Assembly (NCBI GenBank): GCA_019915135.1
Contig: JAHLMK010000020.1
Location: forward strand, 558,001 to 622,000
Reading direction: 5' to 3'
DNA from: Strobilurus pachycystidiatus
Taxonomy: Eukaryota > Basidiomycota > Agaricomycetes > Agaricales > Physalacriaceae
DNA: 64,000 nt
The first letter of the stretch is position 1. Every line of letters starts with the position of its first letter. Under the pieces are notes generated by a model, which did not search any database, was not told the DNA's origin, and saw nothing but the letters and a program-made list of their open reading frames with translations. Positions 1-64,000 of the stretch are shown here, piece by piece. The position numbers and the translations under genes were made by a program.

Positions 1-3000
1 GCGCACAATCTCACGTCTATATATCCACGACAACTCTGATGCCTTCATCTTAGTATTGACAGGGATCAGGTGTACCATGCCCGTCATTCGGCACACGATA
101 ACCCACAGGTAATTGAACCCTTTAACTTCTGGAAATGGTCCGATAAAATCCATGCCTATAGAGTCCCATGGTCGTTCTGGGACCGGCAACGAGTGTAACA
201 ACCCCGCAGGTTTCTCGTTACTTCCCTTCGAACGCTGACAAAACTCACAGGACATACAGAACTTCTCACAATCGCTCTGCATCGACCGCCACCAATACCA
301 ACGGCGGACATACTCGCTTGTCCTCTGAGCACCGTAATGGCCCAGTGTTCGGTGAGCCTGTTCTAGAATAGCGCCGCGAATACTCTGATCGTTGATATTT
401 CCTGCAGGTACAACTGTAACCCTACGTCCGTCAGACAGCTCGCGAAGGACGATGCCATTGTCCACGCTGAACGACCGGTACGCACCTGGACTTAACAGCA
501 CTTTGGCACAGACAGCATCGTCTAGCCCTGCTTGTCGGATTGCATCCGTCAATTCATCACCTGGTAAGTCCATCATGGCGCCATCTCCTATGCCATTGAC
601 CATGTCTTCAACAGTCATATCAGTGGCTGTTGCAAATGTGTTTGCAGAGGATTCAGACTTCGACGAGTCGGGGCTGGTTACGGAACCTTCACCTTTCGAA
701 AGGTCAGCTGCCTCCGCGTCTCGTAATTCCATTCGTTCACGCAGTCGCTTAGAGCGACGAACGCCCTGAGCCGTCATAGCACGAATCTCGATGTACCGAG
801 CCTGGACTTCCCGTGCCCTATCCGCAGGAAGAAACTCAGCATCAGGATCAATTCTCGCGTCCGCGCGGACATAGTCCTGAGGTGCGTGAAACTCTCCATC
901 TCGGTCACTCTCATAATATCGTGATAGGCAATCCGCAACACGGTTACTTTCTCCCTGAACATAGGTGATGTCGAAGTCAAAACGACTTAGGTAGTCCGAC
1001 CATCGATGCTGCCTCGGAGAGAGTTCCTTCTGTGTTTGGAAGAACTCCAAAGCTCGGTGATCTGTTATTACGTGGATGCGGTAACCTACTAACTTGTCCT
1101 CCCACTTCATCAGGGCCTCGAGGATAGCCAGGGTCTCCAGCTCAAAGACACGATAGTTACGTTGGGCTGGCGTAAACTTCTTGGACAAGAATGCAGCCGG
1201 TCGACACTGGTCCCACCTCGGGCCCTGACCCAACATTGCGCCTATTCCTGTCTGCGACGCGTCACATATCACCCATATAGGGTCTTTGCTCCTGGGATCC
1301 ACAGGCTTGAGTACTGGGGTACGTTCGCATATCCTTTTGATCATTTCGAAGCAACGCTGATGCAGTGGTAGCCACATAAAGGGATGTCCATTCTGGACCA
1401 TGCTCATCAAAGGGCCGGTATACGCCGTTATATCAGGCAGGAACGCGGATATATACTGTACCAGACCGACGAACTTCTGTACGTCGTGATAGGTACGTGG
1501 AATCCGCCATTCCAGGATCTTCTGAATCTTATCCTCATCAACGTGGATTCCTTCGTCATCTATCATATAGCCGAGGCAGTCTAACGAGTCAGCATACAGT
1601 TCACACTTTGACTTCTTTAGGTATAGCTGCTGCTCTCGTAGTCGCGTGAGGACCACACGTAAGTGCTCCTCGTGTTGCTCGATGGAGTCGGAATACACAA
1701 AAATATCATCGAGGTAAACGTGGACATACAACCCAATCACATCCTGGAACACAAAGTTCATCAATCTTTGGAACGTTGCAGGCGCATTACAGTCGCCCTG
1801 CTGCATTACATAGCTGAGGTATGTCCCATTCACAGTTCGGAATGCGGTCTTGTGACGATCTTGCGCTCTGATTAGTATCTGCTCATATGCGTCTGACAGG
1901 TCTATCTTGGAACGATAAGGTGCGCGTGCAACATCGTCTCTTATCCTGTCCTGGTCCGGCATAGGCGTCACATCCTTCACAGTATTATCATTTCGCTGAC
2001 GCAAGTCCATAACAGTCCGTAATCTGCCATCCTTCTTACGAAGACATAGGACAGGTGCCGCCATTTGAATCGCACTAGGGACCCACCAACCAGAACGCAC
2101 ATACCGTTCAGTCTTTGCCCGAAGTTCCTCACGTAAGGATTCTGGACAGGAGGGCCGGTGGTACAGGTACTGTTTATTTTCCTCAATCAAGTTGATTTCG
2201 TGATCCACTTCTCGACTTGGGGGTAAGTGTTCAGGTACTCCGTCCATCATATCACTGAACTCTTCGTACCAGTGTTCGCGTAACTGGGGGATATCGTTGT
2301 CGGAGTAACTCTCCTTCGGACGTTTACCTTTCCGAGGGTTAGGAACGGAGTAGTCACCGCGCCTTGTGCCATGTACTCGTACTTGATTTTCAACTACCAT
2401 GCGACGAATGGAATCCATTTCGTCCTCTGGCACGATTTCCGGTCCCACCCGCATACTACGTAGTCCTTCGCGCTGCTCGGAGGTATAGCGACTTCGCGTA
2501 AACTCCTGATGACCAGTGACTGAAGGTATAAACCCTCTGCCAAATCCGTCAGACTCGCACACATTATCAGGAGCATCTGGGCACTGTCTCATGGTATCGT
2601 GCTGATGCAAGCGATGTTCTAACATTGCCCGCATCATAGCAATACACTCATCTGGCAAGCGAGGATCAAATAGCTGCTCAGCGCCCGGAATTTCGGGGAC
2701 GATGGAGTTGAAGCGGGTCATAGGCTCTTGACCGGTCTGCTCGTATTCGGACTCCAGTCTCTTCCATTCCGTTCTAACCTCATCAGCTGTGGTGACCAAA
2801 TCCTCGAGTTTTACCTTCGACGAAGTTGGCTCACAGTACGCAAGGTCCTCTTGAACATGTATCCTGTCTGGTGGCTTGTCTGGATTGCAAATTTTGTCCG
2901 GTGGCCTGACCTCGTCCTCCGGATGGAAATCATAGTGCGGCTCGCCACAGAACACGAACCTTAGCTCGGGAGCCGTACGTTCTGACGTGTTCTTCTGTTT

Positions 3001-3246
3001 CGGCAACTCTTCCGGGGTGTATTCATACTTCGAGTCTGGACTCACTCCAGCGCCATGGAACGATGCAGACGCCCGGATCTCTTCGAATCGTCTCTGCTCG
3101 TTCTCATTCATTGACACTTCCCTCTGGTATTCAGCTTCATGCATAACGATTGATCGGAATTCATCGGGTAAAATTTTCTCATCTCTAACAGCTTCTTCTG
3201 TGACATCCTCCACTGACACGCAATGTTTCCGGGGGTCCGACTGTAG
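1..3246 (-). CDS. pol: Ty3/gypsy pol polyprotein (RT, RNase H, integrase), partial at left window edge
   Basis: The minus-strand frame is open from 3246 to base 1 (1082 codons, no stop) and is exactly in frame with the upstream gag stop. Domains in order: a leader of about 280 residues; reverse transcriptase with the fingers motif (RKKDGRLRTVMDLRQ) and catalytic YLDD at 1716-1705 (near residue 511); RNase H with WVICDAS, ETLAILEAL and TDHRALEFF; integrase zinc domain (H-x3-H then C-x2-C, about 330-235); and the start of the integrase core (PWDSIGMDFIGPF) before the edge. Gene order RT-RH-IN marks Ty3/gypsy (Metaviridae-like). The enzyme set copies element RNA to DNA and integrates it. There is no AUG near the frame start, so expression depends on read-through or another recoding of the gag stop. 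No disabling lesion was seen, so the element may be young. Confidence 0.92.
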
Positions 3247-6200
3247 TCATTCGGACACCTTGTCCTCAACATCGGCCCTCGCAGGTTTCTTTCCCATGCG
3301 AGCGCGCATGACAGCAGACTCATTGATGAACACAATCTCACCCGGAATGCTCTCGCCATCCATACGTACACAGCGATCCTTGAAATCAAGGATCACGCCG
3401 TGGCGCAATAGGAACGGTGTACCAATCAGCAAGTCATATCTGTCAAGATTAACCACGTCGAAGTAATCGTCGTCCGATACCCCGGGAAGCTCCACCTGGA
3501 ACTTGGACCCATACTTAATCGTCGAACGGCTACCCACAGTTCCGAGAAATAATGGTACCTCATCCTCAAGTTCGAATGCCGGCACTTTAGCCACCTCAAT
3601 ATATGATGGGCTGATCGCACTTGTCGTGCTGCCACTATCCCACAATGTAAGTGCCTTACAGTTGGCAACACCTTGAATCTCGGTAAAGGTGACAAGACAC
3701 ATCTTTTTACGTGCAGGGAGGAATGGGCGCTGGATTTTTACGTTGGGTACGTCAAACACGGCGTTACGCCGTCCTTTGCCCTTCATTTTTACTCCGTGCA
3801 TATCTTCATCACTCGCTATCACCGTCATGGCATGCACTTCATCCTGCAAGGCCAACCACTCGCTGCCGCTGCCATCATCCGAGTCGGGATCGAACCCTTC
3901 TCCAGTGTTCACCACCTGCATAGCGTTGAGACGCTCGGGTCCGCCAAACTCCATGTCATACACTTCCCGCGCCAACGACTCGATCTCGTCGTCCTCTTCG
4001 TCAAGGCTGTATACCACGCGAGATTTCTGGCTAACGACAGAGACGGCTTCATCATCGCTTTCATCCTCAGATGCGCCGTCATCGTCCATGGCCCGTATGC
4101 GAACAGGGCGGAACTTACGGCTCCCAGGGTCCTTACAGTCGTGTCCATCGTTGGAGCGCTTGCCCTTCTGGCCGCAATCCCAGCAGAGGTCATAACTCGG
4201 GTTTGGTGCGGATTTCCTTTCATTTCGAGCAGGCATCCTGTCATTGACCTGTGGGCTCTCTGCAGCCTGCGCTTGACGCAGTTGTTGAGCCGACCAATCA
4301 TTGCGCTGGCCTGTTTCGCGTTTTGGACGAGCGTCACGTACTGGTGCATCCACCCGTGGACCATCTAGTTTCGGGGTCCGTTGACTACGGTCCCGGTTCC
4401 AGCGCTCGCCGCCACCCGAGATGACACGTCTGTTGACCGCAGAGATTACCTTCTCAACTTGATGTCGTGAACGTTCTTCTCTGGCCTCAATCAACGCCTC
4501 TTCCGCGTCTACAGCTGCACGGCGTATGTAACGCAGCGGGTCAGTGGTCAGTTTCACAGATCGCTGTGATATTATCTCACTGACAATATCCTCAGGCAGG
4601 TTGCTTCGGAAGCGCGACGTAATTTCACGCTCACTGGGCATGATCGCTAATGTTTCGACGAGGTTCATCAATCCATTGTAGAAGGACTGAACTTTCTGGT
4701 CTGGCTTCCAGCTATACGCCAAGAAAAGCGTATGGTTTCGATGCATCAATGAGATGTTCACGAACTGATTGAAGAGCCCTAGTATTATCTCCTTGGACGT
4801 CCAGTTCCTCTTCGATCTGGAGAATCCAATAACGTGGAGCTCGTGCCACTCTAAAGCTTCGCCTGTAAGGAATCCACGTAAGTGTACTGCTCGCTCAAAG
4901 TCCCGAAGTGCGCCTAACAAATGATTGCCCTTGAAATATAGTGCTATTTCGCGGACCCATTTTTCGAGTACTGCAAAATCCTCTTCACCTGCGTACTTGA
5001 TTGACGGTGAATCCATCCGTGGGGGGCGCGCATTTTTAGGGAGCTCAATATCGACATCGACGTGCTCACCATATTGGCTCGCCAGTCGTTTCCTCAGGAT
5101 TCGTTTCATCTGGATGTCGGTATCGTTACTCTTCTGATCATGAGCTTGCTGCTCACGGATGCCATCCCTATTACCAAGTCCTTCATCGTCCGAATCGGTG
5201 TCACTATCATCGGGTAGAGGCCTCGATCTGCCTCGCTTGGGTGTATCGTTCCTTCTCGGCGGTTGGCGATCGTTGTCGTCATCGTCGTCGCCGTCGGGTG
5301 GACCTCCATCGGGATGCGGGGTAAAGTTCTGTCTCCCAAAGACAACCTTGTGCTCAGATTTGCGCTCGAAATTGCCTCGATGCTCGTACTCACCCTGTTC
5401 CCTGTGCTGGAACCCTTCACTGATAGACCTAGGTTCTTGTTTCATCTGAGGGACCTGAATCGTCTCGACGCGATCCGTACGCGCCACGTTATTCAGTTGA
5501 TCAGTTTCAGACTTCCATACACTCGCGTGTGGAGGCTCTCCGTGATGGAATCCCTCGCGAAGCTGAAACAAGGTTTGACTTCCCGGCATGAGCTCGTACT
5601 CAGTAGACAGGTACTGCCACTCGGGGTATACTAGTTCATAGATGATACTATCTTTGACAAAAATACCACTTGATTGATCAGCTTCCAACTTGTGGTTTTC
5701 CGCGTGTTCAGCTAGTCGCTGTCTCATCTCTTGAACACGCAACGGAACAACTTGCATCGCGATGGGCGGGGCTGGCCGGTCTTCAACTGGATCCTTTGCC
5801 TTACGCCTCTGTTCAACGGCACGATTTTCCTCCGTCTTCGTAATCTCGTTCATGACAACTTGAATCATTCCGTTGACTGCTGTTTCAAATACTCGATGGT
5901 TGATTCCCATACCTGCGTAGGCATTGTAATGAATCAACATTTTTGCAAACTCATGAGCAGTTCGCCTGACGTCCGACGCAGCGCGCGGGTAGTACTTATA
6001 AATCGTCGACACGAACAGCGGGAATTGTGTCCCTATACTCACGGAGTCGATCTCGGTTGGATCACCGACATCAACCGGGTTGCTGCGAATATCCCTGATG
6101 TCATCCATCAGTGCATTGACCATGCGTGTCTCTTCCTCGTAGTCTGTCTCTTTTTTCGCATTGGGGACATTTGCATCGTCTTTCTTTACATTGATCGGTC

Positions 6201-6546
6201 CCTGCGCAGTGAATACAGCGGGTTTTAGTGTGGCTTTCTGGGCCTCGGGCAATTGTTCGCCAAGCGTAAGTGGCGGGATGACGTCCGTGATCTCGGTAAC
6301 TAAACCGTGTTCCGACTTATTTTTAGCGGGCTCGGATCGGCTGTTCTCGGGGAAATTTTTATGATCCGGTTTATTTTCTGACTCGGACGCTGCCTTCGAC
6401 GAGGTGCCCTCAATGGCCTGGTTGCTGCCAGTGACAGGCGGCTTGGGACCATCATGGTTTTTTCTGCCAAATTGACTGTAGACCTCATCGTTGTCTCCGG
6501 AGCCGACGACTCCGGGAGCACGCTGGGGTTGATTTTCGGAACTCAT
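3247..6546 (-). CDS. gag: Ty3/gypsy Gag with C-terminal aspartic protease
   Basis: The ORF encodes 1099 residues, starting at ATG 6546 and ending at TGA 3249-3247. The N-terminal 450 residues are charged and poorly conserved. A retrotransposon-gag capsid-like region lies at about residues 520-690 (ALRDFERAVHLRGFLTGEAL). A cysteine cluster, CWDCGQKGKRSNDGHDC, near residue 785 resembles a zinc knuckle but its spacing is not the standard CX2CX4HX4C. A retropepsin active site (LWDSGSTTSAIS) sits near residue 968, followed by a DLLIGTPFL flap/dimer-like motif. Protease is therefore fused to Gag and pol lies in the same frame beyond the stop. It is long for a gypsy Gag, mainly from the N-terminal extension. 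The product would assemble particles and mature the polyprotein. Confidence 0.9.
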   Translation of the reverse strand: MSSENQPQRAPGVVGSGDNDEVYSQFGRKNHDGPKPPVTGSNQAIEGTSSKAASESENKPDHKNFPENSRSEPAKNKSEHGLVTEITDVIPPLTLGEQLPEAQKATLKPAVFTAQGPINVKKDDANVPNAKKETDYEEETRMVNALMDDIRDIRSNPVDVGDPTEIDSVSIGTQFPLFVSTIYKYYPRAASDVRRTAHEFAKMLIHYNAYAGMGINHRVFETAVNGMIQVVMNEITKTEENRAVEQRRKAKDPVEDRPAPPIAMQVVPLRVQEMRQRLAEHAENHKLEADQSSGIFVKDSIIYELVYPEWQYLSTEYELMPGSQTLFQLREGFHHGEPPHASVWKSETDQLNNVARTDRVETIQVPQMKQEPRSISEGFQHREQGEYEHRGNFERKSEHKVVFGRQNFTPHPDGGPPDGDDDDDNDRQPPRRNDTPKRGRSRPLPDDSDTDSDDEGLGNRDGIREQQAHDQKSNDTDIQMKRILRKRLASQYGEHVDVDIELPKNARPPRMDSPSIKYAGEEDFAVLEKWVREIALYFKGNHLLGALRDFERAVHLRGFLTGEALEWHELHVIGFSRSKRNWTSKEIILGLFNQFVNISLMHRNHTLFLAYSWKPDQKVQSFYNGLMNLVETLAIMPSEREITSRFRSNLPEDIVSEIISQRSVKLTTDPLRYIRRAAVDAEEALIEAREERSRHQVEKVISAVNRRVISGGGERWNRDRSQRTPKLDGPRVDAPVRDARPKRETGQRNDWSAQQLRQAQAAESPQVNDRMPARNERKSAPNPSYDLCWDCGQKGKRSNDGHDCKDPGSRKFRPVRIRAMDDDGASEDESDDEAVSVVSQKSRVVYSLDEEDDEIESLAREVYDMEFGGPERLNAMQVVNTGEGFDPDSDDGSGSEWLALQDEVHAMTVIASDEDMHGVKMKGKGRRNAVFDVPNVKIQRPFLPARKKMCLVTFTEIQGVANCKALTLWDSGSTTSAISPSYIEVAKVPAFELEDEVPLFLGTVGSRSTIKYGSKFQVELPGVSDDDYFDVVNLDRYDLLIGTPFLLRHGVILDFKDRCVRMDGESIPGEIVFINESAVMRARMGKKPARADVEDKVSE

Positions 6547-6632
6547 GACTTCGATGGGGGCAAGGACTTCAAGGGGACTGCAAGACTTCGAGGACTTCGA
6601 CTGCGATGGTTAATCCGTAGAATAATCTAGGA

Positions 6633-6864
6633 TGTAACTCAAAAAAGTGTAAAACCCTTACGGTTCACGCGTGAGTTTGAATCGTTTAGATTAAACACGG
6701 TGAACGATAAGGTAAAGACTGAGGAGCGATCTCTGTGATCGGTCCTCTTTTATACGACTGATTAGGTAATGAAGGCGCACAGCGCCGAATATGGGAGAGG
6801 AAGGCGCGAAGCGCCGTGTATGTACATATCCACCTTACAATATATTTGAGGGAGTGGTCACACA
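6633..6864 (-). repeat. Putative 5' LTR of the gypsy element
   Basis: Reading the minus strand, a segment starting TGTGTGACC at 6864 and ending GAGTTACA at 6633 has the TG...CA ends of an LTR and lies just upstream of gag. It contains a TATA box and two small inverted repeats (GGCGCacaGCGCC-like and GGCGCgaaGCGCC-like, 6774-6815). The partner LTR is outside the window, so the ends are inferred. No clear tRNA primer-binding site was recognised next to 6633. At about 232 bp it would be a short LTR. Confidence 0.45.
6747..6754 (-). promoter_or_regulatory. TATA box of the putative LTR promoter
   Basis: TATAAAAG on the minus strand, about 200 nt upstream of the gag ATG and inside the putative LTR. 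A start site some 30 nt downstream would place R near 6715-6725. This position suits a Pol II promoter driving gag-pol. Confidence 0.5.
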
Positions 6865-6872
6865 AGAGGAGC

Positions 6873-7379
6873 TGGATAACGCCAATTTTGCATCTCTTGT
6901 TATGTAGTGTTGCAAATTTTTGGTGATGTACTTATATGTTGACTTCCCGTTACTATTGACATGTCTATCACCTCCCATTCAATTTCCCACCTCTGCATCA
7001 TCTGCTCATGCCCGGCTGAGACCCCCCGAGCAATGACGCGGGGGGATTCCTCGAGTATAAATCTGATTGGACAGAGCACTTGCGAGTGCTCACAAGGACT
7101 CGGATCCCTGAGGAGTACACCTATCGCAGTCTTTGACCGCGCCAACTTGCCACTTGAGCTTCTGGTCGACGGGGCGAAAAAGATCATTGAGTGGCCTGCA
7201 CCCGGCCCTGCAGAGATGCATGGGAGCTCAACGGCGCCAGTAAGCCCTGCTCAATGTGAGGTGTGATGGAACAGGAGGGGTAGATTCTATCCCATACACG
7301 CCCTCTCAGAGCCTGATGAGTGCCCTCTACGTGCCTACTCATCGGCCGCTTATCATCCAGGCAGCGCCCCATCCGCGCC
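6873..7379. other. Non-coding flank with a possible decayed LTR-like promoter
   Basis: No convincing gene. An 18 nt hairpin-forming sequence (GAGCACTTGCGAGTGCTC) follows a TATAAAT at about 7057. A CCCCCCGAGCAATGACGCGGGGGG stretch forms a second GC-rich inverted repeat. TATA followed by a hairpin resembles an LTR R region, perhaps a remnant belonging to the second retroelement. Confidence 0.25.
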
Positions 7380-7790
7380 AGATCAGCGCCCGCCTTTGTA
7401 AAAGATTATAATTTACAATGGCAAAATAAGGCCTTTGTCAAAGGATTAAACAGGTGTAAAAGACAATATTTTGCTTAGGTAAAATATATTGTAAAATACT
7501 ATATATGGCAAGCCATTTGGCTGCGGAAATAAATAGCCTTTTACAGTATATAAATACTAAATATAACAAAGGGAAAAAATAGTCTTTTTCAGAAACAATT
7601 AACAGCGTAAACTTATTTGAAAAATATAATTTATTTCAATAAGGTTTTCAAATGTAAATACATATATATTTCATTAGGCATACACATTGCAAAATCTAAC
7701 ATTTTTCATAGTGTTTTGCATGTAATTTTACCTAGGTAAAATAATTACTTGTCTGAAGTGATAGTTGAAATGTGCATCTGCTCCATGGGT
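7380..7790. other. AT-rich island
   Basis: About 400 bp far richer in A+T than anything around it, full of TTTACA/TGTAAA and GGTAAAAT words. It includes a perfect 18 bp palindrome centred on CCTAGG at 7725-7742. No ORF of note. It lies directly upstream of a pol pseudogene. Confidence 0.6.
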
Positions 7791-7810
7791 AATCTTAGAG
7801 CGACTACCCT

Positions 7811-9796
7811 TGGTTCCCGGTTCTGCTAGGACCGGATGACTATGTTAGTGAAGATGACCTCAAAGAGATCATCGAGAATGCTCGATCTCTCGATAGAGCG
7901 GATCCTGCTAACCAGACCATTATCAGCGAAGTGAATGAACTGATTCATGAGTACAACCTTGCGAATCAGCCTGATATTTCGCTTCACGAAACCCTCAATG
8001 CTATCACTGAAGAGTTCAAACGTGAAAAACAAGTGAACTCTTCTAAATACACGGATGCAGACATACCTCATCTGCGTTCAGAATGGCTCAAACGCTGTGC
8101 AGATATCATGCAAGGCGTTCCCGAGAAGCTGCCACCACTACGAGAAGTTAATCATCGGATCCCGTTGATTGATGACAATAAGCAGTATCACTACTACTTA
8201 CCTCGTTGTCCTGAGTCAATGAAGACTCAACTCGCAGACCGAATTGCTCAGTATCGACGCGCCGGATGGTGGGAATCTTGTGTTACTCCCCAAGCCGCGC
8301 CGATGCTCTGTGTCCCGAAGAAAGACAACAGTCTTCGGTGCACTATTGACTGTTGAAAGCGGAACGAGAACACCGTGAAGTATGTTACACCCTTCCCGGA
8401 CCAAGACACGATTCGCTATGATGTTGCGCGAGGGAAATATCGATCCAAGATTGATATGGCCAACACGTACGAGCAAGTCCGAGTCCTTCTAGAAGATGTC
8501 TGGAAGACATCTTTTGCTACAATCTTCGGAACGTTCAAGAGCCATGTTATGCAACAAGGCGACTGTAACGCACCTTCGACCTTCCAGCGGCTGATGAATA
8601 CCATATTCCAGGACTTCATCGGACGCTTCATGCACGTGTACTTGGACGATATCTTCGTCTATAGTAACACTGTTGATGAACATGACTCTGAGTTACACCT
8701 GAAGTTAGTATTTGACAAACTTCGGGAGAATGAACTGTACCTCAAATCGTCGAAGGTTCAGCTCTATGCTGAACGCATCGAGTGTCTCAGTCACATCATT
8801 GACGACCTAGGTATCCACGCCGATTCCGACAAGATGGACAAGATCCGCGGGTGGCGTACACCTCGTGATTACTCTGACATTCAGAAGTTCCTAGGAGTTG
8901 TCAACTACGTCGCACCATTCTTACCGGATGTGACAGCGTACACAACACCTCTCTCGGAGATGTCAAAGAACGCGCAACCATTCTTTTGGCGCGCGATTCA
9001 CGATGTCTGTTTCCAATCGATTAAGGATCTGGCGTGTAAGACGCCAGTCCTCAAACCTATCAATCCACACTTGGATGAGCCAATCTGGGTGATATGTGAC
9101 GCTTCACTCACCGGTGTAGGCGCCATGTATGGCCAAGGACCGAATTGGTACTCATGTAGACCGGCGGGCTTCATGTCAAAGAAGTTCACTGATACACAAC
9201 GAAACTACCGTGTCTTTGAAACAGAGACGCTTGCGATACTCGAGGCGCTCCTGAAATGGGAAGACAAGTTAGTTGGGTACCGAATTCACGTCGTTACCGA
9301 CCACAAAGCTCTTGAGTTCTTCAAAACTCAAAAGCGGCTCTCAGCGCGTCAGATGCGGTGGATGGAATATCTATCGCGCTTTGATTGCGATATCACGTAC
9401 ATCAAAGGAACTACAAACAAAGTAGCGGACGCGCTGTCTCGATACTACGAGACAGACACGCCCGAGGATGTACATCATCCTTCTGAATTCGTCAATGCGG
9501 ACGTCCGACTCGATAAGTTAGGCGAAGACTTACCTCTCGGCCGACTTAGCGAGCATGAACGGATGCTCGTTCGTCGCGAATCTGCACGCCTGAAAGAGCG
9601 GCGTGAGCAACGCGACATTGACGCCGAAGAAATGGAGAAGGCTCGGGAACCTGATGTTCCCGAACCCGTGGTAACTGAACCTTACCTGAGACCTCATGAT
9701 CAGCACTTTGACAGCCTCGACGCTCCTTACCAATGCGTTCAACGATATCAATCGCTCAAGACTCCCATTCAGGTATACGCTGACCGCCCGATTTAG
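7811..9796 (+). pseudogene. Broken Ty3/gypsy pol fragment (RT and RNase H)
   Basis: One frame holds recognisable pol from about 7811 to the TAG at 9794-9796. It carries the RT fingers, VYLDDIFVYS at about 8636, RNase H (WVICDASLTG, ETLAILEALL, TDHKALEFF) and the tether ending in KVADALSRYYE. It is clearly related to the pol at 1-3246 but only moderately similar, so it is another family member rather than a recent copy. An in-frame TGA at 8354-8356 replaces an arginine codon inside the RT (probably CGA to TGA). Gag, protease and integrase are absent and the 3' end runs into unrelated sequence. It cannot be autonomous. Confidence 0.85.
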
Positions 9797-12700
9797 CGTG
9801 CAAGGTATGTTCGATGTCTTTCCCGCGATCGCTACTTGGCTTCTTAGTACCACGACCATCGCAGGCCATATTTACTCATCGGCGACATCTCTGGCGACGG
9901 TCACCATGCTCAACGACGCGCATCAACTTGATATACGATTTGTCACTGTCATTTTTGGCTCGACATCGCTACCGACGCTCTCGCCATCGCGGAACTCGAG
10001 TTGAAGTTCAATGCCGGAACAACATCGAATCCCAATCTCAAGGTGTCAGCAACCCCTCCCTCGCTTCCTTCGCTACTTTAATCCAGGCCGCATTACATGC
10101 TCACATGGACGACTCGCCGTTCACTTTGGCTTCTTTGCGCACACCGCGCCCGCTGGAGGCCGCTGACGTCGGGAGCGCAGCTGGGTCAGGGCGGCGGGAC
10201 ATTGGAGCTTTACAGCGAGATGGCTGTGACTGTGGCGACTATAAATGCTATGGGACGGTGGCCGGATACAACGGTGCACCGCAACGCTGGCGGTACGCCC
10301 TTCAAGTTTTGATCATTTTTTGATATTCTAAAAGACCATACCCAGAGAGCGCCAGCGCCCCAGCTACGACGGACTTATCCTTTGAAGTACTAGCCATGCA
10401 TAAAACACTGCCCAGGACAGTTTTCTCTGACGTCCGGCGCGCGCTGGACATCGATCTTGCCTGAGGGCGGGACCACGGGCGGGTTGGCGGGATTTTGGCG
10501 GCAAGTGCGATGTGACTGTGCCTATAAGTGACGATGTGCTATATGACCGCGCTCTCAAACTTGTGGATTCGCCGTTGTACCGCAGCGCTCAAGGTATGCC
10601 GCCATTTCGCACAATTTCTGTGATTTCAATCAGAACTGAAACTTAGTGCTTTCAGCGCCCGACCGTTAGCTTCATAATTGACCATATTGTCACGCGTCTG
10701 TATTTCACCGTCGGGACTGGTTGCCATTGCCGTCCGCAGTTCTCAGGAAGCCGAATACAAAACGGAACTAAGGGCGGGACGGCGGGACATTGTCCGAAGG
10801 AAGGCTATTCCGCTGACTCAAAAGTCGAAATCAGCTCTTTTGGTGTTGTCAACCGAGTCTGGGAAAGCAGCACGCTCCCTGCGTTGAACGGTACGCTCTT
10901 CTTGTTCTATGATATTTTCAAGTTGCTAAATTTCTATCTTAGACCTATATCATCGGGGGGGGGATGGCCAATCACTCGTCACCTACGGTGGGTTCTGAAC
11001 GCACACGTCTATCTGGACTGGTATTCACCATCGCTTTTCTCGCCGCAAGAGTTCATCTGTGGCGCAGAAGGGACTGTAGACGGGACGTCGGGATTCACAT
11101 TGTTATCGACCCAACACTTGTATATGTTTTGCTCCACACTCTCGGGTGGTCTGGCACTGGACTGGACTCGGAACGACTTGGCGGAACACAAGACTGGGTG
11201 AGCTTTTTCGTGTGGGGTCTTATTTGCATGATTAAATTTTTACTCACAGGTCGCTCTGTTGGCGGCGCTTGATTCCCTTCGGTTCTCGTAGCTCTCGGAA
11301 ATTTTGTTCCATGTAGACGGTGTTTTCTCATGGCCGTCTATGTCTTTGGATCGAAATGTGGCGGGAGGCGGACTGCTGATATGTACATCGGTCTCACCCT
11401 CCCCAGATACGCCTTGTTGCGGCCACGGACGCTGCTGTCATGACCACACTCGCCGCTGGTCGTCGTAGCCCAGAATGCCAAGATGATGGTCGAAATGAGG
11501 ATTAGGTTTCTGTCATTGAAGTCCTAGCGCGCTTGTCATTAAGTAGTAATGACTACATATGGATATGTCTACCGTATGCTATGACATACTTAGTGGGGCC
11601 TGGCGCTGAACTACCTCTTGATCTTGACTCCTTTGTATTAGATGTATATCTTCAACACTGAATAAAATGGTAAGCGCGCTTTACCTTCTTGCTCTACTGT
11701 CACCAGTACTGAATCTCATTGTCAGAGGCTTCTTCTTATTCTCTCTTTTGCTCTGGATATGACCCGTCCAATTCCTTCCGGTTGCCTTGGCCGTAGACAG
11801 AAACAAAGCTACTTGATGGCTTATGGATACGTGAACTCTTTGACTCGCTTGGTCACTGTATCGTCTACTGACTACCTCTTCCATACAGTACCGACTAACG
11901 TCGATGCAAATCTCAACGCTCTGTTGACGGCTTGTAAGTCAACAATCCTCTTCGCGACATTCTTTAACTCTTTTGATCCGCGGTCTAGCTAGTCGACGAC
12001 GATGTCTTGGGACCAAGGCAGACACCTTGAAGACCTCCACCTCGAGTCAACGCTCCCGACCTTGCCGAGCTCGTCTATCGCTCCCGCTACGTTTGTTACC
12101 TTCAATAAAGCATTGGTCGACTCATGTGCCCACCCACTGCCAGACTCATTGCGGATGGTGGATCCAATTCGTCGGTATGGCGTTTTTCGTGGACGATACT
12201 GGGCCTGTTGCGCTTTGAACGAGCCACCCCTGATACCACTAATTGTGCGAGGTTGATCCCTGGACTCGGTCAGTTTATATCACAGTTGTTGGGAGACACA
12301 CTCACTCACTCGTGTATCCTCTAGCTTAGAACCGTCTCCAGCGATGGACGGAGTAGAGATGCGACGATTAGACGCCAAGTTGGTACGCAAGCATGTCATC
12401 GCTCACTGATCAATCTCAGTAGTCATACTTCAGAGCCAATTACCGGTGGTGCGTTCAATTCTACCACCCACTGTCTATCGCAGCCTTTCACAATCTTGTT
12501 TCGCTTCGAACACATTGCCCGAAGGAGCACCAACTCAGCCCGTTCACAGTAAGCAACTTATCACGGCTAGCATGGCATTTGTCTTCCCTCACTTCGACAC
12601 GTGCAGTATCGCATAGACGACGCCACTGAGCCTTGACGTCTCACTCCTTCTGAACATGAACACAGCTCGTTTATCGTGTTGGCCGTTTCTCTTCTCTCGT

Positions 12701-13365
12701 TTCTTGTCATTGACCTTCCGTTGAGAGTTGACTCGGGCGAGGATAGTCGTCGGTACTAGGACACCCGTGAAATAGAATCACCAATAATACGTTCCGAGTG
12801 ATTACAATGGCGTAGCGTAGTAGTAGACGAGAGGTAATCAAGTCATCGCCATGTCTGTTCTTTCCGTTCGCTAACCAGCCAACAGTGCCCGAATGACAGT
12901 GGGTTTGCGCGAACCTAACACTCGCTCGTACACTGTCAGTAACGCGCGCTTCACCCTGCGAGTCATTGATTCGCTCGTCCAATATGGTTGCCCCACGATG
13001 CATGAGCATTGTCCTGCTGGCTCACCATAGCGAGCCACGTTAGTAAGCCACAAGGGCAAATACACTCTATTCGCGCGAGATAAGAATACAGTAAGGGATC
13101 AGGTGCAAGTAGTGGGTACGAAGGACAACATGATTAATATGTACATACTTCAATAGCTTCAAGAAAAAGAGTCCCAGTCAACAAAAAAGAGCGTCCAAAA
13201 AATCTCGTGGTGGGTCACTTGCTCGTGGAAACCCCGTTGGAATTGGGGTGCAACATGGACTGGTGGTGGGCGGGGCCCATGATCGGCTTCAACGACTCGC
13301 TCCCACTGGGGCGCGGACGGTAGTAGCTGTTTTGGTCCAGGCAGTCAATACTGGCGATGCGGTGT
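9797..13365. other. Gene-poor stretch with a decayed tandem array
   Basis: No protein family was recognised on either strand. From about 9.89 to 11.4 kb a G+C-rich word of the type GGGCGGGACGGCGGGAC recurs at roughly 10188, 10464, 10772, 11078 and 11358, that is every 280-306 bp. Neighbouring text is weakly shared, including a GGTAYGC intron-donor-like motif after several units. From 11.5 to 13.3 kb nothing repeated or coding stands out. Confidence 0.4.
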
Positions 13366-14044
13366 TCACTGCGACTGTGGGCATGGGCCACGGTAAGTCG
13401 GGCTCGGGGTGGGCGGGCTTTTGGATGCTGGGCGCAGCAACGGGCGTCGCTGGACCTTGGCTCTCCGTGGGCGTCGCGATGGTGTTTGTATTGGAGATGG
13501 GCGGAGACGCGGTAGAGGGCACAGAAGGTGGAGTGGCAGTGCCATCTCCGTCTCGTCGTCGCATGACTCCTCGACTCGGCGCAGAACAATTCGGGCTCTC
13601 CTGAGTCCCAGCTGTGTAGCCTTGATCAGGATTTGGTGGCTAAAGAAAGGGCGTAAGTTGGCAAGATTGACAAAGTAAAGAGCTATACCTGGTTCTGTCA
13701 TTGCCGAACTGAGTCACTACCCAGTCCCAATTGAGTTCGCCGGACGTGTGGCTAGAATTGATCTCCTCTACGAGATTCTTGAGACGGTCGGTCTCGGTGT
13801 CAGACCATGCTCTCTGATTTCCAGCAACACCAGAAATGGTCGTCGTGAGAGGAGGCGCTGAAGTAGGTGTTGGTTGTGGGCGGGGCGTCGGTGCCGTCGT
13901 GGATGGCGGTACTGGTGCTGACGCTGGCGCTGGTGAAGCACTATAGTACGCTCCGGGAGGAGGAGGAGGCGGATAGGGAGGGTACTGATGATAATATGGA
14001 CCCGGCTGGTATGGGGAATACATGAGATACTGAGTCGGACCCAT
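13366..14044 (-). CDS. Small SANT/Myb-like protein with Pro-rich N-terminus
   Basis: Exon 14044-13689 starts at ATG 14044. It encodes a Tyr/Pro-rich head (YHQYPPYPPPPPPGAYY) and then a motif with the spacing of a SANT/Myb-like fold: RAWSDTETDRLKNLVEE...WDWVVTQFGNDRT. A 49 nt intron (13688-13640, GTATAG...TTTAG) joins in frame to SHQILIKATQLGLRR, which completes the third helix. The spliced frame stops at 13366. The proline-rich frame stays open upstream of 14044 to about 14110, so the true start may lie further up behind another intron or a frameshift. A DNA- or chromatin-binding role is an inference from the fold. The exact family is not recognised. Confidence 0.5.
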
Positions 14045-14159
14045 TGGCACCACAGAAAACTGTGGCTGATTGATGACGGTCGGAGGAGCAGAGGTTGAAG
14101 GAGGTGGAGGCGGAGGAGGGCTGGTATAAGGCGGGAACCGCAGGATACATGGGCGGAGG

Positions 14160-16409
14160 GGGCGTCGTTATCAAACGTGAGTGATTTGCGATCTGGTATG
14201 GGTCATTGGCTGCTGTGAGAGCAAGGTTTAATTTGTTATGGCGAAGACGCTTACAGGAGTGTCGCATACGCGTTTTGCTTCGTTGAGCATCACCAGCGGA
14301 TCGACTTTGCTTTTGACTGCAGAGTAGCTGGCTCGATCGTGCTTCTTTCGCGTCTGCAGGGCTGACGAAGAACACAACTTGTCTGCGCGAGGAGAGTACA
14401 ACCTGCTTTGATAAGTCGTGGGCAGAGCTAAGGCATCGCGGCAAGCGCCGAAGATCTGAAGAGAGCACGTGCAGCGCGTATGCGGGGACACTTCTATCTC
14501 AGTCTGTTACTCTCCGACTGTCGATCATCCACCATGTCTCCTTCCAAATTCAATGACAGGATATATCGGCCAAACATTTTCATCCTGAGCTCGACGGCGA
14601 CACGGCGCATACGACGAGGCGGACGCGCGAATAATTAATCAAGCCCCGGCCCCTTCATTGCACGTCATAGACGCTTCCACCGAAGTTGAGGATGCATAGT
14701 AGATTCCCGTATATCTGACCAGGCGCCATTCCTCGGATGCATCCCGCGTTACTCAAGCTTCTTCACTTATAAGCTGCTTGGTGGCACGCCAAGAAGTTCG
14801 AGAGAGAGATACCGTTACGTGCTTTTTTTCCCTTTTATCGTTTTGCACCGCTGCTTCTAGATATTCCCTCCATGCTTTGTGATCTACTGCTTTCATTGGC
14901 CTTCTTCCGCTCACAGTAACCTTTTCCCTCCCATATTGCATGTCCCCTCTCGGGTCCTTCCCCATTTCATGTCATTGTGAGTTTGTCTGGTTCATTTTGC
15001 CATTTGGACCTACTCCACTTTCTCAGGTACTCGAAGTAGTCGGGCATCGAAAATGCCACACAATTGGATTACCATTTTATGTGTGGCGGCGCGACACGCA
15101 CGAGTTTGTCTCTGAACATGGATTAGAAAGTGGCAAGTACTAAGCAGTTATCGGCAGTATGCGACTTGTGATCATATCAGAGCAACATCGACAGCACCAT
15201 CGGCCCAACACCGAGCGTACTCATAAAGGTCACTAGGTTTGGATATCGATTGCCTGTATAGAATTGCTACACTTAAAATCACCTTTGATGATTGCAGCGG
15301 CTGATGGATTCGTTCAGTGGTGAGTAATCAGTGAGCGTGGTGAGCGTCAGAAGGGACGCACTGTTTTTCCTTTCTGGTTGAATTATTATTAACTTGAATA
15401 CACCCGCATGCGTTTACGATTTTGATTCTTCCGTAGGTTCCGATCTGCGCCCTGAATGGAGGCACTTGCCCAATTTCCATACGCTTTCCGACGTCTACCC
15501 CGACTCCTGGCCCAAAAAACATGCAACAGATGGGGGTGCTTATCCGCTGCTTAGTTTTCAAAGAGAGCCGTCCTACGACGACGACAACTCAGACAAGGGC
15601 GACGATCAGTTTGGAAGTGGGCACCCGTTTTACAGCTTTGTCTGCAATATGCACGTCGAGCTCAGACGCGGCGCGCTTCTTGTCTATCACCCAATCCGCA
15701 TCCTGACGCTTTCATATTCTTCCAGATGTCCTACGTCGCCCGCCCCTCTCTAACCACAACACTACATCTGATCCAGCCTGACGTGGGCTGACGGTGGCAG
15801 CTACTGCGTCATTTCTTTCGGAAATCTCCCGCTACATCTGCGTCCGACCCATCAATGCCGGTGCGGACTTGTTCAAGGAGGGCTCAACATCGTCTTTGCC
15901 TATTCAGCTTGCGAGGAGTCGAAGTGGACAAGCAATGTTTCAACGTTGCGGGTGATACCCAATGCGTTATGCGATGCGGTGAATATTTCATACAAATTAC
16001 GCACTACCAATACATTTTCTGCACAATTCATCTGTTCAACGAGCCATCAGGTGGGTGGATAGTGACAGCAGTCACAGGCCTGATTGACGCTAGTCATTAT
16101 TCGTGTTTGCTCGGCCTCGAGACTGGAATGAGTCTCAGTATCATGAGGTCAACAACGAGAATAATGAACCAATTGCGATGCAATGGTGGGTATGAGGTTA
16201 CTTACTCGTTTTCTCTTTGTGACGACCCAGTGGCTGTCGGCAATATGCAGTAGATAACACACTCGTTGTCCGATTTCATTTGCTGATATGGAAAGTACGT
16301 ATTCCCCGTTTGACAATCGAAGAACCATACTTTCTAAACTCTCACGTCGTACGGCGTCACGACCAGGATACGTGACACCCCTGATGTCCCCCATAATCCA
16401 CGAACCATT
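14160..16409. other. No gene recognised
   Basis: Several short ORFs occur, the longest about 130 codons, but none shows a recognisable family, good codon pattern or splice structure. The segment ends at the left terminal inverted repeat of the Plavaka element. Confidence 0.4.
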
Positions 16410-16439
16410 GCATCAGGAAAACCCTCCCGGGCTAATTTG
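16410..16439 (+). repeat. Left terminal inverted repeat of the Plavaka element
   Basis: Thirty bases starting GCATCAGGAAAACCCTCCCG. It matches the reverse complement of 23170-23199 at 27 of 30 positions. It lies 109 bp outside the transposase stop codon. Confidence 0.85.
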
Positions 16440-16548
16440 AAGCATATATTGCAGAAATGTTGACAAATTCTACTAATCATGATACTCGCACTTCATTGCA
16501 AGCATTATTGTTAAAGTTGTGGATATTATAAGACAGCTCTGAAATACA

Positions 16549-19500
16549 CTACTGATACTTGTAGAAAGTACGCTGATCACGGTAATTATTGACCAAGAAC
16601 GCACCCGCCCGATCCAACACATTCTCAGACGACCACTCCGCGGGGACAACATGACCCCACTTCGGGAACAATGCTACACTTCCACAAATAAGACTAATAG
16701 GTATGACTGAGGCAAGAGGATACCCATCCCGAGCCTTGTCTCGCCGTACCAGGTGAAGGTTTGAGCGTGCATCTGGTTGTGCCGTGAACCGTGTGAACCA
16801 CTCAACATAAGCAAGATGTGGAGTAATATCAATATTAGGAGGAAACAAGGTCCCAATGCTGTTTGTTGGAAGCGCAAAAACAACTCGAACACGTCCAATG
16901 CGGAGTCCTGTTGACTGATCAGAGCTGGAACATGTCAATGACAGGGGAAGTATACCATCAAAAGCATTGTGGCTACCTGCTGTAGCATCATGAACATGCA
17001 CAAGAACAGTGTCAAAGCGAGCCATCCGCGTGACTCTGCCACTTGGTGACATTACACGAGGATGGACATGAATGGAGTCCAGAGTCTCGCCTTCGTAAAA
17101 GTCTGTATTGACAAACTTGATGCGATGGAAGACAGGTAGTGCTCGAAAAGGTAGGGCAATGTCGTGAGCAGCCTCTTCAATTTGTGCAGGAGTACTGAGT
17201 GGACTTTTGAACTGGGCAATGAACCGACAAAGTGCTGGGACAAAGACTGATGCACCATATCCTGTGACCAAGTTCTCAAGTACGGAGATTTGTACCGATT
17301 TTAGAGTGGGTGTCTTTGTCATCTTCACTGTGTATGAACACCGCAAATCAGCAAAAGAAATACGGATATGTGATCGCGCAGCAACATCACCGGTTGTTGA
17401 AGGATTAAAAGCACGCTCTTTGGACCGCCAACGAATATAGTTTGCATGGTGCATGATCTTCTCCCGTCGCTCCAACCATCTTGTCATCTGCGCATACTCG
17501 TCTTTACGGTTGGTAGAGCGGTAGGCATCCTTTGCAAAGTCGATGTGTAGACGCTCGGTGGTCTCAGTATTGTAGTTGTCTGCTGTGCCGAAGAGCCGGA
17601 TAGCGCGAGTATAGTGGTTTAGGAAGTGAAGTTTTGGGATGTTAAAGTGCTCACGAACCCCGTGAGTCACAAAAACCTTTTTGTTTGTATGAAAGGCGGC
17701 CAGCGCTGATTCCAGTTCCTTTAGGGTCTCTTCACTGTGAACAGGATAACGGGAGAGATAGAGAAAATCGAGGAGTCCACGCGTAGCACAAAGTATGGCA
17801 GTTGATGAAGCTGCCGGAAGGGGTAAATCGATCACAACACCAAGAAGGAATGCGCAGATCTGCTTGTGCTCCGTTCTGCTGACCCGCGACAGTGATGATA
17901 TGCCTTTGTGGAAGGCACGCATGCCATGATTTGGAGGAAGGCGACGAACCCGAGCATCGAGTTCGGCTTCACCCACAATGTCAGTGAGCCATGCAATGAG
18001 ATGCTTGATGACCCCTTGTAGGAGCTGATGAAGGATGTCTGGTGTGATGGAACGGAAAATATCGACGTAGGGAAGGTCTTCCCAGAATGGATGCGGCACT
18101 GGCTTAATGTTCTCGTTTGCACATAACGTAGCCCAGTCTGGAGTCCCGACACTGTTGGCAGCATGAACTGCATCATCAAAGACTCGATAGCGATAGGCGC
18201 ATGGAAAGTCTCCAAGCTCGTTGTGGGGACACTCGCACACCGGCGAGTCACCATTGTACGTGCAAGTAACAAGTACCTGCTCGGGATAATCCCCGACATA
18301 CGACGCAAAGATAGGGTGACAGCGTCGGGCCACTCCATCGCCACTCTGCATGACTAGCCCCGCAATGCCGGCTTCCTTCAATCCCTCGAGAATACGCTTG
18401 AGACATGCATGGAAAAGATTGGCAAGTGTGCGGCGACGCGCGGTCTTGTTCTCGATATGCTCAAGTTTCGATGATGGCAAGTATGCGAGCAGAACTTGGC
18501 CGTTACGCGATGGTTTGCGGCGAATATCCTTCGGGAGGTTCCCAATGGTCAAGTACACCGGATATGCTGTCTTGTTTCGAAACAGCGTCACCTGAGTCTT
18601 GTCGGATGAGAGGATGACCGGAATGATAGTAGCACCAGGTGTATTGGCCTCAACAGCTTTCTAAAAAACAACTGCACTGAGCAGACTGACGATGGAGTTA
18701 TCAGAGGAATGGTACCTGAGTGTCCCACCACCACCGACCTGTATGGAAATCATGAAATAAACGCATCGTCTTGTCCGCATCGGTGTAATGTCGTTCGGGG
18801 GCAAAGCAGAGATACTCCATATGCTGAGGGTCGCCATAAAGGGCGCGGATACACTCAATGACATCGCGACGGTACAAATCAAAGGACCTATCGGCAATGA
18901 CAACCTCCTCGAGGAAGAATTTTGGGCGAGCAGAGGGAAGCCGTTTATCGATGATGGCATTGAGCTCAGTCGTTGTTTTGAAGCTCAAGCCAAGGCGGTC
19001 CCGAACCTTATATAATGTCAGGAATGCGCTGGAAGTTAGATGGCGTACTTACTTCGTCAATGCCAAGAAGACGTGTGAATGACGACGCACTTGGACCATC
19101 CATTTTAGCCCATTGCGCTACCTCCCACTCTAATTTAGAGGAGAATGGCGCGTACAGCTCCGGACGCTCGCCTTCCAGGTGAGGAAGAGCTGACCCGTAG
19201 GCTTCAAAGCTGTTACGCGACACGCTGTGTGCAGGAATTGAGGCACCAGCAGACCCTCCAAAGTGAGTGACAAAAACTTCTGCCTCGCGTTCCGTGTCTG
19301 CAATCTTCCGGCTGGGTGCAATGACAGGGCCCGTAACCTCATCCTCATCAACATCCATCGCAACGTCCGAGTCCTGTGTCGCGTTAGGACGCACTGGCTC
19401 CCATTGACCCTGTAGATCCTCGCCTCCTTCTTCATCCGAGTCCTCCTCCTCATCATCTCGTTCGGAGGGTACCTCTTCATCAGAGCTAGTTCCAGGACCG

Positions 19501-19862
19501 CCGAGTCCAGGAAAATCGGCCGCAGTATAGTCATCAACTGGCCCAAAGGCATCGCCTTGGAAACGAGGTAAATCCAAGTCGGGATCCGTCTCTGGGGCTG
19601 GACTTGGCTCGCGATTGGGCACCGTGGTCGAACTCTGAGCGGTATCCGTGACCGTCGCAGCACCAGATGGCGAACGAGAACGAGAACGCCGTCTCGCAGG
19701 ATCTCGTCGGGGTAGACCGTCGCTTGGGCGGATCTTGCGCGTGTACGTTTCACCGGCTGCCTGGCATGATTTGCTCTGGGTACGAGTGAAGTGCTGAACA
19801 AGATCACTAGTGCGTTCGAATTCGCGCTCGCAAGCAGCACATTTAAGACTTGAATCAGCCAT
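16549..19862 (-). CDS. Plavaka family transposase, 1070 aa, three exons
   Basis: Exons 19862-19053, 19006-18716 and 18660-16549 join in phase 0 across introns of 46 nt (GTAAGT...ATAAG) and 55 nt (GTACCA...TTTTAG), giving 1070 residues. The N-terminus has a zinc finger (LKCAACEREFERTSDLVQHF). An acidic, Ser-rich linker follows (about residues 60-190), then the conserved body. Plavaka hallmarks are ITPDILHQLLQG near residue 580, and KLHFLNHYTRAIR with TTERLHIDFAKDAYRSTNRK near residue 720-745, in the RNase H-like catalytic region. The product should bind the element ends and carry out transposition. It is transcribed away from the DUF6532 gene from a shared intergenic region. No lesion was found. 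Confidence 0.9.
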
Positions 19863-20092
19863 AGATCAGTTGAATAAGCAAAGGAAAGATGTGAGATAAG
19901 GATAAAATGATCGGATATTCGGCGCGTGTCTAGACATTCTAGAGTAACCGACGCGGAATCTATTGAAACACAGAAATTACTGGATCTGGAATGTAAGAAA
20001 GCGATAAAAGCGCGTCGTGAAACGAAGGAACTCACCATTCTACAACCCACAACTCTCAATCCTAACTACCCACAGCATACTCTCAAAGATAC
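19863..20092. promoter_or_regulatory. Shared intergenic promoter region of the two transposon genes
   Basis: 230 bp between the divergent start codons of the Plavaka transposase (ATG 19862, minus) and the DUF6532 gene (ATG 20093, plus). No clear TATA box was seen on either strand. The layout implies coordinated, bidirectional expression, which is inferred from geometry only. Confidence 0.45.
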
Positions 20093-22731
20093 ATGCCGCC
20101 GCCCAAAGCAAATCGCAAGGCGTCTGCGGCCCTGTCAGACACGTCCAATATGAACACAACACGTCGTGAGTTTGATATCCAGTTCAACTAGAAGCACTTA
20201 CCTTTGATGATATAGCCAAACGTGCTGCTGCCCTCAAGCAGGCAACCGCGGCGGCACTCGCATCTACGAGGAAGGCCGCTACCAAGAATACCAAAACCGT
20301 TAAGAAGGTTGGTAACGGCGCCGCGGCAAGTAGTAACTCGACCGTCATTGGGAGCCAGTCGGCACCGGCTGTCTTGAAGCGCAAAGGGGCCGAGATCTCC
20401 TCTTTTGCATCGAGCCAGCACGGTCAGTACCTGTTGTAGACGTCAGGATTGATACTGATTAGTTGTTGTTCAGAGGAACCCATTCCGAGTCTTGATCTAC
20501 GTACCGGCAAAGAGCTCCCTCGTCATGTTGTGAAACAGTTGACGCGGAGTAAGAGCAACGGTATGTCTTGTTGCCGCATTGTCTTGGGTTGATAGCTCTG
20601 ATGGATCGTGTTGTAGAGGGAAAGTTTCAAGCCCCCGCAATGCTGACGGATGAGGAAGAGGTTAATCCGGCCGTCAATGCACATGATAGTAAGTCGAAGA
20701 CTCTTCTGATTGAACGGTGGGGAAATTTAAGATACCTCAGATCAACGGACAATCAAGAAATCCGCCCAGTCCCTGAGTAGAAACGCCCGCGTAGACGATT
20801 CCGACGACTCCGACGATGAAAATGGGCAAGTCGATCAACTTGAAGATGACACGGCGGAGAGCGAAGATGAACGCGCCGAGGACAATGAAGACGCGCTGAA
20901 GCTCTTCGAAGATGAAGTCAATGATGGTGGCCGATATCCAAGACGTGTGCACTCACCTGACCGATACTGTACAAGACTGTACAGGCTGCGCGCATTGTGC
21001 CCAGAGCAGTCAAGGCCGGAAGGAACATGACCGGTGAGTCCAAGAGCCGATCGAGCCTTATTCCCACGCTGACATGTTGACCTTCTCCCATCATCTTAGG
21101 CGACCGCGACACTGACGACGCCGAAGAGCACAACGCTCATCTAGTCAGCCACATCTCCAATGGAGATGACGACGGAACCATGGACGACGCTGGTGACGAC
21201 AATGGTACGACCCGCATTCCAGAAGGGCTTAGCAAAGCCAAAGACGTTCTTACTGATCGACTTGCGCGAGCAGGCGTCGATGTTGAACATCCGGAAATAC
21301 GGGCTATGATTCTGGTGCGTGGTTTACTCTTCCTTTGAATTGAGCTAACTTCCAAACAGGAGGAAATTGACCACGTTTACGCCACGGCCTTGGACAAGTC
21401 TCCTGCTGTGCCTGCTCGAGGACGCCGTCGCAAGAATCCACAGAGTGCTGGAAGGCGCCCCCAAGACGAGGTGTGTAACAGCTGAGCTGTCATACATGCT
21501 GCTAATACTCTTCAGATTCCCTCGTTCCCCGCGAGCAATCCACCTCGCCCTGCTCCCCTTCCTCCCTCCATCTGTTCTCTTGACCGTCACGGTCCCACTC
21601 CAAATTTTTCACTCACCGGTCAGCATCCCGACTCGGATGATCAGGTCTTTCTCTTCCATACGAGGATCACGGTTGTTCGACACGGGCGCCGATTCTACCT
21701 GACCAAACGCGATCAAACTTCCGAGATCGAGCAAACTCTTCGGGGCGCTATTCGCATCGTCGCCCGCCTTATGGGTATCAATCCCGAGAACCCTAACTTC
21801 GTACCATTCAATCAAGACCACATCGAGACACTCTGCCTGGACACACTTCTCACTGCTGCTACGGACCTAGGATTCGACGGATCTGGCGATATACGTGATC
21901 GCCTATTGAATGGTGACTATGAGAAGTATATTCGGCCCATGCGGGCATATGTGAGTACTTGTCAGGAATCGTCGATCCGGATTTCTTACCCTCTCTCTAG
22001 ATACAGCAACGTGCTATCCTTCTACGGTCGGATGTCAAGAAGGTCGCCGCTGCCATTGTTCCCACTCTTCTCCATCTCGAGAAGACGGATGGAGGTCGCC
22101 GCAAGTGCAAGGAGTATCTCGACGGGTTTGCTTACGCGTACGGCACTACTGCTGCAGTGCGTACATCATCATCCAGGAAGAAAATTATTAACATGCATCT
22201 CTTATTAGGGCCTAACTGATCACGGCAAGCCTCTCGGGTCACCGATGATTCCAAGGCTCGTCACCGCTGCATATGGTGACCATAACTCGTCCATTCTCTC
22301 TAAGCATGCCGACAATCTGACGTCAATCTTCACCGAGGGCCCTCAGTCAAAGGAACGGGAGGTCACTCCCTTGATGGTTGCAATGACATTGACTGCCGTA
22401 TGTTGACCTCTTGTGCACGTTCCTTGACTGACCTGTCTCTAGGCACGCGCTGTGATCGCAGAGATCGCCCACAACGCGAAGGAGGAGTTCTGCGGTTCCA
22501 ATCTCGAGAACGTGTTCAAGACGCATCTTGTGATGTTGAACGGCCTGCGCGAGAAACGTCCCGCATACTATCACAGGCTTATGCACCAAATCTATGTCAG
22601 CGCCAGGTGAGTTTCTGGCCGTCTCTAATTCTCTATTTGACGACTTTGATAGCGGAGCGATCCCTAACGCAACTCACGGTCTCTCGGCTGACGAGATCCT
22701 GAACGCCATCGATTGGGACGCCATCGACTAG
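20093..22731 (+). CDS. DUF6532 protein, 670 aa, thirteen exons, inside the Plavaka element
   Basis: Proposed exons: 20093-20165, 20216-20422, 20474-20560, 20617-20688, 20741-20916, 20985-21033, 21100-21314, 21360-21470, 21516-21950, 22001-22156, 22209-22397, 22443-22606, 22653-22731. Introns are 45-68 nt, all GT-AG, and the sum is 2013 nt in one open frame. The N-terminal third is basic (Ala/Lys-rich, RKAATKNTKTVKKVGN), then strongly acidic (DDSDDSDDENG). The C-terminal 270 residues match the agaricomycete DUF6532 pattern: a predicted helical core, EVTPLMVAMTLTAARAVIAE, and LREKRPAYYHRLMHQIY near the end. The domain's function is unknown to me. Its place between the inverted repeats, divergent from the transposase, marks it as element-borne. 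A chromatin, DNA-binding or accessory-transposition role is only a guess from the charged N-terminus. The donor at 20917 (GTCAAT) is the weakest splice call. Confidence 0.78.
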
Positions 22732-23169
22732 TTGAACTTTTGAGATATGTATGAGTATGTGTCATTGCCTTTGTTCTCTTGCTCTCAATCCTGTACCAAC
22801 CTAATTCGTACCCCACTCGACTACCTTCTCTCCTGTTCTCTCGTCTCTCGTCCTCTTCCCTTTGTGCATATCATTATTCTTTTTCTTATATACATTTGCG
22901 TCCCAACTGTATCATGCCTCGTCATCGAGACCAATCTGAAATGTCATTCGTATTATCTACTAGAGCATGAAGAGTAATAACTGCCAGGAATGTACAGAAA
23001 AGAGCTTGGTATTGAAAGCGGTAATATGTCTGAAACATGCACGAAATGTCTTCATAAGTGTCCCTAATCTAAAATGGGTGTCAAGTGACCGCTTTCACTG
23101 CACTAATGTGGCGAAAAGTGGTAAGTCGGCGGATTACCATAGTTCACAGCATTTCGACGGTATTGTCGA

Positions 23170-23199
23170 CAAATTACCACGGGAGCGTTTTCCTGATGC
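23170..23199 (-). repeat. Right terminal inverted repeat of the Plavaka element
   Basis: On the minus strand it reads GCATCAGGAAAACGCTCCCG and onward, 27 of 30 identical to the left repeat at 16410-16439. It lies 438 bp beyond the DUF6532 stop codon. Confidence 0.85.
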
Positions 23200-24460
23200 T
23201 TTACATGTACATACAAAACTCAATTGCTCTTACTCTTGACGTGACGGCAGCAGTTGGCAAGGCACGATTCCGAAGGCACATACCAAGAAGTTCAGACTGA
23301 CAGGTGATTGATGAATAGGTCCCAGCAGACACAGGCTGCTCGGCTTCAAGAGGGGAACTTGAAAGTGGGTCCCCTTCTTCTTAATCAGTAGTGAAATCGT
23401 GTTCGCGAATGTCAGTGTCGGCACGAATATTTCCATCGATGTACTAGTGCACTCAGGTTCATCATTCAGCTGCACCGCCCCGACGCGACCGACGTCGCCA
23501 ATCCACTCTTACCGGTTCTGATCGGAGGTAGGCTTCAATGATTATACCAACGTTCTGCCGGACCTCTTGATATAAGCCGTATACTCGTGGAATCCCTCCG
23601 ACGGCCGCGTGAGGGAATAAGATGATAGAACTCATATTGATGTCGAAAACGACAGCCTGAAGTGTTTGGAACGTGAAGAGTGGCGCGCGATACTTCGGTG
23701 GCGGAAATGCCATACATCCCCAGACGACTGACAAGGCTAGGACCAATGTATTCCAGAAGCTCATACACTAGAGAGCGCCTTGCTTCAAGCTCAAGGGGAT
23801 TGACGGGCTAGAGTAATTGTAGATTTTGACCTAATGCCATCTTTTCGATGGCTTTCTGCGTCGCAAGGAAGGTATCATCGACGCGACTGAGAGCAGAAGA
23901 GCACGCAAATCTGTAATTCGTATGTAGTAGGCTTGTGTCTGATACCATCGAAGACGCGGGGAGGGTCCATTCCAGGATACTACGCTTCCGGACCGGGTAA
24001 CAACGTCCAGAACGCTAATTGAATGTAGAAATCGCGGACACGGAGGGCGAGGTGTAAATGAGACAGTCAAAGGGGGCCGACCGATACAAGCATATTAACC
24101 CAGACATGAGCGCTCCCGGAAGCACGGCTGAACAGAACGCGCGTCGAGGCAGCAGGAGTCTGGCAGGAGTCAAGAGACGGCGCGCATCTCGACCCTGCCT
24201 GATTGGGCGGCATTTGTCAACCGGCCTACATACGTCTTTCTTCCCTCTCACCGTCTTCTTCGTTTCCTCTGAGTCTGGGTCTGCACTTCATGACAGACGG
24301 AGGCCTCCGAGCAATAGGGTGCACTTTCGTCGCTCTATTATTTGCGTGCGACTTTATTGGCGGCAGCTCGGAGTCTGAGCGAAAATCGGTGGGACATTAG
24401 GGCGCATAGCGCGTCAGTTTCCTCACCCGGTGTGTTGTCTTTGTTTTCCATCTCGCATGG
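23200..24460. other. No gene recognised
   Basis: Minus-strand ORFs of 80-100 codons at 23.23-23.77 kb include one hydrophobic start (MSFWNTLVLALSVVWGCMA), but no family or consistent splice structure emerges. This is ancestral flank of the Plavaka insertion. Confidence 0.35.
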
Positions 24461-26072
24461 CTTCTGAAGCGGAAGGTGCAGCGCTGAGCTTTGCGCGGGC
24501 CTTACAGTCTTATCGCAGTCCATCCACGCTTTCAGAACACGACGTTCGATATCAGCAAGGATGCCAACACTTTCTTCGAGGAGACTCTCGCCCGGCATAA
24601 GCATCTCTCCAGCGCACCACCATCTTTTCACTGCCACGATCACCATTCCTCATCGGAGCCATCCTCAAACCACGCCCACTTCTTGACCTTAGTCCTCCTT
24701 TCCACCGCCTCCCCTGCCTGTGAGCCAACGACGTCATCTTTCAACGTCTTGTTGAAGCTATCATGGCATAAATATGCAGCGCGAACACGAATCTTCGTCG
24801 CGAACCCTAAATTACCGTATGTATCCGGGACGAACCCTTTCTACTTCAACGAGTTGGGGCACAACGTCTATCTCCAAGAAGTTCTATGCTGTCGTCGGCA
24901 GAAGTTTCGGGCGGAGCGTAGCTGGTAGTTGTCCTCTGTCAAGCTGGGCTACCTTGACCCCGACCGTTATATCTGCGCCGAAGGCAGTACTATGGGTGAG
25001 TGATTTCCCTTCCTGTGTACGTTTGGCTGTACCAAAAATCTAGAACACAATGATACACTACCTTATGCGCCCAGCGCTCGTCCTGAAAATGTTCCATCCC
25101 TTCGAGGCAATTTCGTTAGGCTACCTGTCTAGCAGATCTTTTGGAAGACTACCGACGGAGGTTCTACGCTGTTGACATATACCCCGTTCACAGCGCGTCC
25201 GTTGCTTGATTCCGGGCTGACAGAGTGGCCGATAATGGTCAGTCTCTTCTATGACTACGGCGCGCGTCTGCTCAGGCATGATCATAGGAAAAGGTTGTTC
25301 AAGTAACGGCTGATGTCAAGCAGTATCAGAATTCGTTCACGCTAGGGCTGTACTCATTTAATATCTTTGTGCAGTGCGCTTGATCGAAGGAAAAGCTGAT
25401 GAAGGCAGTGAAGCCAAAAGTGTGAGAATGAAGAATGGAGGTGGTGGTAGGGTTAAGACCAGGACTATGGGTCACCGGATAATCCTCGAAAACGGGCCGG
25501 CACGTAGAAAGAGAAAAAAGGTCGAAGACATCAAACCCTCGATTTTGGAACGGCGTAAACGAGCGGATGAGGTGAATATTCTGGAGGGTCCGGAATTAGA
25601 CAGAGATATCAATAAGGAGAACGAGAGCATTGGCGTGGCAACTAGGAAGCGTCGGCGAGCCACGGATATGGATGTCAATTACTGCGAGGATAGACGATTG
25701 TTCTTCATTGAATCACAGGGTCTGAACCCAGTTACATGGATTGTCGATGTGCACCGACATAGCAACAAGGTTGTCTCGATGGTGGCGCCGGTGCGTCGTC
25801 AAAGATGCCGACAAGACGTGCGGCGACTGCCTGTAAGGCAAAACTACTCGCTTCTTTCTACAGCGGACTGGTTGCAGGTCTTCCAGCAGGAAGATGAACA
25901 TGAGGAACGGATCCAATTTTATGCGAATCATGGCATCGGCTGGGTCGCACGTCCTGGCCACGGGGCTGGCAAGGATGTGAATGGAGGTCGAGTGCAGAAC
26001 CTAGGCAGTAGGATGTCGCAGTTCGATTACTGCTTACTACTCGTGCCCACTGTTTTTAACTTGATATGGTGA
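24460..26072 (+). pseudogene. Decayed gene, 3' part resembling a fungal family 2 glycosyltransferase-like protein
   Basis: An open frame at 25374-26072 contains ADWLQVFQQEDEHEERIQFY then ANHGIGWVARPGHG. These match, from memory, the region before the RAGRFKKASNMN motif in agaricomycete glycosyltransferase 2-like proteins. Where that motif should follow, the sequence is disrupted and the frame soon stops. Upstream (24460-25370) broken pieces such as PFYFNELGHNVYLQE and KLGYLDPDRYICAEGSTM occur in different frames. I read this as a degenerate copy. The first half is not securely part of the same gene, and the family call is tentative. Confidence 0.35.
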
Positions 26073-26871
26073 CGGCACTGTCTGATTTCCCGTCTTGCCT
26101 TACTGCTTTTGCTAGAAACTACCGTCTACCTTACACACATCTTGTTCCTTCTCTGGCGCCCTTATTAATCATTGCACGTACCATAGACATAGATACTCAA
26201 TTTTCTTGTACACCGGACATTTCAACGCTGTTTCATGTATATTCTGAATTCTAGCAGCTTGAGAACAAGGACTTGCTCCGTTTTTGCTGGTAGTATCTTT
26301 GGAAGTCCCGTCCAGCTTACGTTCGCGAAAAAAGCTCACCTTGTCCAGGAGCTGAACTTCAAGGAATGTGTATATGCCCGTATGCTGCAGGAAGACTGAC
26401 AAGGAATAGAGGGGGCCGCTCGCCAGCTCTGGATCCATATCCCAAAAGCTATGCGCAAGACTTAGAACAACGGGATTGGTGTTCACTTTACCCCATACCG
26501 TCGTCCGCCTCCTCCCTCGCCCAGTCATAGTCATCGGATCCATGCTACAATAGCCATCGCTAGGATACTGTTTGGCGACATGGGTGCGCCCAGCGAGTAT
26601 GAGCGATTTCACAGAGCCACCAAGCGCCGCATGCCTGTGGAAGGGACCAGAGGTGGAAAAGCCTGGCCTGCTGGGATCAAGGCCATTGACAGGCTGACAA
26701 ACTCGAATCTTGTGGAAGAGATAACGATGGGAACAAAGAAGAAACGATTTCAAGACTAGGTAACAGGCGCGGAGCTCGCGGGTGGGTAACATGATGACAA
26801 TGTTTACATGTCTTCTCAACGAGAGGTAATGTGACTCTGAGTGTGGCCAGCGGTCATGGCCTTTTTTTTTT
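26073..26871. other. Intergenic, nothing recognised
   Basis: Intergenic DNA downstream of the chromodomain gene (whose stop is at 26872). A minus-strand ORF of 277 codons overlaps here, but its composition and lack of any motif suggest chance. A run of about 11 T at 26864-26874 lies at the gene's 3' end. Confidence 0.4.
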
Positions 26872-29800
26872 TTACCTCTGATCCTCAGAACCATCGTCAT
26901 CCATCCACTCGTCATCATCCTCATCGTCGCCCCAGTCCTCTTCATGCCACGGCGGTGGTGTTGTTGTGGTGGGTGGCGGCGGTGGTACTCCTTGTCTCGC
27001 ATCGTCCAGCTGCTGCTCCAGCTCTCGGACTCTGTATATCAGATCTGCATTCTCCAGTTCCGCCTCCCTCTGCACCTCCCTGCATTCTTTGTCCCTCTCC
27101 GTCCTGCAAGCTTCGGCCTCACTTAACATCAAAGCAATTCCCCTCCACCGCTCTACATCCTCCTCGAGCCATTGGATGCGTCTCTCATATGGCCGTCGCA
27201 CCGCTTCCGCGCCCTCTGTTATCTAAGGGATGATAAGCATCCCAGATGGGAGGCCCCCAATTCCGTACCACTCACCTTTCCCTCCAAAACTTCATTCCTT
27301 CCCACCAAGTCCGCATTCCTCGACCTCAGCATCGTAACGTATGTGCTCTGCGCCGTGTACTGCGCGTGGAAAAAGTTGCGCTCAGCGCGGAGGGATGTGA
27401 TTTGGGAAGTTATTTCGTCCTTGTCGTGGTCGTGGTCGGGATGGGCTGTGGGTGGATCCACTTCCTTGTCGGATTGAGATTCAGTGTTTGACTCCTTGGC
27501 TGGTAAAGAGTCAGGGTTGGCATCCTGGTCGTTTGATTGCTGTTGGGGGGTTGTGGGTGTGTCCACTTCCTTGGCTGGAGAGTCGGTCGGTTGATGAGCT
27601 TGGGATATCGGTGCATTGGCCAGTGCAGCCTGAGCAGTATCGGGTGTGGGTACTGCTAGTAAAGGGACCTAATCAGCGGACTCATCAGCACTTACATCAC
27701 ATACAAAGAAAATCAAAACCCACCTCCTCCTCCTCCTCAGGGTGACCCACATACATATTGCCCACCTACAAGATTGTCAGTTTACACAACGGCGAGCTGA
27801 TATGATCAGTCCCAGACGTACCTTCATCTTTTTCACCTCCAAACCCGTTTTTGCCTCTGGCTCCAACTCCATATCCTGCGTACTCTCGTCATCTTCCATC
27901 CCCACCGTCCCTATTGCTCCTCTCACATCAGCAGTCTGCGACTCATTGATGTTCGTACACGGCTGGACGGTGAGCGTACCCAACTTTGGCACAAATTCCC
28001 CATTTTCCATTCCCCGCTCTACCTCCACCTCATCTTCCACCTGCTCTTTGTCTCCCTCTTGTTCCTGCTCTTTGCCCTGTTCCTTCAAATCTACCTCTCC
28101 GTTCTCCTCAACACGTGGGTCCCAATGATACTGCATCAGATGATCACCCCCATTCGATGTGCTCGCGTAGTCCGGAAGGTCCCTGAATGGCCGGGCGTCC
28201 TCTTCCGCGTCTCCTGCTTCTTCTTCTTCTTTGTCGTCGTGACCCTCTCCCCCTCCCTCCTCCACACCCCCACTTGCCTCACCCCTGACAAGATCCCCCA
28301 ACCTTTTCCTCTTTCCGTCTCCCCGCCCTTGGCGCGGAATTTTGTCAGTAATCTCCGCCCTCCCCCAGCGATGGCAGCCTGCTTCCCTCTCAGAATTTGA
28401 ACGGGTGTCGTTCTCCTCGTTTGTCGCAGTTTGCTCTTCATGTTCCCTAGGTGAGTTGGGACTGGGCGTTGGCTTGACAGGCAAGCTTGATGGCTCAAGG
28501 GGATGGTCCTTATCAAGGTAGGGTGTGGAATCGCTCTGTGCAAGGACGGGGGTTGGGAAGAGAAGTTTTCCAACGTCGATTACATCCGTTGGGGCTGCCT
28601 TGTCGTGACTGGTGCTAAGCTTGAGAGACGTGGAAGCAAAGAGCGGATTATCGTTTGATTTCGATTTGGAAGCAGCAAACACTGCTGTTTTTCCATTCCG
28701 GACCAGAATTGTTTTGGACCGGGGACCGATTTTGGACCGGGGACCGATTTTGGACCGGGGACCGATTTTGGACGTGGCGATGAGGCGTTTGGTGCTCGCA
28801 GATTCGGGATTGGAGCTTGACGCCGCAGAGCTCTCTGCCACAGGGCAGAGCCTCGCCACAGGCGCGGTAGGCGAGGAATTACCGCCGTTCTGGAATAGGT
28901 TGACTAGTGATCCTGCAAAAAAGACTGAAATCAGTAACAGAAAGAACAAAAACAAAAACAAAAAGAAAATGGAAAGGCAAAAAGACGTACCGCCTTTACT
29001 CGGACTTTGCCCCTTCATCCCATCTTTCACCTTGACCTTCCTCTCTCTCTCTCTCTCCCCCCCCTTCTCCACCAAGCCAGCATCCACATCCCCAACATCC
29101 CCATCCACCGTCCTCTGCTTCTGAGCCTCCATAGTAGCCTTGGGGTGCGCCTCAACGCCAAGCGTCAGACTCTCGACCACAACACCCACCCCCGCCCTCT
29201 CCCGCTCTTCAATTCCCACCAGGTCATTATCGAACCGTCTCAGCCGGTCGCGCACTGATTTCACCGATTTCAGGAGGCGCACAGGGTCTAGGTTCTCTTC
29301 ATCTTTTCCTGCGAGGTCCTCTTCCCCGTCCTGTTTCTTGTCCTCTCTGCAATTCTCCTTGCCCTTGTCCTCCTTAGGTTCATCGTCAGTCATCCCTTGC
29401 GGCTCCTCGGGCAGCGGGACTCTCCCCATCCCTCTCCGCGGCTGCAGCGTCTTCTTTTCTGAGATCGTAGGCCTTCTCTGCGGTACGGTCCTGTTGGGTG
29501 CGATCTTGAAAGGCGAGATCAACTTCTCCCCCCGCGAATCCTCCTGGCTGTCCTCTTCCTCTTCCTCCCTCTGCATCTCTCTCCTCTTCCTCTCCTCCTC
29601 CTCCCCTGCCTTCAGCTTCTTCCCAGCCCTATCCGTCTCCTCCTCTCTTCCCCGCGCTCTCTTCTTCTTCTTTGGAGGAGGAGTGTAGCCTTCCTCTTCT
29701 TGGTCTTCCTCCTCTTCTTCCTGCCGGACTTGCTCGAGTTTGTCTTTAATCGATGCTGATGTCGCGCGTTTAGTCGAAGCTGGCGTCGCCCGTTTAGTCG

Positions 29801-30558
29801 ATGCGGACATGCCGCGTTTACTGGGCGCTATTCTCCTGCGCTTACTCGTACTGGCCTCGTAATCGTCAGAATCGTCGTCTTGTCCGCCCATCGTGAGGGA
29901 GCGTTTCGTCGACGCCAATGATTTGCGGCCTGCAAGCGTGGGTTGTTGTCAGCATTCCCTGGATGGCAATAGCATAGCGGACAAAGTAGAGTGTATAAGG
30001 AACAAATAGCAGAAGACAGACACTTGCCTGTACTTTTCCGGCTGCCCTTGCCCTTATTCTTTTCCCTCCACGCCTCCACCAAATCTGGCGTGACGTTGCT
30101 CTTTGGCTGCCATGTCGGCAGGTACAAGGCGTCAGTCTCTGCAAAAGAACTGTGTTAGCGGGTCTGACCTAGGAACTTGTCGAGATCAAGATCAAAAACA
30201 CGTCGTGGACAAGGCTGAGGGGTTGTTGGTGACAACACGTAGTCGCTCGCGTACAGCTACTCGTCGGTGACGACTGTCGTGTGGGACTGAATACCGACGA
30301 CTCACCAGGATCAATATCTGCCCACTTCAGCTTATACTCCCCAGGCCTTTCCGCCAGTATCTCAATCACGCTGAACATCACCGCCGAGTCGTCGGATTGG
30401 TGCAAGAGGGGCTGAGACTTTGGGTGAAGGTCAGCGCTTTGGAAATGGAAAAAGGATGTGGTGGGGCTGAAAGACGAGGGTGCAGAGGTTCGAGCGCGTA
30501 CGGGTTTTGGGTCGCGGAGTGGGGTGGTACGCACCTGGCTCTGGCTCGCAGTCGGCAT
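26872..30558 (-). CDS. Chromodomain protein with acidic/coiled-coil C-terminus, 1018 aa, eight exons
   Basis: Proposed exons: 30558-30535, 30411-30306, 30138-30028, 29929-28991, 28912-27822, 27765-27724, 27668-27276, 27222-26872 (3057 nt, one frame). Residues about 18-66 form a chromodomain: FSVIEILAERPGEYKLKWADI then LPTWQPKSNVTPDLVEAW, with the usual aromatic cage positions plausible. The middle is low-complexity, Lys/Glu/Ser-rich, with ASTKR repeats and a threefold SKIGPR repeat. Near the end is a coiled coil (LRAERNFFHAQYTAQ; RRIQWLEEDVERWRG; LIYRVRELEQQLDD), then an extremely acidic tail. Chromodomains bind methylated histone tails, so a chromatin role is likely. Intron 3 (30027-29930) uses a GC donor (AG|GCAAGT). 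No chromo-shadow domain was seen, so it is not a standard HP1. The 123 nt first intron is the least certain. Confidence 0.8.
28712..28773 (-). repeat. 18 bp tandem repeat, three copies, coding for SKIGPR
   Basis: Three perfect copies of an 18 bp unit (TTTTGGACCGGGGACCGA on plus) plus a partial fourth inside exon 5 of the chromodomain gene. The period is a multiple of three, so copy number can vary without breaking the frame. Confidence 0.9.
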
Positions 30559-31204
30559 CCTGTCTCTTCCTCTCCTGATCCTTGTGCGCGTCTTTCTATA
30601 GATTTGTTTGTTCTTTTGCTCTCCTGCCTTTTCGTTCGTCTCCGTTAACGTCGTGCCTGCATGGTTCATTTCCGTCACCCTACCACACCTAGAACACCAT
30701 ATTGTCAACGCACCTCGTCAACACCCCACACACCCGACCAAACCAAGCCAGTGAATGCACCTTGACGAAGATATTGCCAATCCAAAATCAAGGTCCAGCG
30801 TCAATCCGAGTCCGGGTCTGCGCGCACTGGCAGATGACGGTGTCCTTAAGTGGAAACACTGACAGGGAGTAGGGAGACTACAGTCTACAGTTCCTTTGCC
30901 GAAGTCTGCCGTCGCATTGCAACCCTGAGGCCCCATAAACCGCCTGTACAGTGTACAATGATGCAGCATGCCATTCGCGTGGAGCCGCTTATCATTTTGG
31001 CGAAGCGCCCAGCAGAGGTCGGTCCGAAGTGGACGATACAAAAGCCTAAGGTGACGGTCCCCGAGCCTGTGAGCGCGCGAATGGGCCACGTGCGACACGA
31101 ACGGATTTGGGTTATCCATACCCGTCGTTTATCCTCTCCCTCCTCCTCCAGGACGCGCTTCTTCGTGCAATTTCTTTTCACTTGCTACTTTTTGTGTCAA
31201 CGCG
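30559..31204. promoter_or_regulatory. Intergenic region between divergent chromodomain and CstF-64 genes
   Basis: 646 bp between the proposed start codons of two divergent genes, so it must hold both promoters. A CACGTG-type core (GGCCACGTGCG) lies near 31085. No TATA box was recognised. Short ORFs here show no protein signature. Confidence 0.4.
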
Positions 31205-32530
31205 ATGAGTAAATTGGTTTTTGGTAAGAGACTATGACTATCTTACCTTTGAATCAAAACCTCACAGTTTTCGACTGTAGTGGGCAATGTGCCCTACAAT
31301 ATGGGCGAGGCAAGTAGATCGCTGCATTAACTGCCGTACAATAACATTTGCAATAGGACCAATTGGCGGACATCTTCAGGTCAGTTGGGCAAGTTGTTGG
31401 GTTCAGGTGCGTATCCTTGTCCTAGCACAACACCTTGTCCTTACTTCGTTCGCCAGACTCGTCTTTGACCGGGACACAGGAAAACCGAAAGGTTATGGCT
31501 TTTGTGAGTTCGCAGGTGCGTCGCATTTTCCTTCGTCTAGCTCACGCTCACACTGGCAAACAGACCACGAAACTGCGGCTTCAGCTGTTTGGAACCTTAA
31601 CAATGCAGACGTCGGTGGCCGCTCACTACGCGTAGATCTTGCAGACTCAGACCCGTTATTGGAGGGAAAAACAACTGTCCGCGGAGAACTTGTGGATAGT
31701 GGAGATGCGGGGCCATACGGACGACGGGGACACGGACGGCAGCAGCCACAAAATGAAATGGATGCCTTTTTGGCATCGCTGCCGCCTGGAACCAAAGTCC
31801 CACCTGGAGTGTCGCCGGGCGACGCGATCAGCCATACACTGGGTATGATGAATCCAGACCGACTGACGGGAGTTCTGGCGCAGATGAAGGTATGCGTCCC
31901 TCGCCTAAGTTGGACGACATGACTGACCCACGCCAGGCTTTTGTGATTACTCACCCCGACCATGCACGCAAGCTGCTCCAGGCTCATCCACAGTTAGCAT
32001 ACGCCTTATTCCAAGCGCTCGTCTTAAGCGACATCGTTGATTCTTCTATACTCCACCAAATGAGGGAAGCTGCTTCCGGTATAGCAGCTCAGCCCCCTCC
32101 TGCCCGTATGCTCCCGCCTGCAGCCTCCAACCCAACGTACATGCCTCCGCCTATGCAGTATGCTGGTTACCCGCCTCATATGCAGCCTCCGCTACAGCCA
32201 CCATTGACGTATGCTACACCTCCAGCGAATCAAGTGCCGTTTCACCACCCTCCCGGACCGCCAAATATGGCTACACCGGTTCCGCCTACTCCGCCCGCCA
32301 ATGTCATGCCTCAGATGCAACTGCCCAACATGCCTGGCGTTAGTGTAGAGCAGCGTGCCGCTCTGATGCAAGTCTTGAGGTTGGCGCCGGAACACATCAA
32401 TAGTATGCCTGAAGGAGAACGTTCCGCCATCCAACAGCTTGTAAGGCTCGATCCTTCCTTTCCTATGCTCATGTCTGAAGTTTATCTGTTCCAGCGCGCG
32501 CAATTCGGTGCATGTCGGATTCTTAAATAG
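31205..32530 (+). CDS. CSTF2: Cleavage stimulation factor 64 kDa subunit (CstF-64 / Rna15), 340 aa
   Basis: Exons 31205-31223, 31281-31309, 31357-31406, 31457-31515, 31564-31889, 31937-32440 and 32495-32530 give 340 residues. The RRM occupies residues 3-80: KLVFVGNVPYN is RNP2-like and [10 protein letters not shown] is RNP1. The hinge domain follows ([20 protein letters not shown]), then a Pro/Met-rich linker and the helical C-terminal domain ([34 protein letters not shown]). The protein binds GU-rich elements downstream of poly(A) sites and bridges CstF-77/symplekin during mRNA 3'-end formation in the nucleus. Intron 2 (31310-31356) has a GC donor, GAG|GCAAGT. The last intron (54 nt) is in frame and stop-free, so its retention would lengthen the C-terminus by 18 residues. 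Confidence 0.93.
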
Positions 32531-32825
32531 AAACTGTGGTCACCTATTCTGCTCTTGCTTTTGGCTTTATTCAGTGAACATGTGTATGGTAATCAATCAT
32601 AGATGCCTTCCATACTCATTCGTGTGTACATCTATACATCGAGATCGGACAAAAAATTTTGACTGTGGCGCAACCCTAACCCAAGCTCATTTGAAGAAGG
32701 AGCCCCTCCTGCATCGGGTTCTATTTCACCTGACCATCACCAACGAAACGGTATGATAGCATAGATCTTTGCTTTTTACTGCTTGCTATAGATACTTTAA
32801 TCGCGTAGGTACAGATATCAGTAAA
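32531..32825. other. 3' flank of CstF-64, no gene
   Basis: AT-richer sequence after the CstF-64 stop, which presumably holds its poly(A) signals. No exact AATAAA was seen. Confidence 0.4.
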
Positions 32826-33440
32826 TCAAGCAAACTGATTAACGACCCGCCGAATGCTCTTCAGTTTCACAAACTTGCCAACGATGTCCTCCAGCGGCAC
32901 CCTCCCTGGCCTTGGTCCTAACGTCATCGCAATTTCGTACGCTCCTAGACTGGGTACCGAGCTCGTTTCGTCCAACGACTGGGTGGGACAGTAAGAAACA
33001 CAATGGAAACAAAAGAATAAAGGTGCAAAAAAGTCACCGAGGATGAAGTTGTACTGTGCAATCTCCCCATTCCGGATCTTTTTTGGCAGGGTGTTGTCAC
33101 TGTTGTCCACATCCACGTACAGACTAAGCGAGCTAAGCCACCTGACTATCTGATTCGGGTAGTCTTTCTGCAGAGCCAACGACGATGATGGTTAGAATAC
33201 CTTTTTTTGAGGACCGAACAGAGCACGCACATATGGAGCCGCGACGGGTATCACAACTACTTGACGAGGCGATAGCCAGAACGGCCACTTCCCAGCGAAA
33301 TGCGCCGTAGTGACAGCGATGAAGCGCTCCAGACTACCGAGGATTGCACGATAGATGATGACGGTGAATATTGACTTTTTTTTCGAGCCGGAGATCGGTT
33401 GTCCTGACAGCAAGTTGAAGACAGCAGGTCAGAAAGCTGA
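32826..33440 (-). pseudogene. Threonyl-tRNA synthetase C-terminal fragment
   Basis: Minus strand. An exon ending at 33231 reads [16 protein letters not shown] and [20 protein letters not shown], the end of the ThrRS catalytic core and start of its anticodon-binding domain. A 63 nt intron (33230-33168) leads to SLYVDVDNSDNTLPKKIRNG with EIAQYNFIL. A 59 nt intron (33037-32979) leads to VVGRNELGTQSRSVRNCDD. The last segment then needs a frameshift to reach VPLEDIVGKFVKLKSIRRVV before the stop. The N-terminal domains and most of the aminoacylation core are absent upstream. Retained introns show it is a DNA-level duplicate and not a retrocopy. It is a broken fragment of an essential enzyme whose working copy must be elsewhere. 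Confidence 0.8.
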
Positions 33441-36400
33441 AAGGAAGACAGACTAAATGCGATTAGGGTTTAAAAGTTGGATCAAGGTGGGTGATGTGTA
33501 AGCCGTCCATCTCCGCGGCCAGTCTTCAACTCGTACGCGCCGACTGGCTAGACATGAAGATTTCAAACGTGGAATGAGGGCAGCGTGAGAGGGTGCGGGT
33601 ACAAGCTTCCACGAACAAGTCAATGACAAGTACACGGGTGGAGAGTGATGAACTCACTCAAGCTACTCACTCGTGAGAACCAGCCAACAGGTCTATCCAG
33701 CAAGGAACGCTGGCTTTCCGACATTACAAGGTCCATGGATGCTCGCGGAGCACCATACAGTGTGCAATCAACCCAAATAGATGTGTTTCAACACGAGACG
33801 TCCATTGTAGCGTCCGGACTCGGATATCAAGATCAAAGTCACCGTAGGTAACAGTAAGCATACACGGGCCGTAGGACAAGGACTTGCAGCAGTCACACAG
33901 CGCCCACAACGTTGTCGCAGATGGACGGAACGCTGTACGCTGTCCCACCTAAGTAAATATCAGTGTTACAGACAACTCTGTCCGAGTCTGAGAGTATAGC
34001 GGAGAGCCATCGCCCAAGACAATTCGTGGTTGGCAGCCATGTCCACAATGACAATCAATGTCAACGTCAAGCGTTCGCCGCGGGACGGCTGAAAATATTG
34101 GGTCCGACGTGGATAGCGACTGGAATGAATTGGGCGGGTAAGCAGAACGACAGGCATAGATCACGACGGACGGACATACTGGACACCTGAGAGTACCGCA
34201 GATGGCTTCAGTCGTCTCTGGGAGTGGATAAGAGAGCATCGATCAATACCAAGCGCATAATCATCGGCTACATGTGGCGCAATATCTGAGTTAACAGTGA
34301 AAGATAGAAGCAGCAATAGCGACGTACCTGATGTGGAAGTGGCCGTGTCGTTGGTGCTGTGTCACGGCAACACATCTCGAACAGAGTTCCGGGCATCTGT
34401 GGTTGAAGTGACCTGTGGGTGGCAGGTCAGTATAGAACATAGCTAAGTCAGTGGAAAGAGTAAGACCTGCGCACCATCGGCTCCAGTTGGTGGTACTACA
34501 CCATAGCAAAAACAAAGGCCGACATTGAGGCTGTGCACGTGAGAGCCTGCGATGATATCGAGTCTATCGGCGTAGGTGGGTCCGGGTCCCGGGATTCCGT
34601 CGCTCGATGAGCGAGCTTCCCGTGGAATAGCGGCGGAGGCAGGTTGGAACTGAACGGAGAGAGCCTCTTGATTGTCGCGGACGACGCCGTCGACCGGCCT
34701 GCGGTGCTCGTTGTTGCTTGAAGTGTCCAAATCAGTAAAGAAGGTGGTTGAAAAGCCGAAGGCAGCATACCATACCACCGTGGCAGGGATGCAGGGCTTT
34801 CAACAGTGAGAGTAGCGATGTGTATAGTCTCCGTACTTTGGTGCAGCGTCCGTACTAAGTGGGATTCATTCTAGGAAAGAGAGTCAGTAACACGAAGAAC
34901 CTACCAGCGCTGTGGTAGACATTCTTGAAAAGAAGGCAGGCTGTGAAAGGCTCAGCGCTCAATGACAGAGGGAAAATTTGGAGAACCTATACCCATACAG
35001 CGGCCGCGGTGGAGTCCATGGGATGGTCAAAGACGACGAGTGAGGCAGACCTACAGAGTCAGTAGCTCAAGGTGAGCCGGAAGGTGGTCTGTAAGCAAGC
35101 GGATGCGCAAAAACCAAAGCAGCGCGCGAGCAGACCGCCAACAGCGCTGGCGTCATTGACGGTCCCGCCTCCGCGATGAGATAAATTCAAAGATGCCCAC
35201 AACGCTTCATATCTGGCGATAATACAGATCCCATCCATTCGCAGGGTCCAGGTAGCGCGCCAGAACAAGACAACGCGGAAATGCGGACTTGGAGCGCGTT
35301 CTCCGTTCCAATTTTCCTGGGGAACTCGACTTACATCGTCATAGTAGCACAGTGCAAGTAGCGTAAGATAACATTTATTCGAACATGTTGAAGTCCAGAA
35401 ACGTCGAAAAATGCTGAGAGAGCGAAAACGACTGCGCGGAGGTCGTGGTCCAAGTTCAAGTGATGATCATCACTTACTGTTCCTAATTTGAGACTTGCAC
35501 TTAGACCACGACTATTCCCGCTCGCCTCCGAGAATCTACGTGGCCTCTGCGCTACAAACAAATCGCCGGACTCCCTATGTAATTCAGGACGATATCGCAA
35601 CATACATAGATCAAATTTCGCCGGCACAAGATGTGGGCGCGCCTTCCCAAAACTGTCACTCTTCATGCCTACACTTTGACTGAAGATTTCAGTGACATCG
35701 GGAAGGCGGAAGGGACTGCCAAACGACCCAGACTTGAGGGATGGCCCAAATACCTTGCATTCGTCGGACTCTCACCGCGACTCCGGTGTGGACCCGTGCA
35801 ACCGAAGTCAGCAGCTGAGAAGGACGTTCCGGAGATGGGCACGGAAAAGGATTCGGAATCAGAATGGGAGGAGCATTTGGAATGAAACAGCTTCTTGCCG
35901 CAGCCGGCTCGGTTCATATAAATCATAATTGTTGCGTTCGTCTCAATGACCATGACTAGGTACATGTTTTGATAGGCAAAAGATAGGATGTTATATACTT
36001 GTTGGATACAATACTTACGCTGCTTCAGAGACACCCAACGAAAGGAGAAAAGTAAGTCTAGCGGGTAAGGGGAAGCAAATAGTACCAGAGGCCTTTGGCT
36101 AACCGAAGGGTAGGTCGACGACTTGACATTCACCGTGGACGCCTGGCGTGATTACAGGCGTCGACGAACCAGTCCGTCGCAAGACCGGCAAAAGGTCCTG
36201 GAGGAGAAAGGACACATCGTCAATATACGCGCAGAGAGAAGAACAGCGGCGGCAAGCATTGACAGAAGACTTGGTGACGATGATGACGATCAGCAATAGC
36301 GCATGGTACTACACTATTCGGGCATTGTGAGTGCCCGTTTTTCTCCATCCTTACAGGGCTTACTCACTGGAAGGGATTGCAGCAATAGATGATCTTTGTA

Positions 36401-36650
36401 CCACTCCGAGCTCGAATGACCTAGTCATTCATCCATCGACGATGTAGTTTCTTGAGACTTGATGTACTCAGGAAGAACAATGAATATCTGAACAATATGT
36501 GCTTTGCCTGTGGCGCCTGTCTTCCTCCGGACGAGTAAGTCATCGCCTCCTCGTGGCCTAATATCATGACGCTGTCATCAACTCTTCCAATCAGGACTTG
36601 ATGTCATCCCATCTTTGTTTCATCCGCCCGGGCCTTCACCCTTCCCCGCC
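33441..36650. other. Unassigned stretch, possibly remnants of a multi-exon membrane-protein gene
   Basis: No complete gene found. On the minus strand near 35.35-34.3 kb short open pieces separated by splice-like sites (for example GTACGT at about 34325) include FWRATWTLRMDGICIIARYE and LVVFDHPMDSTAAAVWV. These are loosely reminiscent of agaricomycete multi-pass DUF6533-type proteins, but the evidence is weak. A plus-strand piece at 36148-36330 (KTGKRSWRRKDTSSIYAQRE) is unexplained. Confidence 0.25.
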
Positions 36651-36659
36651 TGTAGATCA

Positions 36660-38008
36660 CCGCATGAGCGAGGGAAGACAGAGACACTGACGGAACGTAC
36701 CACCAGAAAGACGCCCTGACCCAGCGAGTTTCACCACCAAACAGGATGCAACTGCGCCCACGGACTCACACCGCCCCAAAACGCCCTGGACACCAGCCAA
36801 AGATGCGCCTTGCCGCCATCCTTGTTCATCCAGTACAACGGAAGCGAGAGCGCTGACCTCTTCCAGTGTGGCTGGACGCCGAGGAACTGGCGCAGGAGAG
36901 GCGCGCGCTTGGACAGGTGGAGGAGGAATAGTCCATTTTGTTCGCGATGGTGGGTATGAGGAGCGCGGTGGCGATCTGCCACCCGAGGCGGTCGGGCAAC
37001 GAGAAGACGAATCGGGCGTGGTTGTCACCAATGTCGACGGCGGGGCGAGCGTCTGCGTCTTCGGCGGCTGCAGCGCCTGCGTTGGCGTCGACGACCCGCC
37101 TGGGCGGCGCATCGTCGTCGTAGTCTTCTATTTCTCTTGTGCCAAGCACTCTTTGAGAGATGCGGTGGTAGACACGGCGGTACAGGCTTGTGGAGAGAGG
37201 AATTAAGAGAATTGAGCTGTGAGTGAGGGCGAGGGCGGCCAGAGCGAGGCAAGGGCAGGAAGTTGCTTGGCGCTAAGGTGTAGAGTGTTGGGGGATGGGG
37301 TGAAGGAGATGCGTGAGAGTAAGGGGTCCATGAGAGGCGAACATGAGAACAGCAGGGACACAACCAGGTTCAGAGGAATGAGCGGGAGCTGGATGTACGC
37401 CATGAGAGGCCAGTTCTTCGGGTCGTCGGTCACCACGAATTCAAACACCCTGCGCATCGTCAGCCAAAGTCTCGAGGCGTAGATAGTCAGGACTCACTCC
37501 TCCCCAAAGAATATCTTGATGGCATTACGCGCCGTAGCTCGTGAGCGACAGATATATCCCCACCGCCACGGACACCGTCAGCCCCAGGAAGCCCGCACCC
37601 AAAAACATCACGCCCAGTCGGGGCATCTGGCCGCTCGCCCAGTTCAGCACCCGCAGAATCAGCGGATTCCTGCTCTCAATTTCGTAATTCGTCCCGCACT
37701 GCGGACACTTTGTCGCATTCTTCGCCGCCGCGTCCCCGCGCATTTGTGCAGACTGTATCCAGTCGAGGAGGCAGGTCTCGTGCGCGATGAGGGCACATCG
37801 GCATGGGTGGATCCAGACTGGAGGCGGGTTCTCGGGACCTGTGGATTGGCGCTGTCAGAAACGTTGCGTCGGGCGCGGAGGCAGGCGTACGATCAAAGAG
37901 CTCTTCGTCGCGGCAAATGTAGCAGAGCTTGACGCGCAGGTGTCGATGGACGGCACGTAGTCGCTCATCGTGGTGCAGGTCGAAGCAAGGTTTTGCCGGA
38001 TTTGGCAT
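36660..38008 (-). pseudogene. RING-CH (MARCH-type) E3 ubiquitin ligase, disrupted
   Basis: Exon 1 (38008-37891) carries LCYICRDEE, the first zinc ligands. A 52 nt intron (37890-37839) joins to PPPVWIHPCRCALIAHETCL, then KCPQCGTNYEIESRNP, completing a C4HC3 RINGv domain. A membrane segment follows (RLGVMFLGAGFLGLTVSVAV), then motifs of the fungal family: VFEFVVTDDPKNWPLMAYIQ, LGTREIEDYDDD, LHLSKRAPLLRQFLGV and HPVWW. Three lesions break the frame: a 2 nt loss just before RNAIKIFFGEE (near 37535), a shift after ATALLIPTIANKM (near 36940), and a TGA where HPVWW should continue with Arg (near 36731). The family puts membrane-anchored ligases in ER or endosomes. This copy is probably dead unless the lesions are sequencing errors. 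It sits 80 bp downstream of UTP10 on the same strand. Confidence 0.75.
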
Positions 38009-38088
38009 GCTGCATCTTTCCTCGCCCCAAATTTATGGTAACCGTACAAGAGCCTCGAATACGTCTAATCGACACAAGGAACACTACT

Positions 38089-41000
38089 CTACAAGCAATC
38101 TATGGTTCCTGCAACACTCTCGATAGTCGTCTTCAAGTTCAAGGCCTCCCGACAGACCATATCGTTTTCATCTTCACTACATTCTGCGATAAACGTCGAA
38201 GTCTCGGCAACGAAACCTATCGACAACAGTCAGTTGGCGCTCCAGAAACAGATTGTGACGAGACTGGACTGACCGAGCAGCTTTCCACCATGCGCGTGCC
38301 AGATAGCCTTCGAGCACAGTAGAGCGAACAGACAAACTTGCACGTCCTCCGAGCGAGTGTGCATCACGTCCGCGTTAATCGACTTCAAGAGCAGGTCACC
38401 CGTAGTGTTGTCCACGACCGCACAAAGCGTCTCTTGCAACAACGCCTTTCTCTCCTGTGGCTGTTGGGCACCCACGGGTACCTGTGCGATAAGTGGACCG
38501 TAGACCTGCTTGATCTTGTCGTCTTGCCAGAAGGCTATTATAACGGAGTGAGTCAGGCAAGCAAGGGTGAGTCGTGAAAAGCCATACCCCTATCGTCATG
38601 CAGCATACTCTTCGTAACCGTCGCGAGGATGCAGAACCACAACTTTGGGTCCGACGCTGAAGCAGCTTTCCAGTAGGCGCGAGTTCTTCCAGGACAAAAG
38701 ATATGTACGGCAACATCAAGCCCTTAGAGTACATAGATGAAGTACTAAGGTCAATGAGTCGTTCGGAGGCATACCTTGAAATAGTCCAATAGGGCCGAGA
38801 AGGCTGGACAGAACACGACCTTTCGTTTCTCGTCTGCGTCGAGGTTGTAAGAAGTCCATGCACCGACGTACACCACTCGCCTGTACTACTGACGAAGGCC
38901 CAATCGCAAGCGCCTGAGCAGAGGCAGGAAGGTGTTCTCGTTGATTTTCACGACGAGTTCCGTGAACGCGATGATACCAGGCCCCTTGAAGTCAAGCTTC
39001 AAACCAATATTAGAGAACCGACTCGAAGAAAAGACGACGAAAACAACTCTCCCCACCATCAACATCGACCGCTTCTAAGAGCATGCGGAAGATAGCCCTC
39101 AAGTTCTCTTGGACTACACCCTTGCTAGACGTGCACAGAGCCCTTCGGACCACCTCAAAGAACAAAATCGTATTTGTCCTGTAGGTTCAGATGTCATTTA
39201 TCAGTTAACGATCCACCCAGGAGCTCGTATCACCCACAGAAGGAGTTGAAGACTTGAGAAGCGCAGATCAAGTCTGCGCCAACGTCGGTATGACTACCTT
39301 TTCCGGTGCGCGCTGGGTAATAGCCTCGACGAGGGAAGGCAAGGAAGCATCACTCGGCCGTTGAGTGATGTAAAGCATGATCACTTGCGAGATCTCTTCA
39401 GATGCCCAGAAGGTAGGGATCGACGTCAAGAGTCGGTGCGAGACAATTTGTCGCCTCGACGGACAGATCTGGTAAAAGGATTGAAGTGAGTACTTCAGAT
39501 GAGAGCGATATTAGGAAGTGCTAAACATACCATCAAGACCCTTCTGAAGGATCGCAACACACTGCCCAACGATTTCGCGGAAGAAGGGTATGTATGATCC
39601 TCGCTCCCAATCTTTCCTCGCTCCCAATCTTGGCCTCGAGAATAGGTCAGTTCAAGCCTCTCTCCAAATCGCATCGAAACAACATACGCGAAAGGTGCTA
39701 ACGCCGGGAGGGCATGTACGGCCATCTTTCGATCAGCGACCGCAGAGAGCATGAGCGGGACGATATCCCTAGTGGCGGATTCCTCTCCCGCGCAGAGTCC
39801 CATCTCCAAATTGTCTTCAGACCGGGGAAGGCAGAGACGGCAACAGAACTACCTGGATGCGCAGTGAGGAGGTCCTTGATGCGCTGAATTATCTTGACGA
39901 GGTTCTCCGTGGACGCCGTTCCGCGAGCAGGTCCAATGCGCCGATCTGGACCTATGGAGGTAGTGAGTGGATGATACTTCAATCAGTAAAGAGGAAAATC
40001 ATGATGACAAACCATCTGCTCCGATGAATCCAGTGTGGACATCACTCTCAACGTCTTGTCCAAGGATGCGGGGGCAACCTTATTGATGTCATCTACGCGG
40101 CCATCTGCTCCCTGGCCGCTCTGAAAGGTAGACACGACGACGAGCAAGGAGACAAGGGACGACTCCAACGAGGCAGAACTGAAGCCTGATACGGCCTTGA
40201 CTGCGTACCCAACGAAGGCAAGTACCGCTTGTGCTCGGCGTTTGAATGCGGTGATGACAGAAGTCGAGTCTTCCTCGTTGCTAACAACCGCGGTTTGTCA
40301 AAAAGCTCAAAGGTAGAAGGAAGTTTTGGGAAGCCACTCACAGATGATCATCCGTTTAAGGTTGTCAGAGTCAGTAATGCGGCGAGCCAGGCGTTGACTT
40401 TCCAGGACCATTTCGGTAAGAACCTATGGGTTGACAGCTTCAGCTCGAACTAAGGACATATAGACCACACTTACCGGATTCTGGAGAACACCATCATAAA
40501 GATGTAGTATGGTTATCGGTAAGGCGAATGTGCTCTTCGCCTCCTCGGCGCTCTGGCGTACGACGTGATTCACCGCCTTCTACACCAGTAGCAGACGCAC
40601 TGGTAGTAGATAGTCATCCGGTCCAAGTACGTTGACGAGGTGCGCGAAGAAGCTGCGAAAAGAAGAATATCAAAAAGCTGGATTAGATGAGGAAAGTAAC
40701 CAACGCACTTCGTACGAAGGTGTCGAACGATATGGTTCGCCGCATCGGAGAAGACCCGCAGGAACTCGCGTGATCCAAGTGGGAGCTCCATTCGGGACTT
40801 GTGACAGCCCTTGAGGGAAGCCACCATAACGGGAACAATATTTTCGACTGTCTGTCAAAATGATAAGTCACTTTTACAAGAGGGGTAGGGAGTCAGCGAA
40901 CCTTCTGGACAACGGTGAAACTGTAAGTATCATCGCGGTGGAAGACTTTGGTTCCCATGAACGTGAAGACGGCCATGATGTTGTGCAAGACCGATTCGGG

Positions 41001-42220
41001 ACTGAGACGCGCGAGGGGGACCATCAATAACAAGGCCTGCTCGAAGGTCTGTGGGTTGTTGGCAGCTAGGTGATATTACATCAGGATTTGAGCCCTTGAC
41101 GAATGAAATGAAACTCACTCCGAATCATATCAACCAGAACTTCAAGGCAGATTGCACTAGGTGGCAAATTCGGTACTTCCTAATGAGAAGTAAGCATTTC
41201 ATAGTCAGTCATGATAAGCAGCATGCCGTGACTTTGTCTGCGGCGGTGGCAACGGCTGACATCAACGATTGCTCGATGAAGACAACATCGACGACATCCG
41301 AGGTGGTTGAAGCCTGAATGACGTTGTTCAAGGCTTGCACGAGTGCCACGATCAGGTCGAATGAACCGGGAAGGGAGGCGGTCGCTAAAACTTCGGCGAG
41401 TACGCTTAGTTTGGGAAGTGTTTCCTCTGTAGTGCTGAGTTCAGGATTGCTCAAAATATAAGCGGAATCAGACGTACTCAGTGGAGACTTGAGGACGCTT
41501 GGTGGCCGGAGGAGCGTCGACAGGGTCCGGTTGGAAAGCTTGGAGCACCTTGGCAATGAGAACGGGCTCGATCAATAGAGCGACAAGGACTTTCGTCACA
41601 GTCGTATGCTGTTGATATAATGAGCGGAAATTGTTTATCGTGGGAGCAGACGTACCACGTCTTGATCATGGTTACTCAGTTCCAGTAGGAGCTCGCATAG
41701 CTGGAATTGACGGTCAGCAGTCAGAGCCTTGAACAGGCCACGCTCGAGGTTCTGAATTATGAGACTCGTCGCCGAACGGTAGGCTACAAAACTATCAGAA
41801 AGCTAACAAGAGGGAGCGGAGATAGCGACGTACTGGACTTGACAAGGTACGCCAAAAGGTCGCAATACCCCATCCTTGTTGGCGCTGAGATCCTTGTGGG
41901 CCGTGATATCAAAGACAGATGCAACCATGCCCACGAAGTCCGGAGTGTTGTGTCCGTAAGTTTCCTGCAGTGTCTCTGGCGACGTCGAGAGCAGTTCCTT
42001 CACACAAGGCTGGAGCATCGTCGCCTGGAGTAACGATCCTAAGTAGCGAATGTCGGGAACGGGAAGGTGCTGCTTTGATGTGTGACGGCCGCTTGTCAGA
42101 CGATAACATAGCTAGGATCGTGGAGGTAATGATGCCGGTGATCTACCGGTGATCCACCAGCGCGGCAAGGTACTTGGTGAGATCCTCTTGAGCAGTGGCT
42201 GGCAAGAGGGTGCACAACCT
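38089..42220 (-). pseudogene. UTP10: UTP10/HEATR1-like U3 snoRNP subunit, 5' part missing
   Basis: Minus strand, many short exons. Recognisable HEAT-repeat blocks in order include KYLAALVDHR (about 42150), VFDITAHKDLSANKDG (about 41900), ERGLFKALTADRQFQLCELL (about 41730), LARLSPESVLHNIMAVFTFM (about 41000) with VFHRDDTYSFTVVQKTVENI, and SREFLRVFSDAANHIVRHLR (about 40750). The BP28CT-like end ends in IWHAHGGKLLGFVAETSTFI, then ECSEDENDMV and the TAG at 38091-38089. UTP10 acts in the t-UTP complex in nucleolar pre-18S rRNA transcription and processing. The remaining 4.1 kb corresponds to roughly the C-terminal two-thirds. At about 42,220 the reading runs straight into a Sec24 copy, the end of an inverted-duplication arm, so the N-terminal coding part is absent here. 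Exon borders were not all resolved. Confidence 0.75.
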
Positions 42221-43530
42221 AATGCCTTCTTCAGCGCATTCCTCCCCTATACGTGTCCGCGTGTCCAAGCCGGATCGCGAGGCTTGTATAGCGTCTTCTC
42301 CTTGTCGGTATCGTAGAATTCCGACTCTGCCCACTTGCCTGGCAAGGCGCCATCGCCGGCTTGAGGAAGTAGTTTTTGAAAAAGAACGACATGGCCACCA
42401 CGTCCTGCCTTGTGCTAGGTTAAGTCGGTGCCCAAGCCAGTGCAAGTTGCTCACCAAGGTCGCCTGACAGACACGCAGAGCCGAATACAAGGCAGATTCC
42501 AGGAGGTAGGAGTCGGCGAATCGTTGAGGCAGACTGCGGAGTAGTGTTGAAATCGACTCCGCGCGGTCAGCTGGCGACACGAAGAGGCCGTGGTGGAATG
42601 GGATGAACACTTCATCGAGGTCCGCTACGACTCGCATAGACGGCACATCAGAGTAAGATCGTAAAAGTGGATGGCCTTGTCGTAAGTGAAGATGGCGAGC
42701 TGGCTGGGTGGAGGAAAACACGCGTCGTTGCCGAACAGAATGTCCATGAGCTCCCCACAGGCGGTGGCGAGTGCGCCAGACTGGACAGCGCCATGCGATA
42801 CGTCGAAGTCAAAGACGTAGTTCAAAGGCTGTGGTTCCCGTGCCCCAGTCGCTGGTGGCTCGATGGAGAAGTAGGGCCTTGTCAGTCCGGTGTGTGGATT
42901 GGATGCCCGGTAATCCTCTGATACTTTGAAGTCAACTGTGCTCTTGAGGAGTTCCGGGCGCTGCATAATCTAGGCGATGGCCGCCACCGTCTAGCGCGCA
43001 AAAGTATTCCGGTAGAACTGGGAAATGGTGAGATGTGGATAAATCGCTGTCGAAATGGGCGCGAAGGCATATCCTTCTGGAGGATTCCGCGCCAAATTCG
43101 ACTGAAATGAAAAGCCGTTCCATCGGTTTCATGCGCGCATAGATTGCATTTCCATTTTGCGCCTCCAGCAAGCCACTGACAACAAGGATTGATATATGAT
43201 CGACATCGCTGACAGCGTGCGGGCACAGCGTCGACGAGCGGAACGGGTTGTTCGCGTAGATCAAGCTCGGCAAAGGGCTCGAAGACGGCGGCGAGCGGGA
43301 TCTTACAGTCCGATGCCAGACGCGACATGTGCGGGAACGCCCACGTCGACACCCGCACAAACTTGGGTGATTGCTCGTCAGTCGGCGAAGCGCGCGCGCC
43401 AGACGACGCACCTTGATCCAGCGCATGGTAGTCCGTCGTTGAGAGCGGCGTGCGGTGGCCCGGCAGCGTCATGTACGGCTAATTCTTCCATCTGTGCCGA
43501 TCCTCCTCCTGCAGCTCGACCGGGCATGGG
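42221..43530 (-). pseudogene. Sec24-like COPII coat protein, truncated copy (left arm)
   Basis: It contains the Sec24 zinc finger ([20 protein letters not shown], then CNLCAHET) and the trunk domain with LNYVFDFDVSHGAVQSGALA and SMRVVADLDEVFIPFHHGLF. It ends at EECAEEGI, where it is cut at the arm boundary and fused to UTP10 sequence. Sec24 selects cargo in ER-derived COPII vesicles. Lesions seen are an in-frame TAG at 43481-43479 where the right arm has a Gln codon, and a 2 nt deletion near 42967. N-terminal Pro-rich sequence and the C-terminal gelsolin-like part are missing. Confidence 0.8.
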
Positions 43531-43959
43531 ATCTGGTGCGGCTCGATGCGTGGTCGCAGTCCTGCTCGTCGTGATCGTCAGCGACGGCGGCGCTAAGGCG
43601 CGGAAAATTGACCTTTATATGCGGTCCCGGCGGAATGTGGTAGTTGCGGAATAGGATACATTGTTAAAATGATGATTGTTTGGCATTGACGTCAGGTAAA
43701 TGCTGTCGCCAAGCTTGGGCCGCCTCCTACTAATCCGAATCGTTGGCCAGTTATAATGCGCATTATATTCGTGAAGGAATCGTATCGATATACGTATGCA
43801 GAACATGAGATACATGAAAGGGAATAAGTGACGTCAAATAAGGTAAATCTAATGTGTTCATGAATATGCAAATGCCAGTCGCCGTGATGCAAAGCGTGGT
43901 GGATAAGTTCATCGTTCTAATCGTGGACGTGCGTGATGCAGAGATGCAAGAGACAAAAG

Positions 43960-44675
43960 AAATGGTGGGGTCATGACATTGACAATTAGTTGTGTTGTAT
44001 TGTTCGAACACACTGGGAGGAAACATTCGTGTTTTTGTGGCTCGGCCCACTTACTTAGCAGTTGGTAGAGTAGATAACACTGGAGATGCCGCTGGAGGTA
44101 GTGCCAACGTATACAATCGTATCGTGTCGGGTCGGACGTTTTTCGAGAGCAGCCTGAGTAGTGATCGTCACCAAAACACCCAGCTCGAGCGATAATGCCA
44201 AGGCGCGCAGGACAATCTTCGAATCCTTCTCGACGCAGCGTCCATATTGTGTCGCCATCACTTCGGGATGGACCTGTACCTGGGCGAAAGGCACATTTTG
44301 GCCTGCGGAGAAAGCATTAGGTCAGCATTGACGTGGTGTATCCGCCAGTAAGAAGGACCGTTCGAGATATTGGGGCCCGAGAACGAAACGGCGACGGAGC
44401 GGCGCGTCGGGTATCCAGAGGACGGCGAGACATTGAAGTGTTCTTCGAATTCGTAAGGCATCGACCTCGACTTCGAGTAATGGTCGCCTCGAGAGCGCGT
44501 AGAGTATACGAAGGGGAGTAGATGATGGCGGGTGTTGTATCCCAGTGAGAATTCGGCATGAGTCATCGCCTTGGGGTAGGAGGGGGTGGGTCCCGCCTGG
44601 GGATACCTCCCGCAAGGTGTGCTGGGGCACGAAGCATAGCCGGCGTAGAAAGGATTAGGCGATGCTGAGTAGTTC
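43960..44675 (-). pseudogene. Unknown gene, left-arm copy
   Basis: Two blocks match the right-arm gene at 49792-50595: SASPNPFYAGYASCPS through SRSMPYEFEEHFNV and SYWRIHHVNAD, then VMATQYGRCVEKDSKIVLRA and KRPTRHDTIVYVGTTSSGIS. Compared with the right arm, this copy lacks about 34 residues in exon 1 and has lost about 57 bp spanning the end of exon 1 and most of the intron. The family was not recognised. Confidence 0.6.
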
Positions 44676-45360
44676 AGGGAATGTCCTCTCCGCGGCCCCA
44701 CCTCCCTCCTCACGCTCTCCCGGGTGTGGCCCCCTCCCTCCCTCCCTCTCTCCGCCGGCGCTGGCCTTCCGCGGGGGTCGTCCATTGGCGTGCATGGGGC
44801 GGCGGCGGCGGCGTGCTGACAGAAACGGGGAGGGCGTCGTCGTGGGCAGAGCAAGCCCTGTCGCTACCCCAGGTTGCCTTCGCGGTCCGGCCGGCTTCGA
44901 AACTTCGTGTCAGCACATCAAGACGATGCATACACGCTAGAGTCCAATTCAGCAAGATTCGGACAGCAAGAGAACGACGAACACACCATGGATGATGGGA
45001 CAAGCCACGGCAAGGACGGGACAGCAGCGCAACGTAGAAGGTCCGGACCGTGTAGCCATGCCGTCGCCTCGACGGCGAGGCGTCTGGGTCCGGGAAATTT
45101 GAGAGTTTTTGGCGTCTGAAAAGTCGTCAGAAATGAACGCAGTTTCACTTCAGTTTGACAGACTTTCCATCCACTGGCGTGAGTCCATCCGGCGTCCAGA
45201 CGTTGTCTCACGACACTCTCGAGCACCAGAGAACGTTGGAGAGGAGGGCGAAGGGTGTGGCGCAATAACACGCCGGCCGAGTCCAGGGAGCCGTGAGCTA
45301 CAAGGAATTGATCAGTGGATAAGCAAGAGATATGTACACATATCTCACCAGTCCGTACGA
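44676..45360. other. Spacer DNA, no gene recognised
   Basis: GC-rich, inside the spacer of the inverted duplication. Several overlapping ORFs on both strands lack any motif. Purine/pyrimidine-skewed runs (CCTCCCTCCCTCCC near 44728) occur. Confidence 0.35.
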
Positions 45361-46190
45361 ATGGGTCTTCGACCCCCATTCGCATCCAGGACTGAGTGCT
45401 TGGCAGACCTAATGGACGTTGGTATTAGTCTCGGAGAGGACAGGGAAATCAGAGAAGTATGCGAGGAGGAAGGATATACACACCTTGGCCCATGTCCCAT
45501 CAGATAAAGAGCCAAATGTGTATCCTGGCCTTGCCCCTACAGCTTCTGTATCCCAAGGAGCAGCTCAATGAAGACCGGTACGTCTGCGCGGAACGTCTCT
45601 GGGCCCGCTGCAATTGCTACAATACAGAACTTCAGCACAAGTATCTGTTTATTGGACTGGACTTACCGACGAGTCCCGCACACTCCATTGCCTTGTTCCG
45701 CATCCGGGCTTCTGCGCCACGTAGCACCTGCAAAAGGAGCGGCATGATGGTAGCGTAATCGTTCCCAAACCCGCGTTCGCTCGCATCGGCGACCATCGCA
45801 AGTGTTGCGATAGTTTGTTCTTGAACGTAGCCTAGTGAGAAGCCATCAGGAAGGAGGATGTATATCGCAGGCGGGGATACGCACCGGCGTAGGTCGTCAG
45901 CCGTACTACAATGGAATCCGGGTACGGTAGGAGGACATCTCGCTTGACGCCCTCGCAAAAGTTGATGAGCACTGCTGCTGTGTGAGAATGGGCTCTCAAA
46001 TCAGATTGTCAGTTGGAGAGAAACGAAGGACGAGGAAAACTCACCTCGCTAAGTTTCGCCTCTGTTATCGCTACCATGACTTGCAATGCGGCAAGGCGCA
46101 GATCTGTGCGGTCCGCGTCTTCGTCTGTGGATGGTCGGTCGGGAGGTGGAAGACGAAAAGAAAAGCAGAGAAGCATTTGGAATTTATTGG
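45360..46190 (-). pseudogene. Importin beta-3 (Kap121/IPO5-like) fragment
   Basis: HEAT-repeat pieces in order: TDLRLAALQVMVAITEAKLS, then AAVLINFCEGVKRDVLLPYP, YVQEQTIATLAMVADASERG, NDYATIMPLLLQVLRGAEAR, RNKAMECAGLVG and AAGPETFRADVPVFIELLLG. A TAG and a frame change follow before a TWAKVCQAL-like piece near 45490. These match the central part of karyopherin beta-3, the nuclear import receptor for ribosomal proteins and histones. Only about 200 of roughly 1100 residues are present and the frame is broken, so this is a duplicated fragment. It sits in the spacer between the inverted arms. Confidence 0.75.
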
Positions 46191-46236
46191 TAATCAAAAT
46201 GTGAAATTTTCAATAGTACAACTTGGGGGGAGTATC

Positions 46237-47640
46237 TCATGATGATGTCAACAAAAGTACGTCGGGCGACGCGTTCACAATGATGCGCCGGAGGCGAGCG
46301 AGGACGTCTGCAGCAGGGGGAACATCAGCTCCCCTCCCAGCCATGGCATCCAAGAGGTCCCACGGTTCAGCCCACTGGTCCCGAGAACACAGCTTCTGTA
46401 GCGCGGATGAGTTTCAATGTTGGAAGATATGCCTCACAGCTGGAGTACCCACCGAAAGAATCCCTTGAACGTATTCACCGAGCATCATGACGTCTACCAC
46501 AAACGGGTTGCGGGGGATCGTTCCGTCCGCTTCAAGTCGATAGATGTCGGAGCGGGGTTCGGCGTCAGTCAGAGGACTATCCAGGGGTAGCATGGAAGCA
46601 TATCCAAAGTCCATCAAGGAGAATTGGTAGGTGTCGTCCTCCGAAAGGGTCATACGGCTATCAGGTGCGACAATATCAACTAACAAGTTGCCCGGGGACA
46701 CATCGCAATTAGCAATGCGTAAGTGGTGACAAAACTCCAGGGACTTAAGCAAGCTCATCAGCCACGGTACTGGGAAGAGAAGATTGCACGGCTACCTCCA
46801 AATATGCTTCCCACATGGAGAGCACGGGCCGGATGGCGCAAAACTTCACCCAACAAAGATCGTGCCATCTGTGAACATTTCAATTTGCGTCAAAAAGGCA
46901 TGGGCAGAACGTCTCACCGCGGCATGACAACAAAGATAAGGCCCCCCCAGTTCAACCACTTGAGAATGGGTATTGTTCGATAGTCGGCTGTAGATTGCGC
47001 AGAAGTCAACCGGCGCAAGGCGTAGTATTCCACCGTCGGCTTAGAAAGTGTCGACACAAGCCTAAATATAGTGTTAGCGGGGTCCCAACCGTGTAGACAT
47101 TGCCAGGAGGTACTTGATGACAACTTCTCTCCCCCGGCTGTCGCGGGCGGGCCATATATGATACCTCTATAGCGAAATGAGCATGTCGTAACATTGCTTC
47201 GCTATACGCACTGATTGTATACGCCAACGGCCGGGGGCTTCAATGAGTCGGCCGAATGGGAGATTCTGTTCTTTGGCAGGCGCCGCGGAGGGATGTTGTC
47301 TGGCTATAAGGAGATGCCGGGTGCTGCTGGGAATGTAAAGGTGGAACCCATGCGCCTCGAAAAATAATCGTAAAAATTCCCAGTTCTCCATTCGGGCAGC
47401 CGTCCATGCGCCAACGTGCTTGACGAGCTCGTCTGTAACCTCCGCCTCTTGCCAGCAATACAGCCAATCCTGCAGATCCAGAGGCACAGGATAGCCTTGA
47501 AGGTATGACCGCGTCGTCCAGACAAACGACTCCCAAAGGTTATCCATCGGTATCCACTTGAACCGAAACGCCAGGGACCAATGAAAGTAGCCAGCGCAAA
47601 GCAGAACGCCCCCCAAAACAAAAGCAACAGCGAATGTCAT
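46237..47640 (-). CDS. Membrane-anchored protein kinase-like gene
   Basis: It starts at ATG 47640 with a signal-anchor helix (MTFAVAFVLGGVLLCAGYFH), then a Trp-rich linker and a kinase-like domain. Visible elements are REVVIKYLL (candidate ATP-binding Lys), LKWLNWGGLIFVVMPRW (hinge region), NCDVSPGNLLVD (catalytic-loop equivalent with Asp and Asn kept but HR replaced) and SLMDFGYAS (DFG present). The last exon, ending with the TGA at 46239-46237, reads RDQWAEPWDLLDAMAGRG and onward and is clean. This resembles the large agaricomycete group of divergent kinases. Internal splice sites between 47.17 and 46.75 kb were not fully resolved and at least one proposed intron would be too short, so the copy could be damaged. 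Confidence 0.55.
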
Positions 47641-48493
47641 GGCCGCGTTGGTTGAAAAGTGGGGTCGGACCAAATTGGCTTGTCTCCAACCAGGGCCGCT
47701 CCCATCAGATCACTCGGCCTCTTATAACTGGTTTCAGCCGAATTGTGTCTGCGCTCAGACCAGATGATGTCCGCAAACTTGTCCTCCGACACTTCGACCA
47801 CCGTAAGCCAGTACGAGGTTGGTGCTCAAGTAGAATTCCTCTACGACTATCCATGCACGAATGGGACTCGCGCGACGACAGGGACCCGCGGAGTCGTCGT
47901 AAAGCATAGGTCAACGACCAGGCCTGTTTATGTATGGCTCTTTCTCTCCTTCTTTGTCAGCGCTGACTCCGTGTAGAAATATAACATCGAAAATGGCGAC
48001 GTCCTCTACGAGCATGTCGACCACGATGCATTGAGGGAGGTGTGATGCGGTAAGTCCACATTTTTGTTAATGCATATCGATGGTGAATACCCTCTGCAGC
48101 TGCTTTGGCATCCGCCGCGGCTACATTGCCTGTACCATGTCTCCCCACCAGCTTCTTCCTCCCCCCATCATTACCACCACAATCACCGCAGCCTCCTCAC
48201 ATGTCGCTGGTTGTAAATACAAAACATTGTAATATATGGCTTGAATGGATCAATTTCTTCAATGACCAATTTTGGAGTGTGGTCTAACATGACTAATCCA
48301 ACGCGCGCTGCGACGTGATAGGTTGCGAGCGAGCGTCGCCGGGAATGCAGCTGAGAGAACGCTCAGCGAAGGGTTGAGTCGAAGATGTGGACTCACCACG
48401 TAAGTCGCAGAGCTGATCGAGCGATCAATCACTTGGTTATCTCCTGCCATCATCAACGTTGCAGTCGTCGCCGTTCACCTGCGCACACCCAAC
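47641..48493. other. Possible small Tudor-like gene fragment (plus strand) and intergenic DNA
   Basis: Plus-strand pieces SQYEVGAQVEFLYDYPCTNG, GTRGVVVKHR and, after an intron-like gap, YNIENGDVLYEHVDHDALRE (about 47.80-48.03 kb) look like a short beta-barrel protein. No start or full splice form could be fixed. Confidence 0.3.
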
Positions 48494-49148
48494 ATGGCCC
48501 GTACCAAGGACGCCCTCTCCTACCTCGTCAATTTTGAGGGATACACGCACAGTGAAGCCGTCCACTACCTCAGAACCGACTTGCCCGCGGAGGAGCGTCA
48601 AATGCTCGAGACTGAACGGCAACAGCGGCGACTGGTACTACGAGAGGAGGAGGCCTGTCAGAAGCTGGATGATCAGCGTGAGGTGCTGCGCGTAGACGCA
48701 CAACGAAGTCGCGCAGAAGAGGCGGAGAAGCTCGAACGACGGCGGGCGACTTGGCGCCGGTCCAAGGAAAAGTGCGTGTCCGTTTATTCCTCAGTTTTTA
48801 CTCTCATACGCTATCCAGGAAACGCGCTTCTATGCAGCAGGTACCCGAACAAAAAGCCGCAGATCAAGCCCGCCAGAATCAGTACGCGGCCGCGTACCGC
48901 ACTTCTCGCCGGCCTCTCTTGTGCTCCAAGAACCAGCACCGTCGCTATCAGTGCGTTTTGATTTAATTACTACAACGTGGCCCACTTTCTAGCGACGTTT
49001 CAGAACACAACCTAGCCTGCTACCGCGCACCGGGCGTCTCCAACGCGCCGAAGACTACGATGACTCTGCTTTACGCCTTCGTGGGTGGAACAATGAGCTG
49101 AAAGCCCAGCGTCGACGACAGATTCTAGCAGGCGCGGAGGAGGACTAG
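48494..49148 (+). CDS. Small charged coiled-coil protein, 184 aa, unknown
   Basis: Exons 48494-48771, 48819-48950 and 49004-49148 (introns 47 and 53 nt, GTGCGT donors) join in one frame of 555 nt. The protein begins MARTKDALSYLVNFEGYTHS and then forms a long Arg/Glu-rich helix (QKLDDQREVLRVDAQRSRAE), ending QRRRQILAGAEED. The family was not recognised. It sits alone in the spacer between the inverted arms, is intact, and is transcribed toward the right arm. Function unknown. Confidence 0.6.
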
Positions 49149-49791
49149 CCCATCGTACTGACTCATTTGCCATTCAATCATTTGGGCCATGTTCATAGTT
49201 TCGTATTACGGTCTTGAAGTCACAGCAATCCATTCTCACATTTGCTGACATCAGATTGTCGAGGGGCACCATCAATGGATAGACCGAAGAATGGGTGCAC
49301 AACGACCGCCTGTAAAGCAAGGTCCGTGCGCACTTACGCCGTGGTGAGTGCACGCGCAACGTGTTTTGTGTCACCATTGTTGTGGCAATGTTTGTTGTAT
49401 CTCTTGCTCTACCCACCACCTGCTCCGCAAAGTCATTGAATCCGCCGGCAACGTGAGTCTCAGCTATTTTGCTTTCACTTCCATTCTCCCACATCTACGA
49501 GCATGGATGAGTGGGATCTGTCGACTCCACCACGGGACGCGCCCGCCCATCTGTGTTTGTCGATGCCCTTGTTCCCCTTTGATTTACCATTTTCTACGCA
49601 TTTTGCTTACCCTCTGCGTAGATGGCACGCGCAACGCACTCTGGCGCGTCATTCATCCTTGTTCAGCGCCGTTATTATTCTCAGAGATCTGCGCTCTGTA
49701 TAAAACCTTCCCGACTCAAGCAGGTCTTGTCAGCATCTCCTCCCTTCAAGACTTCCGACCTCACTAGACGACCCCTCCATCAACATTATAC
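49149..49791. other. Intergenic upstream of the right-arm unknown gene
   Basis: No gene recognised. A TATAAAA at 49698-49704 lies about 90 bp upstream of the ATG at 49792, a plausible promoter for the next gene. The duplication arm itself begins only at 49824. Confidence 0.4.
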
Positions 49792-50595
49792 ATGATCGCA
49801 ACGAACATAACGGCCTACCATCAGAACTACTCAGCATCGCCTAATCCTTTCTACACCGGCTATGCTTCGTGCCCAAGCTCACCCTGCGGGAGGTATCCCC
49901 TGGCGGGACCCACTCCCTCCTACCCCAAGGCGACGACTCATGCCGAATTCTCACTGGGATACAACACCCCGCCCTCATGTGCTGAACTGCTTCAGGTCAA
50001 GCACCAGCACTACACTCGCTTGAACGAGGGCAGGCTGTCGAACATGCCTGCTGGCTTCCCCTTCGTGTACTCTACGCGCTCTCGAGGCAACCATTACTCG
50101 AAGTCGAGGTCGATGCCATACGAATTCGAAGAACACTTTACCGTCCCGTCGACTTCTGGATACTCGGCGCGCCGCTCCGTTCTCGGGTCCCAAGATTTGG
50201 AACGGCCCTTCTTACTGGCGGATACACCACGTCAATGCTGATCGCGAGCTTCATTCCAGTACGTTCATTTCTATCCAGGCGGGATTGATACTAATGCTTT
50301 CCCTGCAGGCCAAAGCGTGCCTTTCGCCCAAGTACAGATCCATTCCGAAGTGATGGCGACCCGATATGGACGCTGCGTCGGGAAGGATTCGAAGATCGTC
50401 CTGCGCGCCCTGGCGTTATCGCTCGAGCTGGGTGTCTTGGTGACGATCACTACTCAGGCTGCGCTCGAAAAACGTCCGACCCGACACGATACGATGGTAT
50501 ACGTCGGCACTACCTCCAGCGGCATCTCCAGTGTTATTTACTCTACCAATTGCGAAGTAAGTGGGGGCCGAACCACAAAACCAAACATGAATTGA
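49792..50595 (+). pseudogene. Unknown gene, right-arm copy
   Basis: Exon 1 starts at ATG 49792 (MIATNITAYHQNYSASPNPF). It has Tyr/Ser/Pro-rich sequence, then SRSMPYEFEEHFTVPS, a frameshift after SARRSV, and SYWRIHHVNAD in another frame. An intron of about 50 nt ends at CCCTGCAG (50309). Exon 2 reads VPFAQVQIHSEVMATRYGRC through KRPTRHDTMVYVGTTSSGIS. No known domain was recognised. The start codon and promoter lie just outside the duplicated arm, so this copy, not the left one, has the native 5' end. Confidence 0.55.
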
Positions 50596-52320
50596 GGCGC
50601 TGATGTTCCCTCCCAGTTTGCCACCACAACAACAATAAAAAACAGCTAATTGTCGACATTTCTTTTGTTTCTTGAATCTCCACATCACGCACATCCACGA
50701 TTAGAACAATGAACTTTTCCACCACGACTTGCATTTGCATACTTCCACGAACAGCTTAGATTTTTACCTTATTTGACGTCACTCATTCCCTTTCATGTAT
50801 CTCATGTTCTGCATACGACGATTTCCTCACGAATATAATGCGCATTATAACTGGCCAACGATTACTGTAGTGGGAGGCAGCCCAAGCTTGACATTTACCT
50901 AACGTCAATGCCAAACAATGCATCAACAATGCGTCCTATTCCGCAACCACCACATTCCGCCGGGACCGCATACAAAGGTCAATTTTCCGCCCCTCACCGC
51001 CGCCGTCGCTGACGACCACCACGACGAGCAGGACTGCGGCCACGCATCGAGCCGCACCAGATCCCATGCCCGGTCGAGCTGCAGGAGGAGGATCGGCGCC
51101 GATGGGAGAACCAGCCGTACATGACGCTGCCGGGCCACCGCACGCCGCTCTTGACGACGGACTACTATGCGCTGGATCAAGGTGCGTCGTTTGGCGCGCG
51201 CGCCCGCTTCGCCGACTGACGAACGACCGACAGGCAACTCGTCGCCCAAGTTTGTGCGGGTGTCGACGTGGGCGTTCCTGCACACGTCGCGTCTGGCGTC
51301 GGACTGCAAGATCCCGCTCGCCGCCGTCTTCCAGCCCTTTGCCGAGCTCGATCCACGCGAAGAACCCGTTCCGCTCGTCGACGCTGTGCCCGCACGCTGT
51401 CAGCGATGTCGATCGTATATCAATCCTTGGTGCCAATGGCTTGCTGGGGGCGCAAAGTGGCAATCTATGCGCTCATGAAACCGATGGTACGGCTTCCATT
51501 TACTCTCAGTCGGATTCGGCGCGGAATGCTAAAACAATTACTTTTGTGCGCTAGATGGTGGCGGCCACCGCTTGGATCATATGCAGCGCCCGGAACTCCT
51601 CAAGGGCACAGTTGACTTTAAAGTATCAGAGGACTACTAGGCATCTAATCCACCCACCGGACTAACAAGGCTCTACTTCTCCATCGAGCCACCAGCGACC
51701 GGGACACGGGAACCACAGCCTTTGAACTACATCTTTGCTTTCGATGTGTCGCATGGCGCTGTCCAGTCCGGCGCGCTCGCCACCGCATGCGGAGAGCTCA
51801 TGGACATTATGTACGGCAACGACGCGTGTTTCCCTCCGGCAAGCCAGCTCGCCATCTTCACCTACAACAAGGCCATTCATTTTTACGATGTTACCTCCGA
51901 TATACCGTCCATGCGAGTAGTAACAGACCTCGATGAAGTCTTTATCCCATTCCACCACGGCCTCTTCGTGTCGCCAACCGACCGCGCGGAGTCGATATCA
52001 ACATTACTCCGCAGTCTACCCGAACGATTCGCCGACTCTTACCTCCTGGAATCTGCCCTGGGCTCGGCTCTGCGTGTCTGTCAGGCGGCCTTGGTGAGCA
52101 ACTTGCACTTGCTTTGGCACAGAATTGACCTAAGCACAAGCCAGGTCGTGGCGGCCATGTTGTTCTCTTTCAAAACCTACTTCCGCAAGCCGGCGATGGC
52201 GCTTTACCTGGGAAGGTCGCAAAGTCAGAACTCTACGATACCGACAAGGAGAAGACGCTGTACAAGCCTCGCGATCCGGCTTGGACACGTATAGGGGAGG
52301 AATGCGCTGAAGAAGGCATT
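49824..52320 (+). repeat. Right arm of the large inverted duplication
   Basis: Counterpart of 42221-44675 on the opposite strand. Sec24 sequence continues past this arm end to about 52.56 kb while the left arm stops. This identifies the right side as the donor or less truncated copy. Confidence 0.85.
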
Positions 52321-52560
52321 GGGGTCAGTATGTTTTTGACGATGGACAAGTACATCGACGTTGGGTCAATTGGTGTGTGGTTGTGTTTCATCGTAGATAC
52401 GCACTCATCCTTTTTTGGGCATCGTTTCGACTCCAACGGGCGGGCAAATACAATACCTGCCGCACTTTGATTTATCGCGAGATCGTGCGGTCTTGAGATC
52501 TCACTTGCAGCGTCTCATGCGACGGATGACGGGATACAACTGCACCGCCAGAGGGATCTG
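51040..52560 (+). pseudogene. Sec24-like COPII coat protein, right-arm copy
   Basis: It begins in the pre-zinc-finger region (RIEPHQIPCPVELQEEDRRR) and continues to [19 protein letters not shown], zinc finger ligands [20 protein letters not shown], trunk (LNYIFAFDVSHGAVQSGALA), [15 protein letters not shown] in a shifted frame, and [20 protein letters not shown]. It fades after [14 protein letters not shown] 5 nt deletion at about 51460 destroys the second zinc-finger CxxC, and further frame changes follow. The gelsolin and helical C-terminal parts are missing. The working Sec24 must be elsewhere. Confidence 0.8.
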
Positions 52561-55247
52561 GGGAGCGAGGGTTGTCGGGGCGGTGGGGCGCGAGTGGGCT
52601 TGGTTGCTGGTGGGGGGGCTGGGGGACCCGGCGGCGAATTCGTCTTGTGGGCGGTGCGTGTCTTCACTGCAGATAGTTATCTATATTAGCTTCTGTACAA
52701 CCGTTAGACGACACGAATGTACTCTTAATACAAGTAATTTGTTGGATGCAAATCTGAAAGGACCGGTTCATTATGCGACACGAGTAAGGTAGGGAGTCGT
52801 AGTGTAATCGTAATAAGTTACCCTCCTCGCCAGCAAGCACTCCGCCACCGCGCCATCCATGTTCTATGTCACCTTGTACGGCCATGCGCGCAGAAACTCT
52901 CGCTAACCTTGGGCCCACTGTCTAGCGTTTCGCTGACAGCGCCGCACGTCCGTCAAGCATGCGGGGTTGTCATTGGGCTAACGAAAGACAGCTATCATGA
53001 TATCAAAAGACTTACCGCGGTCAGTCAATCTCAATAGGGAGCAATGTAGCCAAGTAAGTAAGTTGCGCATAAAAAGCTACGGTATCGTAGAGTGTCCAGA
53101 GATTAGATAGAAAGAAAACCCTCGGCGATGTATCGTATTCAATCAACGGCAGCGATAATCTGCATTACTTGAGGTTGCAGGCGCATTCGGCGTTTGACCA
53201 GCGCTTCTCACAGACACTTGTCCATTGAGAGATTGGGCATATGACGGTAACAACCTTTCGATATGGGCACTAACCATGAGAGAGTAACGACCTCTAAGCC
53301 CAACGTTAGGACTCCGTACAGCAAGCAAGAATACTGAAGGCGTAAGTCCTCACCTTGCTAAGAATGCATCGTCTTGATCACGACACAAATCAGGATCTCC
53401 GTCGTTGCGTAAGTCGTCGGTCGCTGGTAGCTGAATGGTAGACGGTGTTCTGACCGGAAGGTAAGTCAGTGAGTCAAAGTCAAACAAGGAAACGGTGGGA
53501 CATACCTTAAAGGAGACAGCTAGATAAACGGCGCAACCGTAACAGCCACGGTGAGACCGCGTAGTCGGACGGCCAGTCAATGAGTAGGTGTTAGAAAACC
53601 AGGTGCATGTCTTGTCTAGGCACAAAGAGATTACGCCGTGGTAGCATCCGAAAGGTAATCATCGTCCTGACCGAGCAACAAGTGAGTTAAAGTCCACTAG
53701 TGAGTAGACGGCCGAAGACAAACCTTGAAGACAGAACTGGAAGACAGCTAGATGAGCAATTACAATCTGTGCGCCAAGAACGCAAAGTGGAGCACAAGTC
53801 ACAGTAGGACTTCGATAGTTCAGCGCGTGGTCCTAGAATATGACGGTGTAAGCAAGGTCAAGTGAATGTACAAGGTAAGCTTACCCGAATGTCAACCGCA
53901 CATGAACGGCAAGTGATGTTGCCATTCTGGCCCATGTTAAGCATCACCCAACAGCTGTAGGAACACCTTTGACGTCTGATTGAGTCCGCCCCCCTCTGAC
54001 GACGTCCGGGCGAGTAACGAGGCGAAGACAACAGTTGGTGGTTTACCAGTCATACCATGCATTCCTGAACGTTCAGTCAGTCGTCTCGTGGGCGCATGTG
54101 TCGCGAAACTGGACGCACCGATGTTGAGAGCCGGTGCGGTGATACATGCACTAACAGGGAATACAAGCTAGCCAAGAATTCGTTAGCACTGTTCAGAGTC
54201 CCGTAAAGCAACAACTTACCCTAACTGATTGTCCGGATTGAGCATAATGACGACTCTATCCGTCCTGCAACAGTTGGTGCGTAACGGGTCGGACCTGACA
54301 TGCCCTTAAGTACTGTTAGTCACCTCGGAGAACCACGCGCCGAGAAACTGGACGCACCGACAACGGGTACCAGAATGGTGGTAAGTCTGCAGCCATACAC
54401 TGAACGATTGTTAGCGATGTGAAGAGCGCAGAAAAGGGCCTGCGTACCTCGCTCGGGTCAAGATAGTTGGTTAATGGCGAGACGGAGATGAGTACGAGAC
54501 GCGAAGGCCGCGTGAAGAGGCCGGCTACGATGAGGGCTACGCGCATTGTTAGCGAGTCAAGGCAGAAACAACGAATGACGAACCCATACGGTAACGTGCT
54601 CTTTGGAGGCTTTGGCGTCGTAGTCGTCCGCAGCCATTGTTGGGGCTGGCCAAGACCTGAACGCGCCGAACGTGGCCCTGTCGATCCCAGCGTCTGAGTG
54701 ACGAGTACGCTATTCCGAGAGTCGAGAACGTTCCCAAAATAAGCGAGAATACGTACACTCGAGCTACGGTCGGTCGTCGGCGTAGATTGACTGTCGCGAG
54801 CCCGTTCATGGGATGTTCGTGGGCTGTATGCAAAGGTTAGTTGAGACTGGAGAAATAAGAGAACGGTGCCAACGTACCAGAATTTAAAGCCGTGTAAGCG
54901 CTCTTTGCCACCCTCGTCAACCTTGTTGAAAGAACGAGGTCGTCGTCAAGCCTGTACCATGAATTGTTAGTAGGGATACAGGGTAAGGAAACATGGTAAG
55001 CCTACTCAATGTGGTTCGAGAGCCAGGAGCCAACTAAGGCCCGTTGTTGAGTCTTGACAATGGTGTGGAGAGTCGCCTTGAGTGACGCGCAAGGCGTCCG
55101 TAAGGTGTTGACTTTCGGTCGGTCTTAAGAGTCATCGCCTAGAAATTCAGTAAATTTTACGGTGAACATGTCATAATTGCAAGAAGCTCAAAAAGCTAGA
55201 TTTACACGTTTATGAAAGGAGGATATATATATATATAGACATATCTG
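52561..55247. other. Unresolved stretch with many splice-like signals
   Basis: No gene assigned. On the minus strand short open blocks separated by GTAAG/TAG-like signals occur, for example VARVYVFSLILGTFSTLGIA (54.8 kb), ALIVAGLFTRPSRLVLISVS (54.5 kb) and TIQLPATDDLRNDGDPDLC (53.4 kb). They could be exons of a decayed multi-pass membrane-protein gene. The word AACTGGACGCACCGA occurs twice (54107 and 54345). A TA run lies at 55226-55238. Confidence 0.3.
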
Positions 55248-55769
55248 TCATTCAGCCAGTCTTGAACGTACAGCCACCTTATCATTCTTCACTCCCTCCT
55301 GTTCGTGCATGAGACTACAGGGGGCGAAGGCCAGCTGCTTCACGATCGCGAACCATGTCTGCTGCAGTGTATCGAGGAGGACGCTCGCCTGAGTGAAATC
55401 ACAATCCTCAGTGGTGCGCAAGACAAGAGATAGATGCATGTACAAACCTCTCAGGATTGGCACTGGTTTGGGCTCTGGGTAGCCCAAAAATGTCAGTAGC
55501 TGATCCCAGACACTGTCTCCACGCTGAATTCCGACAGCTTCCCGAAGAACATGGCGATTCGGTGGTTTTACAAGGTAACTTCTGAGCCAGCGTACATCCT
55601 CCATGGTCCGGATGCCGCATCCCTCCAGAGGTTCAATCAGCCAGCCTCCTTTGGCATCGACAAGACGTTGTACGAGCTCGTCCGACATTCTATACGCCTC
55701 GGGGACCCCATCCTTGGCCTCCATTTCACGATTGCGTTTGGGGTTCTCCTTCACTGCAGTCGAGGCCAT
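55248..55769 (-). CDS. Unknown 173-residue protein
   Basis: An open frame from ATG 55769 to the TGA at 55248, no known family. It begins MASTAVKENPKRNREMEAKD and contains SDELVQRLVDAKGGWLIEPL and TFLGYPEPKPVPILRG. An in-frame ATG lies at 55769, while the frame extends slightly upstream without a better start. A GTTTGT/CTCAG pair inside would change the frame if spliced, so the unspliced form is reported. It appears soluble, with no membrane segment. Confidence 0.4.
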   Translation of the reverse strand: MASTAVKENPKRNREMEAKDGVPEAYRMSDELVQRLVDAKGGWLIEPLEGCGIRTMEDVRWLRSYLVKPPNRHVLREAVGIQRGDSVWDQLLTFLGYPEPKPVPILRGLYMHLSLVLRTTEDCDFTQASVLLDTLQQTWFAIVKQLAFAPCSLMHEQEGVKNDKVAVRSRLAE

Positions 55770-56688
55770 ATAGGTGAAGCAAAGAGAGGGAAAAAACAAG
55801 CCACGCACACGCAGCCCCGGGCCAACCTCCTTTCACACGTATCGGGCGATCTTTTCGTATCAACTTCTCAATTTTTCTCAATTTAATGTCAGCGTATGTG
55901 TGTCACCTCACAGAGAGTCAGCGTACCTTTGCTTCACCGGACGGGGTTTGAACGAAGCTGGCTTGGTTGCAAACATCATTTGTTCAGCCATGGCAGTGAA
56001 AGTCCAGGGCAAGCCGCTTTTGGGGCGGGAGAAGCGAGTCAATCCCCGGGAACGGTCCGAGGGTAGCCGAAATCAAGCCCTTGCGAAGGTATCACCTGGA
56101 CCTACTGCTCTCATCCTCACTGGGAAGGAGTTCGCATCCTTGTCTTAACCTTTATTCAATGGTCGTCAGGGTCCTCTCTTTGCCACAGTGACAATGCCTA
56201 TTAACTCTCTGTCTGCGAACCATTCGTCGATCAGTTCTTATGTAACCATTGCTGCCGCACCTGTTCGGCTCCATTCTTTCACTGCTTTGTGTCTTGATAC
56301 AGCCATGTCTGATCTGGCATCTGACGCCTTAGAAAGGCCCCTCTTTGCGTCGCTGTCATGGAAAATATGAACGGCATCTGCAGAAAGCGTGTTCAGGAAT
56401 ACCCCAGAACAAGAATTTCCCCAGGTCACTCCTCGTTTCTTTTTAAGTCCGAACCACAATTGACCCCCAGTGAGTAGTCCTTCCAGTTGGTTTCTGGCGA
56501 TATGATCACCCGGCATCAATCAACGTCGTACGTTGGAGATATACGCGTAAGTTTGCTTGGCACAATTGATCCTGGGTGATTTCCGTTAATGTATCTATTC
56601 ATCACTGTAAAATGACGACTGTGTACGCGTAGACACCTGGCAAAAAAGTCCTAGGCACCCGATTCTCATCCGCCCCCCACATATTCGC
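55770..56688. other. Intergenic, nothing recognised
   Basis: Short ORFs only. LNEAGLVANIICSAMAVKVQ (about 55.95 kb) has no family match in memory. Confidence 0.35.
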
Positions 56689-56840
56689 TCTCTGCTCCCG
56701 GCGCTTACGCCACAGTACCGTTGCCCACACCGGCCCCGGTGACCTAAATTGATATATTTCAGGTCATGAACAGCAGAAATCAAAAACACGTACAGATTGC
56801 ATGGTTTGCTGTGCCTTGCCTCTTTGAAGATATGTGTGTA
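56689..56840 (+). repeat. Left arm of a 152 bp perfect inverted repeat
   Basis: Reads TCTCTGCTCCCGGCGCTTAC onward. It is the exact reverse complement of 57076-57227 by eye, with mismatches immediately beyond both ends. The 235 bp loop lies between the arms. Confidence 0.85.
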
Positions 56841-57075
56841 AAACAGCTCGGTAAGCCCCATTCCAAGCTTGATTCATCTTTCTTATACTTGCTACCAGTA
56901 ATCTCTGCGGGATTGAATTGATTAAGACACATAAAGGTGCATCAAATTCCGACTTCGCGGCTTACTGGACAGCGCTTCCTACGACGGACCCCGATGCATA
57001 CAAGGTCAGAAGCATTCAGAATTCTCTGCCACCTTCTGATCTGACAATTGTTATAGAGGTTCCAGGAAGCATGTG

Positions 57076-57227
57076 TACACACATATCTTCAAAGAGGCAA
57101 GGCACAGCAAACCATGCAATCTGTACGTGTTTTTGATTTCTGCTGTTCATGACCTGAAATATATCAATTTAGGTCACCGGGGCCGGTGTGGGCAACGGTA
57201 CTGTGGCGTAAGCGCCGGGAGCAGAGA
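57076..57227 (-). repeat. Right arm of the 152 bp perfect inverted repeat
   Basis: Identical in reverse complement to 56689-56840. Its outer edge (57227) coincides with the point where recognisable GMC oxidoreductase sequence begins. Confidence 0.85.
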
Positions 57228-58780
57228 AAGCCTTCCTGGCTTTCCTCACCCCATCCACAGTCGCGTCATTGCTCCCACGGAAGAGCTTCCGGACGAGTTC
57301 CCATTTGTCTTGGACATGAACCCAGGAAAGACACAAGGAGTTGGTAAGACACTCAATAGCTTGCATTTCTGAGGTACTGACATCTTACGCCGCGCAAGGC
57401 TCGATGCAAGCGACCATTGGCCATGATGGCAAACGCAGTAGCTCTGCGACGTCTTATTTGGGCCCCAAGTTCATTGGAAGACCCAACCTGCACGTCCGTC
57501 ATGGGGCTCGGGTCACGAGAGTGCTACAGAGTGTCGCGCATAAAGGATCAGACGTTAAGGTCGACTCGGTTGAATTGATCCAGACTTCGCACAGTGAGTA
57601 CCCCTACATGTCCCCTTCTATTCATGCTCTGATAGAGATTCGCGTCAGACGAGAGTCACTTAATCAAAGCAACGAAAGAAGTCATTCTTTCCGCCGGATG
57701 GATTGACACATCGGACCCTCCTACTCCATTCGGGAATCGGTGAAGCGTCCTTACTATTCTCACTCGGTATACCGCTACTCCACGACCTCCCAAGCGTCGG
57801 AAAGAACTTCTCTGATCAGCCGAAGATATTCATAAAGTGGTTCGTGAGTGCCACTGATACATGGGACGATATATTTCGCAACAATACCTACAAAGAAGAG
57901 CTGCTCAATGAGTGGCGTACATCTGGTATGGGTCCGTTGGTGGACACGCTTGCCAGCCATATTATCTGGAATCGGCTTCCCTCGAACTCGTCTATTTTCG
58001 AGCAATTCGCAGATCCAGCTGCTGGGCCTGATACACCACATATGGAATTGGGTATTCAGGTAGGACTTGTCATATCGTTGTTCGTCGTGAACTCAAGTCG
58101 AACGTCAGAATGGTTGGGACACATCCATTTCTTTACAACCTAAAGCGGGATATTTCATGAGCATTGGCACCTCCGTCTCGACGCCACTTTCTCGTAAGGT
58201 CTTTGTTGTCTTTGTACACTCCGACCTCGCTAAAGTCTGTGTTATAGGCGATTCGGTTTCTATCAACTCCTCGGATCCACTTTCTTTACCTCTCATTGAT
58301 CCAGCATTTCTATCGCACGAGTTTGACTTATTTACCCTAGTAGCAGCCATCAAGAGCGCCCTTCGCTTGCTCCGGGCGCAAGCGTGGGACGATTATGTCC
58401 TGCAGCCTGCCGATGAGACTCTAGCAAACGCGACAACGGATGCAGATCTCGAAGCGTTTGCGAGGGCTAACGCTGGTACGGCTGCTCACCCCGTCGGAAC
58501 GTCGAGCATGTCGCCAGTTGGTGCAGACTGGGGTGTTGTGGATCCTGACTTTTGAAGGTGAAAGGAATCGTTGGACTGAGGGTGATTGACGCGTCGATTT
58601 TGGTGCGTACGCGAATCTACACTCATCAACAAGTAGTGACGCAAACGATCTTCCCAACCTTTGGTGCCCAGTGGACATACGCAAGCACCTACGTACGCAG
58701 TCGCAGAAAGGGCGACAGACATCATCAAAGCGGCGTGGAAGTAGCAGTAGCCGACGGCCATCGTTGTGATATAATGTTTT
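57228..58780 (+). pseudogene. GMC oxidoreductase (aryl-alcohol/glucose-methanol-choline type), broken
   Basis: Motifs in order: ELPDEFPFVLDMNPG, TIGHDGKRSSSATSYLGPKF (substrate-side GMC signature region), IKATKEVILSAGWIDT (second GMC signature), LLHSGIGEASLLFSLGIPLL, TWDDIFRNNTYKEELLNEWR, DPLSLPLIDPAFLSHEFDLF, and AAHPVGTSSMSPVGADWGVV, which holds the catalytic His region. The segments lie in different frames: a shift near 57715, and others after 58543 before GLRVIDASIL. The FAD-binding N-terminus with the GxGxxG motif is missing, the sequence starting abruptly beside the 152 bp inverted repeat. Such enzymes are secreted flavoproteins supplying H2O2 for wood decay. This copy is dead. Confidence 0.8.
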
Positions 58781-59580
58781 AGTATACAACCAGCAAACGA
58801 TTTACATTCATGTCAACATACGAGCCACAAAAGGGTCCATGCCTACTTACTGCATTCCGTCGGCGTTTGTACACTGACGGATTTGGTCGCACCCCGCTTC
58901 CTGCCAGGCTGCGCCGATCACGCGCCGTTTGATGTTGCTTGGCATGGCCACTGCCCTTTTCTTTTTTTCTCTTGCCATATCCTTTCCGACCACTTCAGCG
59001 CTTCAGCCATCGCCTCCAGCGCTTACATCTCTACACTCCGACATGCCACATTGGCGACGCTCGCCTGGCCAGTCTACATAGGACCGGATATGAACAATTC
59101 TAGGAGAACAGGACCATCAGTTTACTCCAAGACGTGCACCATAGTCACTCGAGGCGATTATCCTTAGCTCAAGAGAGATCACAGCCTGCATTCAATGTAT
59201 GGAGGGCTTTATTTTGGCGTGATAAACAGGCGCAAGGTAAGTCTCATGTCGGGGCATGTAGGCGTTGGCTGACACGTCTGAAGACCATCTGAACAAGCCG
59301 CCAGAGATATACCACTTCTCAGTACAACTGCCTACAGCGCTCCAACGTTGCTGCGTTTGCTCCATGCGACGCCTGGACGCGTCCCCGTCCGTTCCGGTCC
59401 AAACCAATCCCGTCATCTCATCCATCCATCTTTACTCGGCGGCATGTGATCCACCCATCCCACTTATTCACTCTGTTCAGTCGGTGACTAAGACTTCTTA
59501 CTGGGCTGTAACAAGCCGTCGAGTTTGAACCCCATAGATAACGCGCGCCTTCACCTAATCTCACAATCACCGCCACCACC
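58781..59580. other. Intergenic, nothing recognised
   Basis: No coding signal. This is the presumed promoter side of the oxidoreductase pseudogene at 59581. Confidence 0.4.
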
Positions 59581-61472
59581 ATGAACGGCTGGCATCTAGG
59601 CGAAGCAGCGATCCGCCGCAAGACGGGCATCGACAAGGACCCCTCCACCCTCTACCGCTATACCATGATCCAAGCTGATATGCCCGAACAACACGCTGAA
59701 TTCTATTCCACACGCCTACCCTTCCTACCTGTCACCATCCTCCACGAACAGGGCCGTCCGTGGGGTTTGATCTTGGCTGGCGACGGGAACCGTGGATTCG
59801 TTGCGTATCCGAGATACAACACGCTCGTGGCCAAGGCGAATGTGTGGCAAGGAGACCCAATAAGGAGGATGAGGGTTATGGTACGGCAGTATCGGCGTGG
59901 AGTTTTCTACAAGGAGGCGGAACAAGCTTGCGGGAAGGATTACGAGGATCGAGAGGAAGGATATCTGGAATATTGAAATTGAGGTCAACGAAACAATTGG
60001 GTATGTCTTTCTTCCTTCAGTGGTTTCATCATCTTTGACCGATGAACAGGAATTGTCCGAAATACATACCCGTACGGGATCTCGTTCCGCTTCCAGCGAA
60101 CCCGACGGTTTTGCACGAAAATTGTAACATGTCGAAGGACGACAGACTACCAGAATGTGCCCTTTCTCTCATATAACAATCTGACACCATCTTTTTTGGC
60201 TCGACGCACGATAGCCGCGATGAACAATTCCCTTCGCATGTGGGCATGAACATCCGCAGTGGTCGACCAGGTTTTGTTCGTGCCAGTTCTAATGGACGTA
60301 CTCTTGTTCTTCCAGACTACTCTGTAATCAAATCCTCACCTCCCTTGGGAACGTCGAAGCCACCCTTGGGAACGTCGAAGCCACCCCCCTTGCCTCTATC
60401 ACTTTTCTTTCCTTTACCACCCGTCCTCTACGTCACTGGCCGTACTCGTAATCTCGTGGGCGAAGAAGCAAGCCAGCTGATGTTCCAGCAGGACCGCTTG
60501 ACGACGGTCTTCGTAATGGGCTGCGTCTTCATTGAGAACGCATTACCGGTCCGACAGAGGGAGGGTACGGAGGTGCAGTTGAGCCCGTACAATCCACCAC
60601 TACGGTACCTCGCCGAGGAAACCAAAAGTCGTAAGATACTCGATCAGGAGACGGTGGAGGCGACCCTCATACGCATGGAGCTCCATGCACCCAACATCGG
60701 AACATTCACCTTCGCCACCTCTGCGCCGCTGGACATTATCCCCGAACAGGCGATCATCCTGGACCTCAAATCATTCCTCGGCATGCCCAAATACCGACAC
60801 ATGGCGCCTGACGACCCCGTCTCGCTCAACGACGACTGCGTTCGCACATGGACCGTCACAGACATGTCCCCATCTCGCCACGATTCTGCGATAACGCTCA
60901 AACTCAGACCTCAGGGTGCGGCATCGGGTGCGCTCTTTATGATTGCACATAAAGTACCTTTGGTGTGGATGTCGGATTCTCGGCGCTTGGATTTGAAGCT
61001 GCCTGTTCTGGGTGTGACGGGGGAGTTTGACCTACGGTCGGGCGAGGATAAGAAGGTGTTGATGATAGCGGGTGGCATTGGCGTGACCCCGTTCTTGTGC
61101 ATGCTGAAGTACGCGAAGGGCTGGGATGTGCGTGTGCTATTGGCGACGAGGGAGCCTGGGGTCTTGGTTCCGCTCGTTTTGGAGGCGGCACAGGGGGTGA
61201 ATCTGCAGATGGATGTCTTTTCTGCTGATGAAGAGTACGCGAAGGAGAATTGTGAAGGGATTACTCTTCATCGGAGTCGTCTTACGACGGAGTCTTTCGT
61301 TGAGAGGCGGAAGGAGTGGGAAGATAGGCTCATGTTTGTTTGCGGACCGGGTGGCATCCAAGATGTTGCCAAGGACGGTCTCGCGCAGGCCGGCGTGTCC
61401 TCGGATTGCATCAAACTAGAGGGATTTGCGTACCAGTTCCCGAAATCTGAACTTCATCACCGATTTATGTAG
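59581..61472 (+). pseudogene. PNPOx-like FMN domain fused to FAD/NAD(P)-binding reductase, disrupted
   Basis: It starts at ATG 59581 (MNGWHLGEAAIRRKTGIDKD). The N-terminal split-barrel FMN domain includes LPFLPVTILHEQGRPWGLIL and FSTRRRNKLAGRITRI. A reductase module follows with TWTVTDMSPSR, VLMIAGGIGVTPFLCML (NAD(P)-binding GGxGxTP) and RLMFVCGPGGIQDVA. Lesions: a frame change between MVRQYRRG and VEFSTRRR (about 59895), an in-frame TAA after ECALSLI (about 60174), a 1 nt loss near 60327, and a loss of about 5 nt near 60420 that restores the frame. An intron at about 60003-60050 is retained. A 21 bp exact tandem duplication lies at about 60343-60384. The family probably acts as a flavin oxidoreductase; substrate unknown. 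The second half (from 60240) remains open to the stop at 61472. Confidence 0.75.
60342..60384 (+). repeat. 21 bp tandem duplication, two copies
   Basis: Two exact copies of CCTTGGGAACGTCGAAGCCAC in tandem within the oxidoreductase pseudogene. They would add seven residues in frame. Confidence 0.85.
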
Positions 61473-61600
61473 AATCAAAAAAAGCAATTAAATGTGCCAC
61501 ATGATAAAAACGGCAAAATCACCGTCAGGTGGTGTGACATGTAACGTTGATCAAAGTGGAACCGAAGAGAAAGAAACATTCCCATTTGCTTTCTGCTTCC

Positions 61601-62376
61601 ATGTCGCTAAGCGCCGGCTCCACCTCTCCGCTCAATCTCCCATCCACCACGGCCACCGCGCCTCCCTGCACGCTATGCGGAAAGACGCTCCCGGAACAGT
61701 ACAAGTGGAAGCGCTGCGACCACTGCAAGCAGAAGATCCGTGATCAAACGTTGCGGCGGAAGCAGCGCGAGGCGGCCAAAAGGATGGATGTGCTGCAGGC
61801 ATCGAACCACAATACATTGAAGCGCAAGGAACCTGGGAACGTTAGCACAATATCCGCTCAGTCTGATCAGTTGGATTTATCTACCATATCAAAGAAGGTG
61901 CGCGCTCAGGCCTTTGCCGCGTTCCGCAGTGAAAGCTGATACGTGTCGCAGCCGCGTTTGTCTTCATCTACCAAACCTGATTATCAACCCCTCTACGAAA
62001 TCCGTGGCCTGGCAGAATTCTACAGGGCACTTGAAGGGTCGAAGAAGATAAACCTTAACGTGTATCATTCCCTTGTGGTGGACGAGAAACTCGATAACTT
62101 TGATCGCGCCAAAGACGTTGCGGCGGACCTCCAGCACTCGTGCGAATTCAAGTTAGGGTGCGTATTCGGCCCTCTTCACTTCCGCGCAGTATTGACTAGT
62201 CCATCAGGAAGGGGCACGTCACACGCGACAAGGACACGGGCGCCTGCTTGTTGGTGTTCCAACCGGAGCCATTTCCTGGGAGATTGAATGGGACGGTGAG
62301 TATCGGAGTCGTGAAGGACGAGTCTCATCCTCTAGGCATCAATGGCCAGAAGGTTTCCATACAAATCTACTATTAA
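61601..62376 (+). CDS. Fungal CxxC...CxxC protein of unknown function, 223 aa
   Basis: Exons 61601-61897, 61952-62157 and 62208-62376, introns 54 and 50 nt, total 672 nt in one frame. The start is ATG 61601 (MSLSAGSTSPLNLPSTTATA); upstream in-frame codons lack an ATG. A four-Cys motif, PCTLCGKTLPEQYKWKRCDHC, is followed by a basic helix (KQKIRDQTLRRKQREAAKRM). The C-terminal half, with EIRGLAEFYRALEG and GINGQKVSIQIYY, looks like a small folded domain. The first intron removes an in-frame TGA (61937) and has a CTGAT branch-like site. The pattern resembles a basidiomycete-specific family of putative nucleic-acid-binding proteins. Function unknown. Confidence 0.65.
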
Positions 62377-62518
62377 CGGCGTTGCTGGGGTTTGAAATTT
62401 CGTGTTGACCACATCGTATTATTGGCTTGATTTAACGTACTTATCTGCAGATATCATAGGTGTACTTGAATTAGACGGTTCATTTCTTGCAAAACACGCG
62501 CTGCATTGAGAGGCTATC

Positions 62519-63870
62519 CTACGACATAGGGTCTGGAATAATCACTTCGAAACCTTTCCTCTTCCACCACTTCTCCAGCGTCACCAGACTGTCGACGGCG
62601 TCCATCACCGTCTTCTGCCAGGGGATATACGAAACCTTTTCGAACCCAATAGTCTCCTCGATATACTCTCTGTCAACGTCGAGTGTAAACGAAGGCCAAT
62701 TTGACACCGTCTCCGGATCGCCGAGACGCTTCCTCAGCCTCGGTCGGTTCGCCGAAATGATTTCTATCGCCATCCTATACGAGCATTGACCTGGACATAC
62801 GATAGGGAATCGTTTTCGTCCAACTTCCGCTGTCGGTCTTGATTCAAGGGCCAGGATGAGGGCGCGTGCTATATCGCGGACGTCGGCACAGCCATTCTGG
62901 AACGGATGGGGATAGGATATGTTGTGTGGCCGGAGGAGCGCATGTATGAGTTGGTACCCAGTCCGCGAAAGTCTGGTTCTGGTAAGAGATGTTCAAAGCC
63001 GGGCGCGAAAGGTCCGTACGTCGTCCCAGCGGAAACTACGAGGGTGGAATCATCGGGCGACGTTCTCCAGGAAGGAGAAGAGAGAAAACGGCTCACTAAG
63101 AGAGACATCTATCGGGTTGTCGTTACTGAATGCCCCGAGCATCTGGTCGGCGAGGACTTTCTGCGCGATCAAGCAGACAATTGGTTCGGTGAGTCCTTTT
63201 TCTTTACAGATAGTATTCCAGTCTATCATTGTTTCGTAGACTCATTTGGCTGGAGTGTTGGGTGTGGGAGAACGTACTAATCGGCCCCCAAGGTATCTCG
63301 AACGGGAACGCAAAGATAGAGCTCACGACGACCATCCTCTCGACCCCAGCCTCAAGTGCTTCTCGAACTAGATGTAGAGTACATGGAGCAAAAGGCTGTC
63401 CTTGATGCTCAGCCAGAAAAGGGAAGGACCAAGGAAGATAGAGTTACGGAACTCACCATCTCCTTTGACATTGCAACAGCCGCACGACCAAGGCCAGGAC
63501 CTCGAGCTGCAGTATTAATGACACCGTACACGCCTGACGAGACACTGTGAGTTTATGATAAGAGTCAATCTGTATCCTACCATCCAGGTATTCTGAAAGG
63601 TCATCGTTGTAGATATCCGGAACGTCTACAACTTCAAACGACCTTCGGCCGTGATTTGCAGATGACGCTTTTCGCAGAAGGACAACCTTGTCGTCGCAAA
63701 CAATTCTGTTCGATCATCATGAGCGGGAACGAATCACAATGGAACAAATGCGCAAATTCCCACACTGGGACGCGATATCTTCGACTGAGCAGCTGGGTTA
63801 TGACCTCATAGCCAAAAAAACAAGATCCTCCCGTTACCTAGCACGCAGAGCTAGATCAATTACCATCCTT
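62519..63870 (-). CDS. SDR-type NAD(P)-dependent epimerase/reductase
   Basis: Minus strand, several exons. N-terminal Rossmann motif VTGGSCFFGYEVITQLLSRR (about 63855), then VDVPDIYNDDLSEYLDGVSG and VYGVINTAARGPG (nucleotide-binding loop), REALEAGVERMVVVSSIFAF (strand 5 with the catalytic Ser region), IAQKVLADQMLG (YxxxK-equivalent segment, where the usual Tyr is not evident), and STLVVSAGTTYGPFAPGFEH. It ends MAIEIISANRPRLRKRLGDP through WWKRKGFEVIIP and the stop at 62519. This is the extended SDR family of dihydroflavonol-reductase-like or sterol-dehydrogenase-like enzymes acting on carbonyl or sugar substrates. Splice sites between 63.68 and 63.1 kb are only partly resolved and the frame changes between blocks, so damage is possible. 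Confidence 0.6.
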
Positions 63871-64000
63871 ACACGGCTACTTTTCGGGACTTCCAAATAC
63901 AATTTTCGAGTCGTCGAAAGGCATCTCCCAGTGAGGGGCAGGAGGAGGGGCATGTCCAAATATATACTATCAGTGGGAAATTGATGCTAAAGAGGCTCTC

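What the first reader, a model, noticed from the sequence alone, without database searches (positions are those of the whole stretch)
16410..23199. Two-gene Plavaka transposon: transposase plus divergent DUF6532 gene inside one pair of inverted repeats
The sequence shows 30 bp terminal inverted repeats (27/30 identical), flanking TT dinucleotides, a full-length spliced Plavaka transposase and, head-to-head with it, a full-length 13-exon gene with a C-terminal DUF6532-like domain. Plavaka is an established fungal transposase class, and DUF6532 is an expanded agaricomycete domain of unknown function. I am not aware of DUF6532 being described as a component of these elements. If the pairing recurs, DUF6532 expansions may reflect transposon spread, and the protein may be an accessory transposition or anti-silencing factor.
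Basis: partly seen in the sequence, partly recalled or inferred. Interest (0 to 1): 0.88.

Follow-up and report, generated by a model that had tools for sequence, protein, structure and literature searches.

The report
Mushroom transposon carrying a DUF6532 gene
This stretch of a mushroom genome is a jumping-DNA element that carries, besides its own transposase, a conserved second gene of unknown function (DUF6532); the pair recurs across the genome and moves as one unit, which points to an unassigned protein family being part of the transposon.

Summary
Window 16410-23199 is one element with 30-bp inverted ends (27/30), an intact predicted 3-exon Plavaka transposase (1070 aa, minus strand) and, head-to-head, an intact predicted 13-exon DUF6532 gene (670 aa). 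The pairing recurs. In the host genome (51.8 Mb) I found 28 DUF6532 loci; 24 lie in a head-to-head pair with a Plavaka transposase. In 19 of 19 pairs whose two ends were located, both genes lie between ends of type CATC[A/T]GG (CATCACG in one); 16 of the 19 show a perfect 2-bp target duplication. One family moved as a whole unit: 7 copies, ends 99-100% identical, 7 of 7 with duplications. Transposase and DUF6532 distances correlate (Mantel r 0.96), and DUF6532 is under purifying selection. So DUF6532 is an integral component of PlavakaB-type transposons here. Its function is inferred: most likely an accessory protein acting on the element's own DNA, as TNPA does in plant CACTA elements; anti-silencing is the main rival. 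The window copy's own TSD (TT) is ambiguous. No held paper that I found links DUF6532 to a transposon.

The parts
16410..16439 (+). left terminal inverted repeat (transposase side), GCATCAGGAAAAC...
   Evidence: 27/30 identical to the right end; same kind of end in 18 other pairs
23170..23199 (-). right terminal inverted repeat (DUF6532 side)
16408..16409 (.). left flanking TT (possible 2-bp target duplication)
   Evidence: a duplication only if the outer G..C belongs to the element
23200..23201 (.). right flanking TT (possible 2-bp target duplication)
16549..19862 (-). Plavaka transposase gene, 3 exons (19862-19053, 19006-18716, 18660-16549), 1070 aa, no stops
   Evidence: PF18759 E=2.4e-113
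19863..20092 (.). 230-bp head-to-head intergenic region, presumed divergent promoter
   Evidence: coordinates; promoter role inferred
20093..22731 (+). DUF6532 gene, 13 exons, 670 aa: basic N-terminus, acidic middle, C-terminal DUF6532
   Evidence: (PF20149 E=1.7e-17)

Best explanation
The region is an apparently complete two-gene DNA transposon of the PlavakaB type (CACTA/EnSpm-related). SHOWN by sequence: the DUF6532 gene lies between the element's ends, is paired with the transposase at 24 of 28 DUF6532 loci in this genome, has diverged along with it, and is kept under purifying selection. One related family moved repeatedly as a whole. INFERRED: the DUF6532 protein is a working part of the transposition system rather than a passenger. 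The most likely way it works: it is made from the divergent promoter together with the transposase, enters the nucleus (basic N-terminus), and with its fast-evolving C-terminal domain recognises the element's own DNA and/or its transposase to help assemble or licence excision and insertion. That would make it a functional analogue, not a homologue, of TNPA in plant En/Spm. My confidence is about 0.95 for 'integral transposon gene in this genome' and about 0.45 for this mechanism; the figure below is for the two taken together.
For: 24 of 28 DUF6532 loci pair head-to-head with a Plavaka transposase, and both genes lie inside the located ends in 19 of 19 pairs. Seven copies of one family have both 150-bp ends 99-100% identical, both genes inside and 7 of 7 with a 2-bp target duplication: mobilised as a unit. 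Transposase and DUF6532 distances of ten non-redundant copies agree (Mantel r 0.957, 0 of 20,000 permutations as high; within groups 2/120 and 5/120). DUF6532 dN/dS in the three pairs with dS below 1.3: 0.19 (window vs C9 copy), 0.17 (window vs the relic C6:1224), 0.03 (C2 vs C37). DUF6532 evolves faster than the transposase (48% against 79% identity, window vs C10). In Mucidula mucida a DUF6532 protein and a Plavaka transposase are listed on contigs of identical length, 269,066 bases. Precedent: TNPA, a 67-kD DNA-binding protein of 11 exons required with the transposase TNPD (PMC2613891 passages).
Against: No subterminal repeats, the hallmark of TNPA sites, were found in the window's ends (0 repeated 8-mers; composition-matched controls average 1.7); only 1 of 13 elements tested (C19) exceeded all controls. 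No DNA-binding or enzymatic Pfam family reached its cut-off in two close relatives and no solved structure matched significantly. The two trees disagree on the order of C25 and C9_471 with support above 0.97 in each. The window and its nearest relative share a DUF6532 half at dS 0.095 but a transposase half at dS 0.84, so combinations can be reshuffled. No functional data.
Confidence: 0.5

Rival explanations
1. DUF6532 is a transposon-encoded anti-silencing factor: it counteracts DNA methylation or heterochromatin on the element's copies, as VANC does for VANDAL elements in Arabidopsis and as TET/JBP is proposed to do in other fungal transposons.
For: Integral, selected and fast-evolving gene, as expected of a factor in an arms race. 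Plavaka, EnSpm and KDZ elements of fungi sometimes carry TET/JBP genes (PMC12730594). VANC is a sequence-specific TE-encoded anti-silencing protein (PMC5735166 abstract).
Against: No dioxygenase, chromatin or methyl-binding domain found by Pfam. No methylation data. VANC targets often form tandem repeats (PMC5735166 abstract); the window's ends show no excess of repeats.
Confidence: 0.27
2. DUF6532 is an old passenger gene (cargo) that rides with the transposon and serves the host or the element in a way unrelated to transposition.
For: Four of 28 DUF6532 loci have no Plavaka match within 25 kb (C20:265, C6:1224, C13:1359, C20:123). Group II elements carry a further unknown gene, so these transposons can hold extra genes.
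Against: It is kept beside three groups of transposases that are only about 40% identical to each other and tracks their divergence in the two groups that could be measured. Two of the four orphans keep an element end beside the gene (C6:1224 at 1223662; C20:123 at 122171, 76% match), so they look like relics.
Confidence: 0.2
3. Chance neighbours: a Plavaka element inserted beside a host DUF6532 gene, or two nested elements.
For: TE-rich contig (9 of 62 Plavaka loci on C20 against 1.1 expected).
Against: Both genes are inside the same ends in 19 of 19 pairs with both ends located; 24 of 28 loci paired in one orientation; seven whole-unit copies with target duplications.
Confidence: 0.02

Closest known systems
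PlavakaB DNA transposons (Kojima 2025, PMC12730594; abstract, section 3.2 and passages seen)
   Same: Plavaka transposase (PF18759), termini CATCA..TGATG, 2-bp duplications in 16 of 19 copies with both ends
   Different: The text seen describes Plavaka with or without a TET/JBP gene and names no DUF6532 gene; here there is no TET/JBP, but a DUF6532 gene, plus a third unknown gene in one lineage
Plant CACTA En/Spm with TNPD (transposase) and TNPA (DNA-binding) (PMC2613891 passages)
   Same: Same broad superfamily by Kojima's account; transposase plus a fast-evolving multi-exon second protein
   Different: No TNPA/TNP1 family matched; two separate divergent genes rather than alternative splicing; no subterminal repeats detected in the window copy
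VANDAL elements with VANC anti-silencing protein (PMC5735166 abstract)
   Same: A transposon-encoded second protein beside the transposase
   Different: Different transposase superfamily (Mutator-like, recalled); no anti-silencing evidence here
TET/JBP-carrying Plavaka of Agaricus bisporus and Gymnopus confluens (PMC12730594, section 3.2)
   Same: PlavakaB with an extra gene
   Different: The extra gene is a TET/JBP dioxygenase; no such domain in the window's two proteins

Membership tests
PlavakaB transposon | Plavaka transposase domain PF18759 | tested here: met
   E=2.4e-113, model positions 1-325 of 325
PlavakaB transposon | termini CATCA..TGATG | tested here: met
   Window GCATCAGG..CCTGATGC, one extra base outside; relatives CATCAGG, CATCTGG at one end of some, CATCACG in C19
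PlavakaB transposon | 2-3 bp target site duplication, window copy | tested here: inconclusive
   TT/TT only if the outer G..C is counted as element; TG/CT otherwise
PlavakaB transposon | 2-3 bp target site duplication, family | tested here: met
   16 of 19 pairs with both ends located have a perfect 2-bp duplication
PlavakaB transposon | C(2)C and H(3-4)H motifs before the last catalytic E (feature from PMC12730594) | tested here: inconclusive
   By eye: H(3)H present (LHFLNHY) and TERLH present; the first C of the relatives' CPxC is S in the window. The paper's own alignment was not seen.
PlavakaB transposon | placement in the PlavakaB clade of a transposase tree | not tested
   No labelled PlavakaA/B reference sequences at hand
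TET-positive Plavaka | TET/JBP gene inside the element | tested here: not met
   Pfam scan of both window proteins: no such domain
CACTA with TNPA-type accessory protein | second element-encoded protein beside the transposase | tested here: met
CACTA with TNPA-type accessory protein | subterminal repeats as binding sites | tested here: not met
   Window 0 repeated 8-mers; 1 of 13 elements above all controls
CACTA with TNPA-type accessory protein | sequence homology to TNPA/TNP1 families | tested here: not met
   Pfam scan of two close relatives, P0123 and P0001, to E=10: no such family
CACTA with TNPA-type accessory protein | protein needed for transposition | not testable with these tools
   needs an assay
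VANC-type anti-silencing system | loss of methylation on element copies | not testable with these tools
   needs methylation data

The most novel reading that the evidence does not exclude
DUF6532 as a family is at root a transposon protein: a conserved, rapidly evolving partner of PlavakaB transposases that acts on the element's own DNA. Its copies in mushroom genomes would then largely record the spread of these two- and three-gene transposons, making it a new class of fungal transposition or anti-silencing factor.
Probability: 0.45. Interest if true: 0.76.

Novelty: new variant of a known kind. Interest (0 to 1): 0.63.

Why it matters
That makes its function directly testable. It suggests that PlavakaB elements, like plant CACTA elements, may need a second protein. 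Annotators who count DUF6532 genes as host genes may be counting transposons.

Tried and rejected
Nested or chance insertion: rejected (19 of 19 pairs with both ends located have both genes inside).

Subterminal repeats as support for a TNPA-like role: a first test against shuffles looked positive for several elements of one group; composition-matched genomic controls removed this except for one element, C19. I do not use it as support.

Wider protein search for DUF6532: two searches gave only 2 and 4 hits, probably because the protein evolves too fast for the word filter, so recurrence across species rests on one probably linked pair. The third search went to the transposase: 1439 hits among 8000 scored candidates, 120 listed. 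Scans of viral contigs and genome contigs with a Plavaka profile found no relative.

A PDB profile search gave nothing significant, best E 0.38.

Gene models: my spliced-alignment script gave good models for groups I and II (II: scores 259-484 against at most 30.4 on the opposite strand), but failed on C4, C57, C20_405 and C20_265 (implausible many-exon or tiny models). Those loci rest on the Pfam match alone and were left out of the trees. Also left out of the Mantel test: C20_177 and C7 (near-duplicates), C13:1244 (decayed transposase, 23 'exons'), C6:1224 and C13:1359 (no transposase). The C25 transposase, kept in, has a 12-exon model. One locus of the weaker Plavaka lineage (C2:2959637) showed no credible DUF6532 in 4.4 kb upstream (best score 53.5 in 18 'exons'); a single locus, so weak.

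Full report
WHAT IS THERE. Window 16410-23199 (6,790 bp) is bounded by inverted repeats identical at 27 of 30 positions. Inside are two genes, head-to-head with 230 bp between them. The minus-strand gene (19862-16549, 3 exons) encodes 1070 aa; Pfam Plavaka PF18759 matches over its full length (E=2.4e-113). The plus-strand gene (20093-22731, 13 exons, introns 45-68 nt, chosen as GT-AG) encodes 670 aa; DUF6532 PF20149 matches at residues 467-623 (E=1.7e-17). Neither spliced frame has a stop. The gene models are predictions without RNA data.

THE PAIR RECURS. The host genome (51.8 Mb, 61 contigs, unnamed; the nearest proteins found are from Mucidula and Hymenopellis) was searched with PF18759 (102 matches, which I merged by hand into 62 loci), with PF20149 (13 matches) and with two DUF6532 proteins of different groups. 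The union, made by hand, is 28 DUF6532 loci; those outside the 13 rest on protein similarity, except the window and C19, which also match PF20149. A Plavaka match lies within 25 kb of 24 of the 28; expectation for random placement with the right orientation is about 1.5% per locus. The script's nearest-match rule gave 23 head-to-head; the 24th (C16:202354) was assigned to a Plavaka fragment outside the element, and its own transposase at C16:208354, between the same ends, is head-to-head. Copies are not independent; collapsed by me to 17 lineages, 13 are paired, still far from chance (P about 4e-21). By transposase score, 24 of 29 strong Plavaka loci (150 bits or more) have a partner (23 by the script's rule plus the C16 correction). 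The five without are C7:2004, C14:682, C5:2860 and C1:469, whose matches are split and contain in-frame stops (stops can also be introns), and C13:1236, a partial match; the sequence beside four of them could not be fetched, so their lack of a partner rests on the genome-wide searches. None of 33 weaker loci is the partner of a DUF6532 gene after the same correction; one of them was opened and showed none. A check not steered by a known partner: C37, C19 and C10 were first fetched before I knew of a DUF6532 gene there, and 3 of 3 have one (C10 15.5 kb away). For C19 the stitched exons match PF20149 at E=1.6e-13; C37 scores 471 against 27 on the opposite strand.

BOTH GENES LIE INSIDE THE SAME ENDS. 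For 19 of the 24 pairs I located both ends (CATC[A/T]GG, CATCACG in C19), and in 19 of 19 both genes lie between them: the window, C9:512772-519584, C9:470871-478486, C25:357764-366145, C57:4906-12066, C4:158232-164375, C9:797428-807302, C2:1377237-1387271, C14:1261902-1273656, C20:176236-190641, C10:1563447-1582158, C19:583439-594249 and seven C37-type copies. For the other five: one end only for C7, C5:2705 and C6:2224, none found for C20:405 and C13:1244. Perfect 2-bp target duplications flank 16 of the 19; the exceptions are the window, C9:512772 and C9:470871. The seven C37-type copies have both 150-bp ends 99-100% identical, a Plavaka gene and a DUF6532 gene inside, and 7 of 7 carry duplications (CA, TG, TG, GT, TA, TA, TC): the unit moved as a whole, by the identity probably recently. 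A 1.4-kb non-autonomous element with window-type ends and an AA duplication lies at C3:529160-530603.

CO-INHERITANCE AND SELECTION. Transposase and DUF6532 distances of ten non-redundant copies correlate (Mantel r 0.957, 0 of 20,000 permutations; within group I r 0.961, 2 of 120; within group II r 0.788, 5 of 120). The trees share the clusters window/C9_513, these with C10, C2/C37 and C14/C9_799/C7. They differ in the order of C25 and C9_471 (support above 0.97 in each tree, across a very long branch to group II) and, weakly supported, in where group I joins group II. DUF6532 changes faster (window vs C10: 48% against 79% for the transposase). Groups I and II are only 11-20% identical in the domain; their homology rests on both matching PF20149 and on a profile comparison (E 8.7e-5, probability 60%, against E 0.03 and 0.1 for two control comparisons). 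dN/dS of DUF6532 was computed for nine pairs: with dS below 1.3, 0.19 (window vs C9 copy, 464 codons), 0.17 (window vs the relic C6:1224) and 0.03 (C2 vs C37, 165 codons); with dS above 2, 0.29 and 0.13; three pairs were saturated and one had no synonymous change. The gene has been kept for its protein. Against a simple story: the window and the C9 copy differ by dS 0.84 in the transposase but 0.095 in DUF6532, so one half was exchanged or converted between copies.

OTHER SPECIES. The transposase family is widespread in Agaricomycetes (1439 hits, 120 listed). For DUF6532 only four relatives were found. One of the three named ones, from Mucidula mucida (P0002), is listed on a contig of 269,066 bases, the same length as for a Mucidula Plavaka transposase (P0004, 77% identical to the window's): very probably the same contig, distance unknown. 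The other two (P0001, P0123) showed no such match in the 120 listed.

HOW IT PROBABLY WORKS. Shown: inside the element, paired, co-diverging, selected, divergently arranged with the transposase. Inferred: an accessory protein acting on the element. The protein has a basic N-terminus (13 K/R, 1 D/E in the first 67 residues), an acidic middle and a C-terminal domain without recognised motif. The nearest functional precedent is TNPA of En/Spm, a 67-kD DNA-binding protein of 11 exons that is required with TNPD (PMC2613891, passages). The hallmark subterminal repeats are missing in the window, so I hold the mechanism at about 0.45. Anti-silencing (VANC-like, PMC5735166 abstract; or in the sense proposed for TET/JBP, PMC12730594) is the main rival at about 0.27.

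MEMBERSHIP AND NOVELTY. By transposase domain, end sequence and family TSD this fits PlavakaB as described in PMC12730594 (abstract, passages and section 3.2 seen); a clade test was not done. The text seen names TET/JBP as the extra gene of some PlavakaB; the main text holds no DUF6532 (its single 'DUF' hit is an author name); its supplements and figures were not seen. Full-text searches: DUF6532 and PF20149 each occur in one paper, PMC8955403, which only lists them with Plavaka among domains of some Ganoderma (passage). Plavaka occurs in 11 records, of which I saw passages in eight without finding a second gene of this kind; the rest were seen in the listing only. One of the eight (PMC8290104) keeps its Plavaka ends in a supplement that I did not see. 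Iyer et al. 2014, cited there for Plavaka, is not held and could mention it. Verdict: new variant of a known kind.

Noticed in passing
C19:588962-591226, C37 about 104750-107350, C2:1382131-1384355 (host genome; L060, L058 with L007, L103): Group II elements carry a third conserved gene of roughly 700 aa between transposase and DUF6532, on the DUF6532 strand (pieces 42-60% identical between elements; no Pfam match for the C19 pieces). Fragments also seen in C14, C7 and C9:799, where the middle was not fetched.
   Followed up: partly
window 16410-23199 vs C9:512772-519584: Mosaic: transposase half 83.6% and DUF6532 half 95.7% identical at DNA level, dS 0.84 vs 0.095, suggesting exchange or conversion between copies.
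   Followed up: partly
C3:529160-530603 (L064): Short non-autonomous element with window-type ends and an AA target duplication; a natural substrate for a transposition assay.
   Followed up: no
C16:200718-200879 and C16:211248-211511: Weak Plavaka fragments directly flank the C16 copy (201070-211242), which may have inserted into another Plavaka gene.
   Followed up: no
contig C20 (926 kb, holds the window): 9 of 62 Plavaka loci lie on C20 against 1.1 expected; the contig may be a transposon-rich region.
   Followed up: no
C9:311320-338243: One C37-type copy spans 26.9 kb instead of 10.2 kb, so about 16.8 kb is inserted between its ends.
   Followed up: no
window 16984-17343 (transposase residues 807-926): Weak match to DUF6830 PF20722 below its cut-off (E 0.007); several related transposases carry PF20722 precomputed, so DUF6830 may be their C-terminal domain.
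   Followed up: no
window 13640-14167, minus strand: Proline-rich open frame with a stretch that looks Myb/SANT-like by eye (WSDTETDRLKNLVEE); no search made.
   Followed up: no
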